Shown here: piece after piece, positions 1-64,000 of the stretch | How the letters are laid out: each line of letters starts with the position of its first letter | Numbering within the stretch: the stretch's first letter is position 1 | Origin: Natrinema marinum | Lineage (GTDB): Archaea; Halobacteriota; Halobacteria; Halobacteriales; Natrialbaceae | DNA length: 64,000 bases | NCBI RefSeq assembly: GCF_024296685.1 | Contig: NZ_CP100763.1 | Span: forward strand, 992,001-1,056,000 | Direction: 5' to 3' | Translations under genes and position numbers: made by a program | The notes under the pieces: model-generated | Told to the model about the DNA's origin: nothing | The model's database searches: none | The model's input: the letters and a program-made list of their open reading frames with translations, nothing else

Positions 1-161
1 CGTCCTACGCCGACGCGGAGGGGATCGATCTCATCGTGATGGGAACGCACGGTCACACCGGACTCGATCGACACCTGCTCGGCAGCTTTACCGAGCGCGT
101 GATCCGAACGGCGCCGGTTCCCGTCCTCACGACGACGCGTGCCGACGACCTAGACGACTGA
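1..161 (+). CDS. Universal stress protein (UspA family), C-terminal part
   Basis: The window opens inside this gene and only the last 52 codons are visible, ending in TGA at 159-161. The peptide contains the family's C-terminal nucleotide-binding signature, [10 protein letters not shown] followed by [11 protein letters not shown], and then A-P-V-P-V-L, which is the classic end of a Usp domain (normally about 140-150 residues). Family members bind ATP or act as stress-linked chaperone-like proteins in the cytoplasm; the exact role is not predictable. The start lies outside the window. Confidence 0.9.
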
Positions 162-266
162 ACCGAAACGCGTTCTCGAACCTGATTGTCTCATCGACGG
201 TGATGTCGTTAGAAAAAGTACTAGTAGCGCGATCCGGAACCGACAAAGGATGATTGCCCAGACGGT

Positions 267-1709
267 GTGCACGTACTCGATGGTGATCGATCCGTGAACG
301 CAGAGTCGCTCCCGTCGATCGACCGCGTCCGGTCGGAGATCACGCGAAACCGGCTCCGGGCCGCCTTCGCCGTTCTCATCCTCCTCTCGGCGGCCGTCGT
401 CGCCAGCGCGGCGGCGTCGGGTGGCCTCTCGACGGCGTCGAAAGCGGACGTTCCCGACGCGCCGCCGACGGAGAACCACACGGTCGTCACCGAATCGGGG
501 CGAGCGGGGACGATCACCGCGTACGCGCCCGACGGCGAGGTTATCTACTACAACAACACGCGCACGAAGTACTTCGACGTCGACCCCGTCGAGGGTCAGC
601 CCCTGACCGTCGAGTACGCCGCGACGGACACGATCCACACCGAGAAGCCGTACTGTGGTTCGCCGCCGTGTACCCGTAACGTCATCGAGCGCGCCAACCT
701 CACGACCGGCGAGGTCGAGGTGCTCTACAAGCGCTACGATCCCAACGAACTCGCCGCCGAGTGGCACGACGCGGACCGAATCAACGAGACTCACTTCGTC
801 GTCGCCGACATGGTCCACGATCAGGTGTTCATCGTCGACACCGAGACGGAGGTCGTCGACTGGCTCTGGGACGCCCAGAGCGACTTCCCGCTCGAGGGCG
901 GCCACGAGTGGCCCCGCGACTGGGCACACATCAACGATGTCGAGTACATCGAGAACGGGCAGATGGAGGGCCGAATCATGGTCAGTCTGCGGAATCAGGA
1001 CCAGGTCGTCTTCCTCGACCAGCAGGAGGGGCTGCTCGAGGACTGGACGCTCGGGTCCGAAAACGAGTACGACACCCTGAACGAACAGCACAACCCCGAC
1101 TACATCCCCGAAAGTCAGGGCGGGCCCGCCATCCTCGTCGCCGACTCCGAGAACGCTCAGATCAAAGAGTTCCAGCGCGAGGACGGCGAGTGGAATCAGA
1201 CCTGGGTCTGGGAGGACGACCGGATTCAGTGGCCCCGCGACGCCGACCGACTCCCGAACGGCAACACGCTGATCGCCGACACGCACGGCAACCGCGTCAT
1301 GGAGGTCAACGAGTCCGGCGCGATCGTCTGGCAAGTCGGATCGTCGCTGCCCTACGAGGCCGAGCGCCTCGAGACCGGCGACGAGAGTACTAACGGATCG
1401 AGCGCGGCCTCCCTCGGCCTCGAGTCGCGCACGGCCGCCGAAACCGGCGGTGACGGTGGCGGCGGGAGCGACGGGCTGTTCGGCTTCGAACCCCTCGAGT
1501 TCCTCGGCGACCTCGTCGAGACGATCCTTCCGCATCGAATCTACAACGGGCTCCTCTTCGTGAGCCCGGTCTGGATGGGCTCTTCGGAGTTCGCCGCCGT
1601 CGGCATCGCCTTGCTGGCCGGGCTGGTGTGGGCCGGCTCCGAGATCAGGTGGCAGCTCCACGACGCCGGCGTCAGGCTTCGCCTCCCCGTCTACCGGCAG
1701 GGCGACTGA
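267..1709 (+). CDS. Arylsulfotransferase-like membrane-anchored beta-propeller protein
   Basis: This 480-residue protein starts at GTG 267; GTG 294 would remove only nine residues and is equally possible. There is a membrane helix at about residues 31-50 and another near 438-457, so the central propeller domain should lie outside the cell. The body carries W-D aromatic blade motifs and the phrase DADRLPNGNTLIADTHGNRV, typical of the arylsulfotransferase (ASST) family, plus histidines in ETHFV, WAHINDVEY and EQHNPDY. In bacteria ASST enzymes move sulfate between phenolic compounds, but the haloarchaeal members are not characterised, so the reaction is inferred from the family name only. A Gly-rich linker precedes the C-terminal helix. 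It stands alone, 105 bp after the stress protein. Confidence 0.75.
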   Translation: MHVLDGDRSVNAESLPSIDRVRSEITRNRLRAAFAVLILLSAAVVASAAASGGLSTASKADVPDAPPTENHTVVTESGRAGTITAYAPDGEVIYYNNTRTKYFDVDPVEGQPLTVEYAATDTIHTEKPYCGSPPCTRNVIERANLTTGEVEVLYKRYDPNELAAEWHDADRINETHFVVADMVHDQVFIVDTETEVVDWLWDAQSDFPLEGGHEWPRDWAHINDVEYIENGQMEGRIMVSLRNQDQVVFLDQQEGLLEDWTLGSENEYDTLNEQHNPDYIPESQGGPAILVADSENAQIKEFQREDGEWNQTWVWEDDRIQWPRDADRLPNGNTLIADTHGNRVMEVNESGAIVWQVGSSLPYEAERLETGDESTNGSSAASLGLESRTAAETGGDGGGGSDGLFGFEPLEFLGDLVETILPHRIYNGLLFVSPVWMGSSEFAAVGIALLAGLVWAGSEIRWQLHDAGVRLRLPVYRQGD

Positions 1710-1757
1710 TCGCCTCGAGACCCCTTTTCGCCGCGACGTATTGGTCCCGCTCGGCGC

Positions 1758-2279
1758 TCACGCCAGCAGGTGGCCACCGAACAGGTAGAGCCCGGCCAGT
1801 ATCGACTGGAAAGACAGCGAGCCGGCGGCCGACAGCGCGACGAACGTCCGGCCGTCCATCTCCGACAGCCCCGCGGGGACGGTCAGCAGGCCGCGAACGA
1901 ACAGCATCGTGTTACTCACCGGGACGGCGATCGCTCCCCACCGATCGAACCAGCCGTCGAACCGCTCGAGACGCGACTCGGAGATCGGAAACCAGCGCGT
2001 CTGCAGGACGTACTCTCGCCCCCCGCGACGGACGACACAGAAGAGACAGAACTGGCCGATCGTCGTCCCCACGACCGCGAGGGCGACGATCGCGATCGCC
2101 TGAGAGATCGTCGAGCCGATCAGCGCCAGCGCGGCCGGCACGACGAGTTCGCTCGGCATGAACCGCAACAACATTGCGCCCTCGAGGATACAGATCCCGA
2201 AGAACACCGCCAACGCGACCTCCGACGTGAACATCGACTCGAGCCAGGGCGGCGTCCCCTCGAGTTGCAACGGACTCAT
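1758..2279 (-). CDS. DedA/VTT-domain membrane protein
   Basis: This is a 173-residue polytopic protein. I chose ATG 2279 because it is followed at once by MSPLQLEGTPPWLESMF and then hydrophobic segments; the upstream in-frame extension is non-membrane and shadow-like. Hydrophobic blocks lie at about residues 20-40, 45-75, 115-140 and 150-173. The E-G-A-M-L-L-R-F-M-P-S-E motif near residue 35 and the G-R-R-G-G-R-E-Y-type basic loop resemble DedA/SNARE-associated (VTT) proteins, which are proposed lipid scramblases or transporters in the cytoplasmic membrane. It converges on the ASST-like gene and diverges from the hydrolase gene at 2416. Confidence 0.75.
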   Translation of the reverse strand: MSPLQLEGTPPWLESMFTSEVALAVFFGICILEGAMLLRFMPSELVVPAALALIGSTISQAIAIVALAVVGTTIGQFCLFCVVRRGGREYVLQTRWFPISESRLERFDGWFDRWGAIAVPVSNTMLFVRGLLTVPAGLSEMDGRTFVALSAAGSLSFQSILAGLYLFGGHLLA

Positions 2280-2415
2280 GCCCCGAGCGTAATCCGCCCT
2301 GCCTGTAATTTGTGTTGGTTCGGCGGGCGGAACCACGCCGCGACCGGCAGGCGGCGGATGTCGCGAGTCGTCGATCGACGGTGGGGACCGCCTCGCTCGA
2401 ATCGAACCGCAAACT

Positions 2416-2898
2416 ATGTCGGACGGTTGGTCGAACAGTCGTTCGATGGAGACGGGTCGAATCCTGTTTCTCGCGGGCGCGTTCGCGACCCACGCCGTCG
2501 TCGGGTACGCGCTGGTCTACGCCTTCACCGACGCTGATCCCCGCCTCGGGCTCGTCTTCGGCCTCCTCCCGGATGCGGACTTCCTCTTTCCCGCGACCCT
2601 AGCATGGCCGTTCGTCCACCGCGGGCTCACGCACACGCCGCTGTTCGCGCTGGCGGTCGTCGCCGGCGTCTACGCGGTCGGTCGCGATCGTGACCTCGCG
2701 GCCGCCGTCGCGCTGGCGATCGGCTCGCACCTCGCGATCGACTCGCTCTCGCCGAAGGGGATCGACTGGCTGTTCCCGCTCGAGACGTCGTGGAGCCCCG
2801 GCCTGCCGGTACATAGCCCGGCCGCGACGGTGGTGCTCTGGACGGCGGCGATCGTACTCATCGCGTGGCGGGCGACCGGACGCCCGTTCCACGGCTGA
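2416..2898 (+). CDS. Membrane-bound metal-dependent hydrolase (YdjM/DUF457 type)
   Basis: This 160-residue membrane protein has the conserved family layout. An early aspartate motif sits in LLPDADFLFP, a histidine pair in HRGLTHTPLF, and a third motif in GSHLAIDSLSPKGIDWLFP. These His/Asp residues are the presumed metal ligands of the YdjM (LexA-binding, PF04307-like) family, whose substrate is unknown. Two starts are possible, ATG 2416 and ATG 2446; the second removes ten polar residues. The gene is convergent with a paralogue at 2910-3398, and a third copy lies at 25127. Confidence 0.8.
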   Translation: MSDGWSNSRSMETGRILFLAGAFATHAVVGYALVYAFTDADPRLGLVFGLLPDADFLFPATLAWPFVHRGLTHTPLFALAVVAGVYAVGRDRDLAAAVALAIGSHLAIDSLSPKGIDWLFPLETSWSPGLPVHSPAATVVLWTAAIVLIAWRATGRPFHG

Positions 2899-2909
2899 GC
2901 GCGAGTCCC

Positions 2910-3398
2910 TCAGAGGCCCGCTGCGGGGCCGACGAGCGCCAGACACACCGACGCGGCCAGCGCGCTCGAGCCGGCGAGCAACACGGCGCGGTTGATCCGC
3001 GCGTTCTTGGATTTGAACCAGCCGAGCGTGACGTGTCGCCGCCAGACGGGCGCGAACGGCGCGATCCCCATCGGCGTCACCACGTCGCCGGCGAGGTGGG
3101 CGAGGATGCCACACGTTCCAACGGCGAAGCCGAATCGAAACCCCTGTGGCGACTCGGGGAGCGCGGCGGCGGTCCCGACGCCGACGGCCACGCCGACGAG
3201 CGCGGCGAACCAAGCGGTGTGGGTCGGACCGCGGTGGTCGATCAACGGCAGTCGCTGATCGATATCGGGGAGGTTGGCCACGCCGATGGCGATCAGCGCT
3301 CCCACCAGCGCCAGCTCGAGCGACGCCGTGTCGGCGACGACCGGCAGAAACGGGGCGTACAGCAGGGCGTTGAAACCGGAGTGACCTTCCTGATACAT
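2910..3398 (-). CDS. Membrane-bound metal-dependent hydrolase (YdjM type), second copy
   Basis: This 162-residue membrane protein shows LPDIDQRLPLIDHRGPTHT near residues 65-85 and LAGDVVTPMGIAPFAPVWRR further on, the His/Asp ligand pattern of the YdjM-type family. Its opening MYQEGHSGFNALLYAP closely resembles the protein at 25127-25618 (MYQVGHYGGALVAYAP), so these two are recent paralogues, while the neighbour at 2416 is more distant. The stop lies only 12 bp from that of the convergent neighbour. The function is unknown; membrane location and metal binding follow from family knowledge. Confidence 0.8.
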   Translation of the reverse strand: MYQEGHSGFNALLYAPFLPVVADTASLELALVGALIAIGVANLPDIDQRLPLIDHRGPTHTAWFAALVGVAVGVGTAAALPESPQGFRFGFAVGTCGILAHLAGDVVTPMGIAPFAPVWRRHVTLGWFKSKNARINRAVLLAGSSALAASVCLALVGPAAGL

Positions 3399-3471
3399 CG
3401 GTCGCTGCCTGCTCGTCCGGGTTCAGCAGGAATGACGCTGTCGGACGGCACGGTGTCCCGACGCGAGACGC

Positions 3472-4491
3472 TTATCGGACCGCCCGAACGCCGAACGCCG
3501 AGACCGAGATGCCGCCGATCAACACCGGCATCCAGTAGATCGCGCCCCGGAAGATGAGGACGGCTGCGGTGACGATCGACGCCGGAATCCCGGTCGTCGG
3601 CACGAGCAGCGTGACGAATGCGGCCTCGATCCCGCCGAGTCCGCCGGGCAGGGGAGCCGCGCCCGCGAGGTTGGCGAGCGGTATCACGAACAGCAGGACG
3701 TAGGGCGCGACATCGTAGCCGAGCGCGGCGAACGCGACCGTAAGCGCCGCCGTCTGGAAGAGCCACCCACAGAGTGACAGCCCGACGACAGCGGCGAGCC
3801 GCCACCGATCGGTCGCCACGCGCTCGATGTTCTCGAAGAATCGACCCAGCCGATCGCGAAGGTCTGCCTCGAGCGTGTCGGACTCGAAGCGCTCGAGGCC
3901 GAGCCGGCCGAGACGGGGCGCGACGATAGCGGGGAGCCGCTCGACGAGTCGGTCGTGATATCGCCAGACGAGGATCATGACGATGACGATGGCGGTGATC
4001 AGGGCGACCGCGGAGCCGACGGCCGTCTCGAGGCGGCTGCCCAGGGCGGCGGTCGTCGCGTAGTAGGCGACGCCGACGAGGATGAGCGCGATCGAGGGGA
4101 CGACGTTGATGACGTCGACGCTCGCGATGCCGACGAGGCCGGTCTCGTAGCGGGCGTCGGAGACCTTCGAGATGAGCAGCGCCGCGACGGGTTCGCCGCC
4201 GGCCTGACCGAACGGCGTGACGTTGTTGGCGAAGACGGCGCCGGCGTAGACGAAGAACGACTTGACGAGCGGCACGTGAACGTCAAGAGCGGCGAGCACG
4301 GTTCGGAGCATCAGGCTCCAGGCGGCCAACCAGCAGAGTGCGAGGGCGAACGTCGCTCCGATCAACGACGGGTCCGCCGACAGCAGCGAGTCGACGACGC
4401 GACGGGCACCGACCGCGAAGAACAGGACGGCAAAGACAGCGATCGTCCCGAGACCGCCGATGATAAATGCGCGCCGGTTACGCTCGTCCAT
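3472..4491 (-). CDS. UPF0104/lysylphosphatidylglycerol synthase TM-region (flippase-like) protein
   Basis: This 339-residue protein has about eight hydrophobic segments starting at residue 10 (AFIIGGLGTIAVFAVLFF). It carries the family signature N-N-V-T-P-F-G-Q-A-G-G-E-P near residue 90 and a late P-L-P-G-G-L-G-G-I-E motif near residue 290, both hallmarks of the UPF0104/LPG_synthase_TM family. Members act as lipid flippases or membrane parts of glycosyl or lysyl lipid enzymes; AglD of Haloferax, involved in S-layer glycosylation, has such a domain. It is divergent from the sulfatase-like gene at 4616, and the following glycosyltransferases suggest a role in surface glycan or glycolipid transport (inference). 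Confidence 0.82.
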   Translation of the reverse strand: MDERNRRAFIIGGLGTIAVFAVLFFAVGARRVVDSLLSADPSLIGATFALALCWLAAWSLMLRTVLAALDVHVPLVKSFFVYAGAVFANNVTPFGQAGGEPVAALLISKVSDARYETGLVGIASVDVINVVPSIALILVGVAYYATTAALGSRLETAVGSAVALITAIVIVMILVWRYHDRLVERLPAIVAPRLGRLGLERFESDTLEADLRDRLGRFFENIERVATDRWRLAAVVGLSLCGWLFQTAALTVAFAALGYDVAPYVLLFVIPLANLAGAAPLPGGLGGIEAAFVTLLVPTTGIPASIVTAAVLIFRGAIYWMPVLIGGISVSAFGVRAVR

Positions 4492-4583
4492 AATCGGTAT
4501 CGATCGTCAGCAAACTTGAAACGTCTGATCGACGCTCGCAAGCAGCGATCGCCGCTTCCGTCGGGTTCGCCACCGTTCAATCG

Positions 4584-4592
4584 ATTTATTGG
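4584..4592 (+). promoter_or_regulatory. TATA box of the sulfatase-like gene
   Basis: TTTATT at 4585-4590 is centred 28 bases upstream of ATG 4616. This is the usual distance from TATA to transcription start in haloarchaea, so a leaderless transcript beginning at or near ATG 4616 is predicted. That supports this start over the in-frame TTG at 4589. Confidence 0.55.
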
Positions 4593-4615
4593 CGTGGAGC
4601 CGAGTGTCGTCAGTA

Positions 4616-6211
4616 ATGGACACGACCCGTCAGTCGAACGTCCTCTTCGTCGTTCTGGACACGGTCCGAAAGGACCATCTCGGCCCGTACGGCTACGGGC
4701 GAGAGACGACGCCCGAACTCTCGCGGTTCGCCGAGGAGGCGACCGTCTTCGAGTCGGCGGTCGCCCCCGCGCCGTGGACGCTGCCGGTGCACGCTTCGCT
4801 GTTTACCGGCCGCTATCCCAGTCAACACGGGGCCGACCAGGGCAGCCCGTACCTCGAGGGCGAGACGACCCTCGCGGAGACCCTGTCGGCGGCCGGCTAC
4901 GATACGGCGTGTTACTCCTCGAACGCCTGGATCACGCCCTACACCGGGCTCACCGACGGCTTCGACGCGCAGGACTCGTTCTTCGAGGTGCTCCCGGGCG
5001 ACGTGCTCTCCGGCCCGCTGGCCAGCGCGTGGCAGGCGGTCAACGACAACGACTACCTCCACAGTCTGGCATCGAAACTCGTCCATCTTGGCGCGATGGC
5101 CCACTCGAAACTCGCCAGCGGCGAGGGTGCCGACTCGAAGACGCCCTCGGTTATCGACCGCACGAGATCGTTCATCGACGACAGCGACAGCGACGAGGGC
5201 TGGTTCGCCTTCATCAATCTGATGGACGCCCACCTGCCGTACTACCCGCCCGAGGAGTACCGCGAGGAGTTTGCCCCCGGCGTCGACCCCGACTCAGTCT
5301 GCCAGAACTCCAAGGAGTTCAATTCGGGCGCTCGAGAGATCGACGACGAGGAGTGGGACGACATTCGCGGCCTGTACGACGCCGAAATCGCCCACATGGA
5401 CGCCGAACTCGGCCGCCTGTTCGATTGGCTGCGCGAGACCGGCCAGTGGGAGGACACCACCGTCGTCGTTGCGGCCGACCACGGCGAACTCCACGGCGAA
5501 CACGACCTCTACGGCCACGAGTTCGCCCTCTACGACCAGCTCATCAACGTCCCGCTGCTGGTCAAACACCCCGACCTCGAGGCCGACCGGCGCGACGACC
5601 TCGTCGAACTGCTCGACTGCTATCACACGGTGTTGGACGCCACCGGTGTCGATCCCGCGGCCGTGGGGACGACGGCCGGCGACGATGGCGCCGTCGACCG
5701 CGACCGAACGCGGTCGCTGCTCTCGAGCGAGTATCGCGCCTTCGACGGAGTGAACGAGGCCGATCCCGGCCAGCGGGCCGTTCTCGGGAACGAGGGCAGC
5801 GAGGCAGGCACCGCCGACGGCGATTACGCGTTCGTCGAGTACGCCCAGCCGGTCATCGAACTCCACCACTTGGAGGAGAAGGCCAGCGAGGCCGGCATCG
5901 TGCTTCCCGACGATCACCGCGCGTACTCGCGGCTGCGCGCGGCCCGCAGCACCGACGCGAAGTACGTCCGTGCGGATCGCATTCCCGATGAAGGCTACCG
6001 GCTCGACGAGGACCCGGCCGAGGCGTCACCGGTCGATCCGGCCGCCGACGAGATCGTCGCCGCGACCGAAGGGGCGCTCGCCCGGTTCGAGGAGGCCGTC
6101 GGCGGCGCGTGGGACGATCCCGACGAGCGCGTCGCCGACGCCGAGGATGCGCTGTCCGACGCCGACGAGGAGACCCGCGACCGGCTCCGCGAACTCGGCT
6201 ATCTCGAGTAG
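4616..6211 (+). CDS. Sulfatase-like hydrolase/transferase with Thr at the nucleophile position
   Basis: This 531-residue protein belongs to the alkaline phosphatase superfamily. Metal-binding Asp15 lies in NVLFVVLDTVRKDH, and the distal metal site is VVAADHGELHGEHDLYGHE near residue 290. The signature that normally reads C/S-x-P-x-R reads T-L-P-V-H-A-S-L-F-T-G here, placing Thr55 at the catalytic position. Formylglycine sulfatases need Cys or Ser; a Thr nucleophile is typical of phosphoglycerol- or phosphoethanolamine-transferase branches such as LtaS. No membrane helix is visible, so it is probably cytoplasmic. It precedes another superfamily member and two glycosyltransferases, suggesting modification of a surface glycan or lipid. 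The exact reaction cannot be read from sequence. Confidence 0.8.
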   Translation: MDTTRQSNVLFVVLDTVRKDHLGPYGYGRETTPELSRFAEEATVFESAVAPAPWTLPVHASLFTGRYPSQHGADQGSPYLEGETTLAETLSAAGYDTACYSSNAWITPYTGLTDGFDAQDSFFEVLPGDVLSGPLASAWQAVNDNDYLHSLASKLVHLGAMAHSKLASGEGADSKTPSVIDRTRSFIDDSDSDEGWFAFINLMDAHLPYYPPEEYREEFAPGVDPDSVCQNSKEFNSGAREIDDEEWDDIRGLYDAEIAHMDAELGRLFDWLRETGQWEDTTVVVAADHGELHGEHDLYGHEFALYDQLINVPLLVKHPDLEADRRDDLVELLDCYHTVLDATGVDPAAVGTTAGDDGAVDRDRTRSLLSSEYRAFDGVNEADPGQRAVLGNEGSEAGTADGDYAFVEYAQPVIELHHLEEKASEAGIVLPDDHRAYSRLRAARSTDAKYVRADRIPDEGYRLDEDPAEASPVDPAADEIVAATEGALARFEEAVGGAWDDPDERVADAEDALSDADEETRDRLRELGYLE

Positions 6212-6339
6212 TTCGCCCCCGAGAGCCGATCGCCGAAATCCGGCGGTATCGCCTCGTATCGACGTGATAAGGCCGGTCGAACTGACTTTCCGGGAACCAA
6301 TAAGAATACGTAGGTCGACTCGAAAGGGGGCGACAACGA

Positions 6340-7197
6340 ATGCAGGACCAGCACTTCCTCGAATCGGACTGGGACTACTGCCTGGTGCTGGATGCGTGTC
6401 GGTACGACGTGTTCAGCGAGGTATACGACGAGTACCTCGACGGGACGCTGGAGAAGCGCCGAAGCGTCGGTTCGTCGACGCCGGAGTGGGCCTATCGAAC
6501 GTTCACCGACGAACACGACATCGCGTACTTCTCGAGCAATCCCTTCATCAACGATCTGGGCATCCCCCTGAACGAACTCAAGTGGGGTGCCAGTTGTGAC
6601 TACGAGTGGTCGGCCTCCGACCACATCAGCAACGTCTTCGACGTCTGGAAATCGGGCTGGGACGACGACCTCGGCACCGTCCCGCCGGACAGTCTCGGGG
6701 AGGCGTTCCACGAGCACCAGGACGCCGTCGAGGCGGCCGATCGAACGGTGCTCCACTACATGCAGCCCCACGCGCCCTATCTCGCTCGCGGGAAGGGCCA
6801 GAAGCTCAAACAGATCCAGAAGGGCATCCGGAAACAGGAGGAAGCCGAGAAAGACGGCGACGACGGCGGCGCGCTCTCCGCGCTCGGCGACACCATCCGG
6901 CCGAAAGTCGAGAACAAACTCGAGGGCAGCGAACTCGCCCAGAAGGCGGGCCTCTGGCTCGAACTCGACCCGGCGGATCTCGTCAAGAACGGCACCCGCG
7001 AGGCGGCGATGGCCCTCTACGAAGAGAACCTCCGGATCGCCCTCGAGTCCGTCGCCGACATCGTGACGGAGCTCGACGGAACAGTGATCGTCACGGCAGA
7101 CCACGGCGAAGCCTTCGGGGAAGAGGGCGTCTGGGAACACCACATCGAGACCCACATCCCGGCGCTCATGGAGGTGCCGTGGCTCGAAGTCGAGTAA
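6340..7197 (+). CDS. Alkaline phosphatase superfamily (sulfatase-like) protein, short form
   Basis: This is a 285-residue protein. It begins without leader at the metal motif DWDYCLVLDACRYDVF (Asp18) and ends with VTADHGEAFGEEGVWEHH, the second metal site of the sulfatase/phosphatase fold. The segment SVGSSTPEW occupies the nucleophile region, so Ser or Thr would be the catalytic residue. It is about half the size of the neighbour at 4616 and of usual sulfatases, with a charged, probably helical insert at residues 150-190. ATG 6340 follows an AT-rich block at 6299-6308. Position between the first sulfatase-like gene and two glycosyltransferases suggests the same pathway (inference). Confidence 0.75.
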   Translation: MQDQHFLESDWDYCLVLDACRYDVFSEVYDEYLDGTLEKRRSVGSSTPEWAYRTFTDEHDIAYFSSNPFINDLGIPLNELKWGASCDYEWSASDHISNVFDVWKSGWDDDLGTVPPDSLGEAFHEHQDAVEAADRTVLHYMQPHAPYLARGKGQKLKQIQKGIRKQEEAEKDGDDGGALSALGDTIRPKVENKLEGSELAQKAGLWLELDPADLVKNGTREAAMALYEENLRIALESVADIVTELDGTVIVTADHGEAFGEEGVWEHHIETHIPALMEVPWLEVE

Positions 7198-7312
7198 CGC
7201 CGCGTTCGATCGAGAACGGGGACGGAACGGAAACGGTGACGAGAACCGACGGTTGCCGACGACGCTCGGCGACGCGGCGGGTTCGGCGGTAACGACACGG
7301 GGGGAGTCCGGT

Positions 7313-8296
7313 ATGAAGATCAGCCACTACTTCGAACTCGAGGACCACGTCACCGGCGGCATCCGAGAGTCTGTCGTTCACCAGCGGAAGATGCTGGATC
7401 GACTGGACTGCTCGTATACGACCGAGCCGACGCTCGACGCCGACGTATTTCACTGCAACCTCATGGGGCCGCGGTCGGTGTACTACGCGATGCGAGCGCG
7501 ACGCCGGGGAATACCCGTCATCGCGCACACGCACGTGACCGCGGAGGACTTCGGCGACAGCTTCCGATTCACGAACGCCCTCGCGAAACCACTCAAGCCG
7601 TACCTCGAGCGCGCCTACGGGCTGGCCGACGCGCTGGTCTGTCCCTCGGAGTACAACCGACGGCTGATCGAGACCTACACCGACGCGCCGACGACGGTCA
7701 TCTCGAACGGCGTCGACCGCGAGAAACTCGAGGGGTTCGAGGCGCTCGAAGAGGAGTACCGCGAGCGCTACGATCTCAGCCCACCGACGGTGTTCCTCGT
7801 CGGTCACGTGATCAAGCGCAAGGGACTGGAGACGTTCGTCGAACTGGCTAGGCGACTGCCCGACCTGGACTTCGCGTGGTTCGGCCCGCTGGACCTCTCG
7901 TTGAAGGGGCGGGAGACGACGGCGCTGATCGAGAACTCGCCCCCCAACTGCACGTTCACCGGCTTCGTCGACGACATCCGCGGCGCGTACGCGGCCGGCG
8001 ACATCTTCTGTTTCCCGACCCACGAGGAGAACGAGGGGATCGCGCTGCTGGAAGCGATGAGCGCCGGCAAGCCGGTGTTAGTCCGCGACATCGAGACGTT
8101 CTCGTGGCTCGAGGACGGCGAGGACAGTCTGAAGGTCGCGGAAGCGGGCGTCGACGGGTTCGAAGCCGCGTTGGAGCGGCTCAGAGACGCCGATCTCAGA
8201 GATCGACTCGGATCGAACGCGGCCGAACGCAGCGAGAAGTTCTCGCTCGAGACGGTCGCGAACCGCTATCAGTCGCTGTACGAGGAGGTGGCCTGA
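7313..8296 (+). CDS. Glycosyltransferase family 4 protein
   Basis: This 327-residue GT-B fold enzyme starts at ATG 7313; an in-frame upstream TTG extension is Gly/Arg-rich and unlike the family. The C-terminal half has VFLVGHVIKRKGLETFVELARR and the donor-binding E-x7-E motif in ENEGIALLEAMSAGKPVLV, the retaining GT4 signature. The N-terminal half shows HTHVTAEDFGDSFRF, an acceptor-side motif. The stop codon TGA is directly followed by the ATG of the next glycosyltransferase, so the two are co-transcribed. Nucleotide-sugar donor and acceptor are unknown. Confidence 0.88.
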   Translation: MKISHYFELEDHVTGGIRESVVHQRKMLDRLDCSYTTEPTLDADVFHCNLMGPRSVYYAMRARRRGIPVIAHTHVTAEDFGDSFRFTNALAKPLKPYLERAYGLADALVCPSEYNRRLIETYTDAPTTVISNGVDREKLEGFEALEEEYRERYDLSPPTVFLVGHVIKRKGLETFVELARRLPDLDFAWFGPLDLSLKGRETTALIENSPPNCTFTGFVDDIRGAYAAGDIFCFPTHEENEGIALLEAMSAGKPVLVRDIETFSWLEDGEDSLKVAEAGVDGFEAALERLRDADLRDRLGSNAAERSEKFSLETVANRYQSLYEEVA

Positions 8297-9394
8297 ATGA
8301 AGATCGGATTCTTTACGGACAGTTATTTCCCGGAGATAGACGGCGTAACGTATACGATAAAGCTCTGGCGCGAGGAGTTAGAACGGATGGGCCACGAGGT
8401 GTACGTCATCTATCCCGACGGTGACTACGAACCCGGCGACCGCGAGATTCCCGTCCGGTCGCTGCCGAACCCGTTTTACGCCGGCTACCGAATCCCGCTC
8501 ACCCGCCGGCCGTCGACACTCCCCGACCTCGACGTGGTTCACTGCCACGGCCCCGCACCGATCGGCCTGCTCGGGCGATACTACGCCCGGCAACACGGCC
8601 TCCCGTCGATCTACACCCACCACACTCCACTCGAGGAGTACTTCCACCAGAACGTCAAGTTCGAGTCGGTCGCAAACGGGCTCTCGAGGCTGTACGTCCC
8701 GCTCGAGAACGCGTTCCTCGAGAGCTTCGATATCGTCACCGCCTCCACCGAGCGGATCGAGCGCGACGTCGACCACGTCCAGCTTCCCGTCGGGATCGAC
8801 ATGGACTTCTTCCAGCCGACCGAGGAAGACTGGTACCCCGATCGGACGGTGGTCGGCTACAGCGGTCGCCTCAGCATGGAGAAAAACGTCAGCGAGATCC
8901 TCCGAGCAGCCGAGGAGTGTCCCGAGTACGACTTCGTCGTCGTCGGCGAAGGGCCCTACCGGGACAGTCTCGAGCGACACGCCCCCGACAACGTCGAACT
9001 TCGGGAGTTCCTCCCGCGCGAGGACTTGCCGGTCTTTTACTCTTCGATCGACGCCTTCCTGACCGCCTCGACTGCCGACACCCTCGGGCTCTCGACGCTC
9101 GAGGCGAACGCCTGCGGGACCCCCGTCGCGGCAGCCGACGTGCCGCCGTTCGATCGGACGATCGGTCCAGACAACGGCGAACGGTTCGCATACGGCGATC
9201 TCGAGTCGATGGTCGAGGCCATCGAAACCTGCCTGGCAACGGAGCGCGAGACCCGCGAGGCGGTCGAGCGCTACTCCGTCGGGTACACGATGGACAACTT
9301 AGAACAGCTGTACCACGACGTGCCGCTCTCGCGAGAAGAGGCAGCCGTCGCGGCCGACAGCCCGTGGCGCATCTCTGAGGAAGAGCGCAGTTGA
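8297..9394 (+). CDS. Glycosyltransferase family 4 protein, second of the pair
   Basis: This 365-residue GT4 enzyme opens with MKIGFFTDSYFPEIDGVTYT, the usual N-terminal loop of PimB/SqdX-type glycosyltransferases. HCHGPAPIG and YTHHTPLEEYF lie in the acceptor domain, followed by GRLSMEKNVSEILRAAEE and the E-x7-E region TADTLGLSTLEANACGTPV, here with D in the first acidic position. The start directly abuts the preceding stop (TGA-ATG), showing tight translational coupling. Such enzymes commonly glycosylate lipids or polyprenyl carriers at the membrane; here the partner is likely the product of the preceding glycosyltransferase (inference). Confidence 0.88.
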   Translation: MKIGFFTDSYFPEIDGVTYTIKLWREELERMGHEVYVIYPDGDYEPGDREIPVRSLPNPFYAGYRIPLTRRPSTLPDLDVVHCHGPAPIGLLGRYYARQHGLPSIYTHHTPLEEYFHQNVKFESVANGLSRLYVPLENAFLESFDIVTASTERIERDVDHVQLPVGIDMDFFQPTEEDWYPDRTVVGYSGRLSMEKNVSEILRAAEECPEYDFVVVGEGPYRDSLERHAPDNVELREFLPREDLPVFYSSIDAFLTASTADTLGLSTLEANACGTPVAAADVPPFDRTIGPDNGERFAYGDLESMVEAIETCLATERETREAVERYSVGYTMDNLEQLYHDVPLSREEAAVAADSPWRISEEERS

Positions 9395-9498
9395 AACGGA
9401 TCCAGGTTGTCGCGGACGTTCGACGCCCGTTCTCGCGCTGGTAGCGACCGTGCACAGTCAGTGAGAGACTTTATGGCTCGCTCGTGTTGGTCTCCGGT

Positions 9499-10911
9499 AT
9501 GAGCGATCCGTTCGTCGTCGTCGGTGGCGATGCAGCAGGGATGTCCGCAGCGAGCAAAGCCAAACGCGACGACCCCGACCGCGAGGTGGTCGTCTTCGAG
9601 AAAGGCGAGTGGGTGTCCTACGGCGCGTGCGGTCTTCCTTACTACGTCAAAGGTGAGATCCAGTCGCTCGAGGAACTCGTCTCGGTGACACCCGAGGAGT
9701 TCCGCGAGGAGCGCGACATCGACCTCCGGACGGGCCACGAGGTCGTCGATATCGATACTGACGCACGGACCGTCACTGTCGAGGGCGACTCCGGAACCGT
9801 CGTCCAGCCGTACGGCCACCTGCTGCTCGCAACGGGCGCGGAGTCGGTTGTCCCCCGGATCGACGGCACCAACCGCGACGGCGTGTTCACGCTCGGCTCG
9901 ATGAGCGACGGGAAGGAACTGCGAGAGTACGTCGCACGAGCGCGCGACGACGAGGATCTCCAGCAGCCGGATCGTGGGCCGGCCTGTCGGTATCTCGAAG
10001 ACTGTACCGGACCCGTCGGGGTCGTCGGGGGCGGCTACATCGGCGTCGAGATGGCCGAAGCGCTGGCGGCGAACGGCTTCGAAGTGAACCTCTTCCAGCG
10101 CGGCGATCGTGTACTGGACGGCTTCAGCGAGGAAACGAGCGAGCAGGTCGCCGCCCATCTCCGAGAACAGGGCGTCGCGCTCTTCCTCGACGCGGAAGTG
10201 CGGGCGCTGTCGGGCGGCGACCGCGTCGAGGCCGTCGTCACCGCAGACGAGCAGGTCGCGGTCGAGTTGGTGCTCCTCGGGACGGGCGTTCGCCCCCGAA
10301 CGGACCTCGCCGAGGACGCCGGCATCGACCTCGGCGAGACCGGTGCGATCGCGACCGACGCCTACCGCGAGACGAGCGCGCCGGATGTCTACGCGGCGGG
10401 CGACTGCGCCGAAGCGACCCACGTCGTCACGGGCGAACCGGCGTATGTTCCGCTGGCGCTGACCGCGAACCGACACGGCCGCGCGGTCGGCCAGACGGTC
10501 ACCGGGACGCCGACGGAAGGCGGCGAGATCGCCAGTACGGCAGCTGTCAAGGCCTTCGATGTCGAAGCCGCTCGAACCGGACTCATCGATCTCGAGGAGG
10601 CTCGCGAGGCCGGGTTCGATCCGGTCTGCAAGACGATCACGGCGAACTCGCGGGCCGGCTACTACCCCGAAGACGGGACCGTCACCGTCACCCTGACGGC
10701 CGACCGCGACTCCGGGCGCGTCCTCGGTGCGAGCCTGGTCAGCGAGTACGGCGAGGGCGCGGTGCACCGAAGCCACGCTATCGTCGCGGCCCTCGAGGCG
10801 GGAGCGACCGTCTCGGACGTGGAGAACTACGACCTCGCGTACGCGCCGCCGTTTAACACCACGTGGGATCCGGTGCTGGTCGCCGCGAAGGTCCTCTCGG
10901 ACGAGCTCTAA
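9499..10911 (+). CDS. CoA-disulfide reductase/NADH oxidase-type flavoprotein
   Basis: This is a 470-residue pyridine nucleotide-disulfide oxidoreductase. The FAD-binding motif is VVVGGDAAGMSAASKAKR at the N-terminus. The single active-site cysteine is in SYGACGLPYYVKGEI, the CoADR/NADH oxidase/persulfide reductase signature. The NAD(P)H motif is VGVVGGGYIGVEMAEAL near residue 170, and the second FAD motif DVYAAGDCAEA lies near residue 295. The C-terminal dimerisation domain contains SRAGYYPEDGTVTVTL. It probably reduces CoA disulfide, persulfide or oxygen in the cytoplasm. TTTATGG at 9470-9476 sits 26 bases before ATG 9499, supporting that start over the in-frame TTG at 9484. Confidence 0.88.
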   Translation: MSDPFVVVGGDAAGMSAASKAKRDDPDREVVVFEKGEWVSYGACGLPYYVKGEIQSLEELVSVTPEEFREERDIDLRTGHEVVDIDTDARTVTVEGDSGTVVQPYGHLLLATGAESVVPRIDGTNRDGVFTLGSMSDGKELREYVARARDDEDLQQPDRGPACRYLEDCTGPVGVVGGGYIGVEMAEALAANGFEVNLFQRGDRVLDGFSEETSEQVAAHLREQGVALFLDAEVRALSGGDRVEAVVTADEQVAVELVLLGTGVRPRTDLAEDAGIDLGETGAIATDAYRETSAPDVYAAGDCAEATHVVTGEPAYVPLALTANRHGRAVGQTVTGTPTEGGEIASTAAVKAFDVEAARTGLIDLEEAREAGFDPVCKTITANSRAGYYPEDGTVTVTLTADRDSGRVLGASLVSEYGEGAVHRSHAIVAALEAGATVSDVENYDLAYAPPFNTTWDPVLVAAKVLSDEL

Positions 10912-11155
10912 TTTTCGCTCGTCACCACCCGTCGACGCCGATCGGCCCACCGGGGAGACCATCCGTTGGCGGCAGTTCGCGAGGCCGGGCGGGCCCGCGT
11001 CCGCGAGAGACGCTGCGAGCGGTGCGGTCCGCCCTATCGCCCCAATCGAACCGAACCCGGCCTGATCCCGGTCGTGCGTTATCGACGCACGACCGACCGT
11101 CTCTTTCGATGCAGTAACTCACATCTATCGTGGGAACCTACCGAGGACGTACTCA

Positions 11156-11632
11156 ATGGGACGACGCATCTCCGAGCCGACCCGCAGCGTGTCGAGGCGA
11201 ACTGTCGTGAGTACCGCAGCCGCCCTCGGCACCGCGGCCGTCGCGGGCTGTCTGGGCGGGACGGGCGAGAACGAGGGCGAACCGGACGAGGAGACCGGAA
11301 ACGACGTGAGCGAGGCTGACAGAGACCTCGCCGCGGAGATGGTCGACGCGGTCGACGACGACCTCTCGGTCACGGACTGGGAGGTACCGGGAATGTTCAT
11401 ACTGGACTACGCGAACAGCGGCGGCGTGGAAGCCGACGCTCCGATTCTCGGGAGCGGCTATGCCGATATCGCCGATCGGGGGTTCGACCGTCGAGCGATG
11501 CCGACTGCGCTCCTCGACGACGGCAGCGTCGACTTCATGGTTTTTATCGAGCCCGAGTGGGCCCGATCCTATCTCGAGGGCGAGTGGTCGGAAGCGGAGT
11601 ATTACGCGCGAATCGTGGACTCCGAGCACTGA
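11156..11632 (+). CDS. Tat-exported lipoprotein of unknown function
   Basis: This 158-residue protein begins with a twin-arginine signal (S-R-R-T-V-V-S-T-A-A-A-L-G) running into the lipobox A-V-A-G-C at about residue 33. It is therefore probably exported folded and lipid-anchored on the outer face of the membrane. A Glu/Gly-rich linker follows, then a compact domain of about 100 residues with EADRDLAAEMVDAVDDDLSV and DWEVPGMFILDY. I recognise no family. The preceding 244 bp (10912-11155) contain no gene that I can support. Confidence 0.7.
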   Translation: MGRRISEPTRSVSRRTVVSTAAALGTAAVAGCLGGTGENEGEPDEETGNDVSEADRDLAAEMVDAVDDDLSVTDWEVPGMFILDYANSGGVEADAPILGSGYADIADRGFDRRAMPTALLDDGSVDFMVFIEPEWARSYLEGEWSEAEYYARIVDSEH

Positions 11633-11713
11633 TTTCGGGCACGAGTCGGTCGTTCGAGACGGCGTCCGGCCGCCGCTCCGGCTTCGATCATCACCCGGCT
11701 CTACTGCCCCCGT

Positions 11714-12760
11714 TCAATCGCCTTCCGCCGCGGAGTGCTCGCTCGCCTGCCGCCGCAATCCGGGCGCTATCGCGGGAACGTCCTTCGGGCTGACGGCGCC
11801 GTCGGCCTCGAGTTCCTCGACCGACTTCGGGAACTCCCGGAGCGACTTGTGGATCGCGATCCCCGCCTTCGCGCCCTGCCCCATCGCGACGGGGACCTGG
11901 TTGTGGCCGGGCGTCAGGTCGCCGACGGCGTACAGCCCGTCCACCGACGTCCGGCCGTGATCGTCGACCGCGACCGTGCCGTCGTCGTTCAGCTCCGCGC
12001 CGAGCCCGGCCGCGAGGTCGTTGTTGTACGCGCTACCGTACATCGCGAAACCACCCCGGTACTCGCGGACGGCTCCGTCGGCGAACTCCAGAGCCTCGAG
12101 CCAGCCGTCGTCGCCGTTTCGGACGCCGGTCACGTCTTCGCGGACGATATCGACGGGATGGCCCTCGAGCATCGCCGCCGTCTCGTCGCTCCACGTCGGC
12201 TCGTCGTCCCGGAGCAGCAGGTCGACATCGTCGGTGAAGTTGAGCATGATCATCGCGACGTAGGCCGCGCTCTCTCCGTGGCCCATCACATAGACGGGCT
12301 CGTCGACGAACATGTAGGCGTCGCAGTGCAGACAGTAGTGGAGCCCGCGTCCGGTGCGGGGCAGCGGCGGCTCGGGTCGGCCGTCCGAGAACCCGGTCGC
12401 GAGAACGACGCGCTCCGCGGCGGCCGGCCCGTTCGTCGTCTCGAGGGCGAACGCGTCGTCGACGCGTTCGATACCCGTGACGAACTCCCGGCGGTAGTCG
12501 GTCCCATACGACTGCAACTGGTCGACGGCCGTCGAGAGGAAGTCGTTGCCCGACACCGACTCCGGGACGCCGATGACGTTGTGGGTCTCCTGCATCATCG
12601 CGGCTCGACCGCCGCCGCGGTCGAATACCGCGGTCTCGTGTCCGAGACGCGTTGCGTACAGTGCGCTCGTGAGGCCGGCTGGGCCGCCGCCCACGACGGC
12701 GACTTCGTAGTATCGGTCGTCATCGATAGCGTCGCGGCTCGTCGACTCGTGGTTACTCAT
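11714..12760 (-). CDS. Thioredoxin-reductase-like NAD(P)/FAD-dependent oxidoreductase
   Basis: This 348-residue flavoprotein has an FAD motif VVGGGPAGLTSALYATRLG at the N-terminus. A central CxxC in LHYCLHCDAYMF corresponds to the C-A-T-C active site of thioredoxin reductases. The NAD(P)-binding glycines lie in VYVMGHGESAAYV, and the closing FAD motif is GLYAVGDLTPGHNQVPVAMGQG. It probably reduces a small dithiol or a thioredoxin/glutaredoxin-type partner in the cytoplasm. One 13-bp palindrome ends one base from the start codon and two more lie upstream. The divergent neighbour is an HxlR regulator, so this gene is the likely regulated target. The last 25 residues are a polar tail. Confidence 0.87.
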   Translation of the reverse strand: MSNHESTSRDAIDDDRYYEVAVVGGGPAGLTSALYATRLGHETAVFDRGGGRAAMMQETHNVIGVPESVSGNDFLSTAVDQLQSYGTDYRREFVTGIERVDDAFALETTNGPAAAERVVLATGFSDGRPEPPLPRTGRGLHYCLHCDAYMFVDEPVYVMGHGESAAYVAMIMLNFTDDVDLLLRDDEPTWSDETAAMLEGHPVDIVREDVTGVRNGDDGWLEALEFADGAVREYRGGFAMYGSAYNNDLAAGLGAELNDDGTVAVDDHGRTSVDGLYAVGDLTPGHNQVPVAMGQGAKAGIAIHKSLREFPKSVEELEADGAVSPKDVPAIAPGLRRQASEHSAAEGD

Positions 12761-12761
12761 C

Positions 12762-12774
12762 GTAACCCGGTTAC
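12762..12774. promoter_or_regulatory. Palindromic operator copy 1
   Basis: GTAACCCGGTTAC, a palindrome around a central C, lies one base upstream of the start codon (12760) of the flavoprotein gene. It would cover the transcription start of a leaderless transcript, a natural repression site. It is identical to copies 2 and 3. Confidence 0.8.
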
Positions 12775-12808
12775 GTCTCCGCAGCCATAAGTGTCAGCTA
12801 ACACGACG

Positions 12809-12821
12809 GTAACCCGGTTAC
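12809..12821. promoter_or_regulatory. Palindromic operator copy 2
   Basis: A second identical GTAACCCGGTTAC lies 47 bp from copy 1 and upstream of the AT-rich CTTATGG (minus strand, about 12785-12791) that could serve as TATA of the flavoprotein gene. Confidence 0.8.
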
Positions 12822-12879
12822 GATCCGGTAAGTGCCCCGGAATCGACCGGCGGGGCGCGTCGCGTTTCAGTTACAGACA

Positions 12880-12892
12880 GTAACCCGGTTAC
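12880..12892. promoter_or_regulatory. Palindromic operator copy 3
   Basis: The third identical GTAACCCGGTTAC is 71 bp from copy 2 and directly upstream of the TATA-like AATTTAAG (12899-12906) of the HxlR gene. It overlaps or abuts the BRE position and suggests autoregulation. Confidence 0.8.
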
Positions 12893-12898
12893 GGAACG

Positions 12899-12906
12899 TA
12901 ATTTAA
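12899..12906 (+). promoter_or_regulatory. TATA box of the HxlR-type regulator gene
   Basis: AATTTAAG is centred about 29 bases before ATG 12932. This predicts a leaderless transcript starting at that ATG and argues against the in-frame GTG at 12911. Confidence 0.6.
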
Positions 12907-12931
12907 GCGTGTGCGGGCCGAACGGACGGCC

Positions 12932-13306
12932 ATGGACGAGCCGACACAGCGGCTGGACGTCTGGTGTTCCGGTGAGGAGTGGTGTCCGATCACCTCCACC
13001 GCGACGCTGATCGGCAAGAAGTGGCACACCGTCATTATTCACCGCCTACTCGAGAACGGTCCGCTCGGGTTCACCGCCCTCGAGGAAGAAGTCGACGGTA
13101 TCTCGAGCAAGGTCCTCTCCGACGCGCTCGACGATCTCGAGGACAAGCAGTTAGTGGATCGGGAGATCGTCAGCGAGAAACCCGTTCGCGTCGAGTACTC
13201 GCTGACCGACCTCGGCGAATCGCTCGAGCCCGTCATCGAGACGATGCGCGAGTGGGGTCGACAGCATCTCGCGGCCGCCTCGGACGAGGAGAGTTCGGTC
13301 ACCTAA
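12932..13306 (+). CDS. HxlR-family winged-helix transcriptional regulator
   Basis: This 124-residue regulator carries the HxlR signature: an N-terminal cysteine (WCSGEEWCPI), then LIGKKWHTVIIHRLLENGPLGF, and the recognition region EVDGISSKVLSDALDDLEDKQLV followed by the wing VRVEYSLTDLGE. HxlR proteins are dimeric, and several sense aldehydes, quinones or redox state through the N-terminal cysteine. Start ATG 12932 is supported by the TATA spacing. The divergent flavoprotein and the three shared palindromes point to control of that gene and of itself (inference). Confidence 0.9.
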   Translation: MDEPTQRLDVWCSGEEWCPITSTATLIGKKWHTVIIHRLLENGPLGFTALEEEVDGISSKVLSDALDDLEDKQLVDREIVSEKPVRVEYSLTDLGESLEPVIETMREWGRQHLAAASDEESSVT

Positions 13307-13364
13307 CGGCGTTCGGGGAATCGGATGCCAAAGCGTAATCCGCACGCCGTGCGAACGAACTGTC

Positions 13365-13670
13365 ATGACTGTCGACCAGGGGACCGATGCCGGGGGATCG
13401 ACCGCGACCGACGGTCGTCTGTCGCGACTGCGAAATCGCCTCGACGGTGCAATTCGGGGCCGGCTCGAGCGGCTTCGCTGGTGGTACGCGCTCCGGATCG
13501 CCGGCGCTCCGCGCTGTGCGGTTTGCGGTGACGAAGCGGCGTGGATCGCCGTGACGGAGGACGAACCACGGTGTTTCAAACACATCCCGAGCGAGGGGAT
13601 GGACGCGATTCGCGATGTCGAGCCCGCGGACTGCTTTACCGAGTGGAACGAGGCGGCTACAGAGACCTGA
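13365..13670 (+). CDS. Small protein with a C-terminal zinc-finger-like motif
   Basis: This 101-residue protein of unknown family has a polar N-terminus and an amphipathic Arg/Leu-rich region at about residues 18-45 (RLRNRLDGAIRGRLERLRWW). A compact metal-site candidate follows: C-A-V-C-G-D-E near residue 50 and C-F-K-H about 20 residues later, giving a CxxC...CxxH set. ATG 13365 is the first ATG in frame. It is downstream of, and in the same direction as, the HxlR gene with a 58-bp gap. Confidence 0.6.
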   Translation: MTVDQGTDAGGSTATDGRLSRLRNRLDGAIRGRLERLRWWYALRIAGAPRCAVCGDEAAWIAVTEDEPRCFKHIPSEGMDAIRDVEPADCFTEWNEAATET

Positions 13671-13836
13671 CCGTTCTCTCTCGAGAGCGTCCCGCCGGTT
13701 CGGTGGACACGAGCCGGCTCGGCCTCGATCGGGACGCGAAAGCGGGTGAGTCGTTGCTATCGGAGAGCGTGACAGCCCGATTCGAACTGCCAAGGCAGTA
13801 GCCGAGGGTCGTCCCGTCGCGCTGACACAACGGAAC

Positions 13837-14919
13837 CTACTCCGCACGTGAGGAAGACCGATCGGGCCTTTCCTCCGCGGTAGCGGGTCTGACGGACGGT
13901 AGCAGGAACCTGACGACGTTTCCGCGGGGGGAGTTCTCTTCGAAGACGAGTTCCCCTCCGAGCGAGTCGACACACCACTGCATCACCCAGAGACCGAGGC
14001 CGGAACCGTGATACGTGGTGCTCCCCTCGACGTCTTCTTCGAGAACATCGATCTCGATGTCTGGAATAGTTGGACCGCCGTCGATGATCTTCACTTCCGC
14101 TTGGCCGGTATTCGCGTGTCTCGTGACGACCACCTCGATAGCTGCGACCTGTCTGTCATCGTGAACGATCGCGTTGTCGAGCGCGTGTTCGATCGCGTAG
14201 CGAAGCCCCTCGTCGGCATTTACCCGGACGTCGGACCGTCTCTCGACTGTCAACGCTGCGTCCGGGTATTCCGCCTCGATCCCTTCGATAACATCTCGGA
14301 CTAAGTCCCCGAGGTTCGTCGGCGTGCGCTGCGTCGCATCCGGCTTCGCGATTTCTTCGATTTGATGGACCGAATCACTCAACGTCCCGATTTCCGCAGC
14401 GATCTCCGAGATCGTCTCGGCTTCGTCCTCGAGTGACTGTTTTTCGACGGCGTCTTTCAGACGGTCAGCGTATCCGATGAGGAGATTCGTTTCGTTGCGG
14501 AGGTTGTGTCGGATAACCCGATTGAGAAGGCGCAGCCGGCGCTCGCGGGATTTGTACTCCGTTATGTTTCGGATTTCACTGATAACGCACGGGGTCTCAT
14601 CGATCGTAGTCGAGTTGAGACGGACGCGAATCCAGATCAGTTCACCGCTCGCACGCTCGATCTGCCATTCGAACTCCTGGGAATCGCCAGCGGCGGCTGC
14701 TTGGATTCGCTCGACCGCTTTTTCCTGTGAAAACTTCGTCGACGGCGGCGTGTAGTCCTCGATTTTCATTTCGAGCAGTTCTGCTCGAGAGTAGCCGTAC
14801 AACCGCCCGACTTGCGCGTTCGCATCGAGAATCGCACCCGTCTTGGGATCACGTAGCGTGATTCCGATATCTAAATCGTCGAATGCTTCCGGTAACGCCG
14901 TGTCAGAATCCCCCTTCAT
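13837..14919 (-). CDS. PAS-domain sensor histidine kinase
   Basis: This 360-residue kinase has no membrane helices. A PAS domain at residues 10-125 starts with FDDLDIGITLRDPKTGAILDANAQ, and a PAC-type end reads ISEIRNITEYKSRERRLRLL. The dimerisation box RVIRHNLRNETNLLIGYADR contains the phospho-accepting His in the R-H-N-L-R-N form common in haloarchaea. The HATPase domain has NAIVHDD, IIDGGPTIPD and GSGLGLWVMQW. A TATA-like TTTTTATAG at 14941-14949 lies 27 bases upstream of ATG 14919, supporting this start over ATG 14931. No response regulator is adjacent, so its partner is unknown. Confidence 0.88.
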   Translation of the reverse strand: MKGDSDTALPEAFDDLDIGITLRDPKTGAILDANAQVGRLYGYSRAELLEMKIEDYTPPSTKFSQEKAVERIQAAAAGDSQEFEWQIERASGELIWIRVRLNSTTIDETPCVISEIRNITEYKSRERRLRLLNRVIRHNLRNETNLLIGYADRLKDAVEKQSLEDEAETISEIAAEIGTLSDSVHQIEEIAKPDATQRTPTNLGDLVRDVIEGIEAEYPDAALTVERRSDVRVNADEGLRYAIEHALDNAIVHDDRQVAAIEVVVTRHANTGQAEVKIIDGGPTIPDIEIDVLEEDVEGSTTYHGSGLGLWVMQWCVDSLGGELVFEENSPRGNVVRFLLPSVRPATAEERPDRSSSRAE

Positions 14920-15275
14920 GGAGATCAGCACTAAGAATAGCTATAAAAACGCGAGAACAGCGGAAACGGTTGCCCACTCGCGGGGAATATCTCTCGGTAG
15001 TTCCTGCTTCTATCGAGACGCCCCAGCGGGCGTCCTCCCGCGAAGACAGCCGGAGTCGTCGCCTCATCCCGGCACTGCGGTTCACACGTGCCACTCAGTC
15101 CGTCCGTGATCTCCTTGAGGAACAATACCCGAGTCGGGCATCGGTCCCTCCGGCGGCCTCGAGTGCTTCAACCCCACAAGGGTTCGTCTGAAATACGACG
15201 ATACGCTCGAGTTGTTAATTACTTATTCCTCTGTGTATCTCAGGCCAGATACGCAAGCCCGTAAAAGTCCAAATA
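14920..15275. other. Intergenic stretch holding the kinase promoter and an orphan CRISPR repeat
   Basis: These 356 bases contain no gene that I can support. They hold the kinase promoter (TATA at 14941-14949), a GC-rich stretch, one CRISPR-type repeat at 15165-15194, and an AT-rich block with a 6-bp-arm inverted repeat GTATCT/AGATAC (15235-15240 and 15247-15252). Confidence 0.6.
15165..15194 (-). CRISPR. Solitary haloarchaeal type I-B CRISPR repeat
   Basis: On the minus strand these 30 bases begin ATTTCAGACGAACCCTTG and end GTTGAAGC. From memory this matches the haloarchaeal I-B repeat (GTTTCAGACGAACCC...TTGAAGC) at nearly every position, differing at the first base. No second copy is seen at spacer distance on either side, and there are no cas genes in the window. 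On the minus strand an AT-rich TATA-like block at about 15216-15229 precedes the repeat, so it could be transcribed. It may be the remnant of an array, an off-target adaptation product, or part of a crRNA-like regulatory RNA. Confidence 0.8.
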
Positions 15276-15995
15276 TTAGGAATGGCTAGCAGTTTCGGTC
15301 GTATTCAGTTCGTAAGTTGCGTTGGTTAATGATGATCCCTGCCGGATTTCATTCCAATCGGTGATATCCGTGACCGTCCGATTCACAAGGTCAATATCGA
15401 CTGTATATCTTAGATCGTGTGGCGAATCTTCGTCAGGGTTTCGAACGCGCACGACAGCACGATCTTCGACGTAACTGGGACTGCGCTCAATGGTTACTGA
15501 CCCGTCGCCGTGGTCGTCGGTGGTGTTCACGATGGTCATCTCACCGTTCGTCTCGTTACTTTCAATGGCGACATCGTAAGACTGGGTATTGGAAGAAGAG
15601 AAGTTCAGTTGCTGAATTGGTTCGACCGAGAGTTTATACGTATCCATTCCGTCGAGTGCTTCGTTCACCGTTTCATTGGTCATCGCAATCGTCCGTGCCC
15701 GCTCGCGCTCATTCTCAGTCAGGGGTTGATTTTCTATCGTATGGATTGTGAATTGGCCGGAATTGGTCTCTTCGATCGTTATCTTACTCACGTTGGAGAG
15801 ATTGTCCACGATAGTTTCAGACTTGTCACCTGTTGTGAGTGTAACGTTGTTCTCAGACACGACAAATTCGGCTGACGTGCCAGTGTTTGAGAGGGGTTCG
15901 GTCATTCCGAACGCGGTTCCAATCCCTGCTAATCCGACACCAATCACGGTAAGCCCGACGAGGACGAGCAGACGCGATCGGATGACTTCGTTCAT
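15276..15995 (-). CDS. Secreted or membrane-anchored sequon-rich protein of unknown function
   Basis: This 239-residue protein starts with a basic residue and one hydrophobic helix (LLVLVGLTVIGVGLAGIGTA, residues 9-28), so it is probably exported and anchored by its N-terminus. The rest is polar and has about ten N-x-S/T glycosylation sequons. Repeated beta-like segments such as FVVSENNVTLTTG, KITIEETNSGQFTIHTIE and YTVDIDLVNRTVTDI are visible. Codon use is clearly more AT-rich than in the core genes, as in the following 2.5 kb, suggesting transferred DNA. I recognise no family. Confidence 0.7.
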   Translation of the reverse strand: MNEVIRSRLLVLVGLTVIGVGLAGIGTAFGMTEPLSNTGTSAEFVVSENNVTLTTGDKSETIVDNLSNVSKITIEETNSGQFTIHTIENQPLTENERERARTIAMTNETVNEALDGMDTYKLSVEPIQQLNFSSSNTQSYDVAIESNETNGEMTIVNTTDDHGDGSVTIERSPSYVEDRAVVRVRNPDEDSPHDLRYTVDIDLVNRTVTDITDWNEIRQGSSLTNATYELNTTETASHS

Positions 15996-16057
15996 GGTAC
16001 TCCATTTAGCTGAAAGATCTCATCAACACTGGGGTGAAATGCGTTCGAAACCAGTTG

Positions 16058-16069
16058 GAAACGCGTTTC
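16058..16069. promoter_or_regulatory. Perfect 12-bp palindrome upstream of the membrane regulator gene
   Basis: GAAACGCGTTTC is a perfect palindrome between two divergent genes (15995 and 16142). A related half-site GAAATGCGTTCGAAA lies 20 bp before it. A partly similar sequence, CAAACGCATTGCAAACGG, occurs near 16757 before the next gene. It is a candidate operator. Confidence 0.45.
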
Positions 16070-16110
16070 ACGGCAGTTTCATGGCCAAATGCGGCCGTGT
16101 AGATCGGTGG

Positions 16111-16120
16111 ACATAAAATC
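16111..16120 (+). promoter_or_regulatory. TATA box of the membrane-anchored regulator gene
   Basis: ACATAAAATC is centred 27 bases upstream of ATG 16142. This supports that start and a leaderless transcript rather than GTG 16124. Confidence 0.55.
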
Positions 16121-16141
16121 CCGGTGGCGCATGATTCTCCC

Positions 16142-16723
16142 ATGAATTTCCGAGCCCTCCAACATACCCATCTGCTGGCAGCGGTCGTGTTTCTTGCTGC
16201 CATCCTCGTTTTAGCCGTCCAAATGATCACTCCATCTCCGGTAATGGTCTCACTTGGAGAAAACGGCGCACAGACGACGACTGTTGGCGAGTACTTTACC
16301 TACCGTGAAGTGGCCGTCGTCGCAGCCGCCGCTTTCGCCTGTGGCAGCAGTGGCACGTATCTCGTCGTGCATAACCAAGCACACGTGCTTACTCGGCAGG
16401 ACCAGGCTCAAACACAAGCACAGACACACCCACCTGTCGAGACTAATGGCGGCGTCACAACCCAAGCAAAGCAACCCAAGCATACGACTGGTCCAACATC
16501 AGACGAAGAACGGTGGGAAAAAGCACTCGAGGCACTCTCAAACAACCAAGAGATCATCTACGAATTACTGATCGAGGCTGACGGGGAGTTGGCCCAACGG
16601 GACCTCGTCGAGGAGACTGATCTCTCGAAGGCAACTGTCAGTCGCACTCTTGACAAACTCGAACACCAGGGGCTCGTGGAGCGAAAGCGGAGTGGGATGG
16701 GGAATACGATTCATTTGCAGTGA
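16142..16723 (+). CDS. Membrane-anchored winged-helix transcriptional regulator
   Basis: This 193-residue protein starts at ATG 16142. Two hydrophobic helices at about residues 10-30 (LAAVVFLAAILVLAVQMI) and 50-70 (VAVVAAAAFACGSSGTYLVV) flank a short loop. A Gln/Thr-rich linker follows, then a C-terminal MarR/IclR-like winged helix: LSNNQEIIYELLIEADGELAQ, LVEETDLSKATVSRTLDKLE and the wing GLVERKRSGMG. The DNA-binding domain would face the cytoplasm. Haloarchaea have many such fusions, but their signals are unknown. The neighbouring secreted proteins at 15276 and 16922 are possible partners (inference). Base composition is low-GC compared with the flanks. Confidence 0.8.
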   Translation: MNFRALQHTHLLAAVVFLAAILVLAVQMITPSPVMVSLGENGAQTTTVGEYFTYREVAVVAAAAFACGSSGTYLVVHNQAHVLTRQDQAQTQAQTHPPVETNGGVTTQAKQPKHTTGPTSDEERWEKALEALSNNQEIIYELLIEADGELAQRDLVEETDLSKATVSRTLDKLEHQGLVERKRSGMGNTIHLQ

Positions 16724-16921
16724 CTGATCCCGTCCAGAAACCGGCGGGAATAGCTTCCAAACGCATTGCAAACGGCTTCCGTACCTATTACAATTAATGA
16801 ATATATGGTCTTTCAGACAAGGTACGAATGAGGCAAATCGGGACGTCATGGCCGTGGTCCCACTGACCAACACGTAGATATCGGCCCTCCCGTCGCGATT
16901 TGCCGCCCACAAACCAAAATC

Positions 16922-17443
16922 ATGCACTACAAAGCACTTGTACTCGCCGTTGCGGCGATGCTGGCAGTCGTTACTGGCGGCGTCGTTGCGGCTGATGCTG
17001 CGGGTCCCGATACGGCACAGGATATCGACCAATCGGACAGCGCGTACGATACACGGCTTACTGCAGACGAATCGTTCTCCACGCACATCTCGCAAGAGAA
17101 CATGACGGTCGTCGAAGATCGGACGAAGCTAACCGCAGACGAATCGTTCTCCACGCACATCTCGCAGGAGAACATGACGGTCGTCGAAGATTGGACGAAG
17201 CTAACCGCAGACGAATCGTTCTCCATGCACATCCCACAGGAGGATCGTGAGATGGCTGAACACCCGACGCGTCTAACCGTGGACGAGTCGATACAACTGA
17301 ATCCTGCTGAGGATAAGGTAACCGTTGAGCAGCAGTACGATCAGCGATTAACCGCCGAGGAGTCGTTTCAAATCAACTTCTCGGACGATGTTATCAAATC
17401 GCTGGTTGACGGGATCTACCGCATTGATCTAGCAGCCAACTAG
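16922..17443 (+). CDS. Secreted protein with 24-residue tandem repeats
   Basis: This 173-residue protein has a Sec-type signal peptide (MHYKALVLAVAAMLAVVTGG, cleavage likely after ADA near residue 26). The mature part is a chain of five imperfect 24-25-residue units beginning LTADESF at residues 46, 70 and 94, then LTVDESI at 118 and LTAEESF at 143. A short tail follows (FSDDVIKSLVDGIYRIDLAAN). The first two units are almost identical in DNA, showing recent duplication. No family is recognised. An AT-rich TATA-like block (16790-16812) lies 110 bp upstream, so a leader may exist. It follows the membrane regulator gene in the same direction. Confidence 0.75.
   Translation: MHYKALVLAVAAMLAVVTGGVVAADAAGPDTAQDIDQSDSAYDTRLTADESFSTHISQENMTVVEDRTKLTADESFSTHISQENMTVVEDWTKLTADESFSMHIPQEDREMAEHPTRLTVDESIQLNPAEDKVTVEQQYDQRLTAEESFQINFSDDVIKSLVDGIYRIDLAAN
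17057..17272 (+). repeat. 72-bp tandem repeat, three units, inside the secreted-protein gene
   Basis: Units at 17057-17128, 17129-17200 and 17201-17272 each encode 24 residues. Units 1 and 2 differ at only a few bases (for example CGG versus TGG near the end), while unit 3 has diverged in its second half. Two further units are recognisable only at protein level. This is the pattern of recent slippage or unequal crossing-over. Confidence 0.9.
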
Positions 17444-17632
17444 CGCCTCGCTATCTTCCCTTCCATTTTTATTCCCCAACAATTACTATCTAAGGATATA
17501 GTCCACATCGCACTCTGCTCTCTCGAGAGCTCTGGTGGGGCAGGTGCGTTGTGTTAAAATACCAATAGGTTTTCGTCACCTACGAATTAGATGCGAAGTA
17601 CAGGGGTAACTAGCGATGCACCCTGTATTGAA

Positions 17633-18022
17633 GAGAGCCTTGTTTAGATGCCAGAAAGAACGACTCGCTCCGGCAAACCGACCGTAGAAAAACCGGAACC
17701 AAGTAGTGTGTCATCTTGTCTTTCCCGGTTCGCAGAACGCCTCGTAACATTGGCGAAGCATGCTGTCTCTAGCGACCCGGCTCCGGCAGTCAAGAAGGGT
17801 GACGGCGGCTACGCTGACTGGGTGATCGCCGTGATCCAAGGTTGCCACGAGTACTTCGATCTGCCATATTGGCGGCTCCTCGATGTGTTCCACGAGATGC
17901 GCGGTATTGTCGAGAAAATATATCGTTTCACGTCCGACCTCCGCGATACCGTCGAAATAGCGTCTCAAACGATCCTCATTAAAGCCCGTGTGTACCGTGG
18001 AGTGGCCGATGGTCAATCCTGA
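17633..18022 (+). pseudogene. Remnant of an IS5-type transposase (5' part)
   Basis: An open frame from ATG 17648 encodes 124 residues. SSCLSRFAERLVTLAKHAV, then DGGYADWVIAVIQ and DLPYWRLLDVFHEMRGIVEKI, recall the first 100 residues of haloarchaeal IS5-group transposases (family form: ...RFTSRVV.LAKNAV...GGGFADW...YRE.LD.LSEMP.IL.EI). The catalytic DDE region is absent and the frame degenerates after about residue 95. The bases GAGAGCCTTGTTTAG directly before the ATG resemble a terminal inverted repeat, but no matching right end is seen. It is a truncated, inactive insertion-sequence fragment by inference. Confidence 0.55.
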
Positions 18023-18027
18023 GACCA

Positions 18028-18271
18028 TCACACCCGCTCACTGTTGCGCTGTGTCCGCTTGCGGATGTCCTGGACAACCTCGCCAGCCGACTGCCTCGAG
18101 GCCCTCGACGCGATCGACAGCACGTTGGGCGGCCTCGACAGGACCGCACTCGGTCGGATCGATCTCGTCGCCGGCGAGCCCATAGATGAGCTTCCGGAAG
18201 GCGACGTCGTTGGCCACATCCTCGTCGAGGGATTCGTCGGCGTGACGAGCATCGGCATAGTCGTCGGTCAC
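18028..18271 (-). pseudogene. Decayed plasmid/virus-type small gene (frameshifted)
   Basis: From GTG 18271, which overlaps the TGA of the gene before it, the frame reads MTDDYADARHADESLDEDV, then DVAFRKLIYGLAGDEIDP and AAQRAVDRVEGLEA. After about residue 60 a one-base shift is needed to continue in a coding-like frame, RQSAGEVVQDIRKRTQRNSERV, to a stop at 18028-18030. The length of 244 bases is not a multiple of three, agreeing with a single indel near 18093. No function is known; it is the third gene of a remnant operon. Confidence 0.5.
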
Positions 18272-18605
18272 CGCTGCTCACCCCCATCGGGATCGTAGAC
18301 GATCTCACCAGCGCGGGCGATGCGGAAATCCGGGCCTGCAACGAGACTGCGAACCCGTTGCTTGAGCGTATCGTCGGTCCGGATATCGGTGTGACGACGG
18401 TACAAATCGTGGAGTCGGGAGATCTTGACCGGCTGGCTGGCTCGAGGTGTTCGATTAGGGCCGCGTCGCGATCGTCGTAGTCGATCGTCTCGGTAGTCGA
18501 GTCTTCGAGTTCTGCGACGCGGTCCTCGAGGTCGTCGACCTTCTCGAGGGCTCGCTGTGCAACCTCGAGAGCGTCATCTGGGTGAATATCCGCCGCCTCA
18601 GACAT
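18268..18605 (-). pseudogene. Coiled-coil plasmid/virus-type protein gene with a frameshift
   Basis: From ATG 18605 the frame reads MSEAADIHPDDALEVAQRAL, then EKVDDLEDRVAELEDSTTET, an N-terminal coiled coil typical of proteins found on haloarchaeal plasmids and proviruses. After IEHLEP (about 18437) a one-base shift gives QPVKISRLHDLYRRHTDIR, then TLKQRVRSLVAGPDFRIARA and a stop at 18268-18270 that overlaps the next start. The second part looks like a small DNA-binding-type domain. The length of 338 bases fits a single indel. The gene overlaps its upstream neighbour by 8 bases. Confidence 0.6.
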
Positions 18606-18747
18606 GGCGGACCACCTCGTATCCCTCGCTACAGTCGTCGCAGGCGAACACCTCTCCGCGTTCTGGGTGGTCGATGACGACGTCGGCGTCTGAACGGCAG
18701 CCCAGTGTTCCGCAGAACGGGCTGGACCCGTCGGTCGCGGAACTCAC
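18598..18747 (-). CDS. 49-residue zinc-finger microprotein, first gene of the remnant operon
   Basis: GTG 18747 starts a 49-residue protein with the cysteines F-C-G-T-L-G-C-R near residue 12 and C-D-D-C near residue 36, followed by EGYEVVRHV and TGA at 18598-18600. The four cysteines make a probable zinc site. The stop overlaps the ATG of the coiled-coil gene (18605), so the genes form a tight operon. Similar tiny proteins occur on haloarchaeal plasmids and viruses (recollection, not searched). Its function is unknown, and since both downstream genes are broken it may itself be inactive. Confidence 0.6.
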   Translation of the reverse strand: MSSATDGSSPFCGTLGCRSDADVVIDHPERGEVFACDDCSEGYEVVRHV

Positions 18748-18879
18748 GACGCCACACCCCGGTTTGAAGTCTCTATTGCGAGATGTGGTTCATCCGCTAC
18801 AGGTGCTGACTGTGCAGAATCGAAGAGCCCACGCCCTTGAGAGGGGGTTCTTACGTGGTCATGTAACGAATTTGATGAG

Positions 18880-19033
18880 TGCCCGGGGAGGGCTCCGAAC
18901 CCTCGATCTCCGCATGTCCCAGGTCCGAGGCTCGGCAGAGTCCTCGAGGGGACACGGAGGCTTCCAAGGCGAAACCGCACCGAATCTCTGAACCCTATGA
19001 GTGCGGCGCTATGTCCAGCTAAGCCACCCGGGC
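18880..19033 (-). tRNA. tRNA-Met (CAT), elongator type, with intron
   Basis: Reading the minus strand, the acceptor stem GCCCGGG (19027-19033) pairs with CCCGGGC (18881-18887), discriminator A at 18880. The D arm is GCTTAGCTGGACATAGC and the anticodon stem CCGCA/TGCGG carries anticodon CAT at 18997-18999. An intron of about 80 bases (about 18916-18995) follows position 37. The T arm GAGGG-TTCGGAG-CCCTC follows in exon 2. An intron at 37/38 is known for haloarchaeal elongator tRNA-Met. CCA is not encoded. The gene's 3' end faces the remnant element at 17.6-18.7 kb. Confidence 0.92.
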
Positions 19034-19107
19034 TCGATTACGGATAGTGCGGTCCGTTTCTTTAACCTTCTCATTCGAGATTCCCGTGTAACGCGGACCC
19101 ACGGATT

Positions 19108-19122
19108 TATCACACGGTGATA
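19108..19122. promoter_or_regulatory. Inverted repeat at the promoter of the DUF-type gene
   Basis: TATCAC-ACG-GTGATA (6-bp arms, 3-bp spacer) overlaps the end of the TATA-like GGATTTATC about 30 bases before ATG 19136. It may be an operator or chance. Confidence 0.35.
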
Positions 19123-19135
19123 CGAAAGGCGCTGC

Positions 19136-20290
19136 ATGAGCGTTCCCGGCATCGTCCACTCTACTCTCGATGGCGAGGAGATCGCGGCGCGGGTCTCTCT
19201 GGGCAGCGACGACGAGCTCTTCATCACCCCAACGCGGACCATCGTCTACCGCGCCGACGGCCTCCTGAGCGACGAATCGGCTGACGACTATCCACACGAC
19301 GCCGACCGCCTGACCCTCTCGGAGGGCCGGCGCAAAACCAAGTTCTCCCTCGAGTACGCGCTCGACGGCACCCGAGAGTTCACGATTCCCGCGGGGAAGA
19401 CCGACGCCGTCCTCCACCCCGTCCTCGCCGGCGTGTTGAACGGCAACGGCATCACCGAGTCCGGCGAGACGGTGGTCCAGACCTACCGCTTCAGCGAGCT
19501 GACCCTGATCATCACGAGCGATCGGCTCGTCAAGCATATCGGTGGAGCGGTCTGGGACGGCGACTACGAGGAGTATCACTTCGACAACGTGACCAACCTC
19601 GCGTTCGAGGACGGCAGCGTCGCGACACAGATCGTCCTTACCGTCGACGGCCGTCCACAGCGGATCAAAGCGCCCAACGAGGAGGCCAACGACCTCCGCG
19701 AACGACTCCAGCGAGCGCTGTTCGACTACCACGGCGTCGGCTCGTTAGCGGAGCTCAACGATGCCCTCGGCGGCGACGAAGAGCCGGAACCCAGCGAGGG
19801 ATCGGTCGACTTCGGCGGTGGCGTCGATCCGCTCGATGCCGACCCGCCGGAGCCCGACGACAGCGAGCGACGCGAGGAGGCAAGCGCGGCGGACGAGCCG
19901 GAGGCCGCGGACCCCCTCGCCGATGTCGGTGCGGGTGAGCCGACGACCGGATCGACCCCGACCGACGAGAGCGACGGCCGGTCGGCCGCTCCACCGTCCC
20001 AGTCGGCGTCAGTGGCGGACGACCACGAGGCCGATTCGGTATCGACGGAGACGGAATCGATCCTCGCGGACGCCGCTGCCGATGCGGCGGCCTCGAGCAG
20101 CGCCGGAGACGGTGTCGCCACTGCTGCCGAGTCGAGCCAGCGCGCGGCCGCGCCCGCACCCGAGACCGATCCCGAACTGCTCGAGCGGATCGACGCGCTC
20201 GAGGAGGCGGTCGAGCGTCAAAGCGAGATCATCGAGCAACAGGGTGCGACGATCGAACAGTTGATCGACGAACTCCGGCAGGGCCGTTAG
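19136..20290 (+). CDS. Haloarchaeal protein with PH-like N-terminal domain and acidic, coiled-coil tail
   Basis: This 384-residue protein has residues 1-200 forming a beta-rich double module. Paired phrases are visible: DDELFITPTRTIVYRADGLL with FSLEYALDGTREFTIPAGK, then LTLIITSDRLVKHIGG with TNLAFEDGSVATQIVLTVDG. This suggests two PH-like (bacterial PH/DUF7115-type) repeats. Residues 205-335 are a low-complexity Asp/Glu/Ser/Ala linker, and the last 40 residues (LLERIDALEEAVERQSEIIE) form a coiled coil for oligomerisation. There is no signal or membrane helix. Function is unknown. The stop overlaps that of the convergent gene by 4 bases. Confidence 0.75.
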   Translation: MSVPGIVHSTLDGEEIAARVSLGSDDELFITPTRTIVYRADGLLSDESADDYPHDADRLTLSEGRRKTKFSLEYALDGTREFTIPAGKTDAVLHPVLAGVLNGNGITESGETVVQTYRFSELTLIITSDRLVKHIGGAVWDGDYEEYHFDNVTNLAFEDGSVATQIVLTVDGRPQRIKAPNEEANDLRERLQRALFDYHGVGSLAELNDALGGDEEPEPSEGSVDFGGGVDPLDADPPEPDDSERREEASAADEPEAADPLADVGAGEPTTGSTPTDESDGRSAAPPSQSASVADDHEADSVSTETESILADAAADAAASSSAGDGVATAAESSQRAAAPAPETDPELLERIDALEEAVERQSEIIEQQGATIEQLIDELRQGR

Positions 20291-20715
20291 TCGTCTCGGC
20301 CGGTCACTTTTCGGATACACGAGGAGCCAAAGGGGCCGAGTTCCCCCGCTTCGAGATCGATGAAGTAGCCCGTCGAGAGCCCGGAGCCACAGCGCTGACA
20401 GGAGAAGTCGCCTTCTTTCGTGATTACGTCTTGGCCGAAGCGGACGTACTGGCGGCTCTTCGGCCGGACGATTCCGTCCTCGCGCTCGATGATGCCCCGG
20501 AGTTCCGCCTGATCTAAGATCGTCCGCGTCACGGTCGGATCGGTCGTGACCGTCTCGATCCGGTCGACGGCGTCGGCAAGCGACAGCGACTCGTGCTCGA
20601 GGCGGGCCAGTAGCGCGAGGCCGAGTTCGACGCGGTCGTCTTCGGCTCGCACGTCCGCCTCGAGGTCACGATCGCCGTCGGAGTCGCTGCCGGATCGGTC
20701 GCCGTCGCGGTCCAT
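20287..20715 (-). CDS. DUF5830-type protein with zinc ribbon
   Basis: This is a 142-residue protein from ATG 20715. I chose that start because it begins the acidic Asp/Ser run; the in-frame upstream codons are Arg-rich and non-typical. A helical winged-helix-like part comes first (VELGLALLARLEHESLSLAD, then IIEREDGIVRPKSRQYVRFG). A C-terminal zinc-binding section follows with FSCQRCGSGLSTGYFID and GPFGSSCIRKVTG. The layout suggests a DNA-binding or regulatory protein, which matches a haloarchaea-only family; no role is established. Confidence 0.72.
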   Translation of the reverse strand: MDRDGDRSGSDSDGDRDLEADVRAEDDRVELGLALLARLEHESLSLADAVDRIETVTTDPTVTRTILDQAELRGIIEREDGIVRPKSRQYVRFGQDVITKEGDFSCQRCGSGLSTGYFIDLEAGELGPFGSSCIRKVTGRDD

Positions 20716-20900
20716 TGCTCCGTGGTGTCGGCCCGGAGCGGATAAACGTTTCCGCCCGAGGACCGGCCGCCGTCCGGATAGCAAGAGCGCGGCCGACGGT
20801 TCTCACGGGCTGGGAATCCGCCTGTCGTTGATACTGATTGTCTACTGTAGTTCGAGCGAGAACGGGACGCAACCGGAGCGACCTCCGGCGACTATCAACC

Positions 20901-21881
20901 ATGACTCGGACGACCGTGCATACGGCTGACGAGGGATCGACCCGGAACGACGCGCACGCGACTTCACTCGGGCCCGAGCGACAGCGGTCGGTATGTCCGG
21001 AGTGTGAGGGTCGGATCGATCACGACGAGGAACACGGCGAGCGAACGTGTCGGGAGTGCGGGCTCGTCCTCGATACCGACGAGATCGACTACGGCCCCGA
21101 GTGGCGGACGTTCGACGACGATGCGGAGGATCGTCGGCGGGTCGGCGCACCGATAACGGCGCGCCGACACGACAAGGGACTCAGTACGACGATCGGATGG
21201 GGCGACGAAGACGCGTACGGGAACCGCATCTCGGCGCGAAAGCGCGATCAGCTCCGGCGCTTGCGGACGTGGAACGAGCGGTTCACCTCGAAGAACGCGA
21301 AGGAGCGGAATCTGAAACAAGCCTTCGGCGAACTCGAGCGCATGGCGTCGGCGCTCGGCCTCCCCGAGCCGTGTCGCGAGACGGCCGGCGTGTTGTATCG
21401 CCGCGCCGTCGACGAGGACTTGCTGCCCGGCCGCTCCATCGAGGCGATGACGACCGCGTGTCTGTACGCGGCTGCCCGCCAGCACGGTACGCCGCGGACG
21501 CTCGTGGCGTTCGCGTCGGTGAGCCGCGTCGAGAAACTGCCCGTCCAGCGGGCCTACCGATACCTCTCGAGCGAACTCGGACTCGAGATCGAACCCGCCG
21601 ATCCGATTCACTACCTCCCGCAGTACGCCTCGGAGCTCGAGGTCAGCGACGACGCCGAACGGCTCGCCCGGGAGATCCTCGAGGCGGCGAAGGCCCGCTA
21701 TCTCCACAGCGGTCGAAGCCCGGCGGGGCTGGCGGCGGCGGCGATCTACGGCGCAGCGCGACTGACCAACGAGCGGCTGACACAGGAGACGGTCGGCGAA
21801 GAGACCGGCGTCAGTTCGGTGACGGTCCGTAATCGGTATCGAGAGCTTCTCGAGGCGTACGACGAGGTCAGTTCCCGATGA
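20901..21881 (+). CDS. tfb: Transcription initiation factor TFB (TFIIB)
   Basis: This 326-residue factor starts at ATG 20901; an in-frame TTG at 20838 would add 21 basic residues and is unlikely. The N-terminal zinc ribbon is CPECEGRIDHDEEHGERTCRECG, followed by the B-finger/linker DYGPEWRTF and two cyclin-like repeats. Repeat 1 contains NLKQAFGELERMASALGLPE and ATACLYAAARQ-like helices; repeat 2 contains HSGRSPAGLAAAAIYGAARL and the final helix SVTVRNRYRELLEAY. It recruits RNA polymerase to TBP-bound promoters. Haloarchaea encode several TFBs with overlapping regulons; which one this is cannot be told. The following gene starts within its stop codon. Confidence 0.95.
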   Translation: MTRTTVHTADEGSTRNDAHATSLGPERQRSVCPECEGRIDHDEEHGERTCRECGLVLDTDEIDYGPEWRTFDDDAEDRRRVGAPITARRHDKGLSTTIGWGDEDAYGNRISARKRDQLRRLRTWNERFTSKNAKERNLKQAFGELERMASALGLPEPCRETAGVLYRRAVDEDLLPGRSIEAMTTACLYAAARQHGTPRTLVAFASVSRVEKLPVQRAYRYLSSELGLEIEPADPIHYLPQYASELEVSDDAERLAREILEAAKARYLHSGRSPAGLAAAAIYGAARLTNERLTQETVGEETGVSSVTVRNRYRELLEAYDEVSSR

Positions 21882-22144
21882 CTTCTCGGACCGACCTCGA
21901 GCGCGAGATTCTCGAGACCCTCGCCGATTCGGGACCGCTGTACGTCGTGGACCTCGCCGCGGACATCGACGAACATCCGCTCACGGTCGACGATGCGTGC
22001 GATCGGCTTTTGGACGAACGCGATATCCGCTCGATCGGCTGCCGGCGATACGAAATCACCGGCGCCGGTTGTGCACGGCTCGCCGAGGAGAAGCGGGTGA
22101 CGAGCAATTCGGACGTTCGCTCGAGACGAGAAGGCTGGACGTAG
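21878..22144 (+). CDS. Small winged-helix protein coupled to TFB
   Basis: This 88-residue protein starts with ATG overlapping the TFB stop (ATGA), so the pair is translated together. The sequence LEREILETLADSGPLYVVDLAAD, then HPLTVDDACDRLLDERDI and GCRRYEITGAGCARL fits a winged helix-turn-helix of the MarR/ArsR-like type with a short basic tail. There is no ligand domain. It may modulate the same promoters as TFB or regulate the operon (inference). Confidence 0.75.
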   Translation: MTSRTDLEREILETLADSGPLYVVDLAADIDEHPLTVDDACDRLLDERDIRSIGCRRYEITGAGCARLAEEKRVTSNSDVRSRREGWT

Positions 22145-22226
22145 AACGGATCGACGGAGACGGCCTCGTTCTGCGGTTTCCGCCCGATTTTGCTTCGAAT
22201 CGCGTCTCTGGAACTGTGGCTCGTAA

Positions 22227-23375
22227 TTAGCCCTCGTAGCCGGCGTACTGCATGAGGTTTGCGAACACGTCGGTGTTCATCGCCTCCCGGTAGACGATGC
22301 CGTTGACCATGCCGCCGGGGTAGACGTTGCCGTTCATGGCGTGGTCGACCTTGTGGCAGTGCATGAGGTAGATGCCGGGGTCGGCGTTGGCCTCGAACTC
22401 GACGGTGTGGCGCTCCGCGGGGGCGATGTTGGTAACGTCCTGTTCGTACTGGGCGACCTCGGGGACCTGGCCGCCGTCTTTCTCGACGAGGCGGAACCGG
22501 TGGTTGTGCGTGTGCATCGGGTGGGACATGTAGCCAGCGTTGACCATGTGAAGTCGGACGGTGTCGCCGCGGTCGACGATGATCGGCGAGCCGTCCTCGG
22601 GGTGGAGCGTCCGCGGGAGGCTCTTGCCGTTGATCGTGAACACGTCGGGGTTGCGGTTCCGGGGACTGTATTCGACGTCCTCGCCAGCGAACTTGCGATT
22701 GAGCCGGGAGTCCCAGTCTTTGAGGGTGAAGAAGTACTCCTTGTCGGCAGGCTCGTACCCCTTCGGATCGACGCGGAAGATGCCGTACATCCCCATATCG
22801 ATGTGACGATGCGTCTGATAGTGGCAGTGATAGAGATGCGTCCCAGGGACGTTCGCGGGGATGGTGTAGGTGTGTTTCTCGCCGGGGTTGACCGTGATGC
22901 CCGTCGTCGTCGGGACGCCGTCGTTCTCCCACGTCTTCTTCGCGCCGTGGAAGTGCAGCGTGTGGGGCATGTCGGCGTTCGTGTTGTCGAGGGTCACTTC
23001 GATATCGTTGCCTTCGGTCGTCCGCAGGATCGGCCCCGGCACGCTGGGTTGGCCGTCGTCGGCCTTGAACGCCCAGACCTGCGGGAGTTCGACCGGGCCG
23101 CCCATCGAATCGAGCGGGTGGACCGCGTGGCGGGACGTTACCGACGACAGCGTCACGCTGCCGCCCTGCTCGTCGACGTTGACGACCTCCGGGGAACTGG
23201 TCCACGGCAGACCCGAGCCGGAAGATTTCGTTTCGGGTTCGTCTGCGGGCTGCGCTGATTGCGTGTCTGATGAACCCTGACTGAGACAGCCAGCCAGCGC
23301 CGCGACGCCGCCGGTCGCCGCAACGAATTCGCGTCGCGATAGCCCCAGTCCGGGTGCACCGATACGATCGCTCAT
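22227..23375 (-). CDS. Tat-exported multicopper oxidase
   Basis: This 382-residue enzyme starts at ATG 23375. The twin-arginine signal LSRREFVAATGG is followed by a lipobox A-L-A-G-C, so it is exported folded and probably lipid-anchored. Copper motifs occur in order: TLHFHG near residue 145, HLYHCHYQTH near 180, PMHTHNHRF near 290, and MHCHKVDHAMNG near 345, the last with Cys, two His and Met for a type 1 site. The length suits a two-domain or nitrite-reductase/laccase-like oxidase. It could oxidise Cu(I), phenols or nitrite; the substrate is not predictable. An operator-like palindrome lies next to its TATA box. Confidence 0.88.
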   Translation of the reverse strand: MSDRIGAPGLGLSRREFVAATGGVAALAGCLSQGSSDTQSAQPADEPETKSSGSGLPWTSSPEVVNVDEQGGSVTLSSVTSRHAVHPLDSMGGPVELPQVWAFKADDGQPSVPGPILRTTEGNDIEVTLDNTNADMPHTLHFHGAKKTWENDGVPTTTGITVNPGEKHTYTIPANVPGTHLYHCHYQTHRHIDMGMYGIFRVDPKGYEPADKEYFFTLKDWDSRLNRKFAGEDVEYSPRNRNPDVFTINGKSLPRTLHPEDGSPIIVDRGDTVRLHMVNAGYMSHPMHTHNHRFRLVEKDGGQVPEVAQYEQDVTNIAPAERHTVEFEANADPGIYLMHCHKVDHAMNGNVYPGGMVNGIVYREAMNTDVFANLMQYAGYEG

Positions 23376-23442
23376 AACAACTGCTCCTAAGAAGAGCCGG
23401 CGTATAACGGGGCGAGAGCGTTCTTGAGACGCGAGAACGGAC

Positions 23443-23470
23443 GAGAACATGTTCTCCGGCGGTATATAAA
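23443..23470 (-). promoter_or_regulatory. Promoter and palindromic operator of the multicopper oxidase gene
   Basis: On the minus strand TTTATATA (23463-23470) is a strong TATA box. Seven bases downstream lies the perfect 14-bp palindrome GAGAACATGTTCTC (23443-23456), covering roughly -20 to -7. A further pair of GTTCT/AGAAC half-sites occupies 23420-23438. The transcript would start near 23438-23443, giving a leader of about 65 bases. Confidence 0.6.
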
Positions 23471-23643
23471 GGACAGCGGCGGGCGGACCGAAGCGGGCCC
23501 ACCGGTGGCGACTCGCTACCGGATCTCCCTCTGGCCGCGACCGACAGGCTCTCGAACGGGCCGTATCGATCCCGCCTTGAGCGCCGGTTTCGACACCTCG
23601 ATTCTCAGAACCGGCCCGTCCCACTCCATGGGCCAGCGGTCCA

Positions 23644-23832
23644 TCACTCGACCCAGACGGTCTTCCGGTTGACAAACTCGAGCATGCCCTCGCGCGCGAG
23701 TTCGCGGCCGTAGCCCGAGTCTTTCACGCCGCCGAAGGGCACGCGCGGGTCGGACTTGACGAGCTGGTCGACGTAGACGCAGCCGGCGTCGATCTCGCGA
23801 GCGAGGCGTCGGCCGCGCTCGGTGAGATACGC
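23644..23832 (-). pseudogene. C-terminal remnant of an aldehyde dehydrogenase gene
   Basis: The minus strand encodes about 62 residues, including [20 protein letters not shown], then [20 protein letters not shown] and [12 protein letters not shown] followed by TGA (23644-23646). This is the conserved end of NAD-dependent aldehyde (succinate-semialdehyde type) dehydrogenases, which are normally about 450-500 residues. The catalytic Cys/Glu part is missing: homology stops near 23830, where unrelated DNA and the cupin gene on the other strand begin. It is a truncation remnant. Confidence 0.8.
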
Positions 23833-23979
23833 TTAGTGGATACGAGGTATTGGATGAGTGTTACGTTACGTCGTCCAGTTCGGTGTTCCAACGCAGAGGA
23901 ACGGCAGCGCCCCGTCTCGGCTATCGATCCGAACCGATTCGTCCGGACGCTCAAGTGGACGGGCCGTCACGGATCGACC

Positions 23980-24285
23980 ATGCCCGAACGCACGTCACTG
24001 GACGACCTCGAGTCGGCCCCGCACGCAGAGGTCTTCGAGGACCGATCGCCCCGAACGGTGCGCCTCCGACTCGCGACCGACGAGCGCGTTCCCGAACACC
24101 GTCATCCGGACTCGAACGTCGTCCTACACCTCGTCGACGGCGCGCTCGAACTCACGCTCGGCGACGAGGTGTACGACCTCGAGCCCGGCGATGTGGTCCG
24201 GTTCGACGGCGATCAGGATATCTCGCCGCACGCGCTCGAGAACAGCACGGCGCTGGTCGTGTTCGCGCCGAAAACGGAGTTCTAG
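23980..24285 (+). CDS. Cupin-domain protein
   Basis: This is a 101-residue single-domain cupin from ATG 23980. The first cupin motif is PEHRHPDSNVVLHLVDGALE, with two histidines and a downstream glutamate position, and the second is YDLEPGDVVRFDGDQDISPH. It would bind a metal such as Fe or Mn; function ranges from enzymes to small-molecule sensors. It sits in the place where an aldehyde dehydrogenase gene has been truncated on the other strand, and its stop overlaps the convergent gene by 4 bases. Confidence 0.8.
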   Translation: MPERTSLDDLESAPHAEVFEDRSPRTVRLRLATDERVPEHRHPDSNVVLHLVDGALELTLGDEVYDLEPGDVVRFDGDQDISPHALENSTALVVFAPKTEF

Positions 24286-24914
24286 CCGACCGTCGTCGCG
24301 ACTCCTTTCGTCTGCCGGTAGTCGCTCGCCAGCAGCGCCTCGAGCCGGTCGACGATCGCGGCGCGGTCGCCGTCGTCCCACTCGTCGGGGTCTCTGGCCG
24401 GGACGACCAGAAAGCCGCGACCCCGAATCTCCTCGGCGTGCGGGACCGCCACGTCCAGTTCGAACCGATGCCGCTGGGTCGTATACTCCCGCAGTACGTG
24501 ATCCGTCGCGCGCTCGCCGACCGGCAACAGCACGTGAGCGTTGATCGCGCGGAGTTCGGCGTCGAAAAAGCGCTCGAGGTCGGCGTACTCGGCCGCAGTC
24601 GGTGCGACGCCGTCCGGTAGACGACACATGTGGACGTAGCTCAGAAAGCAGTTCTCGAGGAGCGGGGCCGCCCGCGGGCCGCTCGCGAAGCCGATCTCGC
24701 GGAGGAGATCCCCCATCGCGACCCCGCTTTCGCTTTCGGTGAACGGCACGCCGACGGAGTCGCCGCCGTGAACGCCGGGGTAGTCGCCGATAACGTGAAA
24801 ATCGGCGTTTGCATCACCGTAGCCGAAGACGGCCGCCCGGTCGCCGGGGGCCGATCGATCCCACGGCGGTCGCATACCGAACGGGTTGCTCGCTCTGTCA
24901 GTGACGTTTTCCAC
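24282..24914 (-). CDS. Uracil-DNA glycosylase-family protein
   Basis: This is about 210 residues from GTG 24914 (ATG 24941 would add nine). The opening ENVTDRASNPFGMRPPWDR, the core FHVIGDYPGVHGGDSVGVPF in place of the usual G-E-A-P-G motif, NCFLSYVHMCRLPDG, and LLPVGERATDHVL match the haloarchaeal branch of UDG-superfamily proteins. Such enzymes remove uracil from DNA, but the active-site motif is divergent, so activity is uncertain. It is convergent with the cupin gene (4-base overlap). Confidence 0.75.
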   Translation of the reverse strand: MENVTDRASNPFGMRPPWDRSAPGDRAAVFGYGDANADFHVIGDYPGVHGGDSVGVPFTESESGVAMGDLLREIGFASGPRAAPLLENCFLSYVHMCRLPDGVAPTAAEYADLERFFDAELRAINAHVLLPVGERATDHVLREYTTQRHRFELDVAVPHAEEIRGRGFLVVPARDPDEWDDGDRAAIVDRLEALLASDYRQTKGVATTVG

Positions 24915-25063
24915 GGTACCAGTAAGGAGTCGAGCAATCAAAACGACAGCGTTCGGTGGGGGATCGACTCACTCGAGGTAACCAGCCGCCCCCGAGGGGC
25001 ATCGACGCGTTCGCTCGACGACTGCAAGCCGGAACAGGCAGTGCCGACGACTTTCGGGACGAT

Positions 25064-25081
25064 CGACAATTGCGATTGTCG
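25064..25081. promoter_or_regulatory. 7-bp-arm inverted repeat upstream of a hydrolase promoter
   Basis: CGACAAT-TGCG-ATTGTCG lies just upstream of the TATA-like GGTTTATAG (25093-25101), which is about 29 bases before ATG 25127. It is a possible regulator site or small hairpin. Confidence 0.35.
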
Positions 25082-25126
25082 GAATGACGGTGGGTTTATA
25101 GACCAGTCGTCCGTTTTATGTTACGT

Positions 25127-25618
25127 ATGTATCAGGTGGGCCACTACGGCGGTGCACTGGTCGCGTACGCGCCGCTGGGGACCGTCGTGACCCTAGGCGG
25201 CCACGGTGACATCGCCATCGTCGGTGGCCTCGTCTGCGTGGCGCTGTCGACGCTGCCCGATTACGATCACCGGCTACCCCTGATCGACCACCGCGGCCCG
25301 ACGCACACGATCGCGTTCGCGTTACTCGTCGGCGCCGGTCTCGCCGCCCTGACCGCCGTTCTCGTCGACGACGCGTCGGCGTTCGTCGGTGCCAGCGTGG
25401 TCTCCTTTGCGTTTCTCGTCGGTCTCGTCTCGATCGGCTCGCACCTCCTCGCTGATGCGCTCACGCCAATGGGGATCCGCCCGCTTTGGCCGCTCTCGCG
25501 CCGTCGGTACTCCCTCGAGGTGACGACCGCCGCGAATCCGGTCGCGAACTACGGCCTGTTCTGTCTCGGGATCGGTGCCGAGCTCGCAGGAATCTCGCTC
25601 GTACTCGCGCTCGGCTGA
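25127..25618 (+). CDS. Membrane-bound metal-dependent hydrolase (YdjM type), third copy
   Basis: This is a 163-residue membrane protein from ATG 25127, chosen because GTTTATAG lies 27-30 bases upstream; ATG 25118 is in frame. It shares with the protein at 2910 the opening MYQxGH, the ligand block LPDYDHRLPLIDHRGPTHT, and LLADALTPMGIRPLWPLSRR. Four or five hydrophobic segments surround these motifs. Three members in 25 kb suggest lineage-specific expansion. Substrate is unknown. Confidence 0.8.
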   Translation: MYQVGHYGGALVAYAPLGTVVTLGGHGDIAIVGGLVCVALSTLPDYDHRLPLIDHRGPTHTIAFALLVGAGLAALTAVLVDDASAFVGASVVSFAFLVGLVSIGSHLLADALTPMGIRPLWPLSRRRYSLEVTTAANPVANYGLFCLGIGAELAGISLVLALG

Positions 25619-25645
25619 GACGGTTTCAAACGGATTCTCGACTGC

Positions 25646-26524
25646 TTACGGCGAGAGCGCGTCGGCGCCCCCGCCCGCCGACTCTCCGCGGCGGGTGAGC
25701 ACCAGTCCGGCGACGAACGTCGCGAGCAATGCGACGACGGCGGCCAGATACGGCACCTCGAGCGTCGGATTCACCGCCTGTCGGCCGAAGAAGAGGACGA
25801 AAACCGCGACCGGCGGTGCGGCGAGCAGCGGGGTCACGGTGCGGCCGGTAAAGCGGCGACGACCCACCATCGCGGCGACGATGGCCGTGCCGAGCAGCGT
25901 GAGACTGACGGCGTACATCGTCAGTTGCATCGTCGGCGAGTACGTCGCGATCCCGGCGTCGACGGCGGGGCTGAGAACGAGGTGTGCCGGCAAGGCTGCA
26001 ATCCCGAGCGCGAGGGCAGCGGTGACGTGAGTGCCGGTCAACCGCGGTGCCCACACGATGACGGTGGCGATCAGGAACAGCGTGAAGATGGTAACCGCCG
26101 TCCAGAAGTGCAAGGAGAGGATGTCCATCGTGTACTGCTTGACCGTCTGGCGACCGAGCGCGACCTGAACCGGCGTCAGGAACATGCCGAGGACGACCAG
26201 GCCGGTGACGCGGCGGTCGATGTCGGGGAGCCGCCAGGCGGCCAGCGCGGAGCCGACGATGGCGAACCCGGCGAACATCGACACGAAACGGTGGAACCAC
26301 TCGTAGAAGCTGGGGAGATTCGCCGGGAACAGGTTGAACGGGCCGCCGTCACACCGGGGCCAGTTGGCCTCGCAGGCCAGCCCGGAGCCCGTCGCCTTCG
26401 CCGCGACGCCCAGCAGGATCGTCGCCGCGACCAGCGCGAGCGTGGCGGTCAGCAGGTGCGGATAGCTGAATCGGCCGATCAGCGATCGAAACCTCGAGTC
26501 GGGCGTGTGATTGTCGTACGACAC
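25646..26524 (-). CDS. ctaA: Heme A synthase (COX15/CtaA family)
   Basis: This 292-residue protein has about eight membrane helices. Typical CtaA features are visible: the early K-A-T-G-S-G-L-A-C motif with ANWPRCDGG (residues 44-60), the heme-ligand histidine in FYEWFHRFVSMFAGF near residue 75, QVALGRQTVKQY near 120 and DILSLHFWTAVTIF with a second histidine. It converts heme O to heme A for terminal oxidases in the membrane. Later helices lack one of the expected histidines by eye, as in other archaeal forms. The divergent promoter region at 26525-26830 carries no other gene. Confidence 0.85.
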   Translation of the reverse strand: MSYDNHTPDSRFRSLIGRFSYPHLLTATLALVAATILLGVAAKATGSGLACEANWPRCDGGPFNLFPANLPSFYEWFHRFVSMFAGFAIVGSALAAWRLPDIDRRVTGLVVLGMFLTPVQVALGRQTVKQYTMDILSLHFWTAVTIFTLFLIATVIVWAPRLTGTHVTAALALGIAALPAHLVLSPAVDAGIATYSPTMQLTMYAVSLTLLGTAIVAAMVGRRRFTGRTVTPLLAAPPVAVFVLFFGRQAVNPTLEVPYLAAVVALLATFVAGLVLTRRGESAGGGADALSP

Positions 26525-26830
26525 GGTCGTTCAGCGGGAGTTGGGACGGGCCGTACTTAGGTTGCCCGAGTCGTCCAACCCCGCGGGAATCGGCGGCTCG
26601 ACTTTTCGAACGGACCTCGTTTCCAACGTTCCAGGGGAGACGCCTCGACTGATCGACGGCGATCTCAGACGACGGCACCGCCGTCCGTTCTCTGGGCGCA
26701 CCCCGGAGCTCATCAGCTTAATGATGGTTTCTCGCGCCGACCTGCTCGACAACCGAACCGAGCGAACCGTCACGAGGATTGATAGCTCCCCGTCCGTCGG
26801 ATTCAAGGACCGCCCTCGCCAGCACCCGAC
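26525..26830. other. Divergent intergenic region, no gene seen
   Basis: These 306 bases separate the heme A synthase start from the M24-like gene. No protein frame with credible composition, RNA gene or strong repeat is visible. It should hold both promoters; no clear TATA stands out except weak AT-rich spots near 26555 and 26715-26728. Confidence 0.4.
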
Positions 26831-27946
26831 ATGGACAAACGCGCACGACTCGAGGCCCACCTCGAGTCCCACGACCTCGAGTCGGTCTGGTTCGCCCGGC
26901 CGAACTCGTTTGCCTGGCTTACCGGCGGGAGCAACGTCATCGACCGCGAAACCGATGCCGGTGTGGCTGCGGTTGGCTACGACGGAACCGACGTGACCCT
27001 CCTGACGGACAACATCGAGGCCGACCGCATCGTCGCCGAGGAACTGCCTGACCTCGAGGCGAGCGCGGTCGAGGTCGAGCGGTTCCCCTGGTACGCGTCG
27101 TCGCTTGCCGACGCTATCGCCGAGCGCGTCGGCGACGAGCGAGCGGCCGCGGATATCGACGTACCCGGCCTCGAGCGCGTCGATCCGACGCCGCTGCGCC
27201 AGCCGCTGACCGAGCGCGACCGCGATCGGTACCGCGAGCTCGGCCGGGAGACGGCGGCCGCCGTCGAGTCGGTCTGTCGGGAGATACGGGCCGAAGACAC
27301 GGAACACGAGGTCGCGTCGGCCCTGCGCGTCGCGCTCTCGGCTCGAGAGATCGAAGCCCCGGTCGTCCTGGTCGGCGGTGCCGAGCGGGCACAGGCGTAT
27401 CGCCACTACACGCCGACGCGGGCCGAACTCGGCGACTACGCGCTGATCTCCGTCACCGCCGAACGGGGCGGCCTCCACGCGAGCTGTACCCGGACCGTCG
27501 CGTTCGACCCGCCCGAGTGGCTCGCCGAGCGCCACGAGGCCGCGGCCCGCGTCGAGACGACCGCGCTGGCGGCGACGCGGGCGGCCGCCGCGACCGACGG
27601 CGATTCGGCCAGCGGGACCGCGGGCGACGTTTTCGCCGCCATTCAGGACGCCTACGCCGCGGTCGGCTACGACGGCGAGTGGGAGTACCACCATCAGGGC
27701 GGGGCCGCCGGCTTCGCAGGCCGGGAGTGGATCGCGACGCCGGACCACGACGCCTCGGTCGAAGCGCCGATGGCCTACGCCTGGAACCCGACAGTACAGG
27801 GCGCGAAAAGCGAAGACACCGCGCTGGTCACCGACGATACTGTCGAGGTGCTGACGGCGACCGACCGCTGGCCGACGGTCACCGTCGATGCGGTCGACCA
27901 CGACTGCACACTCGAGCGCCCCGCTCTCCTCGAGCCCGAGGCGTAA
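26831..27946 (+). CDS. M24 (Xaa-Pro peptidase-fold) protein lacking most metal ligands
   Basis: This is a 371-residue protein with a creatinase-type N-terminal domain (residues 1-130) and a pita-bread C-terminal domain. In active M24 enzymes the first two Asp ligands are spaced as D-x10-D before T-R-T. Here the region reads LISVTAERGGLHASCTRTVAF with Ser at both positions. A histidine survives in EYHHQGGAAGF, the first Glu region reads MAYAWNP, and only the last Glu (AKSEDTALVT) is kept. The metal centre is therefore probably lost and the protein may be a pseudoenzyme or binding protein. It converges with the winged-helix gene, 8 bases apart. Confidence 0.78.
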   Translation: MDKRARLEAHLESHDLESVWFARPNSFAWLTGGSNVIDRETDAGVAAVGYDGTDVTLLTDNIEADRIVAEELPDLEASAVEVERFPWYASSLADAIAERVGDERAAADIDVPGLERVDPTPLRQPLTERDRDRYRELGRETAAAVESVCREIRAEDTEHEVASALRVALSAREIEAPVVLVGGAERAQAYRHYTPTRAELGDYALISVTAERGGLHASCTRTVAFDPPEWLAERHEAAARVETTALAATRAAAATDGDSASGTAGDVFAAIQDAYAAVGYDGEWEYHHQGGAAGFAGREWIATPDHDASVEAPMAYAWNPTVQGAKSEDTALVTDDTVEVLTATDRWPTVTVDAVDHDCTLERPALLEPEA

Positions 27947-27953
27947 CTCGGAT

Positions 27954-28682
27954 TTATTCGTCCGTAGTGCCCGTCTCGGAGTCGTCGCTCGCGTCGTCCG
28001 CGGTCTCGTCCGCCTCCGTCTCGACGGTGTCGATCTGCATGTCGTCCTCGAACTCGATGACATCGGCGTCGGCATCGACGCCTGGGTCTGCCTCGGCGTC
28101 GGCCTCGGTCTCCGGTTCGTCGTCCGCGTCCGTTTCGCCGCTCAGCGTCGGCGCGGTGTCGTCGACGGTGATCTTAACCGGTTCGACCTCGCCCTCGAGT
28201 TCGGCTCGCGATTCCCGATCTCCCTCGCGGTCGAGGACGCGATCCAGCGTGAAGATCGTGTTGAGCTCCCGCTGGACCTGATCGACGACACCGCCGACGA
28301 GGTCGCTGGGCTGGATCGCCGTGTACTCGTAGGGGTTGTTCCCGGCTCCCTCGCTGGCGCGCTTTTCGCGCGTGACGCGCTCCTCGTCGTGGAGTTCCGC
28401 GAGGGCTTCGCGGACGGTGCTCGGATAGAGCCCGGTCCCCTTTGCGACCTCCTCGGAAGTGCTTCCCGGATTCGCCAGCAGGTAGACGTAGATCTTCGCG
28501 CGCGTGTCGGTGTCGAGGATCCACGAGAGCAGATCGACGATCCGCTGGTCGAGTTCCTCGACGGCCGGGCTTCGGCCGAGGTCGTCCGCGTCGGCGTCCC
28601 CGAAGTCGGCCGGTCTCTCGAGCGATTCGTCTCGGTCGTCCGTAGCGTCGACCGGACCCTCGTCAGTATCGTCGGAACTCAT
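27954..28682 (-). CDS. Winged-helix regulator with acidic tail
   Basis: This 242-residue protein starts at ATG 28682. An acidic N-terminus (residues 1-45) is followed by a TrmB/MarR-like winged helix: LDTDTRAKIYVYLLANPGST, SEEVAKGTGLYPSTVREALAEL and DEERVTREK. Next comes LVGGVVDQVQRELNTIFTLD, a helical part that may dimerise. The last 70 residues are almost only Asp, Glu, Ala and Thr. No ligand domain or membrane helix is seen. It is likely a chromatin- or promoter-associated regulator; the target is unknown. Confidence 0.75.
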   Translation of the reverse strand: MSSDDTDEGPVDATDDRDESLERPADFGDADADDLGRSPAVEELDQRIVDLLSWILDTDTRAKIYVYLLANPGSTSEEVAKGTGLYPSTVREALAELHDEERVTREKRASEGAGNNPYEYTAIQPSDLVGGVVDQVQRELNTIFTLDRVLDREGDRESRAELEGEVEPVKITVDDTAPTLSGETDADDEPETEADAEADPGVDADADVIEFEDDMQIDTVETEADETADDASDDSETGTTDE

Positions 28683-28734
28683 GTGTCTACTCGTACAGGA
28701 TGAGGCCTCGCGCGGAGTTAAACCTTTGCGGGGC

Positions 28735-29817
28735 TCACTCCGTCTGGAGAAACAGCGACTCACAGAGCGCGTCGGGCCCCTCGTCCTCGAGCAGGCGACG
28801 CTGTCGGTCGGCCCCGCTTTCGCGCTCGTAGACGTCCTTGATGCCGTCGATCCCGAGCCGCTCGCACTCGCGGTCGACGAGTTCGCCCAGTTCGACGGTG
28901 CCCTCGAGATCGCGGTCGATGAAGGCGGCGTCCTGGCCGTATCGGATGGCCCGCCACTTGTTCTCATCGAGGAGTTCCCGCCGGTGGTCGTGGCCGCTCG
29001 CGCCGTCCTCGTACTCCTCGGCGAGGGACTCGACGAGTGCGTGGGTGTACTCGACGAACGCCAGCACGACACCGGGATCGGCCTGTCCGTCGGGTGCGCG
29101 GAGCTCGACGGTCCCGTGGGCGGTGTGGGGACGCACGTCGTACCACAGTTCGCCGCGGTCGTTGATCGAGTCGGTCTCGAGCATCAGCCGCTCGAACCGG
29201 TCGAACGCCTCGAAATCCTCGAAGTGGGTCGGCATCCCCGTGTTGGGCAGCGCTTCGAAGATCTTCGCGCGCGCGGACTGGAGACCGGTGTCGAACCCGT
29301 TCCAGTACGGCGAGTTCGAAGAGAGCGCGAGCATGACCGGGACGTACCACCGCAGTTCGTTGGCGATCCAGACCGCCTTGTCTGCGTCGTCGACGCCGAC
29401 GTGAACGTGGACGCCCGCGGTCGTGTTCCGGTGCTGGGGGTACTGAATCCGGTCGAGTTGCGCCCGGTAGCGCGGTTTCTCGGCGTGTTCGAGTTCCTGC
29501 CACCTCGCGAGTGGGTGGAGGCCGGCGGCGGCGATCCGAAAGCCGTGAGCCGCGGCGTGGTCGACCAGCGCTTGCCGAATCGCGAGCAGCGAGTCGCGGG
29601 CGTCGGCGGGGTCTTCGATCAGCGGCGTCTGCGTCTCGATGACGAACTTGAACAGTTCGTGGTCGAGTCGCCCCTCGAGGATCTCGGGCGGGTCGTGTTC
29701 GTAGACGAGTTCGTCGGTCCCGCTGGTGGGGCGCCCGTCCTCGTCGACGACGAAACACTCCTCTTCGATCCCCAGCGTTCCCATGCGCGTAAACGATTCT
29801 CTCGACCCGCGTTCCAT
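28735..29817 (-). CDS. gshA: Glutamate-cysteine ligase (gamma-glutamylcysteine synthesis)
   Basis: This is a 360-residue enzyme from ATG 29817 ([20 protein letters not shown]); longer in-frame starts add Arg/Ser-rich residues not typical of the family. The signature [20 protein letters not shown] is followed by [16 protein letters not shown], the central [20 protein letters not shown] and [11 protein letters not shown], matching the carboxylate-amine/GCS2 ligase family. Haloarchaea accumulate gamma-glutamylcysteine as their main thiol, and this family makes it (established for Haloferax). A TATA-like GTATTTACTG lies about 30 bases upstream of the start. Confidence 0.88.
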
Positions 29818-29923
29818 CGTCCCGTGTTTCTGGCCCCGACAGTAAATACGGTTTGGAGTCGGTGGCGACGACCGGAACTTCGCGTCCGTCCCGTTCGACC
29901 CCTTCGACCGCTGGTCGGAGGCG

Positions 29924-31516
29924 TCAGTCCGAGACCGTCTCGGCCTCGGGCTCGACGGCCGCCTCGTCCTCACGGAGCTTGAACTTCTGGACCTTGCCGC
30001 TGGGATTCTTCGGGAGTTCGTCGACGAAGTAGTACGTCCGCGGGCGCTTGAAGTCGGCGAGCCGGTCGCTCTCGAGGGCGAACTCGTCGAGGTCAGCGGC
30101 CTCTACGCCGGCGGCCACGACGTAGGCGACGATCCGTTCGCCCCACTCCTCGTCGGGTTCGCCGACGACGGCCGCCTCCGCGACGGCGTCGTGGGCGAAC
30201 AGCACGTCCTCGACCTCGGCCGGATAGACGTTCTCGCCGCCGGAGACGATCATGTCGTCCTTGCGGTCGACGACGTAGAGGTAGCCGTCTTCGTCCCGAT
30301 AGCCCAGGTCGCCGGTGTAGTACCACGTCGTCCCGTTGGCCTCGCGCAGAGAGTCGGCGGTCGCCTCCGGACGGTTCCAGTACTCGCGCATCGTACACGG
30401 GCTCGAGATCAGGATCTCACCGATCTCGCCCTCGTCGACCTCCCGGTCGGGGTCGGCGTCGGGTTCGACGATCCGCAGCCGATGGTTGAGCGCGGGGAGG
30501 CCGGCCGAGCCCTGCTTCGAGAGTTGATCTTCCGGCGGCTGGAAGACGCCCGCGGGGCCGATCTCGGTCATGCCGTAGGCCTGCAGGTAGTCGTCACAGA
30601 GGTGCTCCCGGCAGTTCTCGAGGACCTGTTCGGGCATCGGGGCCGCGCCGTAGAGGCCGAGTCTGAGCGACGAGACGTCGGCGTCCATCTCGGCGGCGGT
30701 CATCGAGAGCGCGTTCCACGCGGTCGGCGCCGCGAAGACGAGCGTGACCTCGTGCGCTTCGATCGCCTCGAGGGCGGCGTCGGGTTCGAACTCGTGGTGG
30801 ATGACGCTGGCCGCGCCGCGGTGGACACGCGGGAAGAGGTTGCAGTGAAGTTCGGCGCAGTGATACAGCGGCATCATCGAGAGGCCCACGTCGTCGCGCG
30901 TCATGTTCGCCTCCGCGATGCACAGGAGGTTGTGCTCGACCATGCTCCGGTGCTCGTGGACGACGCCCTTCGGCCGGCCGGTGGTTCCCGACGTGTACAT
31001 GAAGGCGTACACGTCGTCCTCTTCGACGGTCGCGTCCGGTTTCTCGGGTGAGCCCGACTCGAGCAATTCGTAGAAGCCGGTCGCGTACTCCGGGACTGCG
31101 TCGCGGTCGTCGTCGATGTAGACGAACTCCGAGATGGTCTCTAAGTTCGGGCGCGCCCCCTCGACCGCCTCTCGCGTCTCGGCTTCGAAGAGGACCATCG
31201 CCGCGTCGGCGTCGTTGATGATGTACTCGAGTTCGCCGGCCGGCAGGCGGAAGTTCAGCGGGGTGAAGACGGCCCCGATCTTCGCACAGGCGTAGACGGT
31301 GAGCGCGATCTCCGAGCCGTTGTAGAGGACGGTCGCGATCCGATCTCCTTTCTCGATGCCGGCCTCGAGCAACGCGTTCGCGAGCCGGTTTACGCGCTCG
31401 TCGAACTCCGCGAAGGTCCAGCGCTGGTCCTTGCGCGGGTAGACGATCGCGTCGCGGTCGGGGTGGCGCTCGACGGTTCCCTCGAGGGTGTCACCTATCG
31501 TGGGGTGTGCTGACAT
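29924..31516 (-). CDS. Acyl-CoA synthetase (long-chain fatty acid-CoA ligase family)
   Basis: This 530-residue AMP-forming ligase starts at ATG 31516. The P-loop-like motif [16 protein letters not shown] is near residue 170, [12 protein letters not shown] near 305, [20 protein letters not shown] near 400 and the A8 hinge [20 protein letters not shown]. The C-terminal lysine lies in [16 protein letters not shown]. It activates a carboxylic acid to its CoA ester in the cytoplasm; chain length is not predictable. The last residues form an acidic tail usual in halophiles. Confidence 0.9.
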
Positions 31517-31591
31517 ACCACGACGGCGTACCACGAACGGCCTTATATTCGTTATTGCGTATAAGGAGCGCGGGGCCGGCCGCGGGACGTA

Positions 31592-31711
31592 TTATGTGGC
31601 CTTCTGTTCCGGGTTGAAGAGCGCGCAGTTCGGGCACCAGATGGTGCCGTCCGAGCGTTTCATCTTCTTTCCACTGCAGTCGGTGCAGCGCTCCTCGGCA
31701 TAGTGTGCCAT
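31592..31711 (-). CDS. 39-residue zinc-ribbon microprotein
   Basis: From ATG 31711 to TAA 31592-31594, the peptide has C-T-D-C-S-G-K-K near residue 9 and W-C-P-N-C-A-L-F near residue 25. Two CxxC pairs 13 residues apart form one zinc ribbon. Codon use is GC-rich and no stop interrupts it. Such microproteins are common and often conserved in haloarchaea, where a few have been linked to growth and biofilm traits. It sits between the acyl-CoA synthetase and a long intergenic stretch. Confidence 0.75.
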   Translation of the reverse strand: MAHYAEERCTDCSGKKMKRSDGTIWCPNCALFNPEQKAT

Positions 31712-32069
31712 ACGATAGATGGAGGGAGGGAGACAGTTATGTAGATTCCGGTGGAGTCATCTTCTGCACTGCGTGATTCTCACGTCATAGCGACAGAACG
31801 GCCGCGAATGGTGAGTTCGTATCGGACCTGGTGGCGACGGCCACGCGACGATTCTATCGTCAGAACGGGTCTCGAGCCCCCTTGCTCCTTCGTCGTCCCC
31901 TCGAGCGCTCGCTCCGCCGGAGATACGGGCTCGAGTGGACTGACAGGTGACGCACCGCGTTTTCGATCGGCGGCTGTCGGTCTGTACCGACTGCCTTATG
32001 CTATCACGCCGCTTACCCTCGAGTAAATGCAGCGGTGTGACCCTGTCACACCGTCGGCCGAGACACCGA
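31712..32069. other. Intergenic stretch before the HtrA-like gene
   Basis: These 358 bases hold no credible gene. Near the right end lie AT-rich spots (CGAGTAAATGC near 32020) and a strong inverted repeat at 32033-32053. The rest shows neither repeats nor RNA-like structure that I can support. Confidence 0.45.
32033..32053. promoter_or_regulatory. 9-bp-arm inverted repeat before the HtrA-like gene
   Basis: Arms CGGTGTGAC (32033-32041) and GTCACACCG (32045-32053) are perfect, with a 3-base centre. The site ends 17 bases before ATG 32070 and would lie near the transcription start, a good position for a repressor site. It is too compact to be a typical terminator and has no T-run. Confidence 0.55.
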
Positions 32070-33053
32070 ATGAGTGATCCTACCACGTTCGAACAGCTGT
32101 ATCGCGAAACGATTCCCTCGGTGGTCTCGGTCTACGTCGACTCGGACCACCGTCGTCCGGGCGGGGCGGGGTCGGGGTTCGTCTACGACGCCGAGCACGT
32201 GGTCACGAACCAGCACGTCGTCGGGACCGTCGAAGAGGTCGACCTCCGGTTCAGCGACGACTCGTGGACCGTCGGCCGAGTCGTCGGCACAGATCCCCAC
32301 ACGGACCTCGCGGTGATCCGCGTCGACGATCTCCCGGCGGGCGCGGTGCCCCTGCGGATCGCGGAGAGCGCCCCGAGCCCGGGCGAGCCGGTCGCGGCGC
32401 TCGGGAACCCGATGGGGCTGGACGGAACGATCACGACGGGGATCGTCAGCGGCGTGAACCGCTCGTCGCCGACGGGAAGCGGTTTCACCATCCCGGACAC
32501 GGTCCAGACCGACGCGCCGATCAACCCCGGCAACAGCGGCGGGCCGCTCGTCACGCTCGAGCGGGACGTGGTCGGCGTCAACCGGGCGAAAGCCGGCGAG
32601 AACATCGGATTCGCGATTTCCGCCGCCGTCGTCGATCGAGTCGTTCCGGAACTCCTCGAGCACGGACGGTTCCGCCATCCGTACCTGCGGGTTCGGACGA
32701 TCGACGTCTCACCCACCGTCGCCGAGGCTAACGATCTGTCGAGCCCACGGGGCGTCCTCGTCGTGGACGCTCCGCTTGGGCCGTCGAGCGCCGCGTTGCG
32801 CGGGTGTCGAACAGCCCGTCGAGTTCGCGGCCGAGAGATTCCCGTCGGCGGGGACGTGATCGTCGGCATCGACGATTTCGGAATCGATTCGCACGAGGAA
32901 CTCCAGCGCTATCTGCTGACGGAAACGCAACCGGGGCAGACGATCGAGATCGACGTGCTTCGAGACGGCGAGCGGACGACCGAGGAAGTCGTGCTGGCCG
33001 AACGTCCGCGCCGCGCTACCGACCCCGCGAAAACGCAGCAGTGGATCGGGTAA
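32070..33053 (+). CDS. HtrA/DegP-like serine protease (S1C, PDZ)
   Basis: This is a 327-residue protease from ATG 32070. The catalytic triad is His in VVTNQHVVGTVE, Asp in DPHTDLAVIRVD and Ser in PINPGNSGGPLV. A PDZ domain follows from about residue 220, ending in FGIDSHEELQRYLLTETQPG and IEIDVLRDGE. No signal peptide or membrane helix precedes the protease domain, so it may act inside the cell, unlike many bacterial DegP proteins. The in-frame upstream codons from 31947 are Arg/Ser-rich and not supported. The long inverted repeat just upstream suggests regulated expression. Confidence 0.88.
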   Translation: MSDPTTFEQLYRETIPSVVSVYVDSDHRRPGGAGSGFVYDAEHVVTNQHVVGTVEEVDLRFSDDSWTVGRVVGTDPHTDLAVIRVDDLPAGAVPLRIAESAPSPGEPVAALGNPMGLDGTITTGIVSGVNRSSPTGSGFTIPDTVQTDAPINPGNSGGPLVTLERDVVGVNRAKAGENIGFAISAAVVDRVVPELLEHGRFRHPYLRVRTIDVSPTVAEANDLSSPRGVLVVDAPLGPSSAALRGCRTARRVRGREIPVGGDVIVGIDDFGIDSHEELQRYLLTETQPGQTIEIDVLRDGERTTEEVVLAERPRRATDPAKTQQWIG

Positions 33054-33082
33054 CCCTGACCCGATGTGTTTGACCGGTCCTA

Positions 33083-34170
33083 TCAGATGGTTCGTTCGAT
33101 GGCGTAGATGTAACCGTCGTTGCTCCCGAAGTAGATCGAGTCGTCGGTGACGACCGGTTTCGACAGAATCGCATCGTCCGTATGAAATTCCCACAACTGC
33201 TCCCCACTTTCGGCGTCGAGTGCGTGCAACACGCCATACCGATCACCGATGTACACAGTTCCATCGACGAGGGTCGGATCACAGAGAAGGGGATCGTTCA
33301 GTTTCTCGCTCGTCCAATGAGTTTCGCCAGTTTCGGCATCCAGTGCGTAGAGCTTGCCCAACCGACTTGCGAAGTAGACGGTGTCGTCCCAGACAGCGGG
33401 GACATTTTTGATGTCCGAGTCGGTCGCCCGTGACCAGATGCGGCTTCCATCGTTGCGATCGAGACAGTAGAGATAGCCGTTCGTCGAGCCGAAGTAGAGA
33501 CGGTCGCCGACGAGTGTTGCCGATCGATAGATGGATTCGTTCGACGAATGAGAGACACTACTGTCGTCGGCTTCGAACGTCCATACTTCGTTACCAGTAG
33601 CTGCCTCAATCGCGTAGAAGTTGTTGGCAAAATCACCAACGTAGAGCGTTCCCTCGTCAAAGACGGGTCTGGCTGTGACACGGTCCTGAGCCGGAAACGT
33701 CCAGCGTTCCGTTCCGTCAGTCGCGACTACGGCGTAGAGTCGGGTATCTGAACTGCCGATATATACTGTTCCGTTCGAAATCGTTGGGGAACTAAGGTGT
33801 CATCCGTTGGAAACCGCCATTCTTCGGTCCCGCCGATAGAAACTGCATAGAGATTAGTGTCCCAGCTTCCGAAATAGACTGTTTCGTCAACGACAACAGG
33901 ATCCGACACGACCCAGTCACCGGTGTTGAACCGCCACTGAAGGGTACCGTCTGGTGCATTGAGTGCCCGGAGATACCCATCTGCACTTCCGATGTATAAT
34001 TTACCAGCATCCAGTGCTGGCGAAGACGGGACTATGCCGTCCGTACGGTATCGCCATCGAAACCGCTCAGCGTTCGGATTGAATTCGAACGATTCGTCGT
34101 CGTTCATACACCCGCTGGTGACGACAGAAGCAAAGCACGTTGAGACCAACTTACGGCGCGACAAAGTCAT
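33083..34170 (-). pseudogene. PQQ-type beta-propeller lipoprotein gene with one frameshift
   Basis: From ATG 34170 a Tat-lipoprotein signal (SRRKLVSTCFASVVTSGC) is followed by propeller blades such as LYIGSADGYLRALNAPDGTL, VYFGSWDTNLYAVS, GDRLYFGSTNGYLYCLD and DDSIYFGSNDGYIYAIE. After FPTDDT near 33795 a one-base shift is needed to continue (SPTISNGTVYIGSSDTRLYA). The total length of 1088 bases is one short of 363 codons, so a single deletion, or a sequence error, breaks an otherwise intact gene of about 362 residues. GC content is lower than in its neighbours. Propeller lipoproteins of this kind are surface-bound with unknown roles. Confidence 0.85.
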
Positions 34171-34236
34171 GATCTTATGGGATCTTCCCCAATACTCTAT
34201 CCTGCCCCCATAAGGAATTGTGGGATCGCTGAATCG

Positions 34237-34869
34237 TTACTCTGGCTGCGCTACGATCCCGAGATGATCCGCGTGATAGCTCTCGAGCCGCCCCCCTTCC
34301 AAAATCTCGTACCCCTCTTCTAACTCCTCCCGAACGTCCTCGAACACCGCGTCCGGATCTCGAGTCACGTCTTCACTCCGCGCTTTCACGGCCAACAGCA
34401 ATCGCCCATCCTCGGCCAAAAAGCGCCGGTTCTCGAGCGCCACCCGTGCCTGCCCGCGCGTCGCCACGTCCTGGACGATCACGTCCACGTCCGACTCCAC
34501 GACGTGGGCGTAGCTCTCGGGCTTCCGGGCGTCTTTCAGCAGCGGAAAGAGTCGGTCGCGGCTCTCGGCGGCCTCGAGCAGATCGCGCGCCGGCCGCGCG
34601 GCGAACTCGACGGCGTAGGTCGGCCCGGCGAAATCGGCCACGTGGCTCACCGTCGTTCCGCTGGCGGCCCCCAGATAGAGAACGGTCTCGTCCCCTTCGA
34701 GGGCGGTCTCCATTCCCAACTCGAGCATCGCGCCCAGCTTCGATCGGTTGGGGTTCCACGCGCGCCACTCCCCGTCGGTGGGTTCGCCGTAGACGGGCTC
34801 TCCTCGAGTCGCGAGCCGTTCGATGCCGTCGAACTCGCGGCGCTCGACGCCCGCCGGGAGGTCACTCAT
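34237..34869 (-). CDS. flpA: Fibrillarin-like rRNA/tRNA 2'-O-methyltransferase
   Basis: This is a 210-residue enzyme from ATG 34869, which overlaps the end of nop5 by 8 bases. The SAM-binding motif VLYLGAASGTTVSHVADF and the K-D-K-H set (K in NPNRSKLGAM, D in IVQDVATR, K in LAVKARSED, H in SYHADHLGIV) identify fibrillarin. It methylates ribose 2'-OH groups in rRNA and tRNA when assembled with Nop5, L7Ae and box C/D guide RNAs. Length fits archaeal fibrillarins (about 210-230). Confidence 0.95.
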   Translation of the reverse strand: MSDLPAGVERREFDGIERLATRGEPVYGEPTDGEWRAWNPNRSKLGAMLELGMETALEGDETVLYLGAASGTTVSHVADFAGPTYAVEFAARPARDLLEAAESRDRLFPLLKDARKPESYAHVVESDVDVIVQDVATRGQARVALENRRFLAEDGRLLLAVKARSEDVTRDPDAVFEDVREELEEGYEILEGGRLESYHADHLGIVAQPE

Positions 34870-35749
34870 CGTCGGCACCCCCGTCGGTCGCTGTATCGTC
34901 TCCGCCGTTGCCATCCGCGTTCCGGGCCTGAATCGTCTCGATCCGCTCGGCGAGTTCGGCCTCGAGTTCGGGCTTTAGCTCGCCCGAATAATGGTCCACG
35001 CGCGCGGCGATGGCGAGCTTCCCGGCCACCGCTCGCGCCGCGGAGCCCCGGTTTTCGGGGTGGGTCCCCCGCACCGCGTCGTGCGTGTAGATGATCCCGT
35101 GTTTCGGCGACGGCGCGTGCCCTCGCAGGTGGGCGAACAGGGCGTCTTCCGCGCCCAGCACCTGAATCGTCCCGCTGGGTTTCTTCGCCAGTTCCTCGAG
35201 GCCGCCGGTCAGCGAGATCAGCCGCGCCGCGAGGACGGGCTCGGCCAGCGCCGAGAGGTTCGGCGCGACCGCGGGCGTTTGCTGCTCGATGAACGACCGC
35301 AACTCGTCGGTCTCGTCCGCGAGACCGGCGACTCGCTCGGCGAGCGATCGGATGGTTGGCTCCTCGAGCGCGTCGCCGGCCTCGCCGCTGGCTACCGCGC
35401 GGGCGTACTCGACGCCGGTCCCCGCCTCGGGATCGACGGTGCCGGCCCACTCGGCCAGCCGCTCGGCGAGTTCGTTGGCCGTTCGGGCGCAATCGTCCAT
35501 CGCCCGCACCGCGTGGACCAGTTGGCGATCGTCGGCCCGCTCTCGATCGGTCACCGCCGCTCGAGTCGCGGCCGTCGTCGCCTTTTTCAGGACCTCGTAG
35601 TAATCGTCTCCGTCGCTCGCGAACCCGGCCTCGACGGCGACGGCGGGCCAGTCGCGGGGATCGCCGGCACTGCCCTCGCGAACCGCGGCCGCCAGCGCGT
35701 CGGGATCGTCGCGGTCTCCGTCCGCGAACCACCCGTCCGTGTCAGTCAT
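34862..35749 (-). CDS. nop5: Nop5 (Nop56/58-like) box C/D RNP scaffold protein
   Basis: This 295-residue protein has an N-terminal fibrillarin-binding part (residues 1-90), a long coiled coil (LAERVAGLADETDELRSFIE) and the Nop domain with AVAPNLSALAEPVLAARLIS, GGLEELAKKPSGTIQVLGAE and HGIIYTHDAVRGTHPENRGS. It bridges fibrillarin and guide RNA in C/D RNPs. The C-terminus is acidic instead of the Lys-rich tail seen in eukaryotes, usual for halophiles. It is the first gene of the nop5-flpA operon. Confidence 0.95.
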   Translation of the reverse strand: MTDTDGWFADGDRDDPDALAAAVREGSAGDPRDWPAVAVEAGFASDGDDYYEVLKKATTAATRAAVTDRERADDRQLVHAVRAMDDCARTANELAERLAEWAGTVDPEAGTGVEYARAVASGEAGDALEEPTIRSLAERVAGLADETDELRSFIEQQTPAVAPNLSALAEPVLAARLISLTGGLEELAKKPSGTIQVLGAEDALFAHLRGHAPSPKHGIIYTHDAVRGTHPENRGSAARAVAGKLAIAARVDHYSGELKPELEAELAERIETIQARNADGNGGDDTATDGGADDE

Positions 35750-35834
35750 GGTCGCTCGTTCCCGCCGGGTGTGATTAAAGCCCCCGTTCGAAGCCGAGGC
35801 CGGCGCGCGCGAACTCGAGCCGAAAAGAGCGGAG

Positions 35835-36962
35835 TCAGACGCCGAACGTCGCCCGCAGCATGTCGCGGGTGCCGGGACCGAGGCCGACGGCGACGACGGT
35901 GATCATCAGGAGGACGGCGTAGCGGGGGTTCTCCTCGAAGACGGTGTCGTCGAAGATCCAGATGATGAAGACGGCGGCGGCGATCTTGACGAACAGGAAC
36001 GGCCAGGCCGAGCCGGTCGCGGAGACGATGTCTGCGGGGAGCACGTCGGCCGTCGTCTGAGCGATCGCCCGGTTGATCGGGTGTTTCGGGACGAGGTTGG
36101 CGGGCAGGCCGAGCGTGGTCGCCCAGTCGAGGCCGACGACGTTCGCGACGCCGTCGACCGCGTGCGCCCAGATGACGACGAGTCCCATGTAGCGGGTGCC
36201 GCGGTTCAGTTCCGGCGCGAAGCGCTCGATCGCGACCCAGGTGATCGCCGTCGTCAGCGTCGCGCCGACGAGGATGACCAGCGGGATCAACGGGTAGAAC
36301 TCGGCGTAGGGCTCCGTCGCCGCGGTGTACGCGAGGTAACCGATCGAGACCGTCAGCAGGACCGTTCCGATCCCGACCAGCGGGTACTCATAGCCCGAGA
36401 CGTGGTCGTTGCGCTCGAGCCAGACCGAGCTCGCGACCGCCGCGAGCGCGATGAAGAAGACGGTAAAGTAGATCAGCGGGCTGATGATGAAGCCCGACCA
36501 GGGAAGCTGGATGGCCATCTCGCCGGTCGCCGCGAAGGCGGCCGCGTTGGCGTCCTCGACGACCCGGAGCGCACCGCCGAAGAGCATGAAGGGGAAGAGG
36601 GCGAAAAAGCCCACGCGGTAGCGCTCGATCTGGAGCCGGCGGACGGCGAAGATGGCCCCGATCAGGAACAAGATCAGGGTGGGGATGTAGCCGGCGTAGG
36701 AGACGAACGTGTAGCCGGGTTCGGCCGTCGGGCCGGCGTTGGGGGGCGCTTGGCTACACCGGACCGTGGCGCCGTCGGCCCAGGCGACGCAGGGCCAACT
36801 GTGGGCGTCGGCGACGACTGGCCCCCAGAAGTACTGCCAGATGATGTCGACGTACACGCGCTGGGGGAAGAGGACGGCACCGAGGACCACGACGGCTGCG
36901 AGACTCGCGACGGTCGCGGCCCAGACGCGCTCGGCCCCGTACCGGTCGATGAAGTCGTCCAT
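35835..36962 (-). CDS. DUF63-family membrane protein
   Basis: This 375-residue protein has about nine hydrophobic helices, starting with [18 protein letters not shown] at residue 15. Conserved-looking blocks include [19 protein letters not shown], the central [20 protein letters not shown], and [20 protein letters not shown] with PKHPINRA after it. These match the archaea-only DUF63 family of integral membrane proteins, which has no known function. The conserved charged residues inside helices (R, E, D, H) suggest transport or catalysis in the membrane. It may be co-transcribed with the downstream nop5-flpA pair (85-bp gap). Confidence 0.85.
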
Positions 36963-37046
36963 ACCCGAATCCCGTAGGGGGGAGCGCTTACCGTTTCCGG
37001 TTTCAACGCAATTGACTGTCCGACTCGCCGCCCGATCCCCCGCGGC

Positions 37047-37853
37047 TCAGTCCTCGATCGCGCGGGCCGCCGCGAGCAGTTCGTCGTGAATCGCGCCGTT
37101 CGAGGCCACGAGCCCCGTGCTGTCGTGTCGCCAGCGCTCGCCCTCGAGGTCGGTCACGACGCCGCCGGCCTCGCGGATCAGCCCCACACCGGCGACCGAG
37201 TCCCAGGGATTGATCGCCATATTGGTCATCGCTCCCTCGAGCGCGCCGGTGGCGACCATCGCCAACTCGAGTTGGGCGCAGCCGAACCGTCGCATGTCGC
37301 CGAACCGCTCGACGACCTCGCGGGTGGCCGCGGCGTACTGGTCGCGCTGGTCGAAGTCCCACCAGAAGGTCGGACAGACCGTGGCGGCCTCGGGGTCGTC
37401 GCAGTCGCTGACCGCCAGCGGCTCGTCGTTCAGAAAGGCGCCCTCGGGACCGACGCGGTACGTATCGGAGAGGGCCGGACAGACCGTGGCGGCGCCGACG
37501 GGCTCGCCGTCTGCGACGGCCGCGACGGCGGTCCCGAACGCGCGGGTGCCGTCGACGTAGTTGTTCGTTCCGTCGATGGGGTCGACGATCCAGGCCGGCC
37601 CCGCTTCTGGGACCTCCTTCAGCGCGTCCTCCTCCTCGCCGACGATCGGATCGTCGGGGTACACGTCCCGGATCGTCTCGATGACGGTCACCTGGGCGTC
37701 CCGGTCGACCTGCGTCACCACGTCCGTCTTGGTTCCCTTCTCCTCGACCACGAGTTCCGTTCGAAACGAGTCGGCCGCGACGGCGGCGCCCGCTTTTGCC
37801 GCGCGCAACGCGACCGTCGCCCGACTTGTCTCGGCGTCAGCGTCGCTCATCAT
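37047..37853 (-). CDS. Inositol monophosphatase-family phosphatase
   Basis: This 268-residue enzyme has the metal sites VGEEEDALKE (Glu), WIVDPIDGTNNYVDG (D-P-I-D-G-T) and INPWDSVAGVGLIREAGGVV, in the right order and spacing for the IMPase/FBPase superfamily. In archaea such enzymes act on inositol-1-phosphate, fructose-1,6-bisphosphate or NADP; the choice cannot be made here. Start ATG 37853 or 37850 (MM). It sits 84 bp upstream of the DUF63 gene on the same strand. Confidence 0.9.
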   Translation of the reverse strand: MMSDADAETSRATVALRAAKAGAAVAADSFRTELVVEEKGTKTDVVTQVDRDAQVTVIETIRDVYPDDPIVGEEEDALKEVPEAGPAWIVDPIDGTNNYVDGTRAFGTAVAAVADGEPVGAATVCPALSDTYRVGPEGAFLNDEPLAVSDCDDPEAATVCPTFWWDFDQRDQYAAATREVVERFGDMRRFGCAQLELAMVATGALEGAMTNMAINPWDSVAGVGLIREAGGVVTDLEGERWRHDSTGLVASNGAIHDELLAAARAIED

Positions 37854-37992
37854 CCACTCTCGGTGGCCCGAACGGAAAAGTGGCTCTGCCGACGCTCGCC
37901 GAAGGATTCGACCGGGCGAGGCCGGCTAACCAAAACCGGTTGGTTCGTGATCCGTCCGGTCGACAAAACTGAAAGACGTGACTGCCATAATG

Positions 37993-38000
37993 TATTTATC
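37993..38000 (+). promoter_or_regulatory. TATA box of the large subtilase gene
   Basis: TATTTATC is centred about 28 bases before ATG 38024, predicting a leaderless transcript. Confidence 0.55.
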
Positions 38001-38023
38001 GGATTACTGTCAACCTTCGCTGT

Positions 38024-41000
38024 ATGTTCCCTCGTTCGCCCGAGACCGGGCGAGTGCGCTCCGTGTCTGTTCTCGGCGTACTCTTCCTCGTCGTCTGCAG
38101 TCTCGTCGCGGCACCGCTCTCGAGCGCCGCCGCGGCCGCGACCGTCGCGGAGTCCGGCGGCAGTGTCGACGGCCTCGCGACCGCCGGCACCGACGCCGAC
38201 GGCGGAACCGCGCGTTCGGACGGCGGCAGCGACATCACGATCGACTCGGCACTGGAGGCGGACGCCGACGGCGAGACCGTCGACGTCATCGTCCGGCTCT
38301 CGGAGGCGAACGTGTCGCCTCGGGAGCCGCCCGAACAGGCCGCGACCCGGCTGCAGCGCCACGCCGAACGCACGCAAGGCGAGATCGTCTCCTACGCTCG
38401 ATCGACCGACGGGGTGGCGATCGAGAACCGGTTCTGGCTGACCAACGCCGTCCTGCTCGAGGTCGATACGAGCCGCGTCGACCTCGAGTCGTTCGGCCGG
38501 TTCGAAGAGGTCTCGACGCTGCACGCGAACTTCGAGGTGGAACTCGACGGGGCGGCGGCCACGAGCGCGTCGACGGGCGCCGCGACGGCGGGGACCGACT
38601 CGACCGCGTCGACGGCGGGCGTGAGCGCGACCTACGGCCTCGAGCAGATCAACGCGACCGACGTCTGGGACGAGTACGGCGTGAACGGCAGCGGCGCGAC
38701 AGTCGCCGTGCTCGACACCGGGGTCGACGCGAGCCACCCCGATATCGACCTGTACACGAATAACTCGTCGGACCCCACGTATCCGGGCGGCTGGGCGGAG
38801 TTCGACCAGTACGGGCGCAGAGTGTCCGGATCGACGCCCCAGGATTTCGGCGACCACGGGACTCACGTCAGCGCGACGGTCGCGGGCGGTAACGCGAGCG
38901 GGACCCACATCGGCGTCGCGCCCGGCGTCGACCTGCTGCACGGTGCCGTCCTCACGGACTGCGAGACCGGCTGCAGCGGAACCTACTCCCAGATCATCGA
39001 AGGGATGCAGTGGGCGATCGACCGGGACGCCGACGTGGTGAGCATGAGCCTCGGCGCGCAGACCTATGCGGAGCAGTTCATCGACCCGGTTCGGAACGCC
39101 CAGTCGTCGGGAACGATCGTCGTCTCGTCGTCCGGAAACGGCGGTAACGGAACCAGTGGCTCGCCCGGTAACGTCTACGATACCTTCGCGATCGGAGCCG
39201 CGACGGAGACCGGCGACATCGCCACCTTCTCGAGTGGAGAGACCATCGTCACGGACGACGCCTGGTCCTCGCCGCCGGCCGACTGGCCGGACTCGTATAC
39301 GGTTCCCAACGTCGCCGCGCCCGGTTCGTGGGTCGAGAGCGCGGTTCCCGGCGGCGGCTACCAGTCCAAGTCCGGCACCAGTATGGCGGCCCCGCACGTC
39401 ACCGGCTCGATCGCGTTGTTGCTGTCGGCCAACGAGAATCTCCAACCCGACGAGGTCACGGCCGCGCTCGAGGAGACCGCCTGGAAACCCGACGGCGAAC
39501 CGGCCGGTCAGGACACCCGGTACGGACACGGGATCATCGACGTGAAGGCAGCGGTCGACGCCACGTCGCTGGTCACGCTCTCCGGGACCGTCACCGATCG
39601 GGCGGGCGAACCGGTCGCGAACGCGACCGTCTCGGTCGACGGCGGCCGCTGGAACGCGACGACCAACGCCACCGGGGCCTACGAACTGCAGGTCATCCCC
39701 GGCGATCGAACCGTTACCGTCGACGCGACCGGCCACCACCCCGACACCGAGACGCTCTCGCTGTCCTCGGGCACCGCGGTCACGCACGACGTGACGCTGG
39801 ACTTCGTTACCGTCGTCGACGGCGGTCTGCCGGAACCGCTCGAGTCCAATAGCTCTGTGACGACGACGTTCAACGTCACGGGGCTCGAGAACCTGACGAT
39901 CACCCGGACCGAGAACGCGACGCTCGCGGCCGGCGAGCTCGAGTTCGAAGCCGGCGGGCAACGGTTCGGGGCGAACGAGACAGTCAGCTTCGATCCGGCG
40001 GTCACGAACGGGACGTTCGACGTCACGACGTACCTCGCGGACGATGTCAACGGCACGCTCGAGCTCGACCACGAGTTCGTCCGCAGCAACGAGACACAGA
40101 CGATGCGGACGGGGTCGTTGCGGGTCGTGCCGGAGATTTACGCTGTCGGCGTCGTCGCCCAGTCCGGAGACGATGCGGCGGAGCGACTTCGGACGAACCT
40201 GACGGCGCGGCTACCGATCGCCTATCGAACGAGTCACGTCAACACCTCCGATGCCGTGTCGGCCGCCGAATCGGGCTCGTACGATGTCTTCGTCGCGCTC
40301 GAGTTACCCGCGACCGACGACACGCTGTCGAACCCGACCGCGACGTTCGTCAATGCGACGACGGCAAACGACACCGGCGTCCTCTATCTGGGCGACGGCG
40401 TCGGCGACGACGCATTGGTTCGGCTCGCACGGAACACGTCCGAGGTCGGCGGGCTCGAGACGCCGAGTTCGAACGGAACCGTCGAGGTCGTGCTCGACCG
40501 CAACCATCCGATTTTCGCCGGTGTGGGCGGCGAACGGGACGCCGTGACGCTGCTCGAGAACGCGACGAACCGGACGTGGTTCGATGCGCCCGGAGCGCGG
40601 ACGCTCGCGTCGGCGACCGACGACGGCGTGCTCGCGGACGGCGAGGTACTGTCGTTCGACCGCCCCGACGAACAGATCCTGCTGGGCGTCACGCCGCAGG
40701 CCGGGAGGTTGACCGACGACGGGCGGACGGTCCTGTCCAACGCCGTCGCCTATCTCGGGGCGGGGCGGTTCCACGTCAGCGACGACTTCGACGCCTACGG
40801 CGTCAGCAACGCCTCTGCAGAGACGGCGACGTTCGCGGTCCCCGAGACGGGGAACGTGACGATCGCCCTCGCGGGGGCGACGACGGCCGATCCCGCAAAC
40901 CTCACCATCACGGTCAACGGGACCGAAATCGCGCCCGGCGACGAAATCGCGGTCGACCGCGACGCCGTCGAGCACGGACTCGCCGTCGACGTGACCGCGG

Positions 41001-43183
41001 CCGACGGCGTCGACGGCGAGGACGTGACGCTCGCGGCGACGTTCGAGAACGAGACCGTGACCACGTCGTCGGTCCGCTTCGAGCGCGATCCGCCGGCGCG
41101 GTACGCCGGCACGGTCGCCGTCAACGGCGAGCCGGCGCGGGACGGGCTCGCCGTCCGTGTCACGCACAACGGGACCGTCCTTGCGAACACGACGACCGCC
41201 GACGGCCGGTTCGGCGTCCCGACCGCCGCGGGGGGCACCGGGGTACTCGAGGTCAACGCCTCCACCGTTCCCGACGGGGCGACGCTGAACGTCTCGCTCG
41301 AGAACGCGACGACGAACGCGTCGCTGACCCCGACGGCGGGCGAACAGGTGCGGACTGATCTCGCGGTCGCCTACGACGATCCCTTTTCCTCGGCGACCGT
41401 CTCGGCACCGTGGTGGGCGGCGACCGGCGACGAAATCAACGTCTCGATCGCGTTCGACGACGGGGCGGACCAGTACATCACCGAACGAACGTGGCTCGAG
41501 TCCTACGACGCTGTCTCCGGCGAGCGATGGAACGCAACCCACACGTTCGCGCCCGGCGACGAGGGCCTCGCGCGGATCGGCGCGACGCTGACGGATCTGG
41601 CCGGCGAGACCCGAACCGTCTCCTCGGGCGTCCTCGTCATCGACGGTGGCGTCGCGCGGGTGAACGGGACGATCAGTCGCCCCGCGGCTGGCCCGAAAAC
41701 GCTCGCTGCGACCGCGGAGAGCGGCGTCAACGGCTCCGTCTTCGTCACGCCGGCCCACGGCAACTGGACCGACGAGCGACCGGTCGAGAACGGCGAGTTC
41801 GAGGCTGCGACCGAGGAGAACGTCAGCACCCACGGCGTCTTCCTCGAGGACGCGGGCACGTATCCGACGTATCAGACGGTCCTCAACCGCGAGGTCAGCG
41901 ACAACGAGACGGTCGCCGTCGAGCTCGACCTGGGTCACGAGCTCGCGATCGAAGTCACGAACGAAAGCGGCGGCGGCGTCGCGAACGCGTCGGTCGCGGT
42001 AACGCCGATCGACACCAGCGCGACCGAGCACGCGGTCGTCACACGGACGACGGCGACCAACGAGTCGGGCCGCTGGCTGGGGCCCAACGGCGATGGCCTC
42101 GGCGCATCGGTCAACGGAACGGTAACGATCACCGTCACGCCGCCCGAGAACGCCGAATTCGCCGACGAGACATGCGTCCGAACGATCGCGGTCGACGGGG
42201 CGACCACGGCGTCGTTCGAACTCGCCGCCCGATCCGGCGGGGGCGGTGGCGGCGGGGGCGGAGGAATCGGTGGCGGTGGCGGTTTCGGTAGCGGATCCGC
42301 GACCAAGGTAATACAGCTCACGTCGACAACGACAGCCGACGGCGACGCGCTGCTCGAGGTCACCGGCTCGCGGGAAGGGTTACCGGCCGAAACGATGCTG
42401 ACGGGCGTCGGCGCTGACGGCGTTTCGTTCGAGCGCGTGCGGATCGTCCCCGCGACGAGCCGGACGAACTACGAGTTCACGATTCGGCCCGGAACCCGCA
42501 CCGCTGCGAGCCACCGTGACGGTGCCGTCTCCTACGCCAGCTTCGACCACGACGGCATCGCCGACACGATCGGCTGGCTCACCCTCGAGTTCGCCGTCGA
42601 CGACGAAGCGCTGCCCGCGGGCACGACGCCCGACGATGTCGTCCTCTCGGCGTACCGAGACGGCGAGTGGCAACCGGTTCGGACGAGATACGACGCCGAG
42701 ACGGAGACCTACACCGCCACCCTCACCGGCCTCCCGTCGGTGGCGATCGGCGTCGAGGGCGCGACGCCTGCGTTCGAGGTCATCGACGCGAGTCTCGAGC
42801 CGAGCGAGGTTCGGTCCGGCGACCCGGTTCGCATCGAGGCGACGGTCGAGAACGTCGGTGACGTCGCCGGCACCAGGGAGTTCACGATCGCCGCAGACGG
42901 CGACCCGATCGCGACCGAACGGGTCGGTCTGGCGGCCGGCGAGCGGGCCACAATCTCGCTCGAGGCCACCCTCGAGTCCTCGGCGACGGTCACGATCGAC
43001 GGCTCGACGGTCGGCGACGTGACGGTGACCGACGAGGCCGAGGCCACCCAATCGGCGGCCTCGCCGTCGGGCCCCCTCTCGGAGACCGTCCCCGGATTCG
43101 GCGGGCTCGCCTCCGTCGCGGCCATCGCGGCCGTTCTGCTGGGACGTGGCAGCTTCGGGCTGTATCGGCGGTCCGATCGCTAA
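38024..43183 (+). CDS. Large secreted subtilisin-family (S8) protease with PGF-CTERM anchor
   Basis: This 1719-residue exoprotein has a signal helix at residues 12-35, an I9-like propeptide (residues 75-180) and an S8 catalytic domain. Its triad is Asp in VAVLDTGVDASHPD (about 230), His in DHGTHVSATVAGG (about 286) and Ser in GTSMAAPHVTGSIALLL (about 455). After this come a carboxypeptidase-regulatory-like beta domain (LSGTVTDRAGEPVANATVSV) and several further beta domains rich in N-x-T/S sequons. A poly-Gly linker near 1405-1425, a PGF-pre-PGF domain, a CARDB-like domain (GDPVRIEATVENVGDVAGTR) and VPGFGGLASVAAIAAVLLG plus a basic tail complete it. The PGF-CTERM is cut by an archaeosortase and attached to lipid. 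It is far longer than typical halolysins (about 400-550). Confidence 0.93.
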   Translation: MFPRSPETGRVRSVSVLGVLFLVVCSLVAAPLSSAAAAATVAESGGSVDGLATAGTDADGGTARSDGGSDITIDSALEADADGETVDVIVRLSEANVSPREPPEQAATRLQRHAERTQGEIVSYARSTDGVAIENRFWLTNAVLLEVDTSRVDLESFGRFEEVSTLHANFEVELDGAAATSASTGAATAGTDSTASTAGVSATYGLEQINATDVWDEYGVNGSGATVAVLDTGVDASHPDIDLYTNNSSDPTYPGGWAEFDQYGRRVSGSTPQDFGDHGTHVSATVAGGNASGTHIGVAPGVDLLHGAVLTDCETGCSGTYSQIIEGMQWAIDRDADVVSMSLGAQTYAEQFIDPVRNAQSSGTIVVSSSGNGGNGTSGSPGNVYDTFAIGAATETGDIATFSSGETIVTDDAWSSPPADWPDSYTVPNVAAPGSWVESAVPGGGYQSKSGTSMAAPHVTGSIALLLSANENLQPDEVTAALEETAWKPDGEPAGQDTRYGHGIIDVKAAVDATSLVTLSGTVTDRAGEPVANATVSVDGGRWNATTNATGAYELQVIPGDRTVTVDATGHHPDTETLSLSSGTAVTHDVTLDFVTVVDGGLPEPLESNSSVTTTFNVTGLENLTITRTENATLAAGELEFEAGGQRFGANETVSFDPAVTNGTFDVTTYLADDVNGTLELDHEFVRSNETQTMRTGSLRVVPEIYAVGVVAQSGDDAAERLRTNLTARLPIAYRTSHVNTSDAVSAAESGSYDVFVALELPATDDTLSNPTATFVNATTANDTGVLYLGDGVGDDALVRLARNTSEVGGLETPSSNGTVEVVLDRNHPIFAGVGGERDAVTLLENATNRTWFDAPGARTLASATDDGVLADGEVLSFDRPDEQILLGVTPQAGRLTDDGRTVLSNAVAYLGAGRFHVSDDFDAYGVSNASAETATFAVPETGNVTIALAGATTADPANLTITVNGTEIAPGDEIAVDRDAVEHGLAVDVTAADGVDGEDVTLAATFENETVTTSSVRFERDPPARYAGTVAVNGEPARDGLAVRVTHNGTVLANTTTADGRFGVPTAAGGTGVLEVNASTVPDGATLNVSLENATTNASLTPTAGEQVRTDLAVAYDDPFSSATVSAPWWAATGDEINVSIAFDDGADQYITERTWLESYDAVSGERWNATHTFAPGDEGLARIGATLTDLAGETRTVSSGVLVIDGGVARVNGTISRPAAGPKTLAATAESGVNGSVFVTPAHGNWTDERPVENGEFEAATEENVSTHGVFLEDAGTYPTYQTVLNREVSDNETVAVELDLGHELAIEVTNESGGGVANASVAVTPIDTSATEHAVVTRTTATNESGRWLGPNGDGLGASVNGTVTITVTPPENAEFADETCVRTIAVDGATTASFELAARSGGGGGGGGGGIGGGGGFGSGSATKVIQLTSTTTADGDALLEVTGSREGLPAETMLTGVGADGVSFERVRIVPATSRTNYEFTIRPGTRTAASHRDGAVSYASFDHDGIADTIGWLTLEFAVDDEALPAGTTPDDVVLSAYRDGEWQPVRTRYDAETETYTATLTGLPSVAIGVEGATPAFEVIDASLEPSEVRSGDPVRIEATVENVGDVAGTREFTIAADGDPIATERVGLAAGERATISLEATLESSATVTIDGSTVGDVTVTDEAEATQSAASPSGPLSETVPGFGGLASVAAIAAVLLGRGSFGLYRRSDR

Positions 43184-43329
43184 CCGTCGCGGCTATGATT
43201 TCGTGTGAGCGATCAATGCTCGATAACGGCTGCCTCGCTACGTGGTGGGTGTCGGCAGAAGGTTGCGAGGGAAGATCGCTCCGTGCTGATCTTCCGCATC
43301 TCGTTCGGCGCGCATGCGCCTCACTGCGA

Positions 43330-43412
43330 TGCGAGGGGAGGGAATCGAACCCACGAACGTCTACACGAGCGGATCTTGAGTCCGCCGCCGTTGACCGCTT
43401 GGCTACCCTCGC
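43330..43412 (-). tRNA. tRNA-Leu (CAA)
   Basis: On the minus strand the acceptor stem GCGAGGG (43406-43412) pairs with CCCTCGC (43331-43337), discriminator A at 43330. The D arm begins TAGCCAAGCGGTCAACGGC. The anticodon arm GCGGA-CTCAAGA-TCCGC gives anticodon CAA, reading UUG. A long variable arm (about TCGTGTAGACGT) and the T arm GTGGG-TTCGATT-CCCTC-like segment make a class II tRNA of 83 bases. No intron and no encoded CCA are seen. It stands alone after the subtilase gene. Confidence 0.93.
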
Positions 43413-43577
43413 ACGCATTGCTGGTCGAGGGCTTCCCTCGGGTTAAATCGACCGATCCGCGTTCGACCGCGGATCGACTGAGAACGGCGCCGTATCAGGC
43501 GATTGTCGTCGGTATGGAGGGCCTACCGATCGCTCGAGCCCCGCGCTTCTCGAGTCACAGACTCGTCGGCCGATCGG

Positions 43578-43706
43578 TCAGGCCGCCTGTGTCTCGAGGG
43601 CTCGCTCGGAGAACCGGCGGTCGCAGTTCAAACACTGGTAGCCGCCCTCGATATGTGCGTAGAGGCGTTCCCCGCAGTGCCGACACCTGCCGTACGGCTG
43701 GGTCAT
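43578..43706 (-). CDS. 42-residue zinc-ribbon microprotein
   Basis: ATG 43706 starts a 42-residue protein with C-R-H-C-G near residue 8 and C-L-N-C near residue 25, two pairs giving one zinc ribbon, then DRRFSERALETQAA and TGA at 43578-43580. The composition is typical of haloarchaeal proteins. Similar microproteins are widespread in haloarchaea but unassigned. It lies between tRNA-Leu and the DUF309 gene. Confidence 0.75.
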   Translation of the reverse strand: MTQPYGRCRHCGERLYAHIEGGYQCLNCDRRFSERALETQAA

Positions 43707-43865
43707 ACGACAACGTAGGGAGTCGTATCCGAATAAAGGGTGGGCTTACACGCTCTCTCGGTGACACGTGCGACAACCTCGCTGTCCGTGGACCGGCTAC
43801 TCGGACGCGAAACGTTGACCGGGGCGTCCCAAGAGAGATGATTCCGGGCTGCCTACGTGGTACCG

Positions 43866-44360
43866 ATGGGTGACCACACGCGAGACAACACCGTGAGTCC
43901 ACCGATTACGGGGTCCCCGACCGGCTGGTGCGCGGAACGCGGCGAGTCGAACGGGTGGGAACACGGCACGCTTCGGCGGGCGGTAATCCACGGGGTCGCG
44001 CTCTACAATTCCGGCGAGTACCACGACTCCCACGACTGCTTCGAAGCGGAGTGGTACAACTACGGACGGGGGACCACGGAGAGCGCGTTTCTCCACGGGA
44101 TGGTGCAGGTCGCCGCGGGCGCGTACAAGCACGCGGATTTTGAGAACGACGCCGGCATGCGGAGCCTCTTCGAGACTGCACTTCAATACCTGCAGAACGT
44201 TCCGCCGGATTACTACGGCGTCGATGTCGCCGATGTCCGAACGACGCTCGCCGCCGCACTCGAGGAGCCCACCCGGATCGACGGCTGGCGGATTCTCCTC
44301 GACGATGAGCGACCGACTGCCGATCCGGCCGACCGCGAGTATGCAGCCTCGCTCGAGTGA
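43866..44360 (+). CDS. DUF309-family protein
   Basis: This is a 164-residue protein from ATG 43866 (GTG 43857 adds three residues). The DUF309 core motif is visible as [20 protein letters not shown], followed by [20 protein letters not shown] and [12 protein letters not shown]. Conserved His and Glu residues of the E-x-H-E-x-x-E-x-x-W type are mostly kept, here as H-D-C-F-E-A-E-W. The family is all-helical, soluble and of unknown function. The N-terminal 35 residues are not part of the domain. Confidence 0.8.
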
Positions 44361-44497
44361 TCGGTCGGTCACGGCGCGCCGTCGGCATTCATCGGTACCC
44401 GTTTACCTGCACGCCGTTCCATATGTGGGTGGCTAACACAGTATGCCGTTCGTGAAAGACCGAATCGCCTTTGGCCGTTCAGCCGAAGTAACGTGTA

Positions 44498-45295
44498 ATG
44501 AGAGTCGCACAGCTCGGGTCGGGAACGCCGGAGATCGCAGTCGTCGCGGGTATTCACGGGGACGAACCCTGTGGCGTCAGAGCCGTCCAGCGGCTGCTTG
44601 ACGAACGCCCGACCGTCGAACGCCCCGTCAAGCTCGTCGTCGCCAACGAGTCGGCGCTCGAGCGACAGGTGCGGTACGTCGACGAAGACTTGAACCGTGC
44701 GTTCCCCGGCGATCCGGACGCGACGACCCATGAAGGCCAGCTTGCCCACGAGCTCGTGGCGGAGCTCGAGGGCTGTCTGACCTTCTCGATGCACTCGACG
44801 CAGAGCCACGCCGACCCCTTCGCTATCGTCAAGGGCGTCGACGAGACTGCCAGGGAGATCGTTCCGCAACTGCCCGTCGCGGCGATGGTCGAGACGAGCA
44901 ATTTCGCGGAGGGGCGGCTCTTCTCGGCGATCGATACCGTCGAAGTCGAGTGCGGGCTTCAGGGCTCGGAGACGGCCGCGGAGAACGCCGACCGACTGAC
45001 GCGGGCGTTCCTCACCGCGGTCGGCGTCCTCCCCGGCGATACCGTCCAGCGGGAACTGCCGGTCTATCGGCTCACCGATGTCATCCGAAAGGACCAGGCC
45101 GAGACCTACGAGGTGTTCGTCGACAACTTCACCGAGGTCGAGGCGGGCTCGCCGTTCGCCGCGGCCGACGGCGACGAACAGATCGCCGAGGAATCGTTCT
45201 ATCCGGTCCTCATGTCGCCGAACGGCTATCAGGACGTCTTCGGCTACACCGCCGAGAAACTCGACGTGCTCGAGACGCCGGCGACGGCCGACTAG
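44498..45295 (+). CDS. Succinylglutamate desuccinylase/aspartoacylase-family protein
   Basis: This is a 265-residue zinc carboxypeptidase-fold protein. The zinc ligands are His and Glu in VVAGIHGDEPCGV, and the third His is in CLTFSMHSTQSHADPF near residue 95. DEDLNRAFPGDPD supplies the substrate-binding N-R-x-F motif, and VEVECGLQGSE gives the catalytic glutamate. Members deacylate N-acyl amino acids or related amides; the haloarchaeal substrate is unknown. The C-terminal 80 residues form a small beta domain. Confidence 0.85.
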   Translation: MRVAQLGSGTPEIAVVAGIHGDEPCGVRAVQRLLDERPTVERPVKLVVANESALERQVRYVDEDLNRAFPGDPDATTHEGQLAHELVAELEGCLTFSMHSTQSHADPFAIVKGVDETAREIVPQLPVAAMVETSNFAEGRLFSAIDTVEVECGLQGSETAAENADRLTRAFLTAVGVLPGDTVQRELPVYRLTDVIRKDQAETYEVFVDNFTEVEAGSPFAAADGDEQIAEESFYPVLMSPNGYQDVFGYTAEKLDVLETPATAD

Positions 45296-45419
45296 TGTGT
45301 TCTCGAGTTGGCTCGCTGGAACTCATCGCTCACTGGCGGGTCCGTCGTCGGTGACCGAGTTCGACGTCGCGAGTTCCGAGGACGCAAGGCATATCCCCGT
45401 CACTTCCGTACACGCGAGT

Positions 45420-45764
45420 ATGGAATTCCCACCGAATCAGGGTCTCGACCAGGAGGAGGTCAACGAGCAAGTCGACGAAGCGCTCGAGGAAAACGAGGTC
45501 GTCCTCTTCATGAAGGGGACGGAACTCATGCCCCAGTGTGGCTACTCCCGCAAGGCGCTCGGCCTGATCGACCACCACCGCGACGAGTTCGAGACCGTCG
45601 ACGTCCTCGACTCGCTCGACGAGTTCCGACAGGCGCTGTCGGAACACAGCGGCTGGGAGACGATTCCGCAGACGTTCGTCGACGGCGAGTTCGTGGGCGG
45701 CTCCGACGTGCTCGAGGAACTCGAGGAGCGCGACGAACTCGCGGAGACGCTCAACGCGGCCTGA
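45420..45764 (+). CDS. Monothiol glutaredoxin (Grx4/GrxD type)
   Basis: This is a 114-residue protein from ATG 45420; the long in-frame upstream extension overlaps the previous gene and is Arg-rich. The active site M-P-Q-C-G-Y-S-R is a variant of the monothiol C-G-F-S, preceded by the family's VVLFMKGTELMPQ. TIPQTFVDGEFVGGSDVLEE holds the conserved T-x-P and G-G-S-D glutathione-binding motifs. Such proteins carry or deliver Fe-S clusters. In a glutathione-free haloarchaeon gamma-glutamylcysteine (enzyme at 28735) is the likely thiol ligand (inference). Confidence 0.92.
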   Translation: MEFPPNQGLDQEEVNEQVDEALEENEVVLFMKGTELMPQCGYSRKALGLIDHHRDEFETVDVLDSLDEFRQALSEHSGWETIPQTFVDGEFVGGSDVLEELEERDELAETLNAA

Positions 45765-45917
45765 TCGGTCGCGGCTGTCGTTTCCCGGTCGCCCCCCGGC
45801 GGTCACGGCCGGCCGTATACTCATTCGGCCTGATATTTCACGGATTTAATAGCAGGTCATATAAGTCACGCCCTCGTACTAGGAGACCACGACTGTCGCC
45901 GTACACACCTTCCCACT

Positions 45918-46502
45918 ATGTCCACAGAGGAATCCAGACACGTATATCGGCTGCACTCGACGCTCGAACTGCCTCTCGAAGATCTCCGTGACCACATCGA
46001 CGACGCGACGTTCCCTGACGGGGTCGACGATGTCGAGATCACGCGACGCAACAACACGCTCATTCTGAAGGCCGTCGCCGAGGACCAATCCGTCAGCAAG
46101 TACACGCCGACGGCTCAGCTCAAAGCCAGCGTCACCGAAAACCGGGTCTACGAGGAGGACCCAGACGAGCGGCGACAGAAATCGTTCAGCTGGGACGAAG
46201 AGGAAGAAGAGGAGATCGAGTCCGAACTCGTCGAGTTCGCCGCGTTCAAAGGCGACCGCGAGACCGTCCTCCAGAATTCGATGTTGCAGTACCAGATGTT
46301 CCTCGTCCTCTGTGGCATCGCCGAAGCCGCCGAGAAGGGGACCCTGACGGCGATCTCGGAGCGCGACGGCGACCTCGAGGCGACTCGAATCGTCGACGGC
46401 GAGGCCCGTCCCGCCGACATCGAGGTCGTCGAGGGGCCCCGCGACCGCGGCTCGGGACAGGGCGGTGTCAACTGGCGGGACAACAAGTTCATCTCGGACT
46501 GA
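45918..46502 (+). CDS. Haloarchaeal protein of unknown function (DUF7110-like)
   Basis: This is a 194-residue soluble, very acidic protein. The first 75 residues form a beta-rich part (HVYRLHSTLELPLEDLRDHI, then DVEITRRNNTLILKAVAED). An acidic linker is followed by the helical part ELVEFAAFKGDRETVLQNSML and QMFLVLCGIAEAAEKGTLTA. A polar tail (GGVNWRDNKFISD) ends it. No catalytic motif is visible. It recalls a haloarchaea-only family; the name is from memory. It is an isolated gene in the same direction as the glutaredoxin. Confidence 0.65.
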   Translation: MSTEESRHVYRLHSTLELPLEDLRDHIDDATFPDGVDDVEITRRNNTLILKAVAEDQSVSKYTPTAQLKASVTENRVYEEDPDERRQKSFSWDEEEEEEIESELVEFAAFKGDRETVLQNSMLQYQMFLVLCGIAEAAEKGTLTAISERDGDLEATRIVDGEARPADIEVVEGPRDRGSGQGGVNWRDNKFISD

Positions 46503-46614
46503 CCGCCCGCCAGCGGCGCCGCGCTCGACGCTCGCTCGAGGCCGATAGCCGTATTTCTCCACGACGAGTGACATCTCCATACCACTATCTCGAGCGGCGT
46601 CGTCGTGGTCGTCC

Positions 46615-47604
46615 ATGGCGACCGATGACGATGCCGGCGATTCCACTCGTGTTGCGATCGCCTGTCAGGGCGGCGGCAGTCACACCGCGTTCACCGCAGG
46701 CGTGCTCGAGCGGCTCCTCCAGGAGTGTGAAGCGGACTCCTACGAACTCGTCGGGCTGAGCGGCACGTCCGGCGGGGCCGTTTGCGCCACAGCCGCCTGG
46801 TACGGGTTGGCCGCGGGTGGTACCGACGACGCCGTCGCGACGCTCGACGCGGTGTGGCGGGATTTGTCGGCGCGGTCGCCGTTCGAACGGTTCACCAACG
46901 CCTGGCTCGTCGGCTTGGCACGCTTTGCCGCAGGCGGCGGGCCGTTACCGCTGTTTAGCCCCTACGAGCACCCGGCGACCGACGCCGGCCGTACGCGGTT
47001 TCTCGACGCCCTCGAGGCCCATATCGAATTCGAGCGGTTTCCCGCGATCGCCGACGAGACCTCGGTGGATCTGATTTTGGGGGCGGCGGACGTGACCGAA
47101 GGCGAGTTCGACACGTTTCGCAACGAGTCGGTCACCGCGGAGGCGGTCCTGGCGTCCGCGGCGATTCCGACGCTGTTCGAGGCGGTCGGGATCGGCAACC
47201 ACTGGTACTGGGACGGCCTTTTCTCGCAGAATCCGCCGATCCGTGACTTCCTGACGGTGCCGGACCGCGCGGCGGAGAAACCCGACGAAATCTGGATCGT
47301 CCAGATCAATCCCAGATATCGCGAGGAGGTTCCGAAGTCGGTCGAGGAGATCGCCGACCGGCGCAACGAACTGGCGGGCAACCTCTCGCTGTATCAGGAA
47401 GTCGACTTCATCGAGACGATCAACGAACTGATCGAGGACGGGAGCCTTCCGGACGAGTACAAACCGGTCACCGTCGAGTTCATCGAACTCGGAAGCGACT
47501 TGAGCGCGTCGTCGAAAGTCGACCGCGACCCGGCGTTTATCGATCTGCTGATGCAACGCGGCCGGCGGCGTGCCGAGCGGTTTTTTCGGCAGCGAGAGGC
47601 GTGA
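46615..47604 (+). CDS. Patatin-like phospholipase
   Basis: This 329-residue protein carries the oxyanion loop CQGGGSHTAFTAGVLE, the nucleophile elbow VGLSGTSGGAVCA (Ser in G-x-S-x-G) and the dyad Asp in HWYWDGLFSQNPP. These are the three patatin motifs. It is predicted to hydrolyse acyl esters; since archaeal membranes are ether-linked, its natural substrate may be acylated compounds or imported lipids (inference). There is no signal peptide. Confidence 0.9.
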   Translation: MATDDDAGDSTRVAIACQGGGSHTAFTAGVLERLLQECEADSYELVGLSGTSGGAVCATAAWYGLAAGGTDDAVATLDAVWRDLSARSPFERFTNAWLVGLARFAAGGGPLPLFSPYEHPATDAGRTRFLDALEAHIEFERFPAIADETSVDLILGAADVTEGEFDTFRNESVTAEAVLASAAIPTLFEAVGIGNHWYWDGLFSQNPPIRDFLTVPDRAAEKPDEIWIVQINPRYREEVPKSVEEIADRRNELAGNLSLYQEVDFIETINELIEDGSLPDEYKPVTVEFIELGSDLSASSKVDRDPAFIDLLMQRGRRRAERFFRQREA

Positions 47605-47622
47605 GGTCTCGCCCCGACGGGA

Positions 47623-47976
47623 TCAATCGTCGGACGGAGCGTCGCTTCGAGATGTCGTCACGTAGACGCTGGGTTTCCGAACGATGAACTCCTCGATGAA
47701 CGCTGCGACGAACACCGCCGTCTGGAACGTCAGATAGAACCAGAGGGTTCCAGCGGCGAGGTATTCTCGAGGCGCGTGCGAGAAGCCGTCCCGCCAGTCC
47801 CGGAGGAAGACCAGCCCGGCGATAGTCAGCGGTGCGACGGCGAGGAGCACCCAGAGCAGCCACGCGTTCGGCACGTAGGGTGCGGTCTCGATGCCTGGCA
47901 CGAACCGGAGGAGGACCAGCGCGAACCCATCGACGTTCGATACAGTCACGCCGAATCGGATCGGCGTATTTCCCAC
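47623..47976 (-). CDS. Small membrane protein of unknown function
   Basis: This is a 117-residue protein with two hydrophobic helices at about residues 40-60 (NAWLLWVLLAVAPLTIAGLV) and 75-97 (GTLWFYLTFQTAVFVAAFIE), separated by a charged loop. The start is GTG 47976; a shorter GTG nine codons later is possible. It is divergent from the sugar dehydrogenase gene with a 20-bp gap between starts. No family is recognised. Confidence 0.6.
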   Translation of the reverse strand: MGNTPIRFGVTVSNVDGFALVLLRFVPGIETAPYVPNAWLLWVLLAVAPLTIAGLVFLRDWRDGFSHAPREYLAAGTLWFYLTFQTAVFVAAFIEEFIVRKPSVYVTTSRSDAPSDD

Positions 47977-47996
47977 TCGAGGGGGTACGACCGTCC

Positions 47997-49271
47997 ATGC
48001 AGACGACTCACAGCCGACGGCGGTTCCTCGCGGTCGCGGCCGCCGCGACCGCGGGTGTCGGCGGATTCGCGACTCGGTCGAGTACCGCCGGCCAGGAGTC
48101 GGACGACCGATCGAACGCGCTCGCCCAAGTACCGGAGACGGTCGGACTCGAGCCGGTTATCGACGGCCTGCGGTTCCCGGTCGCCGTCGAGTTCGCACCC
48201 GACGCGAACCGCCGGTACGTCGCCGAGCGCGACGGCCGCGTGTGGGTCCACGAACAGGACGGCCGCCGAGACGAGCCCCTCCTTGATCTGCGCGAAACGG
48301 TGCTCTCCGGTGGCGAGCGCGGATTGCTAGGCATGGCGTTGCATCCCGACTTCGGCGAGAACCGGCGGCTGTTCGTCCACTTCAGCGCACCTCGTCAGTC
48401 CGGTACGCCGCGGGAGTTCGACCACACGGGCGTCCTCGCGGCGTTCGAGGTGACCGAGGACGGGAGGCGGGTGAAAGGCGACTCCGACCACGTCGTCCTC
48501 GAGATCCCCCAGCCAGCGAACTTTCACAACGGTGGCGGACTTGCGTTCGGGCCGAACGGATTCCTCTACGTCGGCATCGGCGCGGGGGGCGGCGGTGGCG
48601 GAGGTGGTCAGGACGTGACGACGGATTTTCTGGGGAGCGTCCTCCGCATCGACGTCGACGAGCGGTCGGCCGACCGACGGTACGCCGTTCCGGAGGACAA
48701 CCCGCTCGTCGGCCGCGAGGGGCTCGACGAGTACTACGCGTGGGGCTTTCGCAACCCCTGGCGACTGTCCTTCGACGGCGAGGACTGCTTCGTCGCGGAC
48801 GTCGGCGAGAGCGACTACGAGGAGGTGAACCTCGTCGAAGCAGGCGGGAACTACGGCTGGAACGTCAGAGAGGGGACCCACTGCTACAAGGCCGACGACT
48901 GCCCGGAACGGCCGCCCGACGCTGTCGGGGGCAGCGAACGGTTCCGCGATCCGATCATCGAGTACCCGCATCCGCCGGCCGACGCGGCAGTCAGCGGCGT
49001 CTCGGTCATCGGTGGCTACGTCTATCGCGGCGCGGCACTGCCGGGGCTCGAGGGCGCGTACGTCTTCGGCGACCTCGTACCGCGAGGGCGGCTGTTCGCC
49101 GCCGTCCGATCCGACGACGGCGACCTGTGGTCCACGACGGCCGTTCGGGTCGCCGACGGTGCGACTCCCGAACGACTGATTTCGTTCGGCCGGGACGGCG
49201 ATGGGGAACTGTACGCGCTCGGAGCCGGTGGCGACGGTGGCGGCGTCTTCCGCGTCGTTTCGGCCCGGTGA
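47997..49271 (+). CDS. PQQ-dependent sugar dehydrogenase-like protein, Tat-exported
   Basis: This is a 424-residue protein from ATG 47997. The twin-arginine signal SRRRFLAVAAAATAG occupies residues 7-25, so it is exported folded. The six-bladed propeller of soluble glucose/aldose dehydrogenases is evident: GLRFPVAVEFAPDANRRYVA, ERGLLGMALHPDF, FHNGGGLAFGPNGFLYVGIG, DEYYAWGFRNPWRLSFDGE and GYVYRGAALPGLEGAYVFGD. The catalytic His lies in the ...LHPDF or ...FHNGG region. It oxidises sugars or sorbosone at the cell surface, feeding electrons outward; no PQQ-synthesis gene is in the window, so the cofactor source is open. Confidence 0.88.
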   Translation: MQTTHSRRRFLAVAAAATAGVGGFATRSSTAGQESDDRSNALAQVPETVGLEPVIDGLRFPVAVEFAPDANRRYVAERDGRVWVHEQDGRRDEPLLDLRETVLSGGERGLLGMALHPDFGENRRLFVHFSAPRQSGTPREFDHTGVLAAFEVTEDGRRVKGDSDHVVLEIPQPANFHNGGGLAFGPNGFLYVGIGAGGGGGGGGQDVTTDFLGSVLRIDVDERSADRRYAVPEDNPLVGREGLDEYYAWGFRNPWRLSFDGEDCFVADVGESDYEEVNLVEAGGNYGWNVREGTHCYKADDCPERPPDAVGGSERFRDPIIEYPHPPADAAVSGVSVIGGYVYRGAALPGLEGAYVFGDLVPRGRLFAAVRSDDGDLWSTTAVRVADGATPERLISFGRDGDGELYALGAGGDGGGVFRVVSAR

Positions 49272-49417
49272 ACGAATCGGCGGTCGATCTCTGCGGGCCG
49301 CGAGTCCCGCCTCGAGACCGTCGCGGAGCGGCGCTAGGCTGGCAGCCGAGAGATTCGGAACGCGCTCAGTGTCCCGACTGGCGATAGACGTTTGCTCGCC
49401 GGGTGCTAACAACGGCC

Positions 49418-49741
49418 ATGAACGATCCGGGATCGTCCGCGCTCGTCGGCCGCCTCCTCGTCGCGGTCTTCGTGATGATCGCCCCGACGCTGTGCTTCTT
49501 GGGACTGGTCCGGGGCCTCGAGCGCCTGCGCGACGACGACCTCGTCAACGAGTGGGCCCGCACGCGAGGATACGACGGCGACTGCGAGATCACGGCCTCT
49601 GACGACGTGCTCTCCGCGCTCGCGACCGAATTGGGTGCCGAGGCGGATGGCTCGTCGACCGTCCGGTGTGGGGCGTGTGGGACGCGAAATCGGCCCGGCG
49701 TGAGCTACTGTCACGGCTGTCAGCAGCGGCTCTCGTCGTAG
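49418..49741 (+). CDS. Membrane protein with C-terminal zinc ribbon
   Basis: This is a 107-residue protein from ATG 49418 (GTG 49403 adds five residues). One membrane helix at residues 8-30 (ALVGRLLVAVFVMIAPTLCF) precedes a soluble region, and a C-terminal zinc ribbon has V-R-C-G-A-C-G-T-R near residue 80 and Y-C-H-G-C-Q near 95. Small anchored zinc-ribbon proteins are frequent in haloarchaea; function is unknown. Confidence 0.68.
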   Translation: MNDPGSSALVGRLLVAVFVMIAPTLCFLGLVRGLERLRDDDLVNEWARTRGYDGDCEITASDDVLSALATELGAEADGSSTVRCGACGTRNRPGVSYCHGCQQRLSS

Positions 49742-49780
49742 TCCGATCGCCGCTCGAGGATGCTCGGGCCGAACGCGGTG

Positions 49781-50521
49781 TTACTCGAGTCGCTCTTCCC
49801 ACTCTGTCGCGGTCATCGACTCGCCGGTGACGCCGTCCGCGCCCTGCGCTGCGAGCAACGCGGCCGCGTCGTCCATCACGTCGGGTTGCAGGATTTCTTC
49901 GCGCTCGTCGTCGGGCAGGTGGCCCCAGATGCGCGTGTTGACGCGACCGCCGGGATCGATCGCGTTGACGTTGATTCCTTCGTCTTCGGTCTCGAGCGCC
50001 ACGGCCTGTGTAAAGCCCTCGAGCCCCCACTTCGAGGTGATGTACGCCGCGGCGCCGGGGACCGCGTGCCGACCGAGACCGGAGGAGACGTTGAGGATGT
50101 TCCCGGACTCCTGACCGCCCTCGAGCATCGCCTCGAGGACACGCTTCGTGAACAGATAGACGCCCTTGACGTTGACGTCCATGATCCGGTCCCACTCCGC
50201 CTCGTCCGTCTCGACGAGCAATCGCCGTTCCTCGCCGAAGCTGAGCCCCGAGACGCCGGCGTTGTTGATCAACGTGTCGACGGCCCCGAACCGCTCGAGC
50301 GTCGACTCGACGACCGCGTCGACCGCGTCGGCGTCGCGCACGTCCGCCGGCGCGACCAGCGTCTCGCCCGCCGCCTCGTCGGCCACGATCTCGAGTTCGT
50401 CCTCACTGCGGGCCGTGAAGACGACGTTCGCCCCGAGCGCCGAGAGGTGGAGCGCCATCGAACGGCCCAATCCTTTGCTCGCGCCGGTCACGATGATCGT
50501 CTCGTCGTCTAGATTCGTCAT
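49781..50521 (-). CDS. Short-chain dehydrogenase/reductase (SDR)
   Basis: This is a 246-residue classical SDR from ATG 50521 (GTG/ATG two codons earlier is possible). The cofactor motif is TGASKGLGRSMALHL, NNAGVSG lies near residue 85, the catalytic Ser is in LNVSSGLGRH and the Tyr-Lys pair in AAYITSKWGL. An Asn (NVKGVYLF) completes the tetrad. The Ser/Arg context after the first beta strand (TARSEDEL) suggests NADP(H). Substrate is unknown. The gene is isolated. Confidence 0.9.
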   Translation of the reverse strand: MTNLDDETIIVTGASKGLGRSMALHLSALGANVVFTARSEDELEIVADEAAGETLVAPADVRDADAVDAVVESTLERFGAVDTLINNAGVSGLSFGEERRLLVETDEAEWDRIMDVNVKGVYLFTKRVLEAMLEGGQESGNILNVSSGLGRHAVPGAAAYITSKWGLEGFTQAVALETEDEGINVNAIDPGGRVNTRIWGHLPDDEREEILQPDVMDDAAALLAAQGADGVTGESMTATEWEERLE

Positions 50522-50624
50522 GCACAACGGGTTCGAAACCTAGCGAGTAATACGTTCGTTCCTCGGCAGTCCCGAACGCGTTAGCGAATTACACCCGATC
50601 GTTCTCGTCGTCGCCGGTCGTCCG

Positions 50625-51686
50625 CTATCGATCCGTTTCGTCGATAACGGTCTGTGGTACGCTGATCTCGACGGGCTCTCCGTACTCGACGAACTCGATG
50701 TGTCTGGTCACCGTCCCGTCGGCGACGGCTCCGTTCCCGAGTCGCAACCCGTCGACCGTCATCGTCGTCGTCTGGTACGTGAGCCGACGCGTCTCCGTAT
50801 CGATGCCGAACTCGACGGAGAGTCCGTCGATGGACGACATCACTCCCGCGGGCGCGAACCCCTGATAGAGGGTCACCACTCCGCTCAGATCGGCCGTGTA
50901 TACGATCGTATCGCCTCTGATCTCCGGCTCGGTCCGGTTCACGACCGAAATACCCCACTCCTCGCCGTCCGCCTTCCGGCCGTCGCTCTCGTCGTAGGCT
51001 TCGAACCCGAGGTCGTACGCGACGGCGACGTCCTTGAACGACGTCTCGCTGGCTTCGTACTCGTATCCGCTCTCCCCTCGCACTCGCTCTCTGCTGTATC
51101 TGACGCCGTCTGCGTACCACACCTCCTCGAGCGTCGTGACGTTGTGACCGAGAATCGCTACTCGATCCGTTCGCTCGAACCGGGCCGTCTCGTCGACGCG
51201 GTCGTACCGACGGCTGCCCGTTCTGTTCGCGTTGAACTCGCCCGACACGTTTCCACTGATATCGAGGTCCATCGTCCACCGCTCTTCGGTGCCGTACGAG
51301 TCGATGTCGGCCATCGCCGCTTCGGCGTCTGTGAGCGGGTCCTCGAAGACGGTGACGGTCGATTCCCAGTCGGCGACGCCGACCGCGTACTCGCCGCCGC
51401 GGTCGAAGGTGTGCGTCAGCGTTACCGTCCGGGCCGCGCCCGGCTCGAGCGATACCGTCTCTGTGGCGACCGACTCCCCGTCGACGACGAGCTCGATCGT
51501 CTCGTTGGCAGCGATATCCCCGTCGTTTGCGACGGTCGCGGAGACGTTGTACTGGGTCCCTGCAAACACCTTGTCTCCCGTGTCGGAGACCGTCACGCCG
51601 ACATCGGCTGCTCCGCCCTGCCCCGCGCACCCTGCCAGTAACAGGAGTGCGACGACGATACCCCCGACGATCGCTTGTCGTTTCAT
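50625..51686 (-). CDS. Lipoprotein with CARDB-like domain
   Basis: This is a 353-residue protein from ATG 51686. The signal MKRQAIVGGIVVALLLLAGC ends in a lipobox (L-A-G-C at residue 20). A CARDB-like immunoglobulin domain follows (GTQYNVSATVANDGDIAANE, then GAARTVTLTHTFDRGGEYAV). Next is an LppX/LolA-like second half with repeated beta strands (MDLDISGNVSGEFNANRTGS, VEFGIDTETRRLTYQTTTMT). This resembles haloarchaeal surface lipoproteins of unknown role. Several glycosylation sequons are present. The upstream in-frame extension to 51881 is Arg-rich and rejected. Confidence 0.75.
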   Translation of the reverse strand: MKRQAIVGGIVVALLLLAGCAGQGGAADVGVTVSDTGDKVFAGTQYNVSATVANDGDIAANETIELVVDGESVATETVSLEPGAARTVTLTHTFDRGGEYAVGVADWESTVTVFEDPLTDAEAAMADIDSYGTEERWTMDLDISGNVSGEFNANRTGSRRYDRVDETARFERTDRVAILGHNVTTLEEVWYADGVRYSRERVRGESGYEYEASETSFKDVAVAYDLGFEAYDESDGRKADGEEWGISVVNRTEPEIRGDTIVYTADLSGVVTLYQGFAPAGVMSSIDGLSVEFGIDTETRRLTYQTTTMTVDGLRLGNGAVADGTVTRHIEFVEYGEPVEISVPQTVIDETDR

Positions 51687-51918
51687 CGAGTACCCCGTTC
51701 GAACGCCGCTCCTATTACCGTTCGGTCTTTTGACTGGTCGGCTACCGGCTCGATCGACGAATTGGAGTGGGATGCCGCCGTCGGCCGCCTCACGGACCGG
51801 CACACGGATTTGGCGGGAGGACCGGCGTGCCTTTCCGGCCCGCGTGCCGTCCAAACTGTCGACAGTCCTTTCCGCCGCCACAAGGAATTTACACCTCCTA
51901 ATTATATCTAATTACGAG

Positions 51919-52890
51919 ATGGCCGAGAACTTCCCCGACTACATCGACGTCGACTACGAGGACGGCGACGGCGAAGATCCGGAAGACTATCCGCACATTC
52001 AGGACAAAATCGAGAAAGCGATCGAGGTCACCCGCGAGGGTCTCGAGGAGTACGAGAACCCTGCCGTGATGTGGACCGGTGGCAAGGACTCGACGCTCAC
52101 GCTGTACTTCATCAAGGAGGTCGCCGACCGCTTCGACCTCGAGGTACCGCCCGCGGTCTTCATCGACCACTTCCAGCACTTCGACGAGATCCACGACTTC
52201 GTCGACCACTGGGCCGACGAGTGGGACCTCGAAGTGATCTACGCGCGCAACGAGGACGTGGGCGCGTACGCCGAGGAACACGATCTCGAGCCCGGCGACG
52301 ACATCGACATCTCGGAGCTCTCCGAGCACAACCAGCACCACGTCCGCGACATCCTCGAGTACGAGGAAGACGAGTTCCCGTTCCTGCTCGACACCTACGT
52401 CGGCAACCACCTGCTGAAGACGGTCGCGCTCAACGACGCACTCGAGGAGTACGACATCGATGGCGTCATCTCCGGCGTCCGCTGGGACGAACAGGAGGCC
52501 CGCGCCGACGAGACGTTCTTCTCCCCGCGTCACGACCCCGACATCTACCCGCCCCACGACCGCATCCAGCCCATCCTGCAGTTCGACGAGGCCGCCGTCT
52601 GGGAGGCCTTCTGGAACTTCGTGGTGCCGGACACCGTCGAGAACTTCCCCGAGGAGGGCTACGTCCCCGAGAGCGACGACGACCTCCCCGAGGGCGTTGA
52701 CCAGGACGACGTGCCGATCTCGCCGAAGTACTTCGCCGGCTTCCGCTCGCTGGGCAGCGAGGTCAGCACCGAGAAGAGCGACCAGGAACCCGCCTGGCTG
52801 CAGGACCTCGAGGGGACGACCGAGCGCGCGGGCCGCGCCCAGGACAAGGAAGACCTGATGGAGCGCCTGCGCGATCTGGGCTACATGTAG
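51919..52890 (+). CDS. PAPS-reductase-family PP-loop protein resembling CysD
   Basis: This is a 323-residue protein from ATG 51919. The N-type ATP pyrophosphatase loop is VMWTGGKDSTLTLYFIKEVA (T-G-G-K-D-S) at residue 52. ISGVRWDEQEARADETFFSP corresponds to the conserved R-x-D-E-x-x-R region of PAPS reductase/CysD proteins. The end, LGSEVSTEKS then TTERAGRAQDKEDLMERLRD and LGYM, follows the CysD pattern (S-E-R-x-G-R-x-x-D ... M-E ... G-Y). A role in sulfate activation (ATP sulfurylase small subunit) or another adenylylation is plausible. A CysN-like GTPase partner is not adjacent, so the role stays open. Confidence 0.82.
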   Translation: MAENFPDYIDVDYEDGDGEDPEDYPHIQDKIEKAIEVTREGLEEYENPAVMWTGGKDSTLTLYFIKEVADRFDLEVPPAVFIDHFQHFDEIHDFVDHWADEWDLEVIYARNEDVGAYAEEHDLEPGDDIDISELSEHNQHHVRDILEYEEDEFPFLLDTYVGNHLLKTVALNDALEEYDIDGVISGVRWDEQEARADETFFSPRHDPDIYPPHDRIQPILQFDEAAVWEAFWNFVVPDTVENFPEEGYVPESDDDLPEGVDQDDVPISPKYFAGFRSLGSEVSTEKSDQEPAWLQDLEGTTERAGRAQDKEDLMERLRDLGYM

Positions 52891-53025
52891 GCCGTCCGCG
52901 GGCGAGGATCGATAGCTAATCAGCGATTTTCTTGGTTCGACTGTCTCGAGAGCGACGGCTTCCTCGTTCATCGAGCGCCGTCCAGCCAGAAGCGCCGCGA
53001 TGCCGTATCCGAGTTCGAGTCCTCG

Positions 53026-53220
53026 TTAACGGCCCACCGTGCGGTACTCGCCGTGTTTGAGTCCGAGACCGAACATGATGAGCGCGAACACGATCATCGA
53101 CGGTGCGACCATCGTCAGTACGGTGTCGGTCTGCATCATCGGTGCGGCGATCAGACCGACGACGCCGATCGCGATCACGGCGATGAACGCGGCAGCGGTC
53201 GTGGGAAGGTCGAATTCCAT
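53026..53220 (-). CDS. Small two-helix membrane protein
   Basis: This 64-residue protein is almost wholly hydrophobic, with helices at residues 8-27 (AAAFIAVIAIGVVGLIAAP) and 34-53 (TMVAPSMIVFALIMFGLGLK) and the short tail HGEYRTVGR. It looks like one of the haloarchaea-only small membrane families (possibly DUF7333). Function is unknown. It is followed on the same strand by nothing closer than the glycine-rich membrane gene at 53303, which lies upstream of it. Confidence 0.65.
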   Translation of the reverse strand: MEFDLPTTAAAFIAVIAIGVVGLIAAPMMQTDTVLTMVAPSMIVFALIMFGLGLKHGEYRTVGR

Positions 53221-53302
53221 ACGCGACAGTTAGGCGTCGGACGCCTAATGGTATCGGGAATCGGCAGTCCGTTCACGACCGCGGGTCGAAAAAACAATCG
53301 GG

Positions 53303-54073
53303 CTACTCCGACGGGCGAACGAGATTCGCCAGCGCGACGATGGTCCCGAGGAACCAACCGAGCGGGAACGCGATGCCGAGCCACATCGCGGCGTAAGCGG
53401 CCCCCTCGAGGCTGAAGTTGCCCCGAAGGTAGTCGTTGATCCCGCCGACGACGAGCACGTTGTCGAGCGCCCAGGCCGCGAACTCGTAACTGGGGTCGAG
53501 GACGTACGGATGGAGCGACGGCGTCACGAGCGCCGCGACGACGGGCGGCAGGAACAGCGCCGTCATCGCGAACGGGTAGGCGAAGACGACCGTCACCGCC
53601 CGGCCGCCCTTCTTCGTACACGTCGCGGCGAGTGCAGTCGAGACCGTGGCGACGCCGCTGGCCGCCGCGACCGCCAGCACCGCCTCGACGGGGATGTCGA
53701 CCTGATTCATGTACGACATCGCGCCCCAGGCGATCGTCAGCAGCCCCCAGCCGAGCAACGCCATGCCCGTCACGCCGACGATGCCGAGGCGGGTTCGGGT
53801 CGAGTCGAGTTTCGCCGCGTAAAAGCGGGTTGCAAGTCCGAGAACGGTCAGCGGATAGAGGACGAGCAAGCCGATGAGTCCGAGGACGCTCCAGCCGTGA
53901 TAGCCGATCTTCTGCGGGAGAGTCTCGGGCTTCCACTTGCCCATGACGGAGTGGCCGCGGCCGCGCTGTCTGGGGAAGACGATCTCCATCCAGGCACCGT
54001 GTAACCGCCGAACGTCGGCCCTGATCGCGCCGACGAACCCACCACCACCACCTCGTTGTGAGCGGGTAGACAT
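53303..54073 (-). CDS. Multi-pass membrane protein of unknown function
   Basis: This is a 256-residue protein. The N-terminal 60 residues are basic and Gly-rich (QRGGGGGFVGAIRADVRRLH), then about six hydrophobic helices follow (VLGLIGLLVLYPLTVLGLAT, GIVGVTGMALLGWGLLTIAW, VEAVLAVAAASGVATVSTAL, VVFAYPFAMTALFLPPVVAA, and a C-terminal pair). No motif for transport or catalysis is recognised. It may be co-transcribed with the small membrane gene 82 bp downstream. Confidence 0.65.
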   Translation of the reverse strand: MSTRSQRGGGGGFVGAIRADVRRLHGAWMEIVFPRQRGRGHSVMGKWKPETLPQKIGYHGWSVLGLIGLLVLYPLTVLGLATRFYAAKLDSTRTRLGIVGVTGMALLGWGLLTIAWGAMSYMNQVDIPVEAVLAVAAASGVATVSTALAATCTKKGGRAVTVVFAYPFAMTALFLPPVVAALVTPSLHPYVLDPSYEFAAWALDNVLVVGGINDYLRGNFSLEGAAYAAMWLGIAFPLGWFLGTIVALANLVRPSE

Positions 54074-54185
54074 ACGCGAGCCAAACGGCCGGCGTACCGT
54101 AAACTTTCCTGCTTTTTCTTCGCGGCCGACAGGTGTTCAGTGAGTCGAAAAACGAGCGGTTCGATCGTCAAGCACCGGTAGTAAG

Positions 54186-55028
54186 TCAGTTCCAGGGGGC
54201 GAAGTCGGGGTCGACCTCGCGGCTCGTCTCGTCGATCGCGTCGATCTTGTTGATGTCCTCCCGGTCGAGTTCCACGGTCAGCGACTCCCAGTTGTCGCGG
54301 ATGTGCTCCGCGCCGGTCGCCTTCGGAATCGTCGTCACACCCTTCTCGCGCGCCCAGGCGAGGCTGACCTGCGCCTCCGTAACATCGTGTTTCTCTGCGA
54401 CCGCCTGAATCTCGGGCTGATTGAACACCTGCCCGCGGGCCAGCGGCGAGTAGCCGACGACATCGATATCGTAGTTGTCGCAGGCCTCACGGATCTCCTC
54501 TTGGGGAAGCATCGGGTGCAATTCGACCTGATTCGCGAAGATCGGCGCGTCGCAGACGTCGACGGCGACCTCGAGGTTTTCGGGGAGGAAGTTGCTGACC
54601 CCGACGTTCTCGATCAGGCCCTCCTCGTGCAGTTCCGAGAGGGCCGACAGCGTCTCCTCGGGGTCGTACTCGCCGGACGGCCAGTGGACGTACAGCAGGT
54701 CGACATAGTCGACGCCGAGCCGGTCGAGGCTGTCGCGCGCGGACTCGAGAACGTCGTCGCGTCCCAGCTTCGAGATCCAGACCTTGGTCGCGAGGAAAAC
54801 CTCCTCGCGGTCGACATCCGCGGCCGCGATGCCGTCGCCGACCGCGTCCTCGTTTCGGTAGGCTTGGGCGGTGTCGATGTGCCGGTAGCCCGTCTCGAGG
54901 GCCGTTTGCACGCTCTCGGCGCACTGCTCGGCGTCGTCGTTCTCCCACGTGCCGAGTCCGAGCATCGGCATGCCGTTGGCGGTCGGGCAGGTTCCCGGCG
55001 CGATCGCGTCGGCGTCTTCTGTTGCCAT
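54186..55028 (-). CDS. Aldo/keto reductase
   Basis: This is a 280-residue (alpha/beta)8 oxidoreductase. The catalytic tetrad is visible: Asp in YRHIDTAQAYRNEDAVG with Tyr in the same segment, Lys in FLATKVWISKLG and His in DLLYVHWPSGEYDP. C-terminal NADPH contacts lie in GVTTIPKATGAEHIRDNWES. It reduces aldehydes or ketones (2,5-diketo-gluconate-reductase-like branch); substrate is unknown. It stands alone. Confidence 0.92.
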   Translation of the reverse strand: MATEDADAIAPGTCPTANGMPMLGLGTWENDDAEQCAESVQTALETGYRHIDTAQAYRNEDAVGDGIAAADVDREEVFLATKVWISKLGRDDVLESARDSLDRLGVDYVDLLYVHWPSGEYDPEETLSALSELHEEGLIENVGVSNFLPENLEVAVDVCDAPIFANQVELHPMLPQEEIREACDNYDIDVVGYSPLARGQVFNQPEIQAVAEKHDVTEAQVSLAWAREKGVTTIPKATGAEHIRDNWESLTVELDREDINKIDAIDETSREVDPDFAPWN

Positions 55029-55153
55029 GTGCGAACGGTGGGGGAGAACGCGAAAAGGGGTTTGGGTTGCGGAGACCGCTTCGGGGTACGGGCGCGAACT
55101 TCGCCGGCAGTCGTTTCGTGTGGCCCGTTACCGCCGCCCATTAGCGCTCGCCG

Positions 55154-56578
55154 TCACTCGTACAGGTAATTCCACGGACGCTCGCGCTCGAGGGCCGCGC
55201 TCGCCGCGAGGATGTCGTCGTCGGCGAATCGGCGGCCGATGAGCTGGAGGCCGACGGGACCGCCGCGCTCGGTCAGCCCGGCGGGCGCGGAGGCGACCGG
55301 GTGGCCGGTCCAGTTGAACGGCCAGGTCATCGGCCACTCCCAGGCCTCGGCGCCGAGGTCGGCGTGCAACTCCACGTCGGCGCTCGAGAGCGTCGGTGCC
55401 GCGAGCAGGTCGTAGTCGGCCAGTACGTCTTCGACGGCGTCGTACACGCCCGTTCGGACGATACCGGACCGGGCGACGTCCGCGGGGCCGTGCTCGTCGG
55501 CGATGTGGAGCATCGCGAGCAGACTGTCGGAGACCTCGTCGGACCGCTCCCAGAAGTCGACGCCATGGGCCTCCTCGACGATCGTCGCGCTCTCGAGAAC
55601 GGAACTCGTATACGCCGGCAGCGCGGCCTCGCTCAGGTCGGCCATCGAGTAGCCGTGGTCGAGCGAGATCTCCTCGACCGTCGCGCCGGCGTCGGCGAGC
55701 GCCTCGACCGCGTCGTCGACGACTGCTCGCACCTCCTCGGCGACCGGGAAAACGTCGAGGTCGGGGCTGTAGGCGATCCGGTAGTCGTCGATCGGCCGCT
55801 CGAGCGCGTCCAGATAGTCGATATCGATCGGAACGCTGTTGGGGTCGGCCGAGTGCGGGCCATCCATCACCGACAGCATGAGCGCGGCGTCTTCTACGGT
55901 GCGGGTCATCGGCCCCTTCGTCGTGTGCTGGAGCTCCCGGCCGAACGCGCTCGGTCGGCCGTCGTCGGGAACCAGTCCGAACGTCGGTTTGAAGCCGTAG
56001 ACGCCGCAGGCCGCGGCCGGGATGCGCAGCGAGCCGCCCGCGTCGCTGCCGGTCGCGATCGGAGCCATACGAGCGCCGAGGGCCGCCGCCGACCCCCCGG
56101 AGGAGCCGCCCGCGTTCAGATCGGTGTCGATCGGCGACGCCGTCGCGCCGATCACCTCGTTGTCGGTCGTCCCTTTGTGGCCCAGCTCCGGCGTGTTCGT
56201 CTTCCCGATCACGATCGCGCCGGCGTTCTCGAGGCGCTCGACGATCGCCGCCGTCCGATCGGCGACGTGGTCCGAAAACAGCGCCGAGCCGTACGTGTGG
56301 CGGATCCCTTCCTTCTCCGAGCCGAGGTCTTTCAGCGCCAGCGGGACGCCGTGGAGCGGCCCCACGTCGTCGCCGTCCTCGAGCGCCCGGTCTGCCTCGG
56401 CGGCGGCTTCGCGCGCGTGGTCCGCACAGACCGTCACGTAGGCGTTGATCTCGTCGTCCAGATCGTCGATCCGCTCGAGGTGGGCTTCGACGGCTTCGGT
56501 TGCCGTTACGTCCCCGGTCCGAATTCGGTCGGCGAGTTCCGCCGCAGCGAGTCGCGTCAGGTCCGTCTCGCGTGACAT
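55154..56578 (-). CDS. Amidase (amidase-signature family)
   Basis: This is a 474-residue enzyme from ATG 56578; the longer in-frame reading to 56764 is basic and unsupported. The Ser-cisSer-Lys triad is evident: Lys in HGVPLALKDLGSEKEG, Ser in GGSSGGSAAALGARMAPIAT and the nucleophile in GSDAGGSLRIPAAACGVYGF. GFKPTFGLVPDDG follows. It lacks GatB/GatC neighbours and is likely a general amidase rather than GatA. Family members cleave amides of small acids, peptides or nitrile-derived amides. Confidence 0.88.
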   Translation of the reverse strand: MSRETDLTRLAAAELADRIRTGDVTATEAVEAHLERIDDLDDEINAYVTVCADHAREAAAEADRALEDGDDVGPLHGVPLALKDLGSEKEGIRHTYGSALFSDHVADRTAAIVERLENAGAIVIGKTNTPELGHKGTTDNEVIGATASPIDTDLNAGGSSGGSAAALGARMAPIATGSDAGGSLRIPAAACGVYGFKPTFGLVPDDGRPSAFGRELQHTTKGPMTRTVEDAALMLSVMDGPHSADPNSVPIDIDYLDALERPIDDYRIAYSPDLDVFPVAEEVRAVVDDAVEALADAGATVEEISLDHGYSMADLSEAALPAYTSSVLESATIVEEAHGVDFWERSDEVSDSLLAMLHIADEHGPADVARSGIVRTGVYDAVEDVLADYDLLAAPTLSSADVELHADLGAEAWEWPMTWPFNWTGHPVASAPAGLTERGGPVGLQLIGRRFADDDILAASAALERERPWNYLYE

Positions 56579-56883
56579 ACCGCTAGGACCACCCGGTGTC
56601 GTGATATACGTTAGCTTGATTTTCGAGACAACGTGGCATGAATCGTAGCTCGTCGTCGGTCGACGCTCGAGTTGTGTCCTCGAGCGTTCGGCGACAGTGC
56701 GAAGCGGAGCGCGCCACTGGTAGACGGTCGACGACTTCCTTATTCGGGCCGTCACCGGTGCCATCTGAAGAGATTTCCCGCTCGACCACCGAGGACCGAT
56801 ACGATGTGGTGCGATCAGCCAACGGGAGCGTTCGAAAGCGAGGGCGTGAAGGCTCGAAACCGAAGCCCGAAGAGGGAAGCGGC
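56579..56883. other. Region between amidase and RNase HI starts
   Basis: These 305 bases hold an open frame in phase with the RNase HI gene from ATG 56638. Its product is Arg/Ser-rich, without the acidic halophile bias, and is probably not translated. An AT-rich spot (CTTCCTTATTCGG near 56735) could be part of the promoter. No other gene is seen. Confidence 0.45.
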
Positions 56884-57537
56884 GTGACCGACGACTCCCT
56901 CCCGGCCGAACGGCTCTCGTCGCCTGCCGCGCTCGTCGACGATGTACTCGCGGGCGTGGGCTACGAGGTGGCGGCCGCTACCGACGCTATCGACGACGCA
57001 GTCCCCGGCTACGGCGGCCTCTTCGACCCCGCGACTACCCCGGCCGAGTTGCGTCCCGCACTCGAGGACCTGCTGGCGTCGGGACTCTCCCGGCCGCCCA
57101 TCCCCGAGCCGTCGAGCGACACGTTCGTCCTCTACGTCGACGGGAGTTCACGCGGCAACCCCGGCCCCGCAGGTGCGGGCGCCGTCATCGCGGACGCTAC
57201 GGGGGACGAACTCGCCCGTCTCGGCCGCCCCGTCGGCTCCAGAACGGGGAACAACACCGCCGAGTACGTCGCCCTCCAGCTCGGGCTCTCGGAACTGTTG
57301 GCTCGCTACGAGCCGCGCCGGCTGGAAGTGCGAATCGATTCGATGACGGTCATCCGAGACGTCTGGGGCGGCGACGACCCCACGGAGCCGGGCGTCGAGA
57401 CGTACAGCGAGGCCGTCACGGCGGCGCTGTCGAGCATCCCGGAACACGAGTATACGCATCTGGCCGACAGCGATCCGAACCCCGCCGACGCGCTGGCGAC
57501 AGTAGGCGCCGATATCGCGGCGTTCGGGCCCGGATAG
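56884..57537 (+). CDS. rnhA: Ribonuclease HI-family protein with N-terminal helical domain
   Basis: This is a 217-residue protein from GTG 56884, chosen because acidic, family-like sequence begins there; ATG 56638 would add 82 Arg/Ser-rich residues. Residues 1-75 are a helical domain (DDVLAGVGYEVAAATDAIDD). RNase HI follows: catalytic Asp in LYVDGSSRGNPGPAGAGAVI, Glu in NNTAEYVALQLGLSELLARY, Asp in VRIDSMTVIRDVWGG, and the last Asp in DPNPADALATVG. It cleaves RNA in RNA-DNA hybrids. The DGSSRGNPG motif marks the archaeal/plant-type RNase HI branch. Confidence 0.88.
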   Translation: MTDDSLPAERLSSPAALVDDVLAGVGYEVAAATDAIDDAVPGYGGLFDPATTPAELRPALEDLLASGLSRPPIPEPSSDTFVLYVDGSSRGNPGPAGAGAVIADATGDELARLGRPVGSRTGNNTAEYVALQLGLSELLARYEPRRLEVRIDSMTVIRDVWGGDDPTEPGVETYSEAVTAALSSIPEHEYTHLADSDPNPADALATVGADIAAFGPG

Positions 57538-57740
57538 GTGGAGCTATGGCGTTACACTCCGAACCGATAGCTCCGGGACTTCACGTGCTGATACAAACCA
57601 CGTGCTGATCTACTCCCTCCGTATTCAGTACGTGTCTAGAACGGCGGTTGGGAACGTCAACGACGGCCCCTCCACTGGCGAGTTCACCGGTACCGACCTC
57701 GAGTCTCGCAGCGCTCTGAATCCGGCACTCGTAGTACCGG

Positions 57741-58484
57741 CTACTGGTACATCCGCAACGGCTGGGCCTGGGAACTCTCGTCGCGATCGATCGACTGCAT
57801 CTGATGGGCCAGTCGCTCGCGTTTCGCGCGGATCTCCTCGGCGTGGTCGACGAGTTCTCCCACGTCGACCTCGAGACCGGCGAGCGGGCCGATCCCGTCC
57901 TCGAGGAGGACGCTCGCGGCCTCGGGGTCGGGGAACTGCGGGTCACATTGGACGACGAGCGCGAGCGAGTCGAAGTCCTCGCGGGCGGCGGCGTTGATGA
58001 GCGCTCCGGTCGGTCCGGTGATGACGCCGTCCTCCGTCGGGATCGGAATGTCGGCGGCCTCGAGTCGGTCGCCGCCGTCGCCGGTCGCGACGCCGTAGAG
58101 GGCGGGCCGCTCGTCGTCTCGCTCGGCGGGAAGCCCGCTGAGATAGATCGGGGTAGCACCCTGCTCGACGATCCAGCCGGTCAGACAGTCGGCGACGCGC
58201 TCGACCGCCGCAGACGCGATCGGGGCGTCGCTCTGGAGCGCGAGCAGATCGTGTTCCTCGCTCACGTAGAGGCGCACCGGCGGGCGCGCGGTCCGGTCGC
58301 CGCCGCGGTAGACGCCGATTCGCGCCAGTCCCTCGCAGTGGACGCTGGCGTAGTAACGCATCTCGAGTTCGTCGATCAGGTGGTCGGTCGCGATCTTCCC
58401 GACGAGGCCGACGCCGGGAAAGCCCTCGACGAGCGTCGGATTCTCGAGTTCTGCCTCCGGACCCTGCAAGCGAACTTCTGCCAT
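57741..58484 (-). CDS. PAC2-family (proteasome assembly chaperone-like) protein
   Basis: This 247-residue protein carries the PAC2 opening LVEGFPGVGLVGKIATDHLI and the mid-domain EEHDLLALQSDAPIASAAVE. Then come GATPIYLSGLPAERDDERPA and TGPTGALINAAAREDFDSLA. The last 45 residues form a helical tail (LVDHAEEIRAKRERLAHQMQ). Archaeal PAC2 proteins resemble eukaryotic 20S proteasome assembly chaperones, though direct evidence in haloarchaea is limited. The protein is cytoplasmic and the gene isolated. Confidence 0.88.
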   Translation of the reverse strand: MAEVRLQGPEAELENPTLVEGFPGVGLVGKIATDHLIDELEMRYYASVHCEGLARIGVYRGGDRTARPPVRLYVSEEHDLLALQSDAPIASAAVERVADCLTGWIVEQGATPIYLSGLPAERDDERPALYGVATGDGGDRLEAADIPIPTEDGVITGPTGALINAAAREDFDSLALVVQCDPQFPDPEAASVLLEDGIGPLAGLEVDVGELVDHAEEIRAKRERLAHQMQSIDRDESSQAQPLRMYQ

Positions 58485-58554
58485 ACGTTACCAGAGGGGT
58501 GTCGGTCGCATAAACTCGAGGGCAGGTGGTAACACGAGTCAGATGCCAACCGAG

Positions 58555-58722
58555 TCACTCGTCCGATGACAGTTTCGTGACAATCTCGTCAGGAGTGACG
58601 AGTGTAACGTCGTCGCGATTTGCAGCCTCCCGTCGCAAGTCGTCGGAGAATCCGGACCGGCAGAAACAGCAATAGTGATACTCGAGTTCGCCCTCGCGGT
58701 CGACGAACCGTGGGTGTCCCAT
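58555..58722 (-). CDS. Small cysteine-containing protein, probable remnant of a larger ATPase-type gene
   Basis: ATG 58722 gives 55 residues with YHYCCFCRSGFSDDLRREA followed by DDVTLVTPDEIVTKL. This segment recalls the C-terminal nuclease-like end of archaeal AAA ATPases of the DUF234/MJ-type family, which normally sits behind more than 350 residues. The frame stays open a little upstream (YADRNAIAGMGHPRF) but no ATPase part is found. It may be a degraded gene or a small free-standing protein; both are possible. Confidence 0.5.
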   Translation of the reverse strand: MGHPRFVDREGELEYHYCCFCRSGFSDDLRREAANRDDVTLVTPDEIVTKLSSDE

Positions 58723-58773
58723 GCCCGCAATAGCGTTTCGGTCGGCATAATAGACCCGATTATCTAAATCGCA

Positions 58774-58799
58774 ATTTTACTAATCTCGATTTTACTAAT
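58774..58799 (+). repeat. 15-bp-spaced AT-rich direct repeat in a promoter
   Basis: ATTTTACTAAT occurs at 58774-58784 and again at 58789-58799, 17-42 bases before ATG 58816. One copy may serve as TATA box of the RNA methyltransferase gene, the other as BRE/activator site or a second TATA. Confidence 0.45.
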
Positions 58800-58815
58800 T
58801 CGAGGTTGTGGACCA

Positions 58816-59796
58816 ATGCCCGATGCGGATCCGGTGCCGCCCGCTTCGAAACCCACAAACACCGGCCGCCCGAATCCGCGGTCGATGGAGCCACTCGAGC
58901 GGTATCGGTCGATCGTCGACGACTTCGACGCCTTTCTGGCGGCCTGCGAGCGGCCGCTGGGTAACGCCGTCCGCGTGAACACGATCAAGGCCTCGGTCGA
59001 GCGAACGCTCGCGGCCCTCGAGGAGGAGGGCGTCGGCTACGAGCAGGCCGACTGGAACCCGCGCGTCTTGGACCTCGAGACGGACTCGCCGGGGTCGACG
59101 TGGACTTCCTTCCACGGCTTTACCCACGGCCAGGAGGAGGTCTCCGCGGTGCCGCCGGTCGTCCTCGACCCCGAGCCGGGCGAGCGGGTCTGGGACTGCT
59201 GTGCGGCCCCCGGCGGGAAGGCGACCCAGCTCGCGGCGCTGATGGACGACCGCGGGACGGTCGTCGCGAACGATAACAACCTCGGGCGCATCTCGGCGCT
59301 ACGGTTCAACGCCGAGCGCCTCGGCGCGACCAGCCTCGCCGTGACCAACGCGGACGCGCGTAACTACTCGCTCGAGCGGTTCAGTTTCGACGAATTCGAC
59401 CGGACGCTCGTCGACGCGCCCTGTTCCTGCGAGGGGACGATCCGGAAGAACCCCGACGCGCTGGACAACTGGTCGGAGGGCCACATCTCTTCCGTCGCGG
59501 GAATCCAGAAGGGGATCATCCGGCGGGCGATCCAGGCCACCCGCGAGGGTGGGGCCGTCGTCTACTCGACGTGTACCTTCGCGCCCGAGGAGAACGAGGC
59601 CGTCGTCCAGCACGCGTTAGACGAGGAGGATTGCCGCGTCGTCGACTTCGACATCGGGCTCGAGCACGCTCCCGGACTGACTGCGTGGGATGGCGAAGAA
59701 TTCGACTCGAGCCTCGAGCACGCCGCCCGAATCTATCCCCATCAGAACGATACCGGCGGTTTCTTCGTCGCGAAACTGGAGGTGACCGCCGAATGA
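58816..59796 (+). CDS. NSUN/RsmB-type RNA (cytosine-5) methyltransferase
   Basis: This is a 326-residue enzyme. The SAM site is VWDCCAAPGGKATQLAALMD near residue 130, and the next motifs are VVANDNNLGRISALRFNAER and VTNADARNYS. The two catalytic cysteines lie in LVDAPCSCEGTIRKNPDAL (motif IV) and VYSTCTFAPEENEAVVQ (motif VI). It methylates C5 of cytosine in tRNA or rRNA. The usual N-terminal PUA-like domain is absent, but the next gene, overlapping by ATGA, could supply it. Confidence 0.92.
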   Translation: MPDADPVPPASKPTNTGRPNPRSMEPLERYRSIVDDFDAFLAACERPLGNAVRVNTIKASVERTLAALEEEGVGYEQADWNPRVLDLETDSPGSTWTSFHGFTHGQEEVSAVPPVVLDPEPGERVWDCCAAPGGKATQLAALMDDRGTVVANDNNLGRISALRFNAERLGATSLAVTNADARNYSLERFSFDEFDRTLVDAPCSCEGTIRKNPDALDNWSEGHISSVAGIQKGIIRRAIQATREGGAVVYSTCTFAPEENEAVVQHALDEEDCRVVDFDIGLEHAPGLTAWDGEEFDSSLEHAARIYPHQNDTGGFFVAKLEVTAE

Positions 59797-60350
59797 GCGA
59801 TGGGGCCGACGGAAGCGCCGGGGACGACGACTCCGAACGGGAGACGAACGACGGGCAGCGGTTCGATCGGCTGCCCGCGACCGCGGCCGAGCGGACCGTC
59901 GAGGGCCGGGCCACGCGTGAGGACGTGGTCGAGTACTTCGCGGATCGGTTCGCCATCCCGCCAGAGACGTTCGACGACTACACCTTCTGGGAGAAAGGCG
60001 CGGGCAAGATCTGGATCTACGCCGGTGAAGCCCCGACGCCGATCGAGATCGAGGCGATCGGGATGACCTGTCTCCGCACCCGACAGGAACACTGGAAGCC
60101 CACGACGGACTTCGCCCAGCGGTTCGGCCGGGCCGCGACCGAGTGCGTGATCGACCTCGAGCGTGAAGAGGCCCGCCGGTTCGTCGCCGGCGAGGACCAG
60201 GAGATCGAGCGGTGGGACGGCGACTGGGGATACCTCATCGCGGCACACGAAATCGCCGGCGAGCGCGAATCGCTCGGCGTCGGCCTCTACGTCCACGGCG
60301 AACTGCGCTCGATGGTGCCGAAGGGCCGACAGCGCGATCTCGAGGTCTAA
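59793..60350 (+). CDS. PUA-like partner protein of the RNA methyltransferase (DUF7122-like)
   Basis: This is a 185-residue protein from ATG 59793, overlapping the methyltransferase stop (ATGA). After an acidic N-terminus it shows VEYFADRFAIPPETFDDYTF with WEKGAGKIWIYAGEAPTPIE, then IGMTCLRTRQEHWKPTTDF and a final EIAGERESLGVGLYVHGELR with VPKGRQRDLEV. This resembles the C-terminal RNA-binding (methyltransf_PUA/NOL1-C) domain fused to the enzyme in bacterial RsmF and Trm4-like proteins. Tight coupling suggests a two-subunit enzyme (inference). Confidence 0.72.
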   Translation: MSDGADGSAGDDDSERETNDGQRFDRLPATAAERTVEGRATREDVVEYFADRFAIPPETFDDYTFWEKGAGKIWIYAGEAPTPIEIEAIGMTCLRTRQEHWKPTTDFAQRFGRAATECVIDLEREEARRFVAGEDQEIERWDGDWGYLIAAHEIAGERESLGVGLYVHGELRSMVPKGRQRDLEV

Positions 60351-60413
60351 CGGCCACTGTGGGGCCGGTACCGACGTCGATCGCGAAAGAACGAGGGCGA
60401 CGCGCGAGGCCGT

Positions 60414-60752
60414 CTATATCATCTGGCGACACGTTTCGACGCAGTCGTCGAGCACGTCGGCGCAGGTCTGACAGTGATCGTGGTCGTGTTGGCGACACTC
60501 GTCGGCGCACTCTTCGGCAGCATCGGCGGTCGCTTCGGCGAGGTCGGTGCTGTAGCTCGAGTTTCGAGCCATGAAGCGGGCGTGCTCGCTCGCGAGATCC
60601 GCCACGTCCCGACAGAGGCGGATGCACCGGGACATATCCATGTCCTCGTCGAGACACTCGTCTGCACACCACTCGCAGGCCTGAACGGCTTCGAAACAGT
60701 TGTCGATACACTCCTGCTCGGTGTCGTTCAGTTCGAGTGCTGCTAGTGGCAT
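60414..60752 (-). CDS. Four-helix-bundle copper-binding protein (Csp/DUF326 type)
   Basis: This is a 112-residue all-helical protein with a regular C-x3-C/C-x2-C pattern: ECIDNCFEAVQACEWCADEC, RCIRLCRDVADLASEH, then EECADECRQH, DHCQTCADVL and DDCVETCRQM. Cysteines line the inside of a four-helix bundle that stores many Cu(I) ions in known Csp proteins. There is no signal, so it is a cytosolic (Csp3-like) store. The start ATG 60752 is the only good one. It is near a DUF4396 membrane gene on the same strand. Confidence 0.9.
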   Translation of the reverse strand: MPLAALELNDTEQECIDNCFEAVQACEWCADECLDEDMDMSRCIRLCRDVADLASEHARFMARNSSYSTDLAEATADAAEECADECRQHDHDHCQTCADVLDDCVETCRQMI

Positions 60753-60825
60753 CGCGTAGAACGCACGGTTGCAATGTGAAAGGGCGTTGTGCCTTCGATT
60801 TCAGCGGCGGTTCTGACGGGCGGGC

Positions 60826-61503
60826 TCAGGCACCCGTCTCGGTGCCCATCTTCGCGGGATTCATCATTCCTTCTTTGACGCCGGCGTGGATGAGCAGGAG
60901 GTTGACCGGATACGCTGCGATCAGCCCGATCGAAAGCGAGCAGACGAGGCCGGTCCAGAACAGCACGTCGCCCATTCCGGCCTCTCCGGCGAGCCAGATG
61001 TCGGTGCTGATGGCGACGATTTCCATCACGGTGATGCTCGCCGTTTCCGAATAAAACGCGTCCTGAAGTGCTTCTCGCAGGCCGACGCCCTCCTGCATCA
61101 GCGGCCCGACCGTCAGCGCGTAGCCGAACAGATACGCTAGCGCGAACGTGAGAGCGACGGTGCCGGTCGTCTTGAACGCCAGTAAGCCGACCGCGATGGA
61201 GATGCCGAGGACTTCTCCTGTCCCACAGCCCGAGTAGCAGTGGCTGACAGACCGGAATCCCTTCCGCCAGAACGAATCGTGGTCGATCTGCGTCCGGCCC
61301 GACCACCAGTAACCGACGAGGCCGATTGGACCGGAGTACAGCACTGTAAATCCCCAGACGAACTGCATCAGGCTCTTCAGTTCCGAATTGTTCCGCCGAA
61401 GGTCCCACACGAGGACGGCCAGCGATGCGGCGACGACGACTCCCCATGCCGTGAGATACGTGGGGTTCGTGAGGACGTTCTGTAGCGTCTGCTGGATCGC
61501 CAT
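60826..61503 (-). CDS. DUF4396-family membrane protein
   Basis: This is a 225-residue protein with about five or six helices. The first is YLTAWGVVVAASLAVLVWDL, then MQFVWGFTVLYSGPIGLVGY. The conserved motif SVSHCYSGCGTGEVLGISIA, with His and two Cys, lies near residue 90, and NLLLIHAGVKEGMMNPAKMG at the end includes a His and two or three Met. This motif set is typical of DUF4396, which is often found with heavy-metal or copper genes (from memory). It lies 73 bp upstream of the copper-storage gene, so the two may be co-transcribed and handle copper together (inference). Confidence 0.8.
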   Translation of the reverse strand: MAIQQTLQNVLTNPTYLTAWGVVVAASLAVLVWDLRRNNSELKSLMQFVWGFTVLYSGPIGLVGYWWSGRTQIDHDSFWRKGFRSVSHCYSGCGTGEVLGISIAVGLLAFKTTGTVALTFALAYLFGYALTVGPLMQEGVGLREALQDAFYSETASITVMEIVAISTDIWLAGEAGMGDVLFWTGLVCSLSIGLIAAYPVNLLLIHAGVKEGMMNPAKMGTETGA

Positions 61504-61620
61504 GGTCTGCAGCAGGCGCTCGAGTCTGACGGCGTTTCGGCTTGCACGAGCGGTGGTTGCGTCTCGAATGCACGACCGTTCATCACGGCGCTGACAGCAA
61601 CAGGCCGAACGGACCGCCGA

Positions 61621-62073
61621 TCACGACGGCAGGGATGGCAGCGTCGCCTCGTCGACCCAGAACGATTCGACGGCTCGGCTGATCTCGGCGAACTCGTCGG
61701 GGTCGGTCGGCTTCGTGAGATAGGCGTTCGCACGGAGTTCGTAACTCTTGACGATGTCCTCGGTCGCCTCGGAACTCGTGAGCACGAGCACGGGGAGCGA
61801 CGCCAGAAGCGAATCGTCCTTGATCGCCTCGAGCACGTCGAAGCCGCTCGTTCCCGGCAGGTTCAGGTCCAGCAGCATGAAGTCGAGGTCCAGCCCAGAC
61901 TCGACGGTCGCCCGCTCCCGGAGAAACTCGAGGGCGGCATCGCCGTCAGTCTTCGTATGGAAGGTCGTCTCGAACCCCGCCGATTCGAACGCTTCTCGTA
62001 TCAGGCGGACATCGCCGGGATTATCTTCGACGAGCAGGATGTCGACCGGCTCGCTGGTGGACTGGTCGGACAC
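61621..62073 (-). CDS. Single-domain response regulator (Rcp1-like)
   Basis: This is a 150-residue receiver from GTG 62073. The acidic pocket is ILLVEDNPGDVRLIREAFES, the phospho-acceptor Asp is in LDFMLLDLNLPGTSGFDVLE, and the Thr/Lys pair is in LPVLVLTSSEATED and ANAYLTKPTDPDEF. No output domain follows; the E-D-N-P-G-D motif and extended tail are typical of Rcp1-type regulators paired with haloarchaeal histidine kinases. The kinase partner is not in the neighbourhood. A TATA-like CTTATACAG is about 34 bases upstream. Confidence 0.9.
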   Translation of the reverse strand: MSDQSTSEPVDILLVEDNPGDVRLIREAFESAGFETTFHTKTDGDAALEFLRERATVESGLDLDFMLLDLNLPGTSGFDVLEAIKDDSLLASLPVLVLTSSEATEDIVKSYELRANAYLTKPTDPDEFAEISRAVESFWVDEATLPSLPS

Positions 62074-62156
62074 GGCTGTGTTCGTCTTCGAACAGGATTG
62101 GTAACTGTATAAGGCTGGTCACTACAGACATTGGGTCATACTGCCACCGTCGGCGT

Positions 62157-63128
62157 CTATCGCTCGAGGGAGCGCCGAACGGCGGCCGCCGCGCGCTCGA
62201 GGCCCTCCTGCTCGGCGGGCGCGAGGTCCCAGTCGACGATCTCGGCTACGCCGCCCGAATCGAGCACCACGGGAACGCTCACACTGGTGTCCTCGAGGCC
62301 GTACTCGCCGGAAAGCGGCGTCGACAGACAGACCGGCTCGTCGGTGCCGCCGCCGACGAGTCGGAAGACGATCGCCGCGATTCCCCGGCTGGTTACCCAC
62401 CGCGACGATTCGTCTCCGCCGCGCTTGGCGATGACGTCGTAGGGGACCTCTCGGACGTAATCGAGGATCGCCTCGCGCTCGGTCGGGTCGAGGTCGACCG
62501 GCTCCCCGGCGACCGTCGCCCGTGAGAAGGCCGGCACCATGTGTTCGCCGTGCTCGCCGAGAATGGGGCAGAAAATCTCGCCCGGCGAGACGTCGAACCG
62601 CCGGGCCAGCTCGTCGGCGATTCGCGCCGTCTCGGACAGCGAGTAGCCGATGAAACACCGGCGCGGCCAGCCGCTCTCCTCCCAGAGTCGGTGCGTGATT
62701 CTGTCCGACGGGTTGGCGGCGACGACCGTCGGCGTCGGCTCCGCGTCGCCGATCCAGTCGCCCACCTCGGCGGCGATCTCGAGGTTCCCCTCGAGGATCG
62801 ACAGTCGACCGCCGCGCTGGAAACTGTCCGCGGGTCGCGAGACGCTCGCCGCGACGACGATGGCGTCGGCAGCGGCGACGGGCTCGAGCCCTGGCTCTGC
62901 GGTCGGGTCGATCGTCGTGACGGTTCCGGGCCGTTCGGTGTCGAACGACGGGCGGCCCGCCGCGTGGGCCACGTGACACTGCGAGTGGCGGAGATCGATC
63001 GCGTGGCCCTCCGTGACCTCGGTGTGTGGGTCAGCCAGCGTGACGGTCGCTGCCGGCTGCGCTACCGCGATCGTGTACGCGACGGTGCTGCCGATCGTCC
63101 CTCCGCCGCCGACGACGAGCACGTTCAT
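62157..63128 (-). CDS. Malate/lactate dehydrogenase-family protein, divergent
   Basis: This is a 323-residue dehydrogenase. The NAD motif VLVVGGGGTIGSTVAYTIAV is at the start, VVAANPSDRITH supplies the N-P-x-D region, and the catalytic His is in FCPILGEHGEHMVPAFSRA. The substrate loop has arginines in VSRPADSFQRGGRLSILEGN. Where typical enzymes have L-D-S-A-R, this one has L-S-E-T-A-R, with Glu at the Asp that pairs with the catalytic His. It may oxidise malate or a related 2-hydroxy acid; the divergence makes the substrate uncertain. Confidence 0.8.
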   Translation of the reverse strand: MNVLVVGGGGTIGSTVAYTIAVAQPAATVTLADPHTEVTEGHAIDLRHSQCHVAHAAGRPSFDTERPGTVTTIDPTAEPGLEPVAAADAIVVAASVSRPADSFQRGGRLSILEGNLEIAAEVGDWIGDAEPTPTVVAANPSDRITHRLWEESGWPRRCFIGYSLSETARIADELARRFDVSPGEIFCPILGEHGEHMVPAFSRATVAGEPVDLDPTEREAILDYVREVPYDVIAKRGGDESSRWVTSRGIAAIVFRLVGGGTDEPVCLSTPLSGEYGLEDTSVSVPVVLDSGGVAEIVDWDLAPAEQEGLERAAAAVRRSLER

Positions 63129-63173
63129 ACACGAGCTATCGGTCTGCCAACTCGTAAGCGGTGGGGGTCGTCC

Positions 63174-64000
63174 CTAGCGCTGCGCGACCGTCCCGCCGGC
63201 GAGCCCGTCCCACTCGACGCGGTAGCCGAGCCGGGAGAGGACGGCGCTCGAGTCGGCGATGCCGTGCTCCTCGAACGCGGTCTCGGCGTCGGCGAGGGCC
63301 ATTCCTGCCTCGATTTCGTCGCCCAGTTCCTCGAGGACTGCGGGCCGGATCAGCGTCCGACCGACGCGTTCGTGGTCGGGAAACGATTTGTCGGCGAGGG
63401 CGTCCGCGCTCGCGCCGTAGCGCTCGGCCAGCGACTCGAGCGTGATCGCATCTTCGTCGGGTCGTAGCTCCTCGGGAATTCGGGCCGCGCTCTCGGCGAC
63501 CAGTTGGCGCTCGTACTCCCGGAGGACATCGGCCACGTCTTTGACCCGAACCGTCCCCGAGTAGGGAATCGCCCGGTGGTCGCGGGCGGCGATCTCCTCG
63601 CCGACCCCCAGCGACTCGTCGACGGCGACCAGCATGTCCACGTCCTCGAGGTCGGCGAGCTGGGCGAGCTTCTTCTCGACGTACTCGGGCGTCCAAAAGC
63701 CCATGATCTCGAAGTAGACGCGGAAGTCCCCGTGTTCGTAGTCGAAGGCGAAATCTGGGATCATCACCCGCGTCCCCGTCGCGAGCGGCTCCGGCTCGCG
63801 AACGAGGTCCCAGTCGAGGTCCAAACTCGCGAAACGGCCGGCGAAGTCGGCCTCGACGCCGCTGTCGAACGACACGCCCGCGACCGGCTCGGCGTCGGGC
63901 ACTCGGATCGGATTCTCGTCGGAAAGCTCGAGCGTTCGGTCGGTGCCCCGATCGTCGATCGTCGCCTCGAGGTGCCACGACTCGGCGCTCGCGACCGTCC
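63174..64000 (-). CDS. DUF790/Bax1-type nuclease family protein, C-terminal part
   Basis: The frame runs off the right edge; 275 residues are visible, ending in TAG/TGA near 63174. The nuclease-like core is visible as RVMIPDFAFDYEHGDFRVYF, EIMGFWTPEYVEKKLAQLAD and DMLVAVDESLGVGE. It has the order P-D-F ... E-I-x-G-F ... K seen in RecB/PD-(D/E)xK-type folds. DUF790 is Bax1, which partners the XPB helicase in archaea and cuts DNA near bubbles (known from other archaea). The xpb gene is usually next to it, presumably beyond the window on the upstream side. Confidence 0.85.
   Translation of the reverse strand, partial: TVASAESWHLEATIDDRGTDRTLELSDENPIRVPDAEPVAGVSFDSGVEADFAGRFASLDLDWDLVREPEPLATGTRVMIPDFAFDYEHGDFRVYFEIMGFWTPEYVEKKLAQLADLEDVDMLVAVDESLGVGEEIAARDHRAIPYSGTVRVKDVADVLREYERQLVAESAARIPEELRPDEDAITLESLAERYGASADALADKSFPDHERVGRTLIRPAVLEELGDEIEAGMALADAETAFEEHGIADSSAVLSRLGYRVEWDGLAGGTVAQR

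Follow-up and report, generated by a model that had tools for sequence, protein, structure and literature searches.

A predicted shared operator between an HxlR-family regulator and a thioredoxin reductase-like flavoprotein in haloarchaea

Thiol-switch regulators and the Natrinema marinum locus

HypR, YodB and CatR of Bacillus subtilis and QsrR of Staphylococcus aureus are MarR/DUF24 (HxlR) redox sensors; they belong to the same Pfam family as the regulator described here, have a conserved N-terminal CP cysteine and target genes of the nitroreductase/disulfide-stress type. The YodB and QsrR regulons for quinone and disulfide stress comprise nitroreductases and quinone reductases (PMC6798810). 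In the SurR-Pdo system of the Thermococcales, an archaeal thiol-switch regulator is encoded divergently from a disulfide oxidoreductase gene. The long SurR motif GTTn3AACn5GTT has three half-sites with n3 and n5 spacers, and SurR sites are listed both for surR (52 and 108 bp) and for pdo (31 and 80 bp) (PMC12162507). MsvR of methanogens is another archaeal regulator with cysteine-dependent DNA binding, and an archaeal review names SurR and MsvR as thiol-switch regulators, with HxlR unmentioned (PMC7278568). Our literature search, covering publications outside subscription, found no description of a haloarchaeal HxlR redox sensor and no occurrence of the motif string analyzed below, in agreement with the original prediction that the operator is undescribed.

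The window analyzed in this study is a stretch of 64,000 nucleotides (positions 992,001–1,056,000) from the complete genome of Natrinema marinum (3,766,003 bp). It contains two divergent genes:

11714–12760, minus strand: thioredoxin reductase (TrxR)-like FAD flavoprotein of 348 aa (Pyr_redox_2, 4.1e-31) with a CLHC pair (Cys143, Cys146)
12932–13306, plus strand: HxlR-family regulator of 124 aa (Pfam HxlR, 7.5e-26; YodB, HxlR and HypR structures) with Cys12 and Cys18 (WCxGxxWCP)

The regulator belongs to the HxlR family (PF01638) with 90.3 bits against a gathering cut-off of 20.8, and scores below the curated cut-offs of RrpB (NF047364; 77.0 bits, cut-off 175) and RrpA (NF047367; 51.7 bits, cut-off 185). 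Its Cys18 aligns with Cys14 of HypR and with the N-terminal CP cysteine of YodB, ahead of the LxGxKW helix, and is thus a cysteine of the YodB/HypR type. Both Cys12 and Cys18 are invariant in 92/92 HxlR orthologs. Halobacterium salinarum has an ortholog (L261) with 71% identity. An HxlR regulator with N-terminal cysteines, as originally predicted, is hence recognized by Pfam, by structures and by its orthologs. The predicted CxxC partner was likewise found, since the Cys143/Cys146 pair of the flavoprotein is invariant in 38/38 sequences, as expected of a TrxR redox pair. The flavoprotein reaches 142.6 bits against TIGR01292 (cut-off 343.45) and is therefore called TrxR-like and not filed as TrxR. 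Its NADPH motif region reads GHGESA/LLLRDDEP; the usual TrxR motif is GxGxxA/HRRxxxR. A CoA-disulfide-reductase-like flavoprotein (PRK09564, 392.8 bits, below the cut-off of 458) is encoded nearby at 9502–10911. A homolog of the latter also neighbours the flavoprotein in a relative (locus L089), which may point to a conserved cluster of both disulfide reductases.

The circuit predicted from these genes and their intergenic region resembles HypR and YodB in function and SurR-Pdo in layout. Unlike the four bacterial systems, it has an archaeal promoter, a second invariant cysteine six residues upstream and the predicted operator GTAAC-n3-GTTAC-n5-GTAAC, and the partner is a TrxR-like flavoprotein instead of a nitroreductase or quinone reductase. 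SurR is an ArsR-related protein with a CxxC, binds GTTn3AACn5GTT and responds to a sulfur signal, whereas the protein found here is of the HxlR family and the operator has another sequence without the GTTn3AAC motif. As the two protein families are unrelated, the likeness to SurR-Pdo is one of analogy and not of homology. MsvR differs in family, operator and organisms.

Predicted operator sites at the two promoters

The 13-bp palindrome GTAACCCGGTTAC has exactly three matches in the whole genome, all located between the flavoprotein gene and the HxlR gene within 12762–12892. About 0.04 copies per strand are expected from base composition, and a 6-1-6 palindrome occurring three times within 150 bp was seen in none of 200 order-1 Markov simulations of the window. 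The genome-wide search returned a single further place with one mismatch, at 44773 (L004), where the open reading frame (ORF) listing has no clear redox gene beside it; this place was therefore discarded as a candidate. The sites and promoter elements are the following:

12762–12774: operator copy 1 (GTAACCCGGTTAC, predicted), -2 to -14 from the flavoprotein ATG, between TATA box and start; position relative to the TATA box kept in 24 flavoprotein promoters
12787–12790, minus strand: flavoprotein TATA box TTAT, -27 to -30 from the ATG, between both sites in 24/24 promoters; fits haloarchaeal TTWT
12809–12821: operator copy 2 (predicted), -49 to -61 from the flavoprotein ATG, 47 bp from copy 1
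12828–12832, minus strand: half-site-like CTTAC (GTAAG on the plus strand), 6 bp outside copy 2; match to GTTAC of at least 4/5 in 92% of 24 promoters
12880–12892: operator copy 3 (predicted autoregulatory site), -52 to -40 from the HxlR ATG (12932); kept at -50 to -53 in HxlR orthologs
12902–12906, plus strand: TATA box TTTAA of the HxlR promoter, -26 to -30 from the ATG, assigned from sequence

The original prediction of three exact copies in 131 bp and none elsewhere was borne out by the whole-genome count, with zero unrelated exact copies, and the described arrangement is correct as well: the start of copy 1 is 1 nt away from the ATG of the flavoprotein (A at 12760), the end of copy 3 comes 9 bp ahead of the regulator's TTTAA, and copy 2 lies between these two copies. 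The start-to-start distances are 47 bp from copy 1 to copy 2 and 71 bp from copy 2 to copy 3. A separate repeat, a 72-bp direct repeat in three copies, is present at 17063–17220 inside a small coding region (KLTADESFSTHISQENMTVVED repeats).

In Haloferax volcanii, 72% of the protein-coding transcripts are leaderless, and TTWT has been proposed as the haloarchaeal TATA motif (PMC4983044). Judged from the sequence, the distance between TATA box and ATG at both promoters is that expected of leaderless transcripts. With this spacing, copy 1 would fall between TATA box and start, and copies 2 and 3 just outside the BREs of the flavoprotein and regulator genes, respectively.

Inverted repeats are conserved in both the HxlR promoter and the flavoprotein promoter of the relatives compared. 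Twenty-four distinct flavoprotein promoters carry two copies of the palindrome exactly 47 bp apart, flanking the TATA box, and one copy of the pair usually adjoins the start codon. In the scored promoter set (which leaves out 20 extra short flavoprotein upstream stretches fetched as controls), all two-site promoters have a spacing of exactly 47 bp and match at 16–20 of 20 positions; the promoters that lack the pair, mostly from a more distant flavoprotein subgroup, reach at most 13/20 at this spacing. None of the shuffles (100 per promoter) attained the observed pair score. Since 47 bp corresponds to about 4.5 turns of B-DNA, simple cooperativity on the same face is not favoured.

Among 92 orthologous HxlR promoters, 32% contain a palindrome matching at least 9/10 positions, versus 0.6% of shuffles. 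The sites with at least 8/10 matches cluster at -50 to -53, and in roughly half of the 92 promoters a palindrome of that quality is absent. The site is retained at three loci (L055, L061, L062) where the flavoprotein is not a neighbour, and outside Natrialbaceae the upstream neighbour of HxlR varies, e.g., an isochorismatase-like gene (survey with rough ORF calls). The HxlR gene with its own site is thus the constant element.

The alignment of the sites revealed a third half-site 5 bases past the palindrome, giving GTAAC-n3-GTTAC-n5-GTAAC. This half-site is present at +18 in 84% of 57 HxlR promoters, where it overlaps the BRE/TATA region as in GTAACTATAA, and in 83% of 24 start-proximal flavoprotein sites, against a background rate of about 3%. 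The window itself contains the following half-sites:

12752–12756, minus strand: GTAAC, third half-site of copy 1, n5 after the palindrome, overlapping flavoprotein codons 2–3; 23-mer GTAACnnnGTTACnnnnnGTAAC with 0 mismatches
12870–12874, minus strand: extra half-site of copy 3, n5 away on the flavoprotein side; 23-mer with 0 mismatches
12898–12902, plus strand: GTAAT, third half-site of copy 3 (GTAAC in most relatives), overlapping BRE and TATA box of the regulator

Copies 1 and 3 thus match the 23-mer without mismatch on the minus strand, and copy 3 also matches with one mismatch on the plus strand, while copy 2 has the conserved CTTAC 6 bp outside in place of a third half-site. The proposal that the operator is a 13-bp palindrome stands as far as the palindrome is concerned but not in its extent; the flanking half-sites had been overlooked, and the predicted operator is longer. 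Neither the 47-bp pair nor the 23-mer, at 0–1 mismatch, was found at any locus of the N. marinum genome besides 12762–12892, and we therefore claim no further regulon members there.

Distribution in relatives and in other haloarchaea

Relatives with the same divergent flavoprotein–HxlR pair carry GTAAC-n3-GTTAC at the same places, with fixed spacing. The genera compared include Natrinema, Natronococcus, Natribaculum, Halobiforma, Natronorubrum and Natronolimnohabitans. In five genomes (G084, G290, G271, G095, G024) the flavoprotein is not beside HxlR in the stretch fetched, yet the 47-bp pair is retained; all five have a close HxlR, which in G084 is only about 2 kb off. Sites in both promoters, also where the genes are not adjacent, give in silico support to the divergent autoregulated redox circuit that had been proposed.

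Genome G020 encodes a flavoprotein with 75% identity and has neither a close HxlR nor palindrome sites. The exception is G262, in which the paired sites are present and a close HxlR is absent. At its locus (L089; ORFs 10–1020 and 1507–2538), an integrase-like ORF occupies the expected place of HxlR beside the flavoprotein with paired sites. Because this ORF lies directly upstream and the neighbourhood is otherwise like that of the window, G262 possibly carries an orphaned operator, and the absence of HxlR may reasonably be put down to a recent loss. HxlR presence and paired sites are not significantly associated (Fisher p = 0.11, with two genomes in the HxlR-minus sample). With the association by itself not significant, it is the conserved geometry, together with the predicted autoregulatory site, that carries the case.

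The palindrome in the form GTAACCNGGTTAC occurs in 45 out of 391 haloarchaeal genomes, usually in one copy, with a small number of copies located inside genes. Outside the genus of the window it is found near DoxX, nitroreductase, thioredoxin, AhpC/TSA, isochorismatase-like, DsrE-like and aldehyde dehydrogenase genes. In 14 loci (L025–L033, L034, L037, L039, L044, L174; motif at locus position 1501) it is located tens of bases before DoxX, nitroreductase, thioredoxin and peroxiredoxin genes, and some genomes with such an arrangement have no close HxlR ortholog. These palindrome-fronted genes appear similar to the quinone/disulfide-stress regulons of YodB and QsrR. The circuit may accordingly be wider than a simple pair, plausibly as part of a broader thiol-stress regulon that another regulator may share.

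Genus g51 has the palindrome in front of DoxX, yet a close HxlR ortholog is lacking in the two members searched (best 34–45% identity). The sequence can therefore serve a different protein as well, and in this genus it is probably read by a second regulator. In three other loci (L022, L023, L038) the palindrome is just upstream of a gene for a small MarR-like regulator, a possible candidate for this second reader. As a general binder of the palindrome, the small MarR-like protein is disfavoured by co-occurrence, being present in 20/20 genomes tested.

Proposed regulation and alternatives

We consider it likely that both genes are controlled through the intergenic region as their common operator, forming a divergent autoregulated circuit in which a thiol-switch HxlR protein represses itself and the TrxR-like disulfide reductase. 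HxlR dimers would bind GTAAC-n3-GTTAC(-n5-GTAAC) units, with GTAACnnnGTTAC as a candidate HxlR site. At the flavoprotein promoter, one unit would cover the region from the TATA box to the start and the other, 47 bp upstream, would lie just beyond the BRE, a placement by which reduced HxlR is proposed to block the promoter. At the HxlR promoter, a unit reaching from -52 into BRE and TATA box would block TFB/TBP and lead to autorepression. Oxidation or alkylation of Cys18, probably together with Cys12, would release HxlR, upon which the CxxC flavoprotein would be induced, restore the thiol state and reset the switch.

Two alternatives accept HxlR control of this region and are each rather improbable. 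HxlR may activate, or act oppositely at the two promoters, if TFB/TBP are recruited by the sites lying upstream (-52 for hxlR, -49/-61 for the flavoprotein), an ability that SurR has. Copies 2 and 3 are indeed in a possible activator position just upstream of the BRE, and SurR is both activator and repressor (PMC12162507), but occlusion is predicted both by the flavoprotein copy adjoining the ATG, whose third half-site falls within the transcript, and by the half-site that covers BRE/TATA of hxlR. The regulation may also be real with a signal other than thiol oxidation, e.g., a ligand, or a metal held by both cysteines. In favour of a non-thiol signal, the C-x5-C pair is invariant and could be a metal-binding pair, and B. 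subtilis HxlR is a formaldehyde-linked activator; Cys18, however, is the redox-sensing position of the family, the partner is a disulfide-reductase-like enzyme, and the other genes bearing the palindrome are thiol-stress genes.

Somewhat less probable still is a reading in which a different winged-helix protein conserved in haloarchaea, such as the small MarR-like protein encoded beside the palindrome in L022/L023, binds the palindrome and has HxlR as only one of its targets. This would fit the three genomes (G001, G007, G286) with a small MarR-like gene downstream of the palindrome and the g51 genomes with a DoxX palindrome and no close HxlR. The MarR family, however, occurs in every one of the 20 genomes tested, among them G020 with its flavoprotein devoid of sites, and within Natrialbaceae the sites go together with HxlR and its partner gene, with the HxlR promoter site kept where the flavoprotein is not adjacent. 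A chance or non-regulatory repeat (mobile element remnant, coding or RNA feature), for which only the repeat itself speaks, can practically be dismissed given the exact spacing and positions kept across several genera, the simulations and the uniqueness in the genome.

Control by HxlR itself may extend further, although we put this forward with clearly less than even confidence: a thiol/electrophile-stress regulon common to the whole class of haloarchaea (DoxX, nitroreductase, thioredoxin, peroxiredoxin, isochorismatase-like hydrolase and TrxR-like flavoprotein) could have the palindrome as its operator, read by an ancient two-cysteine HxlR and related regulators, and the n3/n5 layout of three half-sites would then have arisen independently of the SurR operator in Thermococcales.

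The interpretation as a conventional redox control circuit, not previously listed and with a newly defined predicted operator, is well supported in silico. The defined operator, the ortholog in the genetically tractable H. salinarum and the fixed geometry make thiol-stress control in haloarchaea directly testable, and the palindrome can be used for predicting stress genes in genomes without experiments.
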